IMG/VR virus record: IMGVR_UViG_3300020055_000131
Location: 1 to 26,547 of that record
DNA length: 26,547 bases
Direction: 5' to 3' (one strand)
DNA from: a virus
Position numbers and translations under genes: made by a program
The notes under the pieces: model-generated
Told to the model about the DNA's origin: nothing
What the model saw: only the letters and a program-made list of their open reading frames with translations
The model's database searches: none
In this document: positions 1 to 26,547 of the stretch, one piece after another
Layout: the number at the start of each line of letters is the position of its first letter
Numbering within the stretch: position 1 is the first letter of the stretch

Positions 1-66
1 TTCATTTGATTTTCTTAGTGAACCATTATCGTTCAATGTCCACTGACTATTGTTATTGAAAGTCAT
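1..66 (-). CDS. Start of an unknown phage protein (partial)
   Basis: This is the first 22 codons of a gene that runs off the left edge of the window. It reads MTFNNNSQWTLNDNGS followed by LRKSNE, with no stop before the edge. The start is chosen because GGAGAAATAAG lies directly before the ATG. It is the first gene after the capsid gene and its terminator, a place where tailed phages often carry head-completion or tail genes, but 22 residues are too few to name it. An extra ATG GAG AAA TAA lies just upstream and overlaps the ribosome binding site; it is more likely chance than a leader peptide. Confidence 0.7.
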   Translation of the reverse strand, partial: MTFNNNSQWTLNDNGSLRKSNE

Positions 67-79
67 CTTATTTCTCCAT

Positions 80-104
80 AAAAAAGAGGTGATGAATTAT
101 CACC
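80..104 (-). terminator. Intrinsic terminator after the capsid gene
   Basis: On the minus strand a GGTGAT / ATCACC stem of 6 bp with a 5-base loop is followed by TCTTTTTT. It lies 34 bases after the major capsid protein stop codon, a common place for a strong phage terminator. The T-run ends only 14 bases before the next start codon, so the next gene must depend on read-through unless a promoter overlaps the hairpin. Confidence 0.8.
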
Positions 105-137
105 ACCCCTAGATGTTTGTCTTAGACTGAGCTAAAA

Positions 138-1589
138 TTACTTACCTGCGTTTCTGTAAACACCGTTGAAGCGTGGAGTGTAAACGAAGAGAGCTCCGTA
201 AAGCACAACCGCAAACTCAAGTGCAGTAGAAACGATCGCGAAGTTGATCTTGCTTAGTGGTGCAAGTTGCTTAAAGCGCATGCACTCAGCTTTCATGTCG
301 AGCATGAATGCTTCACCTAGACCAGGAACTTTAGTTCCGGCATCTACGTAAGCAGATAAACCAACACGGTAGTTACCGATGAACTCTTCAGTTCCAGCAG
401 CGCCGCCAGCAGCAGAACGATAGATTTTCCAATACTTAGTTCCAGCTTGTGCAGCAGGCATTGTTAGAACTACTGATGATTCATCAGCGGCAACAACAAC
501 AGCAGCAGTAATTTGACGTGGTGAAGACTCACCAAAATCGTTAACTTCAGTAGCTTTGTACTGGTAAGTTCCAGCAGCTAGTGAACCTGTAGAAGCGCCG
601 CCATCAGCACCAGTAAATGCAGCTGGTAAAGCTGGACAGTTAGCGTTAACAGCTTTAGCGCGAGCACGTCCGCGAGGTCGCAAGAACAAGTTCGGCTTAA
701 GTTCCATGGTACCAGCAGTTGTCTGAACCTTGTTTACGTCATAACCAACAGTTTGGTTAGCAAGACCGGGAGCAGAACGGAACTGAGGGTAGAATTGGCG
801 AACAAATGAGCTCAAAGAAAGTGGCTCAAGGTGGATTTGATCAGGAGCACCAAAGTTCTCTAGGAGAATAACAGCAAGCTCTTCAATATCGTCTTGAGTA
901 ATAACTGCACCGCTTAGCTCACGAACGATTGATTCAAAAGAACCATATCCTTCAAAATCACCAGAACGCTGCTGCTCATCATCATCTCCACGAAGAAGTT
1001 GCTGAAGAAGACCGTTCATTTCGATTGAGTTAGCTGGTAGGTCAGCGTTAGAACCAGTTTGAGAACCGTCAGCACCTGTGAAGTGTGCATGTCCCCAGTA
1101 CATTTCGCGCTCAACGTTCTTAAGAAGATCCATAGTACCTTCTTTAGCTTGTTGTGCAACAACATCACCAACAGTTGTGCGAACAAGTGTCATTTGGTGA
1201 GAAACCTTACGTCTCTTACCGAAGAACACAATGCGCTGTCCGTCACGGATGTATTGGCTATCGCTCTCTTGAGGCGCGCCACCTTCTCCGATGTAAGGAC
1301 GAGCATCGTCGCCATAACTTGTTAAGCGGTTGTACTGCTCAAACAAGTTGTATGCCTTGTCGATCGAGATCGCAGGCCACATCTTTAGGTTTTTCATGTC
1401 GAAAGTTACAGACTTTAGTGTAGCTTCTAGACTTTCGGTCTGAATTACACCACCGTAGGTTAGATCAGTAGGACGACCAGCGTACCCGTAACCCGCAGTG
1501 ATAGCTTTCTGTAAAGATTCTACCTGCTCAGGAGTCACGATGCCTTGCTCGAGCCCCTGCTGAATTTGATTAACAGCTTCGTTAAACAT
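138..1589 (-). CDS. Major capsid protein with Ig/fn3-like insertion
   Basis: This 483-residue protein is called the major capsid (head shell) protein. The reasons are its position just after the protease and an acidic scaffold-like gene, its length, and its general character: an N-terminal arm, a long mixed core, and a hydrophobic C-terminal segment ending APLSKINFAIVSTALEFAV and then LFVYTPRF. Residues about 314-422 read like a phage Ig or fibronectin-III-like domain (GSLAAGTYQYKATEVNDFGE, later TKYWKIYRSAAGG), probably surface-exposed on the capsomer. Residues 28-56 (KAITAGYGYAGRPT through QTESLEA) align without gaps to the C-terminal part of the protease fusion encoded at 3027..5831. This may mark the protease cleavage region or a shared core-binding element. 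The ribosome binding site is AAGGAGTCACAAAACA before ATG. An intrinsic terminator follows. The exact fold family is inferred, not shown. Confidence 0.85.
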   Translation of the reverse strand: MFNEAVNQIQQGLEQGIVTPEQVESLQKAITAGYGYAGRPTDLTYGGVIQTESLEATLKSVTFDMKNLKMWPAISIDKAYNLFEQYNRLTSYGDDARPYIGEGGAPQESDSQYIRDGQRIVFFGKRRKVSHQMTLVRTTVGDVVAQQAKEGTMDLLKNVEREMYWGHAHFTGADGSQTGSNADLPANSIEMNGLLQQLLRGDDDEQQRSGDFEGYGSFESIVRELSGAVITQDDIEELAVILLENFGAPDQIHLEPLSLSSFVRQFYPQFRSAPGLANQTVGYDVNKVQTTAGTMELKPNLFLRPRGRARAKAVNANCPALPAAFTGADGGASTGSLAAGTYQYKATEVNDFGESSPRQITAAVVVAADESSVVLTMPAAQAGTKYWKIYRSAAGGAAGTEEFIGNYRVGLSAYVDAGTKVPGLGEAFMLDMKAECMRFKQLAPLSKINFAIVSTALEFAVVLYGALFVYTPRFNGVYRNAGK

Positions 1590-1603
1590 TGTTTTGTGAC
1601 TCC

Positions 1604-2428
1604 TTATTGAATGTTATATTTTTCAACGATCTTACTAAGTTCAGCTGGACCACCCAACTCAACGCTAGCAATATCTTCACTGTTCACATTAGTACCAGAT
1701 TTCTTAAGCTCGAAAAGCTTATTAGCGATTTCGCTCTTGTTTAGAGGCGCAACTTCTTCAGTTGATTTCGCTAGCGGCTGAACATCTTTATAAGATACCG
1801 ACTTAGATGGCACAGGCGCATCCGCGATTTCTTTAATAAGGTTAGCCATGTCTTCAAACTTATCTTCTAAAGAAGAGAAGCGAGAATCTACGTAAGACTT
1901 CATTAGTTCTTCAGAACCTTCTGAATCTTCAGATTTTTCTAATTCTTCTTCAGTTTCTTCACCTAAAGATTTAGCAAGAACTTGCTCAAGCTTCGCCATT
2001 GTTGCTTCGATTCGATCTAGTCGATCTTCAGCTGACTTACTTAGATGCTTACCGCCGTTAGGATCCGCAGGTCGGTTAGCGCCTTCGCCTTTCTCACAAT
2101 CTTCTTCTTTTGCCATAGTTCCCTCTGGCATTCCATCTTCTTCCTTGACTACCTGATGATTTCCAGCATTAGGATCAGCTTCTGAATTCTTTCCTTCAGC
2201 TTTATCCATATCCTTCTTCTTCTTTTCCTCATCATCATCATCGTCGTCATCGTCGCCGTCTTCTTCTTTACCTAGTTTGCCATTCTTGTCAGTATCTTTG
2301 ATACCAGAGCTAGAATCACCAATGCTAACCTCGGAAGCAGAAAAGCGATCAGACTTTTTTAGCTCTTCGATTTCAGCTAAAGACTCGTCAATTAGAGCTT
2401 CGAGGCTTTTCATGATATCCTCTTGCAT
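1604..2428 (-). CDS. Acidic head scaffold-like protein with LxKS repeats
   Basis: This is a 274-residue, strongly acidic, low-complexity protein encoded directly upstream of the capsid gene, where the scaffolding or core protein normally sits. It has a helical N-terminus (residues 5-26), a run of eight aspartates followed by EEKKKKD at about 59-73, a helical middle (129-205) and a helical C-terminus (228-270). The tetrapeptide LxKS occurs eight times (residues 23, 129, 151, 163, 175, 219, 229 and 241), and two more KS pairs lie at 7 and 209. ADPNxGxH occurs twice, at 84-91 and 121-128. Scaffolding is inferred from composition and gene order. Two starts are possible: Met1 has AAAGGAG eight bases upstream, and Met6 (position 2413) has AGAGG five bases upstream. 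Internal head protein is the main alternative. Confidence 0.6.
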   Translation of the reverse strand: MQEDIMKSLEALIDESLAEIEELKKSDRFSASEVSIGDSSSGIKDTDKNGKLGKEEDGDDDDDDDDEEKKKKDMDKAEGKNSEADPNAGNHQVVKEEDGMPEGTMAKEEDCEKGEGANRPADPNGGKHLSKSAEDRLDRIEATMAKLEQVLAKSLGEETEEELEKSEDSEGSEELMKSYVDSRFSSLEDKFEDMANLIKEIADAPVPSKSVSYKDVQPLAKSTEEVAPLNKSEIANKLFELKKSGTNVNSEDIASVELGGPAELSKIVEKYNIQ

Positions 2429-2464
2429 AAGTCGATCTCCTTTTTATTTGAAGTTAACGTTAAA

Positions 2465-2863
2465 TTAAGAACCCATTCCCTTAAGGTGCTCGTGTCCTTC
2501 AACACGTGCTAGTTCATCAGTACTGTCCCCATCTTCAACGATTAAATCGTTAGCATAACCTGATAGTTCATGCCACAAAGAAAGTGCTTCAACTGTGTCG
2601 AAGATAGCAGCTAAAGTAGTTTCACCAGCTTCACCTTTTACTTTTAGTGCACCTGGATTTGCGATTCCAATTCCCAAGAACGGTGAAGCGCTATCATCAA
2701 TACCACCCATAGGTGACTGAATCTCTGCATCAACATAAGATACAGTTAGAATATCGCCGCCTGTTTTAGTAAGTTCAACAGTCGAATCAACTCTTTCTGC
2801 AGTGTGACCACGTTGCTTCATGTTCCTGACGATCTTGTCTAGGATCTGCTCCTTGTTAGCCAT
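2465..2863 (-). CDS. Unknown head-cluster protein, 132 residues
   Basis: The family is not recognised. This 132-residue soluble protein lies between the prohead protease and the scaffold-like gene and has a strong ribosome binding site (TTAAGGAGTAAATTAC before ATG). An N-terminal helix (about 4-20, KEQILDKIVRNMKQRGH) is followed by a beta-rich part (VELTKTGGDILTVSYVDAEI) and a glycine- and alanine-rich middle (GIGIANPGALKVKGEAGETT). Its C-terminal third is helical and acidic. It has no signal peptide or membrane segment. A minor head, decoration or assembly protein is plausible from position alone. It begins a transcription segment after a 163-base gap that contains a hairpin. Confidence 0.7.
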   Translation of the reverse strand: MANKEQILDKIVRNMKQRGHTAERVDSTVELTKTGGDILTVSYVDAEIQSPMGGIDDSASPFLGIGIANPGALKVKGEAGETTLAAIFDTVEALSLWHELSGYANDLIVEDGDSTDELARVEGHEHLKGMGS

Positions 2864-2972
2864 GTAATTTACTCCTTAACATTGTGTTTCGTCAAAATAT
2901 GTAAATAAATAAAAGCGCAGAACGCATTTATCGCACTGCAAAACTTATCATATCATGGAGTATTACTTAAAC

Positions 2973-3005
2973 AACCTAGGTGTTACCACAGACGTGCCCT
3001 AGGTT
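2973..3005 (-). terminator. Hairpin after the protease gene, possible weak terminator
   Basis: A perfect 8-bp inverted repeat (AACCTAGG / CCTAGGTT) with a 17-base loop begins 22 bases after the protease stop codon. On the minus strand it is followed by TTGTTTAAG, a poor T-tract, so termination would be weak. It may instead be an RNA processing or stability element. It lies in the 163-base gap (2864..3026), the largest intergenic space in the head region. The rest of that gap is AT-rich, with a weaker GCAG/CTGC hairpin near 2920..2933 and no clear promoter. Confidence 0.4.
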
Positions 3006-3026
3006 AAACAGATTATAGGAGGTGTG

Positions 3027-5831
3027 TTACAGGTTGAACAAGAATTTTCTAACTTGCTCTAATGGCAGACTTTTTTGACAGGCCCTACATTTGACTTGAT
3101 TTTTTGAGTAAATTTGTTCGTCGCCACAATGCTGACAGACAAAATAGTTGAATCCTCGACCCACATCAAGAGCTTCAGTCTGAAGAACAGCTCCATGTGA
3201 ACGTGAAGTAGGGGCAGCTGCGCCGCCGTAGCCAGCAGTAAGTGCTTTTTCCATGCGCTTTGGGTCAAAGTGTTTAGACTCAACAGCAGCTGTGCGTACA
3301 TTCCAATCTTCATCATTAAGTGCTCTTTCCATATGCTCTGGACCAAAGTGTTTAGACTTAACGGCAGCTGTGCGTACATCCTCATTTTCATCATTAAGTG
3401 CTCTTTCCATATGCTCTGGACCAAAGTGTTTAGACTCAACAGCAGTTGTGCGTACATCCTCACTTTCATCATTAAGTGCTCTTTCTATATGTTCTGGACC
3501 AAAGTGTTCAGACTCAATAGCAGAGTAGCGTACCATATCACTTTTATCATTAAGTGCTTGTTCTATATGTTCTGGACCAAAGTGCTTAGACTGAACGGCA
3601 GCCATCCGTACACTCTTATTTTCATCATTAAATGCTTTTTCCATGTGCTCTGGACCAAAGTGTTTAGACTTAACGGCAGCCATCCGTGCACTCCAATCTT
3701 CATCATTAAGTGCTCTTTCCATATGCTCTGGACCAAAGTGTTTAGACTTAACGGCAGCACGGCGTACACCTTCATTTTCATCATTAAGTGCTTGTTCTAT
3801 ATGTTCTGGACCAAAGCGCTTAGATTCAACGGCAGCACGGCGCACACTCCAATCTTCATCATTAAACGCTTTTTCCATGTGCTCTGGACCAAAGTGTTTA
3901 GACTCAATAGCAGCTGTGCGTACACCTTTATTTTTATCATTAAGTGCTCTTTCCATGTGCTCTGGACCAAAGCGTTTAGACTGAACGGCAGCACGGCGCA
4001 CATTCCAATCTTCATCATTAAATGCTTTTTCCATGTGCTCTGGACCAAAGTGTTTAGACTTAACGGCTATTTCTCTCTGTCCAATAGAATTATTATCTAA
4101 AATATGATGTATATGTTCTGGTTTAATGTGATTGTCGAAATCATTAAACTTCAACATCGGTGATAAATCGCTATTACTTATATTGGGGTCAATTAAAGCT
4201 GAATTTATATTTTCATGCTTATCTAGGTATTCCGCCAACCTTTCTACGTCATCATTGTGGTTAGCGATCGCGTCTCCATGCCTATTAGATTCTCCACTAT
4301 AATGATCAAACCTATTAAGGGGGTCTATATCTGGCTTCTTATTTAGTAGTCTTTTCTGCTTATCCTCGGGCAAATCTTTAAGACTAAAATTACTATCTGC
4401 TCTATATCCGCCACCCATTAATGCTTTTACGTGGTCGCTCTCTAATAATGGGATAATATGCTTATGGTATCTTTCTGCTGGTTTTTCATTACCGCGACCT
4501 TTCATCTCACCTAAATCGCCATTATTGTTTATGAAAGTAAGATGTGGTTCATGATATGTTTTATCGCCAACCTTCTTTTCTTTACGTAGGGAGAGAATAT
4601 CATCGCCTTCTTCTTCAGATTCCGCATTTCCACAATGCCCCATTGCTTTAGCTTCTTTAGGGCAACTCCCTTTACCTAAGGAATACCACGCGTATCCGTC
4701 ACCTGTGTCCATTAGCTTCTTACCATCAGGTTCTACAAGTTGTGGATTATCTGCAGCTCGTTTTTCTGCCACATCATTAGCTTGATGTAGCATATCCATG
4801 CCAGTATCGAAGTCATGCCCTCTACCTAAACGTAAATTCTGCAACTCTTTATGTTGATCCTTTACAGCACCAATATGCTCTAATTTTTCACGATTTTCGT
4901 CATTAAAGATAGAAGGATCTTTCTTATAGGAGCGCGCAAACCACAAGGCTAGATCGTCACGATTAAGATGTTTAGAAACCCAATCAGTAACATCTTTATT
5001 CCCCGTCATCTGCGCTATTTGCTTTTTTGAGGCTTTCTCTAATGCCTCCATATTGTATTCAGCAGTAAGTGCTTTAATTAGCTGATTTATATTGTGAAGA
5101 TTATTGATTAACTTTTGTCTAGCAGCCTTTTTAATTAGCTCTTCTGCTTCGTATTCCGGTAGAGCTTTCTCTAACCCAACCTGTCTAGCTAGATTATTGA
5201 TCTCTCTAAAGTTGTCGATAATTGTGGATGCCTGGACATGGCGAGTGATCTTTCTGAAAGAAGGCACATCTGTCTTAACAAGGTGCTCTACAGACTTAAT
5301 AAGCCTTCTATCCTCTTCCCAGGTGTTATTAGACTTATTAAGACTAAGTGGCTCTACTAAAGTAGCTTGATTAGCAGGAGTAAACGTGAGGGCTACTGAG
5401 TGTATCTTCGTGCGAGCAAGTAGGTTGTTATCCTTTATTCCTCTAGCTACTACACCGCCTTCTACTGATGCTTTAATTTTTAGGGGGACATCTGATTTAT
5501 GAATGTTTCTTAGGATTGCTGCGGCGGCTTTTGCATTAGGGTGCTCTTCGTCATCGTAGAGGAAGCCTTTGCAATATATAAATGGTGCTTTTACCTTTTC
5601 CCAGTAATATCTGTGACGATCGTCTTCGCAATCATCTTTACTAAAGATCTTCTTCGCACCAGTTACTCTACCGACACAATTATAAAAGCCTTTACCGTGG
5701 TTGTCATTGAAGCGTCCACGTCCAGCCTCTAAATCACTAATATCAGCACCCTCAACTGACAACATCTCACCTTGAGTGTCGCGCAGCTGTGATCCTGCTA
5801 TCATATCTATTTCAAGTGGTTTTTTAGACAT
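3027..5831 (-). CDS. Prohead protease fused to PcfJ-like domain and HEAT/LRV repeats
   Basis: This 934-residue protein is far longer than normal prohead proteases, which are about 200-350 residues. Residues 1-165 look like the head maturation protease: a DNHG segment with His45, and KIKASVEGG with Ser122 as the putative catalytic serine, followed by HSVALTFTPAN. Residues 170-252 are helical and core-like. Residues 376-476 (GDGYAWYSLGKGSC, then GHCGNA, DDILSLR, GEMKGRGN, YH) resemble PcfJ-type domains of unknown role. Residues 569-854 are eleven 26-residue repeats. Residues 862-890 copy the N-terminal motif of the capsid protein, and 899-918 form a CxxC...CxxC zinc ribbon. The protease would cut scaffold and capsid inside the prohead; the cargo's job is unknown. 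KALTAxY occurs on both sides of the extra segment, at 253-259 and 862-868. The start codon lies in an inverted repeat. The protease call is an inference from motifs and gene order. Confidence 0.72.
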   Translation of the reverse strand: MSKKPLEIDMIAGSQLRDTQGEMLSVEGADISDLEAGRGRFNDNHGKGFYNCVGRVTGAKKIFSKDDCEDDRHRYYWEKVKAPFIYCKGFLYDDEEHPNAKAAAAILRNIHKSDVPLKIKASVEGGVVARGIKDNNLLARTKIHSVALTFTPANQATLVEPLSLNKSNNTWEEDRRLIKSVEHLVKTDVPSFRKITRHVQASTIIDNFREINNLARQVGLEKALPEYEAEELIKKAARQKLINNLHNINQLIKALTAEYNMEALEKASKKQIAQMTGNKDVTDWVSKHLNRDDLALWFARSYKKDPSIFNDENREKLEHIGAVKDQHKELQNLRLGRGHDFDTGMDMLHQANDVAEKRAADNPQLVEPDGKKLMDTGDGYAWYSLGKGSCPKEAKAMGHCGNAESEEEGDDILSLRKEKKVGDKTYHEPHLTFINNNGDLGEMKGRGNEKPAERYHKHIIPLLESDHVKALMGGGYRADSNFSLKDLPEDKQKRLLNKKPDIDPLNRFDHYSGESNRHGDAIANHNDDVERLAEYLDKHENINSALIDPNISNSDLSPMLKFNDFDNHIKPEHIHHILDNNSIGQREIAVKSKHFGPEHMEKAFNDEDWNVRRAAVQSKRFGPEHMERALNDKNKGVRTAAIESKHFGPEHMEKAFNDEDWSVRRAAVESKRFGPEHIEQALNDENEGVRRAAVKSKHFGPEHMERALNDEDWSARMAAVKSKHFGPEHMEKAFNDENKSVRMAAVQSKHFGPEHIEQALNDKSDMVRYSAIESEHFGPEHIERALNDESEDVRTTAVESKHFGPEHMERALNDENEDVRTAAVKSKHFGPEHMERALNDEDWNVRTAAVESKHFDPKRMEKALTAGYGGAAAPTSRSHGAVLQTEALDVGRGFNYFVCQHCGDEQIYSKNQVKCRACQKSLPLEQVRKFLFNL
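3228..3248 (-). repeat. 21-base direct repeat, copy at far side of insert
   Basis: This sequence encodes KALTAGY (residues 862-868) and matches the copy at 5055..5075 at 19 of 21 positions, including 16 identical bases in a row. The two copies are in frame and in the same direction, 1827 bases apart, and bracket the PcfJ-like and repeat region of the protease gene. Confidence 0.75.
3270..4049 (-). repeat. Ten tandem 78-bp units encoding HEAT/LRV-like repeats
   Basis: Ten in-frame units of exactly 78 bp encode 26-residue repeats beginning at Phe595 and every 26 residues to Phe829. The consensus is FGPEHMExALNDEDxxVRxA followed by AVxSKx. A diverged copy (residues 569-594) comes before them, and a truncated one (FDPKRMEKAL, 855-864) runs straight into the capsid-like motif. 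The pattern of two short helices with a conserved VR and AA is typical of HEAT or leucine-rich-repeat-variant solenoids, which usually bind other proteins or nucleic acid. The high nucleotide similarity between units suggests recent expansion, and copy number may vary between relatives. Confidence 0.9.
5055..5075 (-). repeat. 21-base direct repeat, copy at near side of insert
   Basis: This sequence encodes KALTAEY (residues 253-259) of the protease fusion. It is the partner of 3228..3248 and differs from it at two bases. It marks the point where the normal protease/core sequence gives way to the extra domains. Confidence 0.75.
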
Positions 5832-5894
5832 ATTACAACCTTACTTAGTATACGGTTTACTATATACATTATACTATGCAAGTGGGTTGTAATA
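5831..5894 (-). promoter_or_regulatory. Inverted repeat covering the protease gene start
   Basis: Perfect 10-bp arms, TATTACAACC (5885..5894) and GGTTGTAATA (5831..5840) on the minus strand, enclose a second 7-bp pair, TAGTATA / TATACTA (5870..5876 and 5846..5852), with almost the same centre. In the mRNA the inner right flank carries the AAGG of the ribosome binding site and the outer right arm ends in the first two bases region of the AUG context, so folding would hide the start of the protease gene. A TATAAT hexamer occurs in the loop side (5868..5873), but it has no good -35 partner, so a promoter here is uncertain. A dyad of this kind could also be a protein operator. Confidence 0.55.
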
Positions 5895-5904
5895 CGATGT
5901 TAGA

Positions 5905-6312
5905 CTACTGCTCCATACCATCCAGATCAACCATGACACCGTCAGAATCGTGTAAATCATCAATTTCTTTGAACATTTCTGACTCACGTATCTTGGCAAG
6001 GGCAGTCTTTTCGACTTTGTTCACTGTTTCTTGCGAGATGTTGTTAAAGTGGGCTATCTCTATAGAGGAGAAATTTCTTGATTCAGGCATGTGGTCGGCG
6101 ACCATTTTGAAAAAGCAATAATTGGCCATTTGGTGGTTTACACCCCACGGACATCCTGGAAGTTTTGCCTCTTCTTCTTCGGTAAGCTCTCTATCAGAAT
6201 GACGTAAAGCTTTCAACCTCTGAACAGCTAGAGGACACCACGATTCAGGAAGACAGTCTAATTTTCTAGGACATCTACTATCCATCTTTTTGTCTTTAGT
6301 CAAAATGATCAC
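5905..6312 (-). CDS. Sigma-region-4-like helix-turn-helix regulator with Cys cluster
   Basis: This 135-residue protein has a C-terminal helix-turn-helix, residues about 80-108 (FSSIEIAHFNNISQETVNKV then EKTALAKI), which resembles region 4 of sigma factors and similar phage regulators. The N-terminal half holds five cysteines (14, 20, 26, 54, 66) and the pattern GCPWGVNHQMANYCFFK; zinc or iron-sulfur binding is possible but not shown. The last 20 residues are acidic. It probably acts on transcription of phage genes with the host RNA polymerase. The start is ambiguous: GTG at 6312 has AAGG five bases upstream, a TTG three codons later has AGGTGA, and the in-frame ATG (codon 10, 6285) lacks a good site. 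It precedes the protease fusion gene. Confidence 0.6.
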   Translation of the reverse strand: MIILTKDKKMDSRCPRKLDCLPESWCPLAVQRLKALRHSDRELTEEEEAKLPGCPWGVNHQMANYCFFKMVADHMPESRNFSSIEIAHFNNISQETVNKVEKTALAKIRESEMFKEIDDLHDSDGVMVDLDGMEQ

Positions 6313-6319
6313 CTATACC

Positions 6320-6874
6320 TTAGCTACTTACAGATTCTTCTACGACTTCTTCTTCTTTCTTCTCACGAACACCTAGTACAGTAACTGTGTGCTTAATGCC
6401 ATCGACATCGGCTTCAAACTTATCTCCAACCTTCTTACCTAAGAAGTCTTCTTTCATTTGAGGGAATCCGATATCTGATAGAGCTTGCTTAGAGCGAAGG
6501 AACCCTTTGCCTTCTTCGGCTTCAGTGGTAAAGATTACAATACTATCTTCTCCAATCTCAGTCCCAACCTCTAGATTGTTCTCTTCGTCGTCTTTAGTTG
6601 AGAACTCCTCAAAGTCAGCAATCTGCAATGCCTCTGTTTTTGCATTTAGGTCGTCTAGAGATAGGCCAGTTAATTCTTGAAAGGCTTTCAAACGATACTG
6701 GATATCTCGCTGACGTGAAGCAAGCTCACTAAGATCTTGCTGTAGGTTTTGCAAGCTTCGTCCAGTTTGTTGCATCAACATCTGTGTTAAACGTGTAGCA
6801 TTTTGTAGCTGTTGCACGTTATTTTCAAGTACGCTATGTCTTTCGCCTTTTGTCATGTTCTTACGTCGAGTCAT
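6320..6874 (-). CDS. Coiled-coil protein with GreA/FKBP-like C-terminal segment
   Basis: This 184-residue protein is not firmly recognised. Residues about 10-75 are heptad-like and glutamine-rich (LENNVQQLQNATRLTQMLMQ, then SLQNLQQDLSELASRQRDIQ), so a coiled-coil oligomer is likely. Residues about 100-172 are compact and beta-rich, ending DFLGKKVGDKFEADVDGIKH then TVTVLGVRE. That ending resembles the GK.vGD segment seen in the C-terminal domain of GreA/GreB and in some FKBP-type proteins; the likeness is short and could mislead. The tail is acidic. The ribosome binding site AGGAGATAAG before ATG overlaps the end of the small gene at 6883..7017. A head-assembly chaperone or a transcription-related factor are both possible. 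Confidence 0.65.
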   Translation of the reverse strand: MTRRKNMTKGERHSVLENNVQQLQNATRLTQMLMQQTGRSLQNLQQDLSELASRQRDIQYRLKAFQELTGLSLDDLNAKTEALQIADFEEFSTKDDEENNLEVGTEIGEDSIVIFTTEAEEGKGFLRSKQALSDIGFPQMKEDFLGKKVGDKFEADVDGIKHTVTVLGVREKKEEEVVEESVSS

Positions 6875-6882
6875 CTTATCTC

Positions 6883-7017
6883 CTATTTCTTTGGTAAATC
6901 TCTTTTATTTGAATTTTGATACTGCAGTTCAAATTTGCGAAATACGCGACTTGTAATAGCACGAGAGGCATACAGTCCACAAATCTTACTCCACCACGTG
7001 TCTAAATCTTTTTTCAT
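6883..7017 (-). CDS. Small basic protein, 44 residues
   Basis: The gene encodes MKKDLDTWWSKICGLYASRA and 24 further residues (through VFRKFELQYQNSNKRDLPKK). The protein is basic and aromatic-rich. The start is supported by TTGGAG eleven bases upstream and by an ATGA overlap with the stop codon of the kinase fusion gene; its own stop comes just before the ribosome binding site of the next gene. This tight coupling on both sides argues for a real gene. No family is recognised. It might have arisen as the end of a longer ancestral protein, but nothing shows this. Confidence 0.7.
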   Translation of the reverse strand: MKKDLDTWWSKICGLYASRAITSRVFRKFELQYQNSNKRDLPKK

Positions 7018-7868
7018 TTTTTATGCTCCAATTTACTTTTGAATTGTCTACACAGTACTTTAAGTATTTCTACCTCTTCTGAATTCAACATTGAGTTATT
7101 GGGTGTACCCATTAACTCAGACAACCTACCGTTAAGGAAGATTCTGACTTCGTCTTCAATGCTTTCGTAGATATCGCCGTTACCCTTAATAATTTTCTTA
7201 CCTAAAACCTTAGATATAGCGTTAGCTTTCTCTAATCTCAGCTGTGCTTCAGTTTTATTATTCGAGATATCTTTGTCCTTATCCACAGTTCCACTATCAT
7301 TAACGACAGATTCACTATCTCTTTTTTTGACAACTGACTCTTCTTTGACTTCTTGCTCAAGAGTATTATCTTCCCCCTTATCTCCTGCATACTTCTCATC
7401 AAAGTCTCCCAGTGTACGTGGAATAAAGCCAGAAGAGTGAGCTAACTGACTATACAAATTATTTGCTAAATTAAATTGACGCCTATTTAGTGGTTCATTA
7501 TTCTCTACACATCTTTGCCAATGACTATCGATATTAGGGTCTATCATTAAGATTTTGGATGCTGTATTCCTTATCTCGTAGTCCTTAATGATCTCAAAGT
7601 CTTCATCAGATAGGCAAGGATTACGACCGTAAATATGTGGCCATACTTTTTCACCAAACCATGTGCGATCCCAGAATACATTTTTACCATCGTGCTCCAT
7701 TAGCATTTCCATAATCTCATCTAAGTATGATGGCCCAACATAATACTCATCTTGATATTTCTTATCTGGAGCTGACAGGTGAACTATTTCATAGCCCTTT
7801 TTACGGTATATTTCAGCGACGGTTGTTTTTCCAGTTTTATCGATGCCTTCGCATAAGATCCAACCCAT
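7014..7868 (-). CDS. Nucleotide-kinase-like protein with extra C-terminal domain
   Basis: Residues 1-155 look like a thymidylate/deoxynucleoside monophosphate kinase of the P-loop type: EGIDKTGKTT with the Walker A lysine at 14, FWDRTWFGEKVWPHIYGR at 65-82 matching the DR(S/T) region of such kinases, and a C-terminal NRRQ segment (128-131) perhaps in the lid. It would phosphorylate a nucleoside monophosphate with ATP. Residues 158-205 are a charged linker. Residues 206-284 form a second helical segment (IEDEVRIFLNGRLSELMG, SEEVEILKVLCRQF) not expected in these kinases, so this looks like a fusion. The gene sits between portal and protease, an odd place for nucleotide metabolism. Substrate is unknown, and the P-loop part could have a structural role. 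The ribosome binding site ATGAGGCATTAA lies immediately after a terminator. Confidence 0.7.
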   Translation of the reverse strand: MGWILCEGIDKTGKTTVAEIYRKKGYEIVHLSAPDKKYQDEYYVGPSYLDEIMEMLMEHDGKNVFWDRTWFGEKVWPHIYGRNPCLSDEDFEIIKDYEIRNTASKILMIDPNIDSHWQRCVENNEPLNRRQFNLANNLYSQLAHSSGFIPRTLGDFDEKYAGDKGEDNTLEQEVKEESVVKKRDSESVVNDSGTVDKDKDISNNKTEAQLRLEKANAISKVLGKKIIKGNGDIYESIEDEVRIFLNGRLSELMGTPNNSMLNSEEVEILKVLCRQFKSKLEHKK

Positions 7869-7886
7869 TTAATGCCTCATGAAGTT

Positions 7887-7922
7887 ATTAAAAAACCTAC
7901 GTAGATTTTGCCTACGTAGGTT
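7887..7922 (-). terminator. Strong intrinsic terminator after portal
   Basis: On the minus strand an 11-bp perfect stem (AACCTACGTAG / CTACGTAGGTT) with a 7-base loop is followed by TTTTTTAAT, a standard rho-independent terminator. It begins 31 bases after the portal stop codon and ends about 20 bases before the kinase-fusion start codon. The downstream genes therefore need read-through or a promoter hidden within the portal gene end or the hairpin. Confidence 0.9.
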
Positions 7923-7952
7923 ATACCGATCAAATCGATATGTTTAGTATCA

Positions 7953-9875
7953 CTATTCGTCAGCTTCCGGTGAGTTTATTGGGTTCTGAATAGATCTTCC
8001 ACTGATATTTAATGGCTCAGATGCGGCACCAACATCTTTAGCATTATCTTTTAAACTTTGACCAGATTCTACTGCTGCATGTGCTGCATTAGATTTGCGA
8101 GTATCCATCTCTGAATCATGCTGCTCTTGCTCTCTTTGATTCTGTTGTTCGGCTTGTTCTTGCTCTGCCTTCATCTGGTCAGCTTGCATCTTATCTTGTT
8201 TTCTAGTTCTGTCCATTGTCATAAGTAGCTGGTTCCAGCCCATGAATCCAGGATCTGACGGGATATATGCTAGCTCACGTCTTTCAGATGCACCCTCATC
8301 TTTAAAGAAGAACTCTCTGATCTCGCCTCTAGTCATATTCTTTTCCACTATCTCCCAGAAAGTAGCATTAAGCGGAATTTCACACGCTGGATGCTCGATC
8401 TTTTCTTTTCCAGCTGATCTAAGTAGATCATTCATGGTGGAGTATATAGACATCTCAGCCTGTAGCAGTGCCACATTTGTCTGCGGTGTCTCATCTGTGT
8501 ATCCAAAAAACTTGAACATGTATTTTTCAGCCAGCTTAGGATCAATGGCTGGGATTACGCTGTTATTATAGAAGTCTTCAAACATCATCAAAAGCGGATA
8601 TAAGCCACGCTCTCTTGAGTAGTTGATCTTGTACTCATTATTTGCTTGTTGCGATGGGGCTTTACCAGTACCGCTGACTAGATAATCTAAGCCAAGCTCC
8701 ATAGGATCGATTTGAAACTGAGAACAGATCGCTCGCATGATGTGGTTATTATAGTTCAAGTATTCCATCTCTTTAGCAGATCCTGCTAGTGGAACCCACT
8801 GTACATCGTCTAGACCCGCAATTATAGGAGTTCTCCATGCGTTCTGAGTGCCAGAGATAGTGTTATAGAACTGTCGTCTAAAACCTGTCAGTTGTGCCTG
8901 TGTTACTGTACCTTTTAAGTGTAAGACACCTTTAGCTGCATAACCATGTGTAAAAAAGTTAGCATTATAGTTTTCAATATTGAGATGATTTGTCACGTTG
9001 ATGATTGCTAACTCTAATGGCGAATAACAGTATCCACTAGAATCTGAAAAGTTCTGCGGATTAAACAACTGCCATATCATGTCCTCATCACCAAAGGCAG
9101 CTAATACTCTATTGTCATAAGACATCTGAACGTACTTATAGTACTCTACGTTATTATCTGGCCTCTCATGATCTGCCGCTGGATCACGAGAATTCTTCAT
9201 GCGATACTCAAATGCTTTACGGGCGCCCTCTAACTCTTTCTGAATAACCTTATTGCTGGTCTGCCTATTTATAAGATAGGTTGATTCTGCAGGAATAGGA
9301 CGAAGTCTGTGTAGTGCCCCTCTTCTTGTTAAGATTTTCTCAACAGCGATGTGACCAAAGGTAAGTGCATCTCGCGTCAGTAGTTTTAAAAACTCACCGA
9401 GTAGCATTGCATCACCTGGTGGTGTTTTTTCTTTACGACCGCAGTTATAGATAAAGTCTGTAAGGTTAGCTATCTCTTCTTTTTCTTCTTTTGTAAGATT
9501 ATCGCTATCGTCTTTCTTTATTATCTTGAAGCCCATATCAAACTGCTTCATCTGTGGCCTAGAAAACATCATTAATGTGTCGCATCGAGCTTGGATAATA
9601 GCGGAAGTAACCCAATCTCTAACAGATGTATCTTTAAGAGTCTTATTAGATATACGTGACATCTTACTCTTAAAGATAAAGTGTTGTTGCACTTGATCGA
9701 AAAACGGATCGTCAATGATTGCTTTTCTGCCAATTGCTGAAGCATTACTATTTTGTTGTGTAACTTCAGGCACAGCGTCAGCATTAGGTGTAATACCATC
9801 TGCTTTCATTAGATCATTCACTTCACCTTGAAGTGATTCCCTTATGCCTTTTGTTAGGTCATCCCAAAAACCCAT
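7953..9875 (-). CDS. Portal protein
   Basis: This 640-residue protein is encoded directly after the large terminase, the usual portal position. Its length and character fit the dodecameric DNA-entry ring of tailed phages. The N-terminal 100 residues are helical and include DWVTSAIIQARCDTLMMFSR. A central part follows the common portal pattern, with LTRDALTFGHIAVEKI, RLRPIPAESTYLI, DMIWQLFNPQNFSDSSGYCY and SPLELAIINVTNHLN, then a helical clip/stem region with APSQQANNEYKINYSRERGL. Residues about 550-600 are a glutamine- and glutamate-rich coiled segment (QADQMKAEQEQAEQQNQREQ), typical of a portal crown. The ribosome binding site is GAAAGGTTAATAAT before ATG. A strong terminator follows the gene. 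Confidence 0.88.
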   Translation of the reverse strand: MGFWDDLTKGIRESLQGEVNDLMKADGITPNADAVPEVTQQNSNASAIGRKAIIDDPFFDQVQQHFIFKSKMSRISNKTLKDTSVRDWVTSAIIQARCDTLMMFSRPQMKQFDMGFKIIKKDDSDNLTKEEKEEIANLTDFIYNCGRKEKTPPGDAMLLGEFLKLLTRDALTFGHIAVEKILTRRGALHRLRPIPAESTYLINRQTSNKVIQKELEGARKAFEYRMKNSRDPAADHERPDNNVEYYKYVQMSYDNRVLAAFGDEDMIWQLFNPQNFSDSSGYCYSPLELAIINVTNHLNIENYNANFFTHGYAAKGVLHLKGTVTQAQLTGFRRQFYNTISGTQNAWRTPIIAGLDDVQWVPLAGSAKEMEYLNYNNHIMRAICSQFQIDPMELGLDYLVSGTGKAPSQQANNEYKINYSRERGLYPLLMMFEDFYNNSVIPAIDPKLAEKYMFKFFGYTDETPQTNVALLQAEMSIYSTMNDLLRSAGKEKIEHPACEIPLNATFWEIVEKNMTRGEIREFFFKDEGASERRELAYIPSDPGFMGWNQLLMTMDRTRKQDKMQADQMKAEQEQAEQQNQREQEQHDSEMDTRKSNAAHAAVESGQSLKDNAKDVGAASEPLNISGRSIQNPINSPEADE

Positions 9876-9935
9876 ATTATTAACCTTTCAGTTTATAGCT
9901 CTTAAAGATTCTACTTTATATAAATCGCATTATGT

Positions 9936-11864
9936 TTAAAAAGTCCAAAGAAAAGAACCCTCACCATTAATATCGTCATCATCATCATCTAATAAAGATG
10001 AATTACTTAACTTACCTAATTTAGAAGTATCTACTTCAGTATTTACTTTTAAGCCTTTTTGTTTAGCAAACTGCTCAACATCTGGCATCTGCATAAAATT
10101 ACCGCTACTATCAACAACACTTGCTTCATTAAGTCCACTATCGTTAGCAGTAACGAATGTGGATTTTGAGAAAAGCTCATACATTGCATAACGTAAAGCA
10201 TCAAGCCAGTGATCATGCTCTTTTGCTGGATCTTCTGTTATCTCACCAGCTGCGTCAACCTTATAGTGATAAAGTTGAAATTCTTGGATAATAGGTTGAC
10301 ACGTCTCTTCAGCGAAGTACATCTTTGGCACAGGTGAACTCAAGCTTCTTAACCATTTCTTTACCACCTGTATACCGCCAGGAGTATCTTTCGTCTGCTT
10401 ACTTGGGCACGGTAATCCTTCTTGCCTCATGGTAACACCGTCACCTGGGTTTGCCATATCAGGGAAGTACAGCTGGCATCTGTACATATGATGCCACTTA
10501 CTCTTTATAGTCTGCACCCAAGTAGGATTGTTCATGTAGGTCATGCCTTCGCATCTAACTACATATATATTTTCCCTATTATCAACAAAGAAGTATACAA
10601 CTGTACTAGGGTTAGACCAACCCCAGTCAATCCCTGCATAGCAAGATAGTTGCATCTGATGACATTTCTTAACAAAATCATCGTGCGTGCATTCACCCGG
10701 AAACTCCTGATTTGTGAGTATCTTCCACATCTCGTTCCAGTTTTTCACATGCTTTCTCTCATCGAACTCTTTGTATATTATCCCCTCGATCGACGGTTTT
10801 AAGTTAAATAGCTGTGATATCGCCCAATCTGGACCATTTTCCATAGCTTTTTTAATAGGGTCTGATATAGGTTTAAGCATATCAGATTTACTTTTTTGGT
10901 TTTTAGCATCACCAAGACATAATGCTGCAATTGGGCACTTTAAACACTTTTCACCTGGAAATTCATTCTCAAAAAACTCAATTTTCTTTTGAGATGACTT
11001 CCTCTCAAACTCTTTCTCAGTTATCACAATCATATCTTCTTGCTGAACATAGCCTTTTGTTGGCTTTGTACCAGAACGATCATCTGGACATCTTGCAGTA
11101 AATTCTAAAGCTGTCCAATACTTAACGGTACGTCCAGCTGTCTCAGCATCCTCGATTTGCCTATTCATCAAACCGTATCGGGATTTCCTTGTTGATATAC
11201 CTACTCTAAGAGCTCGTTTGCCGCCCCTGGAGTCAAGCATACCCGAGATATCTTTAAATGCCTTTAAACCTTCACCGCTTACGGTGTCAATCTCATCGAC
11301 AACCACTAAGGGTACGTGAGGACCGTTGACTGCTTTTAGTGTACATGGCAAGACTTCTAGAGATGTTTTAACTCTGGCCCTTGTGCTTCTATCAATCAGA
11401 TTAAAAGACGACTTTTCCATATTGAGTTTTTCTAAAAACTTCTTACCACTCTTATCTTGAAACTCTAATACCGGCCTTACTTTATCGCTGAGCATAAAGG
11501 ACATCTGATAGTCGTAGCACCGTTTTGCCTGCGATAATATGGCACCAACATGTACGACGTCTCTCTGATCATGAAGTATGACTAAAAGCTCTGCGATTGC
11601 AACTCCTAAAGTCTTTCCACTACCCCTACTAGCAACATATAATAGTTCGTCAACCATATCTGGGTTGTTCTTATTAACGCAGATGTCGTATATACTCCAT
11701 ATAGAGTCTAACGGATTAGTGTCTGCGTATCTGGATACCGTGTGGTCTGGTATATCAAGACGTAGATGATACTTAATCCAATTCTTAAGCTCTTGCTTCG
11801 TTTTACATGGTGTAAACAAAGCCTTTATTTGCTTATTCATTGAGTTACCAGACTTTGATGACAT
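9936..11864 (-). CDS. terL: Terminase large subunit (TerL)
   Basis: This is the DNA-packaging motor, an ATPase plus nuclease that docks on the portal. The 642-residue protein shows Walker A ASRGSGKT (78-85), Walker B LVVVDEID (186-193), a likely coupling motif VGISTRKS (221-228), and RNase H-like nuclease carboxylates in YAGIDWGWSNP (Asp413), FPDMANPGDG (Asp469) and HDHWLDALRYA (Asp551/Asp555). An unusual cysteine cluster, GEKCLKCPIAALC (307, 310, 316, with Cys259 upstream), lies between the ATPase and nuclease parts and may bind zinc. The C-terminal tail has a run of aspartates and ends FLWTF. The gene starts in a TAATG overlap with the small subunit stop. Confidence 0.93.
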   Translation of the reverse strand: MSSKSGNSMNKQIKALFTPCKTKQELKNWIKYHLRLDIPDHTVSRYADTNPLDSIWSIYDICVNKNNPDMVDELLYVASRGSGKTLGVAIAELLVILHDQRDVVHVGAILSQAKRCYDYQMSFMLSDKVRPVLEFQDKSGKKFLEKLNMEKSSFNLIDRSTRARVKTSLEVLPCTLKAVNGPHVPLVVVDEIDTVSGEGLKAFKDISGMLDSRGGKRALRVGISTRKSRYGLMNRQIEDAETAGRTVKYWTALEFTARCPDDRSGTKPTKGYVQQEDMIVITEKEFERKSSQKKIEFFENEFPGEKCLKCPIAALCLGDAKNQKSKSDMLKPISDPIKKAMENGPDWAISQLFNLKPSIEGIIYKEFDERKHVKNWNEMWKILTNQEFPGECTHDDFVKKCHQMQLSCYAGIDWGWSNPSTVVYFFVDNRENIYVVRCEGMTYMNNPTWVQTIKSKWHHMYRCQLYFPDMANPGDGVTMRQEGLPCPSKQTKDTPGGIQVVKKWLRSLSSPVPKMYFAEETCQPIIQEFQLYHYKVDAAGEITEDPAKEHDHWLDALRYAMYELFSKSTFVTANDSGLNEASVVDSSGNFMQMPDVEQFAKQKGLKVNTEVDTSKLGKLSNSSLLDDDDDDINGEGSFLWTF

Positions 11865-12475
11865 TACTCAACCTCACCAGCAATGAGTGTAGCTATATCA
11901 TCATCGTCATCTTTTTTATTAGGTAAATGCTTATCTGCGTTCTTTGGGTCAAGCGTCTCAAACATTGCTGACGTTCTTTGGCTTCTGCTACCAGTAGCAC
12001 CAGCAACCAACTTGCTCAATGTCTCAACAACGTCTTTATATTCTTTAATGCTTTGTATTCTTACGTTAGGTTTTGGGTTATTGTCGGGATCTAGTACGAA
12101 TTTTCTCATCTCCTCCATGTGCTCTGCATTTGCAACAGATAGCATAGTAGTTAGAAAGTCTGTCTGCTCTATTACGGATTTAACGACTTTAGATTGTACG
12201 CGGTCACGTAGAGATCCTAGCATCTTTTCCCTATCGTGTGCCCATCCCTTAAGTGCTGCTGTAAGAATGATTTGGTCTACAGGGTACTGAGGAAACTGCT
12301 GATGGATTTCGTAGAAGCTACAACCAACTAGATAAACCTCATAAAGCTTCATAGATTCGCTATCAGATATAGCACCTGCTGTTTTGTGCTTTCTTAGATA
12401 CTTCTCGCCCCTCTTTATCTCTTCAACAGTAAGTCCAAATTTCTCTTCATCTGTAAAGTATCGTTTAAGAGCCAC
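11864..12475 (-). CDS. Probable terminase small subunit (TerS)
   Basis: This 203-residue protein is encoded immediately upstream of terL and joined to it by a TAATG overlap. The call rests mainly on this position. Residues about 44-76 (YEVYLVGCSFYEIHQQFPQY then PVDQIILTAALKGW) look like a helix-turn-helix, as expected for the DNA-recognition subunit. Residues 80-160 are helical (VQSKVVKSVIEQTDFLTTML), suited to ring oligomerisation, and the C-terminus is acidic (KKDDDDDIATLIAGEVE). The start codon is GTG, chosen because GGGAGGCACT lies directly before it. A different DNA-binding head protein cannot be excluded. Confidence 0.7.
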   Translation of the reverse strand: MALKRYFTDEEKFGLTVEEIKRGEKYLRKHKTAGAISDSESMKLYEVYLVGCSFYEIHQQFPQYPVDQIILTAALKGWAHDREKMLGSLRDRVQSKVVKSVIEQTDFLTTMLSVANAEHMEEMRKFVLDPDNNPKPNVRIQSIKEYKDVVETLSKLVAGATGSRSQRTSAMFETLDPKNADKHLPNKKDDDDDIATLIAGEVE

Positions 12476-12513
12476 AGTGCCTCCCGTAGTTATTTACTAT
12501 AGTTAAGTAGGTG

Positions 12514-12861
12514 CTAGTCTAGCGTATTTTTCTTACGTATTGACGACATAGTCTCCAATACAGCTACTCTACTTATACTTAGAGCTACGCTAATCTTACC
12601 TATATTATAACCTAGACATAGTAAATAAAGTACGTGAGATTCTAAATTGTTCATTTTATTAAGTAAAAAATCTGGTGGGCACACTATAGGAAAGCGTCCC
12701 TGTGTATCGCATGTGATTAATATCTGAAGGATTTTTGAAGAAAGGCGGGTAGGATGAGTACCCTCGAGGTAGGATACCCATAAGTCTTGTCTTAAATCTT
12801 CATCTGTTGTCAGCGAGTTGATTATCTCCTCTACTGAGCTTTTCTTGTTGTTCATATCCAT
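12514..12861 (-). CDS. Helix-turn-helix protein, possibly sigma-like
   Basis: This 115-residue protein has a C-terminal helix-turn-helix at about 73-105 (LESHVLYLLCLGYNIGKISV then ALSISRVAVLETM), similar to region 4 of sigma factors or LuxR-type domains. The segment DEDLRQDLWVSYLEG at 20-34 resembles part of sigma region 2. It is too short for a full sigma factor, so a small phage sigma-like or DNA-binding regulator is inferred. It overlaps the previous gene by 62 bases, much more than other junctions here. The ATG at 12861 has only a weak GAAG upstream, and the ATG two codons later is no better, so translation may be coupled to the upstream gene. Confidence 0.6.
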   Translation of the reverse strand: MDMNNKKSSVEEIINSLTTDEDLRQDLWVSYLEGTHPTRLSSKILQILITCDTQGRFPIVCPPDFLLNKMNNLESHVLYLLCLGYNIGKISVALSISRVAVLETMSSIRKKNTLD

Positions 12862-13261
12862 CTTCGTATGTCTTAATGTCTACCACTTTCACCTTTGAAG
12901 TCCATGTTGGGCCACAATAATCTCTTATAAAAATACTAACTACTTGAGCAAAATTAAGGTTTCCCTCAGTTTTTAGCATCTTTTTCAATTTCCAAAGACT
13001 CCATAGACTATTGCTATTAGATAGCTTGTTAAATTTACTGATTTTCTTAAGAAGCTTTTTAGGTGCATACAGCGTATATTCCACCATTTTCTTCTCTATA
13101 TCTACAGATAGTTCTACAGCTTCTATAGACTTATGCAAAATAGCACCAAATAAATAAATCTGATCTTTGTGCATATCATTCATGAAACCATTTTCGATCA
13201 ACCATCTTTGGTGATCTCTTACGTCATTTACATTTAGCAAACTTTGCTTTTCATCTGACAT
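12800..13261 (-). CDS. Unknown protein, 153 residues
   Basis: The family is not recognised. The protein is soluble and basic in the middle, with RWLIENGFMNDMHKDQIYLF near the N-terminus, a central helical KKLLKKISKFNKLSNSNSLW and FAQVVSIFIRDYCGPTW after it. It has no membrane segment or obvious enzyme motif. The ribosome binding site is AAGGATTC before ATTATG. It lies between the Mre11-type nuclease and a helix-turn-helix protein whose gene overlaps its last 62 bases. The region upstream of the start contains TATATATAAGG and a small ACTAC/GTAGT hairpin, which may be regulatory but are weak. Confidence 0.65.
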   Translation of the reverse strand: MSDEKQSLLNVNDVRDHQRWLIENGFMNDMHKDQIYLFGAILHKSIEAVELSVDIEKKMVEYTLYAPKKLLKKISKFNKLSNSNSLWSLWKLKKMLKTEGNLNFAQVVSIFIRDYCGPTWTSKVKVVDIKTYEDGYEQQEKLSRGDNQLADNR

Positions 13262-13296
13262 AATGAATCCTTATATATACTACCATGTGTAGTAAG

Positions 13297-14304
13297 TTAA
13301 ACACTTGACTTTATTGCAGTATTGATTACTTTGTGTGCTTTTGATTTTAACATATCTTTACTTAAGGCACCATCGTAAACCTTATCGATATATTCATCAA
13401 CTGAATCATAAATACTACTTGTAGACAATGATGCCCTATCGACCTTATTAGATGTTGTAAATTCAGGTCGCAACCTTATCTTATATTTTTTCTGAAGACT
13501 CAACCAGTTATCGGATTTTGTATACTCTATAATCTCTGGCTTAGGTCCTGTAACTTTCAGAATCCAATGGTCATGCTCGTTGACACTGCTACACACATCG
13601 TCGTGCATGTTGAGTACAGAAAAATCACTCGCTAAATTATAAGTGAGTGTTTTATATTTAGGGAAAGGAGATTCAATGAACTTGAATTCATAAGTATCAG
13701 TATCAAATAAGTCTAATCCCTTAACCTGATCTGCATCAGACATGCTATCATGAACAGGTGTACCAGGGTAGTGGACTTTGCCAAACTGCTGTCTCATATG
13801 TACATGCCCAGATATTATAAGTTCTGCAGAGACTTTATCCGCATCAACACCTGCGTCTGGTCTATGAAATCCATAGTCAGCGCCAATAAACGTTTGATGA
13901 GCAATGCATATAGGATTTGTGGTGGTTGGGAATGAATCCAGATCATATTGATAAGGGACAAAAGTTATGTCACCTACGTTCATAACCTCATCTACAACTA
14001 TGAAATTCTCAATATCAAACGATTGCAGTGCGTGATATCTTGCATCGTTAGGCTTAAACATGTCATGATTACCTAGAACATAGTAATACTTATTAACATG
14101 TTTAAGGCATTGCTCTACATGATCTTTAAACTCAGACAACAGTTCTGATCTCAGCACTGCGTGGTTGTGAAATGTGTCGCCAAGATTTACGATCACATCA
14201 GGTTTAACAGAAGAAGCTACTTGGTGTATCCAACCAAGTAGCTCCATACTTTGTGTGAATTTGGAGATCTGCAAGTGCATATCTCCTATGAGTAAACATT
14301 TCAT
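13297..14304 (-). CDS. SbcD/Mre11/gp47-type recombination nuclease
   Basis: This 335-residue metallophosphoesterase is the nuclease half of the SbcCD/Mre11-Rad50/T4 gp46-gp47 complex, which resects double-strand ends for recombination. All five phosphoesterase motifs are visible: GDMHL (Asp8, His10), LGDTFHN (Asp43), LGNHDM (Asn79, His80), CIAHQTF (His136) and ISGHVHM (His167, His169). The C-terminal 120 residues would be the capping and partner-binding part. Its ATG overlaps the recombinase stop codon (ATGA), so the two are translationally coupled. The SbcC-type partner is about 9 kb away (23452..25212), with the polymerase and single-strand binding genes between them. Confidence 0.9.
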   Translation of the reverse strand: MKCLLIGDMHLQISKFTQSMELLGWIHQVASSVKPDVIVNLGDTFHNHAVLRSELLSEFKDHVEQCLKHVNKYYYVLGNHDMFKPNDARYHALQSFDIENFIVVDEVMNVGDITFVPYQYDLDSFPTTTNPICIAHQTFIGADYGFHRPDAGVDADKVSAELIISGHVHMRQQFGKVHYPGTPVHDSMSDADQVKGLDLFDTDTYEFKFIESPFPKYKTLTYNLASDFSVLNMHDDVCSSVNEHDHWILKVTGPKPEIIEYTKSDNWLSLQKKYKIRLRPEFTTSNKVDRASLSTSSIYDSVDEYIDKVYDGALSKDMLKSKAHKVINTAIKSSV

Positions 14305-15404
14305 TCGCCATCCATTAGCTTATCTATGTCAGCTTCATATTCTGGAACAAGATCTTGATTTCTTTTCGCTAAGACCTGAGGATCGGTGACCGCATAGCAG
14401 AGATCCATGATCCTGTTCCACTCCGAACTATTATTCTTTAACCATTCCCTCATGGCACTCTCACCTCTGATAGGATCATAGCCATCTATCTGATACATTA
14501 CAGGGCTAGGCTTCTCAATCACACCCAATGATTTAGCTAGGTCGAAGATTTCGTCATGTATGTTGATAATCCCTCCAGTGTAAGATAAAGAGAATTGCGC
14601 CGCTCTAAAAGGAGCACCGACTCGATTCTTTTTACCTCTGACTCTGACAATATGCCCAACTTGCATAGCACCACCGTAAATGTTTTTACCTTCTTCAATC
14701 CGACCAGCTTTTGTGTCAATTCTCGTTACCTCTAACATATAATCAGCAAAGTGCTTTAATGCTCTACCATCTGGAATCTTGTACGGATTTGACATCTTCT
14801 TGTACTCATCCATTTCTTCATAAACCTGCTGTACAAGAATAGTGGTTATGCAATTTTCTCTAATGACAGGTAGGATAAGTTTGAGAGCGGGACCTAAATA
14901 AGAAGCGCCGCCACCACCCATTGTTTGGTCTGTTGTTTTCTTTTTCTGATCTTTAGGATACAGTATTGACTTTACAGAATCTATTGCAATGCCGATAATA
15001 GGTGCACCATCTTGCAGTGCCTCATTCATGTCGCCAGCAATATAATCAAATATCTCAACTGGATTATTACTTTGACGAACAATAAGGCGACTAGCGATAG
15101 ATTCATTACCCTCACATAGCTTAAGCCACCAATCCTTATTAAAGGAGTACTCAGCATCGAACAATATACAAATGCCATCAGGCTCATCTGTCAACAATTG
15201 TTTTAGCGTTAACTGCATAAGCAGCGACTTACCTCCTGATTCTGGACCGAAAAAGATCAACGACTTGCCTCGTGTAATGCCGCCATTACCAACAACCCAA
15301 TTCATAGAGGGTGAAGGTAATTTAACTATCTTCTCCGTAGGTGATGGCATCTCTAATGCAATCTTACCCACATCTTTTGTCAGTTTAGACATCCAATTTG
15401 CCAT
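14301..15404 (-). CDS. RecA/UvsX-family recombinase
   Basis: This 367-residue strand-exchange protein forms filaments on single-stranded DNA in recombination, repair and recombination-primed replication. The core shows Walker A GPESGGKS (53-60), LFDAEYSF with the catalytic-type Glu85, and the Walker B region PIIGIAIDSV (Asp142). MGGGGASYLGPALKLILPV and TTILVQQVY follow as in RecA/UvsX proteins. The C-terminal 60 residues are helical and less conserved. The ribosome binding site is GAGGAAAAA before ATG. The gene lies after the single-strand binding protein and a UvsY-like candidate, and before the gp47-type nuclease, a compact recombination operon. UvsX or RecA by name cannot be decided from sequence alone. 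Confidence 0.92.
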   Translation of the reverse strand: MANWMSKLTKDVGKIALEMPSPTEKIVKLPSPSMNWVVGNGGITRGKSLIFFGPESGGKSLLMQLTLKQLLTDEPDGICILFDAEYSFNKDWWLKLCEGNESIASRLIVRQSNNPVEIFDYIAGDMNEALQDGAPIIGIAIDSVKSILYPKDQKKKTTDQTMGGGGASYLGPALKLILPVIRENCITTILVQQVYEEMDEYKKMSNPYKIPDGRALKHFADYMLEVTRIDTKAGRIEEGKNIYGGAMQVGHIVRVRGKKNRVGAPFRAAQFSLSYTGGIINIHDEIFDLAKSLGVIEKPSPVMYQIDGYDPIRGESAMREWLKNNSSEWNRIMDLCYAVTDPQVLAKRNQDLVPEYEADIDKLMDGE

Positions 15405-15411
15405 TTTTTCC

Positions 15412-15861
15412 TCATAAGCCTTCGTTAGGAGAGTTGTTGTAATCGCTTGAATAAGCGATTTTTTTCACATCATCGTGCGCCATTCTAAACTCTTGTAACT
15501 TGTTTTTAAGAAAGACAACCATGGCCTCTGTTTGACCTCTGAGATCCACGGCCTCCATTACGTCTACATCTTGCGGAACATACATCTTTTTAGCATCAGA
15601 CGATTCTCTGACACCTTTCTCTTTTAAGAATTCTGGAGCTTTATCGAAATAAGCAATAGACTCAGCCTGCTTTAAGCGGGCGTGAGCCTTAGAATCCTGA
15701 CGAACTGCATTAGCTAGCAAGTCCGTAGTGATATCAATTGCTATTACAAAGTCACGTAACAATAAGGGTGCGTTTATTGTATTTGCACCCTTAGGTATAT
15801 CTTTGATTTTTTCAGATAGCTCGATAATCTTTTTGAATTGTGAACTATCTTGGAGCCTCAT
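15412..15861 (-). CDS. UvsY-like recombination mediator candidate
   Basis: This 149-residue, mostly helical protein begins MRLQDSSQFKKIIELSEKIK. The ATG at 15861 is preferred over an in-frame start 27 bases upstream because GGAGGACTAAT precedes it and it starts just before the SSB stop region. In T4, UvsY loads UvsX onto gp32-coated DNA. This gene sits exactly between the gp32-like and UvsX-like genes and has a similar size and helical layout, with a C-terminal KNKLQEFRMAHDDVKKIAY. T4 UvsY also begins MRL. Real homology is not shown, so the function is an inference from context. It has no catalytic motif. Confidence 0.55.
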   Translation of the reverse strand: MRLQDSSQFKKIIELSEKIKDIPKGANTINAPLLLRDFVIAIDITTDLLANAVRQDSKAHARLKQAESIAYFDKAPEFLKEKGVRESSDAKKMYVPQDVDVMEAVDLRGQTEAMVVFLKNKLQEFRMAHDDVKKIAYSSDYNNSPNEGL

Positions 15862-15862
15862 A

Positions 15863-16891
15863 TTAGTCCTCCAAGATACTGTCAGCAAACGCCATCAGAT
15901 CATCCATGTCACCGCCTTTTGCTGGCTTAGAGGCAACTACCTCATCTTCATCTTCATCATCGTCGTCGAACTGAGTAACGATCTTCTTAGAAGCTTTCTT
16001 AACAGGTATCACAGTTTCTTCTTCAACCTCATCCTCAACAGCTTGAACAACGCTACCTGATTTTCCTAAGCTTAATGCCTCTTCGTATCCAGGGAGGATA
16101 GCTTCTGGAATCTCTTTCGCGAAGAGTGATAGATTATACATAAGAATTTCGCGCAGATCATCGTAGCTTTTTTGACGATAGATTGCAAACAGATCGTAAC
16201 CTAAATCATCAAAGTTCTCAGATACTGCTTCTGGTAACGGTGAACGATCAACAGTTAATGTTACCTCACCAGTCTCTTTATCTTTACGCTTGACGTTATT
16301 AAACTCAACAGAGTAGGTGGTATTCTTACCTTCACCTTCACGTAAGATGTTCATCCACACCCCTGAATCTTCTCGCAGATTACTATTTAGTGACGTAGGA
16401 TCTTGGTTGTAGTCTGTGATATACTCTTTGAATCGCTTTGTCATTTGCTTGTGAGCAGTAGTCTTGAGCTCCAAGATGCCAACATTACCAGACTTATCAC
16501 ACGCGTTATACGCATAGCTGTAACTAAGACGAGTGTTCCATTGAACCTCGTTAAGTCCTTTCAGCTTATCTTTAATCTTTGCATCTGACCAGCCTTTTGC
16601 CTTCATCTTGCCTTTTAAGGTCTCGATGTGGTCTTTTAGAGCTGTAGAGTACTCATGAATTGGGCAATCTTTGTCTCCAATTGAGAACGGTGAAGAAAAT
16701 GGTGTTTTCTTATTCGTCTCAGGGTTAATTAACCATGCAACCGCCCATCGCTTAAACGGGTAGTTGTTATGAGTATCAACATCGCCAAATGGAGGTAGGA
16801 TACGATAGATGTTCGATCCTTGCTCTACCCTGTGACGCTTGTACTCTCTTGATGTCCGAAGTGAATCTTGATTGATTGTAATATTGCCCAT
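15863..16891 (-). CDS. gp32-like single-stranded DNA-binding protein
   Basis: This 342-residue protein is a likely phage single-strand DNA-binding protein. The N-terminal part follows the gp32-like pattern (YRILPPFGDVDTHNNYPFKR then WAVAWLI), the middle holds the presumed OB fold (WMNILREGEGKNTTYSVEFN), and the C-terminal 60 residues are strongly acidic (QFDDDDEDEDEVV, ending DDLMAFADSILED), as in proteins that recruit partners through an acidic tail. The zinc-binding cysteine set of T4 gp32 is not seen. It would protect template strands for the polymerase III gene upstream and the recombinase downstream. The ribosome binding site is AAAGGAGAAACA before ATG. Confidence 0.78.
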   Translation of the reverse strand: MGNITINQDSLRTSREYKRHRVEQGSNIYRILPPFGDVDTHNNYPFKRWAVAWLINPETNKKTPFSSPFSIGDKDCPIHEYSTALKDHIETLKGKMKAKGWSDAKIKDKLKGLNEVQWNTRLSYSYAYNACDKSGNVGILELKTTAHKQMTKRFKEYITDYNQDPTSLNSNLREDSGVWMNILREGEGKNTTYSVEFNNVKRKDKETGEVTLTVDRSPLPEAVSENFDDLGYDLFAIYRQKSYDDLREILMYNLSLFAKEIPEAILPGYEEALSLGKSGSVVQAVEDEVEEETVIPVKKASKKIVTQFDDDDEDEDEVVASKPAKGGDMDDLMAFADSILED

Positions 16892-16934
16892 TGTTTCTCC
16901 TTTACCTATTTAGGCATTTAATTTCATGGATATA

Positions 16935-17459
16935 TTATACATTCGCATTTGATGTTGTAGTTTCTTTCTTTTTACCAATTGGTTTACCAATTATTTTTTT
17001 GCTTTTTTTACCAAGATACACATCTACCTCTTTCTCCTTGATCTCATCGATACCGTTACTAGTGAAAGATCCAGTCTGTAGGTGATCGCCTAGAAAGTAG
17101 ATCAACTTTGTACCAAATGGTCGCTTTTTAAGATAATAGTCAACGTACAGATTAATTAGGTTAGGATTCTGGTTATTGATGGCGCGCATCACTATATCAT
17201 GGACCCCATCAATCGAATTGAATGGGATACCCTTGAATTGACTGACATTAAAATCAGTAAGCGCATTAAAGTTAATGTCTGCATACTTAAGTCCAATAGT
17301 GCCCAATATCTCGCGCAGATAATGCGGTGTCATTAAGCTAGATTTAGGCTTCTTTTTATCGCACTCTAAGATCTCTGCGTAGAAGTTAGGTGCCTCTATA
17401 ACACAGCAGTCTTTATCTAATTCTTTAGGTGCTTCTTTTACTCTTACGAACTTTGCCAT
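16935..17459 (-). CDS. Unknown replication-cluster protein, 174 residues
   Basis: The protein is not recognised. The start at 17459 (MAKFVRVKEAPKELD) is preferred over an upstream in-frame start at 17483 because GAGGTAAGT lies directly before it. The middle is mixed alpha/beta (INLYVDYYLKKRPFGTKLIY then FLGDHLQTGSF), and the C-terminus is lysine-rich and probably disordered (KKSKKIIGKPIGKKKETTTS). It lies between the polymerase and the single-strand binding protein, so a DNA-related role is likely, but no motif shows which. Confidence 0.7.
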   Translation of the reverse strand: MAKFVRVKEAPKELDKDCCVIEAPNFYAEILECDKKKPKSSLMTPHYLREILGTIGLKYADINFNALTDFNVSQFKGIPFNSIDGVHDIVMRAINNQNPNLINLYVDYYLKKRPFGTKLIYFLGDHLQTGSFTSNGIDEIKEKEVDVYLGKKSKKIIGKPIGKKKETTTSNANV

Positions 17460-17466
17460 ACTTACC

Positions 17467-20400
17467 TCATGAAATTCTTTCAATACTCGTTAACTCTAGT
17501 GAGACTGGTGTCTTCCACCCTTCTTTCAATTTTCCTTTAACATATATAACACTATTTACTGGAAATCTCAAGGCTTCTTTTCTATCCCACATTACTGATT
17601 CAATATCGTTATACCCATCAGATAGTTCGACTTTTAACATGGAGTATGGTCTTTTACTCTTACGTGATACTCCACTCTTAGTATTTGAACCATTAAACAG
17701 CATGAAAAGACCAACCTCTTTAGAGTAATCTTTTTCAAGTAAGCCAGCTGCCACATTGATGTTTCTAATGATTGGTACCTCACCATCAAAGAAAGGTATA
17801 TTCTTACTCTTTGTAACGGTTAACCCATCTTTATTAGATAAGATGAAGTTTCTTATTGCTTCATCGGTTAGTAGGGTCTTATTGAAACACTTATTAGTAT
17901 CTCTTTCCATGAGGAATAGGTTGACCGGGTCTGGATTAAATAGAGTTTCATTGAACTTGTTGCATTTTCGCTTTTTACGATAGTACTCCATGAGCTCTAA
18001 CTTAGCAGTATGGTAATCAACATCCTTACGCATGAAGCAGTCTACAGCTCTTCCCTTTATGAGTGCCTCAAAATGCCCCTTATTTACTTTTGAATGTATG
18101 ACCTTTTCAAGGTAGTCATCGATATCAGTAAATGGGCCTTTCTTAACCAGTTCGTTAATACTTGCAGCACCTACCCTTTTTAAAGTTGATAATGGGGCAA
18201 GTATCTTATCACCCAATATCTCGAAGTTCTTGGTCGGCTTTGCAAGAGATGGGGGAAGGATGAGATCGCCTAGTAATGACACGTAGTGCCTAATCTTAGT
18301 CTCTTTGTCTGTGTTGTTTAGTTCTGAAACCCACCACTCTAGTTTATAGTGATGCTTTAAGTACATAGTAATATAACCTAGTTCTGCATAACAGCGAGAG
18401 TGAGATCTGTTGAAGGAGTATCGCGCAAACGCTTGAATCATGTCACAGACAACTTGCTGCTGTTCTGGTGTCCATCCGCGAGGTGTAGTGTTCTGGCGAA
18501 TCTTCTCAAACGCCTCCATCATCACGTCTTGCTTCTTCTTAGCGATAGCACCACGTATACGATCTGACTCTTCAAGTGTGTAGCCACCGTAGTCAACCAA
18601 GAATTTCATAACCTCTTCCTGATAGACAAATACACCGTTAGATGTGCACGTGGCTAGATCTGGATGTAAATATGAAAGTTTTCGTTCCTTATTCCTGACA
18701 TCCATATAATATTGCGCAGCTGATACATTGTCATCTAGCGATATCTCGTCATTAACAAAGGGAGCATCTAGTGCACCAGGTCGACATAAGGCTGTCATTG
18801 CAGACAAGTGCTCTCTCTGAGTAGGAGCGAATTGCTGTATGTAGCCTTTAATTAGCGACGTATTAAACTGAAACGATGAATCAGTTTTCTTATTGTAAAA
18901 ATCAGTGTAAACAGATGAATCTTCTGGCAAACGATAGATCAACGCAGTACCAAACTCATCTTCTTCTAGTAAGTCTATTCCATGGCGCTCTTTTACTAGA
19001 TCAATACAGTCAGAAACCGCCTGGATCGTAGTTACACCGAGAATATCAGCCTTAACTAGATTATTCCTCTCTACCATAGAAGCTTCATATTGTGTTACAA
19101 GTATGTTCTTGCCGATATGTTTATCATGCATTCTAAGAGTGGGGGTTCTAGATCTTGATAGGTCTAATGTTGATACAACGAATGCGGATGCATGTCTAGA
19201 CCAGCCTCTAACAATGCCGATAAGGCGCTTAACCATATTCTCAACCTGAGAATACTGCTCAAAGAACAATCTAAGCTCCGGTATGGTCTCAATTGCACCG
19301 GGTGTATATTCACCCTCTCTATTAGTGAAACCATACAAGAAATCGTACTCTTCAACGCCCTGTGGGGAGTCTGGAATTAGGTCACAGACACTCTTTACAA
19401 CAGGATCATTACGGTTCTTACCATATAGTGCCCACATAGCATCTTTTATCGCGTTCTTTGTCTTCATCTTAGAGAACGTACATATCTGAGCAAAACCATC
19501 ACCATATTTCTTATCTAAGTATTTCAATATGCCTATTCGGTTACCGAAGTCACAATCAATATCGGGGAATGAACCCGCTGCAATACGAGCATGAGATAAG
19601 AAACGTTCAAATGGTAAGTCTGCACTTACAGGATCGATATGTATGATTTTAAGATAGTAAGAGATTAGGCACCCACCAGCAGAACCACGACCAATATTCT
19701 GTAAGATTCCTTGGGAACGTGCATAAGAGCATATATCTTCATAAAGTAAGAAGTACGGTATGAAGTTGATAACATCATTTTTCATGATGACATCGATTTC
19801 TTTTTTGAATCGATCTATATAAACTTTATCATCTCGCCATCGACCGTGCTTTTTGCAGAGCTCTACAAGATAATAGTATGTCTGCTTATCATAATCATCA
19901 GTTTTAGCCTTAATGTGAGCAGGTATATCAATCTCTGGCATGTGATAATCATACTCAATATTGATTTGTTTAGCCTGCTCTACAATTTGTAGTGTGTTAT
20001 TAGACCAGCTATTGAATATGTCTAAGTTTAGCCTATCGCCTAGATGAGACTTAAGTATTGTGTATATGTCTCTACCAGTCTTCGCATGATACGACTCACT
20101 GTAACACTTGCCACTAGTGTGTGAGTTTCTCATAATTACGTCTTGAAGAAGCTTATCCTCTGACTGAATAAAGCTTGCTCCACATGACGGTATACACTTT
20201 ACCCTATATTTGTCAGCCATATCTAGCATAAAATTATTATATGCTTTCGCTAAATTACCATCTATTATTACTTTGTTTTTTGTAATTCTTTGGAAACCTC
20301 GTTTAGGACTATAAGAATAGTGGATGTCGGCTGCAACGAATTCAATAAGTAGGCTTTGTTGTCCAAATATGTCGTAAAGCTCACAAAATCCAGCTTGTGC

Positions 20401-21438
20401 AGAGTCCAAGTCACCCTCTCTAATGAATTTCGCAATTGCTGTATTCGTTTCGCCCCCTGTGGAGAAGATAACTCCCTCTGTAAGCTCTTTGGTAAATGAT
20501 TCTCTTCGCAGTATTGGCCTATTAATTCCATCAATCTCCAGTGCATTCTCGTATCCTATAGATGATAGGTGCATTAAGTTATAGTAACCCTGTGTAGATG
20601 TTGCCCATGCATTTATGGCAAACAATTCATCTTCTTCAATCATATATAGTCCAACACCGGGCACACGAGTGATATCTGAATAAACACCTCTCATCTTAAA
20701 CAGTGAAATACCAGAACCATGATCAGCAATTCCAAATCCAGGTATTTTGTTTTGTTTACACCACTCATCCCACTCTTCAACAGTAGGAACTGATTCTGAC
20801 ATGTCATACATTGAGTGTAGATGTAGCTGGGCTGGTTCTATTAGATGTGATAGATCTTCGTTCTTTACTTCATGTTTAGCTATTGTATGATTAAGATCTT
20901 CGCCTAGAAGAGTACCTACATGTTTATCTACTTCAATAGTTGCTTGAATATCCGATAAAGCGTCATGCGCCTTGATCTTAACACCCCAATGATTAGCGAG
21001 CACTTCTAGCTTCATACTCTTAGTGCCGATCATTGACTTTACTTCTTTAGCACGCAAAAAAGTGTCGTGTATCTGAAGATCAAATATACGGAAGAAATCT
21101 TTAGGACGACCACACTTATTGAACAGCGCAGATAAGAACTGTCGATCGAAATTTACATTGAAACCAGAGATAATAAACTTAGTATTGAAGGAGTCAAGGT
21201 AGTTGATAAACTTTTCAAGAAGCTCTTCTTGCGTCTGGAAAGTCTTCATTCTATCTATAGTAATACCGTGTACTTTAATAGCCTCTTCTTGGATAGCATC
21301 CCAGTTCTTTGGTTGGCAGAACTCATTAAATGGTTCCATCTCTGTACCGTTTATCGCTGGGATACAAGATACCTGAACGACATCGTGTTTATCAGAATAC
21401 AGACCAGTTGTCTCTGTATCGATCCATAAAAAATCCAT
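17467..21438 (-). CDS. DNA polymerase III alpha subunit with N-terminal exonuclease
   Basis: This 1323-residue replicase is of the bacterial C family. Domain order: a DnaQ-type DEDDh 3'-5' proofreading exonuclease (IDTETTGL with Asp7/Glu9, NFDRQF with Asp98, HDALSDI with His158/Asp163); a PHP domain from about 203 (QLHLHSMYD, GIADHGSG); the polymerase core with IGRGSAGGCLISYYL at 582 and the catalytic PDIDCDF at 625-631, and KADILGV for the third aspartate; a helix-hairpin-helix (LKRVGAASINELVKKGPF); and a C-terminal OB fold. Exonuclease ahead of PHP in one chain differs from DnaE, with its separate exonuclease, and from PolC, with the exonuclease inside PHP. It copies the phage genome, and the clamp and loader are not in this window. 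The ribosome binding site is AGGAGGTTTAC before ATG. Confidence 0.95.
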   Translation of the reverse strand: MDFLWIDTETTGLYSDKHDVVQVSCIPAINGTEMEPFNEFCQPKNWDAIQEEAIKVHGITIDRMKTFQTQEELLEKFINYLDSFNTKFIISGFNVNFDRQFLSALFNKCGRPKDFFRIFDLQIHDTFLRAKEVKSMIGTKSMKLEVLANHWGVKIKAHDALSDIQATIEVDKHVGTLLGEDLNHTIAKHEVKNEDLSHLIEPAQLHLHSMYDMSESVPTVEEWDEWCKQNKIPGFGIADHGSGISLFKMRGVYSDITRVPGVGLYMIEEDELFAINAWATSTQGYYNLMHLSSIGYENALEIDGINRPILRRESFTKELTEGVIFSTGGETNTAIAKFIREGDLDSAQAGFCELYDIFGQQSLLIEFVAADIHYSYSPKRGFQRITKNKVIIDGNLAKAYNNFMLDMADKYRVKCIPSCGASFIQSEDKLLQDVIMRNSHTSGKCYSESYHAKTGRDIYTILKSHLGDRLNLDIFNSWSNNTLQIVEQAKQINIEYDYHMPEIDIPAHIKAKTDDYDKQTYYYLVELCKKHGRWRDDKVYIDRFKKEIDVIMKNDVINFIPYFLLYEDICSYARSQGILQNIGRGSAGGCLISYYLKIIHIDPVSADLPFERFLSHARIAAGSFPDIDCDFGNRIGILKYLDKKYGDGFAQICTFSKMKTKNAIKDAMWALYGKNRNDPVVKSVCDLIPDSPQGVEEYDFLYGFTNREGEYTPGAIETIPELRLFFEQYSQVENMVKRLIGIVRGWSRHASAFVVSTLDLSRSRTPTLRMHDKHIGKNILVTQYEASMVERNNLVKADILGVTTIQAVSDCIDLVKERHGIDLLEEDEFGTALIYRLPEDSSVYTDFYNKKTDSSFQFNTSLIKGYIQQFAPTQREHLSAMTALCRPGALDAPFVNDEISLDDNVSAAQYYMDVRNKERKLSYLHPDLATCTSNGVFVYQEEVMKFLVDYGGYTLEESDRIRGAIAKKKQDVMMEAFEKIRQNTTPRGWTPEQQQVVCDMIQAFARYSFNRSHSRCYAELGYITMYLKHHYKLEWWVSELNNTDKETKIRHYVSLLGDLILPPSLAKPTKNFEILGDKILAPLSTLKRVGAASINELVKKGPFTDIDDYLEKVIHSKVNKGHFEALIKGRAVDCFMRKDVDYHTAKLELMEYYRKKRKCNKFNETLFNPDPVNLFLMERDTNKCFNKTLLTDEAIRNFILSNKDGLTVTKSKNIPFFDGEVPIIRNINVAAGLLEKDYSKEVGLFMLFNGSNTKSGVSRKSKRPYSMLKVELSDGYNDIESVMWDRKEALRFPVNSVIYVKGKLKEGWKTPVSLELTSIERIS

Positions 21439-21478
21439 GTAAACCTCCTAGATATAAAAGGTTATACGAATTTTCTTA

Positions 21479-21616
21479 TTAAATTAGTCCATGTTTCTTA
21501 TTTGCAGAGTGGTACTCATCACGAGTTTTGGTGTCTGCGTACTGAAATTTATGAGGATCTACTACGACCTCATGTTCATCGTATAGGTTTGCGCTGAAGT
21601 CATCTGACTTTAGCAA
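21479..21616 (-). CDS. Possible 45-residue protein with TTG start, or gene remnant
   Basis: An open frame of 45 codons ends just before the polymerase leader. It encodes LLKSDDFSANLYDEHEVV followed by a polar stretch ending EYHSANKKHGLI. Codon content looks protein-like, with alternating charged and aromatic residues. The only reachable start is TTG at 21616; the upstream TAG in frame at 21622 blocks extension, and no clear ribosome binding site is seen. It may be a small gene, the end of a frameshifted gene, or a chance frame. A run of six codons with an ATG in another frame (ATGAGAATG) lies just upstream, which would fit a frameshift. Confidence 0.35.
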   Translation of the reverse strand: MLKSDDFSANLYDEHEVVVDPHKFQYADTKTRDEYHSANKKHGLI

Positions 21617-21641
21617 CCACTACCCATTCTCATGTATCGGC

Positions 21642-21974
21642 CTAGAATGTGAAGTTAAGATTGACCCTAGTAGATACCGTATCAGATGTGTTTAAAGACA
21701 CAGACACTTCATTTGCCATGATATCTTGCTCGTATAGTCCTTGCTGAACTCCAGATCTATAAGCATCCCACAAGCAACCTTCCAATCTTAGATCGTCTGG
21801 CTGAAATGTGGTAGCAAATGTAAGTGTAAACGTTTTCACACCCTTATCTGCCTGAGCTACAATTTGAGTTGATATATCGGCGATGTTGTCTGTAATAATA
21901 AAGTCATAGCCTGCGGTTCTTGCAGCTGCAAGCTTTACATCTAAAGCGCCTGTGTAGTCTGTTCTAAGTGACAT
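21642..21974 (-). CDS. Unknown protein, 110 residues
   Basis: The family is not recognised. This compact soluble protein has an alanine-rich helix near the N-terminus (GALDVKLAAARTAGYDFIIT), a beta-rich middle (KGVKTFTLTFATTFQPDDLR), an aromatic helix (CLWDAYRSGVQQGLYEQDI) and a C-terminal beta strand ending RVNLNFTF. A terminal aromatic strand like this can occur in structural or fibre-attached proteins, but nothing is specific. There is no strong ribosome binding site directly before its ATG (TTAGGGGAATAAA). Confidence 0.65.
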   Translation of the reverse strand: MSLRTDYTGALDVKLAAARTAGYDFIITDNIADISTQIVAQADKGVKTFTLTFATTFQPDDLRLEGCLWDAYRSGVQQGLYEQDIMANEVSVSLNTSDTVSTRVNLNFTF

Positions 21975-22013
21975 TTTATTCCCCTAACTTAATAAGATAG
22001 CGTAAATATTATA

Positions 22014-22145
22014 TCACTTAATTTCACTAGACACTAGAACTTGCTCTTCTTGAGGGACTGGTTTCGATTCTTGTTCAGGAGCAGCCTGGTATCCTGCGTA
22101 GAATCCTAGACTGAATACGAAAGCAAATACAATTTCAAGACCCAT
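22014..22145 (-). CDS. Small single-span membrane protein, 43 residues
   Basis: The gene encodes MGLEIVFAFVFSLGFYAGYQ followed by a polar tail (AAPEQESKPVPQEEQ, then VLVSSEIK). The first 20 residues are a likely membrane anchor or uncleaved signal, and the rest is hydrophilic and proline/glutamate-rich. The start is well supported by AAGGAGTTAGCT directly before ATG. It lies in a 190-base space between two other genes and is a real small gene by these signs. Function is unknown. Small one-span phage proteins can act in lysis or in membrane attachment, but nothing here points to either. Confidence 0.75.
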   Translation of the reverse strand: MGLEIVFAFVFSLGFYAGYQAAPEQESKPVPQEEQVLVSSEIK

Positions 22146-22169
22146 AGCTAACTCCTTAACACGTTGATT

Positions 22170-22466
22170 TTACACGCTTGCAAACTCGTTTACATCACCT
22201 TCTTGGATCTCTTCGATCTTAGCAAGTAAGTAATCAATCTTGGCACGCTCATACTTGATGGCGTTGTTGTAGCCTGATTCTAGATCTTTCTTGATCTGTG
22301 TCGCAGCAGCTAGCTCTTCGTCTTGTGACTTCTCAGACTCAAGTGCTTTGATCTTTTGCTCAGCTTTGACAATTAACTCAGCTGCACGGTCTTCAGTTAC
22401 CTCGTTGTGGTCCTCAATGTAAGTAGAACCAAGAACCTTTTTTGCTTTACCTAAGTCTAAAGCCAT
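22170..22466 (-). CDS. Helical coiled-coil protein, 98 residues
   Basis: This protein is not recognised. It is almost wholly helical and charged (EDRAAELIVKAEQKIKALES, then EELAAATQIKKDLESGYNNA), so a coiled-coil dimer or small adaptor is likely. It has no cysteine, membrane span or enzymatic motif. The ribosome binding site AGGAGATGTT precedes ATG, right after the resolvase gene stop. A role in the recombination group is guilt by association only. Confidence 0.7.
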   Translation of the reverse strand: MALDLGKAKKVLGSTYIEDHNEVTEDRAAELIVKAEQKIKALESEKSQDEELAAATQIKKDLESGYNNAIKYERAKIDYLLAKIEEIQEGDVNEFASV

Positions 22467-22474
22467 AACATCTC

Positions 22475-23125
22475 CTAATAATTGAATAAAGTTTTTGGTG
22501 GACGTTTACCAAAATCATGATCATTTGGTATCTCTACGGATAATTCTACCCTTTGAATATCGAGGTATTGGCGGGCAAAGTAAACTGCCAAACCTACGGC
22601 ATCTACTATATCGTACCTAAATTTAATAGGTTTTCCAGTCTTTTTTGATAAGGAATGATTAGGGAATTTGAATCCGTAGTTTTTCCATAGTGCATCTTGT
22701 ATCATCAGCTTTTTAGCAGCCTCTTTGCCCCACATTTTCTTCTGCTCTTTAGTTGGGGTAGATCTGCCAGCTACTAGCTTTTTCCATGCTGATATGTTTA
22801 GAATCGTGTATTCTAAACCCCTTTTTCTACACAATATGTGAATTGCTGTACGATATGCAGAGTTTACATCAGATCCTTGTGGTGTCCTAGAGCTGAAAAA
22901 GAAGTCCTCTACGGTCACGTAATCTACCCCATGCTTCTCTATGATTTCCTCTATTTGATCCATTAGACTGATGCAAGCGTCACCGATAAAGTCAGTACTT
23001 TTATCAACGTCAATAAAACCGTAGTCGATAATATTGAAGACACCGTCTTGTATTTTGGCAACTGAAAATCCAGTACTTGCTGCTGGATCAAGTGTTAAGA
23101 CACAGGATATCTCGGATCTATTCAT
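22475..23125 (-). CDS. RuvC-like Holliday junction resolvase
   Basis: This 216-residue protein shows the RuvC/RNase H-like nuclease set: LDPAASTGFSVA with Asp13, VTVEDFFFSS with Glu73, and YDIVDAVGLAVY with Asp172 and Asp175. Such enzymes cut four-way DNA junctions left by recombination and clear branched DNA before packaging. The spacing and length fit. The C-terminal 35 residues are an extension outside the core. It is one gene away from the gp46-type ATPase and belongs to the recombination group. The ribosome binding site is GGAGGTTAT before ATG. Confidence 0.82.
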   Translation of the reverse strand: MNRSEISCVLTLDPAASTGFSVAKIQDGVFNIIDYGFIDVDKSTDFIGDACISLMDQIEEIIEKHGVDYVTVEDFFFSSRTPQGSDVNSAYRTAIHILCRKRGLEYTILNISAWKKLVAGRSTPTKEQKKMWGKEAAKKLMIQDALWKNYGFKFPNHSLSKKTGKPIKFRYDIVDAVGLAVYFARQYLDIQRVELSVEIPNDHDFGKRPPKTLFNY

Positions 23126-23143
23126 ATAACCTCCATCTATAGG

Positions 23144-23452
23144 TTATACTTGATCTTCGTCCTCTACTTTAGTTAGTGACCATTGACCGTTTTCATTGAA
23201 TTTTAGTAGGTTGGCACCAGACTTAATATTGTCCATAGCAATTTTCTTAGAATCTGGATTTTTTAGCTGTTCTGCCATCTTTTTAGGGTCTTTTTTCTGA
23301 CCCTGTGTGGTAGGTTTGATAGGTTTGCTTGGCTTTACAACATCAGAATTAGGTGTAGGGTTAATCTTGGGCCGAGATAAGCTTTCCAAATTTTGAGCAA
23401 CTTGAGCAGTTAACTCTTTCATTTGTGTAAGTTTTTTGATTAATTCTTCCAT
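23144..23452 (-). CDS. Unknown lysine/proline-rich protein, 102 residues
   Basis: This protein is not recognised. A helical N-terminus (EELIKKLTQMKELTAQVAQN) is followed by a proline- and lysine-rich likely disordered middle (KPSKPIKPTTQGQKKDPKKM) and an acidic end (KVEDEDQV). The start shares a TAATG with the stop of the gp46-type gene, so it is translationally coupled to it. It may be a partner of that protein, but there is no direct evidence. Confidence 0.65.
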   Translation of the reverse strand: MEELIKKLTQMKELTAQVAQNLESLSRPKINPTPNSDVVKPSKPIKPTTQGQKKDPKKMAEQLKNPDSKKIAMDNIKSGANLLKFNENGQWSLTKVEDEDQV

Positions 23453-25212
23453 TAAACACCTAATATAGCAGAAACACCGTTTCTTTTCTCAACTCTCATT
23501 ATATCAGAAAATAGTGCTCTAGACTCACTCTGATGATCAATTACCCACACTTGTCGAGTATTTGCTAAATTATCAAGCATTTCAATAGCTTTCTCACGAT
23601 TAGAAGCATCTAGTCCTTCAAATGGTTCATCTAATATGTATGGGTTTATCTTTTTGCCCATCAGCGCTTCAATGGTATCTAATATGGCAAAATCTATCGA
23701 AAGTGATAGGCATCGCAACTCTCCTCCAGAGAGAGAACCAAGTGATACATTATTGCCACCGATCACTAGCGAATCAGACAATTTTGCTTTTATACCTCCA
23801 GTTTTATTCTCTTTATAGGATAGAAGTGTGTATGATGCATTGGGCCAGATGTAGGATATGTAGTGAGAGACTTTCTCATTAAATACATCTATGGCAGAAT
23901 CTAGTAGATATGCTGGAGCACCAGTAGGAGCGAAGAATGACACTAGTGTTTTATGTACTTCTAAAGAAGTATCTACCTCTTTCTTTTCTTCTTTCAGTTT
24001 AGAGATTCGCTTCTGGTGTTTAGCGATGTTATCTTTAATAGTTTTGTTCCTATCAAGCTTGTCGTTTAGGAACTCTATTGCTGATTCTCGCTTATCTATT
24101 AGAGACTTAAGTTCAGAAAACCGTTCACGATTTTCCATATATGTTGCGCTCACCTCTTTCTTCTTAATCTGGCTTTTAGATATAGCTTCCTTTATATCTT
24201 TTTTCTTACTTAAAAGGGTAGATTCAGAATTAATTATATCTACAAGTGTCTTTCTTTTACTCTGTAGTTTTAGCTTCTTTTTCTCTATTTTTTCAAGTAG
24301 TTGCTCTTTTGTCAAGGTGGATGAACCAACCATAACGAAGTCTTCGCTACAGTGTGGACACTCAATAGTGTGACCTATACTATCAACTTCTTCAGATAGC
24401 TGTTTAATCTGAGAGTCTAAGTCTGACAAGCTCTCTCTCGATACACTAACTTTAGATATCTCACCACTCACATCATTTAAAGCATTGAATAGTTTAGTTT
24501 CTAAGGTATTAAGCTGAAATAAGTCTGGTTGAGTTGTATCGATATTTTTCAACTTAACCTTTAAATCTTTAGTATCTAAGTTTGAGATTTTTGTTTTTAT
24601 CTCCTCGTCATCCTCTAACATTTCTTCAGACGTTGAGATCTTAGTATTTAACGTACTAATTTCTGAGTTAATTTCTAGCTGCTTAGATTCTAAAACTTTT
24701 ATGATTTTATCCGTGTGGGATTTAACACTATCAAAATCATCTAGGTTAAGGATGTTAAGGAAGAAGTCCTTCTTGGAAGAGTCGTTAAGATTAATAAACT
24801 TTACATCACCTGATTGAGATACATACATAGATACAAGGAATTGCTGGTATGTAAGATCGAGAATAGATTCAAGTTCTTCTTGTGAGTTGACAGGTTTGCC
24901 ATCTAAAGTAAATTCTTCCTTCTTGGGTCTAGACCGTTTTATTATTAACTCTTTGCCGTTAATGTCGACGTAAGCAATTGCGTAGCCTCTTTTACACTCA
25001 CGCCTGACAATTTCAGTAGACGTGATTTTTCTTGGCAGCTTGCCATATAGGGCAAAAGATAACGAGTTCCACACTGATGATTTACCAGCACCATTGGCGG
25101 TATCATCATCGTAGTTCCAACCGTCTAGCAAAAATAACCCTGTGTCTTGAAACTCTATATCAATGTCGGCGATGCTAAGAAGATCTTTAACTATCAATCT
25201 TTTGATTTTCAT
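23452..25212 (-). CDS. SbcC/Rad50/gp46-type recombination ATPase
   Basis: This 586-residue SMC-like ATPase is the partner of the gp47-type nuclease (13297..14304). It shows Walker A NGAGKSS (40-46), a long coiled coil from about 160 to 430 with a zinc-hook motif CPHC at 285-288 in the middle, the ABC signature LSGGE (494-498), Walker B YILDEP (525-530) with D-loop EGLDAS, and a switch histidine in VIDHQSE. The arms are short, like those of T4 gp46 and unlike bacterial SbcC of about 1000 residues. The complex tethers and processes DNA ends. The start has only a weak AGAAGA upstream. Confidence 0.93.
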   Translation of the reverse strand: MKIKRLIVKDLLSIADIDIEFQDTGLFLLDGWNYDDDTANGAGKSSVWNSLSFALYGKLPRKITSTEIVRRECKRGYAIAYVDINGKELIIKRSRPKKEEFTLDGKPVNSQEELESILDLTYQQFLVSMYVSQSGDVKFINLNDSSKKDFFLNILNLDDFDSVKSHTDKIIKVLESKQLEINSEISTLNTKISTSEEMLEDDEEIKTKISNLDTKDLKVKLKNIDTTQPDLFQLNTLETKLFNALNDVSGEISKVSVSRESLSDLDSQIKQLSEEVDSIGHTIECPHCSEDFVMVGSSTLTKEQLLEKIEKKKLKLQSKRKTLVDIINSESTLLSKKKDIKEAISKSQIKKKEVSATYMENRERFSELKSLIDKRESAIEFLNDKLDRNKTIKDNIAKHQKRISKLKEEKKEVDTSLEVHKTLVSFFAPTGAPAYLLDSAIDVFNEKVSHYISYIWPNASYTLLSYKENKTGGIKAKLSDSLVIGGNNVSLGSLSGGELRCLSLSIDFAILDTIEALMGKKINPYILDEPFEGLDASNREKAIEMLDNLANTRQVWVIDHQSESRALFSDIMRVEKRNGVSAILGV

Positions 25213-25242
25213 AAGAAATCTTCTCTATTTTTTAATACAACT

Positions 25243-25599
25243 TTATCGTTTGTGAGGAGGTTTGTTGTTAACATGTAACTGTCCTTTGTCGTCTACAGTT
25301 ACCCAACCCATTTCAATCATGGTTTGTAATTCATACGTACCAGAATCAACGAGTCTAGGAACTTCCACAGTCCAATAATATTCGTCTCTTCTTTGTTCTA
25401 CCATGTCTCGTTGATTGGCAGGTTGTACAGTACCAGTGTATGAATCTATAGTCTCATTTACCGTGGGTGATCCAGAGAGTACAGGAAGTTTGCGTGACAT
25501 GTCTTTACCACACTCTTCACACTTAAGACTTTTAATACTAGCATATACCATCTTCTGTAGAGAGCTTCCACATTCACATACAAACGTGTACTTCGGCAT
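25243..25599 (-). CDS. Zinc-ribbon protein, FmdB-like N-terminus
   Basis: This 118-residue protein has an N-terminal zinc ribbon with cysteines at 8 and 10 (VCECGS) and at 27 and 30 (CEECGKDM), the layout of small FmdB-type regulatory domains. The remaining residues are mixed (DSYTGTVQPANQRDMVEQRR, then IEMGWVTVDDKGQLHVNNK), with no second known domain. It may bind DNA or a protein; the function is not known. The start shares a TAATG with the membrane coiled-coil gene upstream. Confidence 0.7.
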   Translation of the reverse strand: MPKYTFVCECGSSLQKMVYASIKSLKCEECGKDMSRKLPVLSGSPTVNETIDSYTGTVQPANQRDMVEQRRDEYYWTVEVPRLVDSGTYELQTMIEMGWVTVDDKGQLHVNNKPPHKR

Positions 25600-26333
25600 T
25601 ATAAGCTTACTCCTATACCGATAGAAATATCATCTAATTTATCTTGCTTAAATTGTGTACCAATACCTACACCGAAAGGACCAAACAGGTTGTAGCTTCC
25701 ATGCAGGTGATACTCTTGATCTGTCGTTATGCCAGCCTCAAGTCTAAGCTTTTTAGGATTAGTAGTGATCTTTTTCTTCTTCTCTAAGACAGAGATTTTA
25801 TACTCGTATTCACGTTTTATACCTGTTATCTTTTTCTTGTGACGCTCTTCTATACTCTTAACTCGCTCAAAGTGTATATTTTTCCAACGAGATTCAGTCT
25901 GTCTGATCTTAAAATCAAACTCTTTACGTATCTCCGTTACAATCTCTGTAACCTCTTCTCGATTAGTTTCTTCATACTCTTTTTCTATAATGGTTCCGTC
26001 AGGCTTGACAAGCTTGAACTTCTTTTTCTTAGAAGATTCTTTGAGCTTTTTATTCTCTTTCTTTAAAACATCTAATTTAGACTTGCTCTCTGATAACAGT
26101 TCACGCTTCTCTTCAACAACAGTCTTTATCCTTAACTCAGCTTTAGATATCTTCTCTTTATTAGATTCTTTAATCTCTTCTATCTGTCGTTCATATACTT
26201 CTGATACCTCTTTCTTTATCTCTGTTTCGACTATAGAAGTGGGATAAAGAAAAATACCTAGCCCTAAACCGACTATTAGAGCTATAACAACTTTTGCATC
26301 TTTGTGCTTTAATAATTCTTTAATCTTATCCAT
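25599..26333 (-). CDS. Membrane-anchored coiled-coil protein
   Basis: This 244-residue protein has one N-terminal membrane span (14-31, [18 protein letters not shown]) followed by a long charged coiled coil (about 38-190), broken only by a short segment ([17 protein letters not shown]), and a C-terminal beta-rich domain of about 50 residues ([20 protein letters not shown] and [19 protein letters not shown], ending GVSL). The tail pattern recalls small outer-membrane-like or phage envelope proteins. Spanin-like lysis, a periplasmic tether, or an unrelated envelope function are all possible. It overlaps the chaperonin gene by 8 bases. Confidence 0.7.
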
Positions 26334-26547
26334 CTTGACTACTCAACATATTTTGAAAGGTTTGATTTGCTAGTTCCATCTGCATCTCCATATCGTTGTT
26401 GCGTGGAACGACGACGATACCGCCAAGGGTTGTAAGAAGAGAAGCAACTGATAAAGCGTTAGCTATACTGACACGAACAACTTTAGTTGGTTCGATTATC
26501 CCAGAATCAATTGGGTTTACCAGTTCATGTTTATTTGCATCGAACAC
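26326..26547 (-). CDS. groEL: GroEL-type chaperonin, C-terminal part (partial)
   Basis: Only the last 73 codons are in the window; the gene continues past the right edge, and the first codon (GTG, valine) is internal rather than a start. The segment matches the end of the GroEL equatorial domain: [20 protein letters not shown] and then [20 protein letters not shown], which corresponds to bacterial GroEL residues near IDMGILDPTKVTRSALQ. The usual GGM-rich tail is missing; instead the protein ends QNMLSSQDG. GroEL rings fold proteins in ATP-driven cycles. Phage-encoded versions exist but are uncommon and are thought to fold phage proteins such as capsid components. The rest of the protein and any co-chaperonin cannot be judged from here. 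Confidence 0.85.

Follow-up and report, generated by a model that had tools for sequence, protein, structure and literature searches.

The capsid maturation (prohead) protease of the virus studied here contains a slot between its core-like helix and its tail, and we consider it probable that, by means of the exchangeable contents of this slot, the protease acts as a modular carrier of head-packaged cargo. The window, a stretch of 26,547 nucleotides (positions 1 to 26,547 of IMG/VR record IMGVR_UViG_3300020055_000131), carries in the slot a cargo of 600 residues, made up of a PcfJ-like domain and HEAT/LRV-type repeats; when related loci were compared, the slot was empty in some and held unrelated domains in others. 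From the same comparisons, the slot contents are seen to have been swapped many times by recombination, with one recent breakpoint at the KALTA motif.

Organisation of the protease gene

The protease gene was located at 3027-5831 on the minus strand, as are its parts and the capsid protein gene described below, and it encodes 934 amino acids in a single open reading frame. Portal/terminase genes lie on one side and the major capsid protein gene (138-1589; PHROG 752, E 1e-59) on the other. The first 165 residues (5337-5831) were assigned to the prohead protease domain by alignment and by a match to PHROG 1028, 'head maturation protease' (E 8e-10, covering residues 86-160), in agreement with what the preliminary description of this DNA had claimed for the host protein. 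A match to PHROG 38466 was also obtained (E 5e-4), and tblastn retrieved annotated prohead proteases of Myxococcus phage Mx1 and of Brochothrix and Enterococcus phages; the protease profile gave no match to solved structures. The domain is 60-70% identical between the window and its relatives, and H45, S122 and H144, which were invariant in their alignment (n = 7 sequences), are the putative catalytic residues.

The protease domain is followed by a core-like helical region (residues 166-252; 5076-5336), which was delimited by alignment and border comparison and ends in a conserved helix of the KINxLIKAL type. The left KALTAEY copy comes next (residues 253-259; 5055-5075), at the point where empty relatives read on as KALTAGYG. 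The PcfJ-like cargo module (residues 259-505; 4317-5057), recognised from alignments, hhalign and a structural model, has its HCGN core at about 4380-4715 and is joined by a linker (4083-4316), a low-confidence stretch of the model, to HEAT/LRV-type repeats (3249-4082) with a period of 26 amino acids, or 78 bases. The tail motif, KALTAGYGGAAAPTSRSHGAVLQTE followed by A (residues 862-887; 3171-3248), includes the right KALTAGY copy (3228-3248) and is conserved in relatives and in the capsid protein. The chain finishes with a zinc ribbon, C..C(17)C..C (3030-3137), a predicted propeptide whose cysteines were invariant in the tail alignment. The base composition of the cargo showed no clear foreign signal (GC 0.38-0.43, compared with 0.39 for the window). 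Elsewhere in the window, 17467-21438 encodes a DNA polymerase III alpha-type protein whose single chain includes a PHP domain as well as an exonuclease (RNase T) at the N-terminus.

The tail motif and predicted cleavage

Wherever the C-terminus of a relative was seen, the tail consisted of KALTAGYGG..P..GGvlQxE, then S, and the zinc ribbon. Of 60 loci with a capsid gene, some of them duplicates, 59 encode a capsid protein that has the motif KAxTAGYGGAGxPT..GGV[LI]QxE, again followed by S, at its N-terminus, and a diverged form of the motif was found in the capsid protein of Mx1. In the capsid protein of the window it reads KAITAGYGYAGRPTDLTYGGVIQTE followed by S (residues 28-53; 1431-1508) and, by motif comparison, is a predicted maturation cleavage site. 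Among the genes of the window, AGYG followed by VxQTE was limited to two places, the protease tail and the capsid protein.

The tail motif is most likely a maturation cleavage site with the zinc ribbon as its propeptide, which would account for KALTAGYG being found after every cargo. As the same motif also lies at the N-terminus of the capsid protein, the right KALTA copy is probably functional and not merely a scar. The QxE motif followed by S or A, common to the protease tail and the capsid protein, is suggestive of cleavage after Glu in both the capsid protein and the protease itself. SPN3US gp245 cuts after A-X-E, with a preference for Ser at the following position, and cleaves a C-terminal propeptide of 64 residues from itself (PMC10052503); self-cleavage of the window protease is predicted by analogy after E886. 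SPN3US gp245 and T4 gp21 (PMC10052503, PMC9026906) resemble the window protease in the predicted cut after Glu and the removal of a C-terminal propeptide; they differ in that no cargo domain has been described inside the protease and that the motif is A-X-E rather than GGV[LI]QxE followed by S. In three relatives (L031, L046 and L084) Q takes the place of the Glu at the cleavage position (VIQPQS or VIQTQS); self-cleavage may have been lost in them and so may not occur in every relative. Two of these three have a PcfJ module after the motif.

Empty and filled forms among relatives

A search of IMG/VR with a profile of the protease domain gave 80 loci, which together with loci from other searches amounted to 74 distinct proteins. 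The clade with the slot-bearing protease is a large group of uncultivated bacterial viruses, and only two relatives were found in genome contigs, in Saprospiraceae and Cytophagales bins.

The middle region of the window protein, previously proposed to be an insert, is indeed missing from shorter relatives of 321-348 amino acids, in which the protease helix continues directly into the tail (KINELIKALTAGYGG in L013, with the junction KINELI-KALTAGYGGAG). The gap between helix and tail is 2-3 residues in seven proteins (L013, L014, L054, L059, L062, L069 and L078) and 8-28 residues in four (L018, L019, L033 and L016). In L052 and L072 the slot is empty and an extension of about 110 residues follows the zinc ribbon, which gives cargo a second location.

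Slot contents were tallied over the 69 proteins placed on the protease tree. Transglycosylase-type (SLT) cargo was the commonest (34/69), followed by a small helical domain (13/69), the PcfJ-like module (5/69; the window, L036, L047, L111 and L113), other inserts (3/69) and a GNAT acetyltransferase (1/69; L071), while the slot was empty or nearly so in the remaining 13. One clade therefore holds at least six kinds of slot content, counting the unassigned inserts and the empty state. The SLT cargos matched PF01464 in 6 of 29 cases (best E 1.1e-6) and have an invariant catalytic Glu, E79; the top Foldseek rows were Slt70, Slt and Cj0843 with probabilities of 0.96-1.00, though with E values of 0.06-0.1. 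No copy of the transglycosylase was found elsewhere in ten contigs of phages with an empty or differently filled slot, three of them 166-176 kb long. L008 (6745-7443) and other transglycosylase cargos start with a Lys-rich and then hydrophobic stretch with an A-x-A-like end (EKGLKEAMLGAAMSGAAALSPQAANA), and this stretch resembles a signal peptide or a membrane anchor.

Cargo was also found at other places in the chain. In L031 and L084 the PcfJ-repeat module comes after the tail motif and before the zinc ribbon. The putative prohead protease of the more distant Mx1 (OR576727; 1239 amino acids) is a related protease with a similar motif and, like the window protein, has a large extra region, here of about 930 residues without a clear domain match, but placed after the motif instead of before it. 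In L111 and L113 (protease gene from 3981), the order PcfJ, repeats, tail is found again in a prohead protease that is more distantly related. Their contigs are 99% identical and the proteases differ by 52 amino acids, or two 26-residue repeats, indicating that repeat number changes fast.

The PcfJ-like cargo

PcfJ is best known from conjugative elements. The description of the cargo as a PcfJ-like domain with a repeat solenoid was upheld by its 26-residue HEAT/LRV-type repeats and by hhalign, in which the core was aligned to nine genuine Pfam PcfJ proteins with a probability of 95.9% over 65 columns (control 0.3%). In this alignment the core of the window, HCGN..LSxR..P..TxI..G.LGE.K..N..P, agreed with the PcfJ core motif EG..M.HC....SLR...T.E/I...G..N..P. 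In single-sequence scans, the window had no PcfJ match (PF14284) over the curated Pfam cut-off, 3 of 45 phage relatives matched PF14284 (best E 0.006), and the module was not named by Pfam, NCBIfam or PHROG; because these scans stay below the Pfam cut-off, the module is called PcfJ-like and not a member of PcfJ. A profile of the module gave no match to solved structures, a Pfam PcfJ search of the contigs of eleven relatives found none, and a scan with the N-terminal patterns of the cargo returned known copies only.

The module occurs widely in large phages, usually as a protein of its own (about 600 amino acids) or in fusion with NUDIX domains and repeats; among phage records, it was found only in gp31 of Salicola phage SCTP-2. 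The large-phage proteins L105 and L151 have a NUDIX-like domain, then the PcfJ-like module and then LRV repeats. The module was modelled (4017-5069) with a pLDDT of 81.7, and all 50 rows of the structural list for its core were GNAT/MYST-like (best HAT1/MYST/GNAT), with Z scores of 5-6.7 and none reaching 8. The best Foldseek E value was 0.04 and the likeness to acetyltransferases is weak; on this model, PcfJ might have a GNAT-like fold.

Exchange of slot contents and the KALTA motif

In a tree built from protease residues 1-205 alone, in which many forks were weak, the window was grouped (support 95/83) with five relatives, four of them empty and the fifth with another insert. At least 12 changes of slot label are needed on this tree, three of them for the PcfJ label; with so many weak forks, 12 is a rough minimum only. 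A single origin of the protease-borne PcfJ modules was without tree support and was not rejected either (AU p 0.095).

Two pairs of close relatives differ at the slot. L036 and L047 are 99.7% identical over 6630 bp, including protease residues 1-210, and then have unrelated slots. The left breakpoint falls about 40 codons ahead of KALTA, within the helix, and identity resumes at the codons for TA of KALTAY/KETAY, the left edge of the PcfJ module. The L047 contig stops 99 bp past this junction, about one assembler k-mer, which could reflect one module in two population variants or an assembly effect. Between L031 and L046, a 1.6-kb PcfJ-repeat module is present or absent while the flanks on both sides are 80-88% identical. 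Contig ends crowd in or just after the slot, with eight at 0.57-1.19 kb from the protease start and then a thinning, which would fit a slot that varies between strains.

The near-identity of the two KALTA copies, noticed at the outset, was borne out. AAAGCACTTACTGCTGAATAC (KALTAEY, residues 253-259) and AAAGCACTTACTGCTGGCTAC (KALTAGY, residues 862-868) lie 609 codons apart and agree at 19 of 21 bases, 16 of them in a row, and all six residues that they share have identical codons. Given the amino-acid match and the codon usage of the window, the agreement is closer than the codon background (P = 0.002 for six of six synonymous codons; P = 0.006 for at least 19 of 21 bases), although these values are post hoc and modest, the identity having been noticed before it was tested. 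As controls, the same motif in the capsid protein gene gave 15-16 of 21 bases and KAFND/RALND of the internal repeats gave 13-16. The copies were identical at 15 of 15 bases within the window and 14 of 15 within L036, compared with 13 of 15 between the two phages; such a pattern would follow if the site already present was duplicated or converted at each insertion, although the counts are low.

The window reads NINQLI-KALTA-EYN, then the cargo, then MEKALTAGYGG, and its left KALTA is homologous in position to KALTAGYG of the empty forms. The identity of the copies could be due to selection on the tail motif and the helix end only, without duplication or recombination at this site, a possibility that we regard as rather unlikely. 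The KAL of the helix end and the KALTAGYG of the tail are each conserved for their own reasons, and in the border comparison KA[LI] at the left copy was the conserved end of the core helix. Selection could account for part of the identity, as the preliminary description allowed. Against selection as the only cause speak the left TAEY, which lies outside the conserved helix in most cargo-bearing relatives, the codon identity, the matches within L036 and the L036/L047 breakpoint at KALTA. A duplication at KALTA, for its part, is suggested by two observations, the left TAEY and the codon identity. The proposal that cargo entered by recombination at KALTA agrees with the right breakpoint of L036 and L047 and not with the left one, and while the insert is genuine, the repeated refilling of the slot does not fit a single insertion event.

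The protease as a probable carrier

As the slot is empty or variously filled in close relatives, the protease probably doubles as a head-loading carrier. It would join the prohead as a core component and bring the cargo along. At maturation, it would cleave at two sites, after GGVIQTE in the capsid protein and after GAVLQTE in its own chain; self-cleavage would take off the zinc ribbon only, leaving the cargo joined to the protease. The cargo would be too big to exit the closed head and so would stay packed with the DNA, to be ejected into the next host. There it could act early, with the transglycosylase type cutting peptidoglycan and the PcfJ and GNAT types acting on host or phage molecules. 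We infer this packaging, cleavage and injection from sequence comparison, and each step has a precedent. Self-cleavage is known for SPN3US gp245, fusions to the capsid targeting sequence are packaged and delivered in T4 (PMC9026906), and P1 DarA is cut by the prohead protease, retained in the head and ejected (PMC12810830).

The cargo could instead be part of a polyprotein, co-translated with the protease and freed by proteolysis to act in the producing cell, for example in assembly or lysis, without being delivered. Use at the time of lysis is conceivable for the commonest cargo, a lytic transglycosylase, and the PcfJ module of L031 and L084, standing after a cleavage-type motif, would be freed if the site worked. 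However, the cleavage Glu is Q in both of these, and the window has no cleavage-type motif ahead of its cargo; there, only the protease tail and the capsid protein contain the motif, if a single QxE match in the polymerase that looks like chance is set aside. We therefore regard this explanation as improbable.

Slightly less probable again is that the variable middle is an assembly part, serving as scaffold or filling the core so as to tune head size or assembly, with a domain make-up largely unrelated to effectors. The slot adjoins the core-like helix, repeat number differs between L111 and L113, and protease-scaffold fusions are known in other phages. Against this, the slot holds enzymes with conserved catalytic residues (the invariant SLT Glu; GNAT), and empty forms with closely related capsid proteins manage without slot content. 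Closely related backbones with an empty slot imply that assembly can do without the cargo, and so point to an accessory role more than to scaffolding. That assemblers fused a protease fragment to an unrelated cargo gene is very improbable: contigs do frequently stop in or near the slot, and L047 does so 99 bp beyond its junction, but the window gene is full length in two IMG/VR contigs of different metagenomes (99.8% identity over 11.7 kb), and L036 and L113 also have this fusion as a single open frame that ends with the same tail.

Comparison with known systems

Effectors known to be delivered from the head are either ejection proteins in their own right or fusions of the MuF/portal type. In P2 gpO and lambda C/Nu3, an N-terminal protease and an assembly region form one chain, as in the window protein, but their C-terminal part is a scaffold, whereas the middle of the window protein and its relatives consists of unrelated enzyme domains that differ between close relatives.

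The MuF polymorphic toxins and polyvalent proteins (PMC5512222, PMC12226406) are similar to the carrier proposed here in being head-associated proteins whose enzyme domains can be swapped and are thought to be packaged and then injected. Their carriers are MuF, portal, vRNAP or Dar-type domains and not the maturation protease, and in our proteins the cargo is inside the chain, between the catalytic domain and the self-cleavage motif, and empty forms occur. Pfam and PHROG scans of the window protein found no MuF, portal or other described carrier domain, and in one of these papers prohead proteases appear only in the reference list. With the T4 internal proteins and Alt (PMC9026906), the window protein shares entry of cargo into the head via the core and processing by the prohead protease, and T4-group phages likewise vary in the proteins carried; in T4, however, these are separate genes with N-terminal targeting peptides cleaved by gp21, while the window gene encodes cargo and protease as a single chain. 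In the open-access papers searched, no account was found of a prohead protease with cargo fused into it or acting as a carrier. The best reading of these likenesses is that the carrier would work like the MuF/polyvalent systems but without their carrier domains.

Implications

Within a single clade of large phages, whose contigs reach 177 kb, the slot may be empty or may hold a transglycosylase, a PcfJ-repeat module, a helical domain or a GNAT domain. A more general reading, which we put forward tentatively and hold to be possible rather than probable, is that the maturation protease of this clade is a delivery platform by which any domain in the slot would be head-loaded, trimmed of the zinc ribbon and injected, with the PcfJ-like core as a new effector class, possibly with an acetyltransferase fold. 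If the carrier model is true, a protease that itself carries the cargo would be a new route of head loading, and reading the slot would be a simple rule for finding early-acting phage proteins. It would also link the PcfJ family to phage virions.
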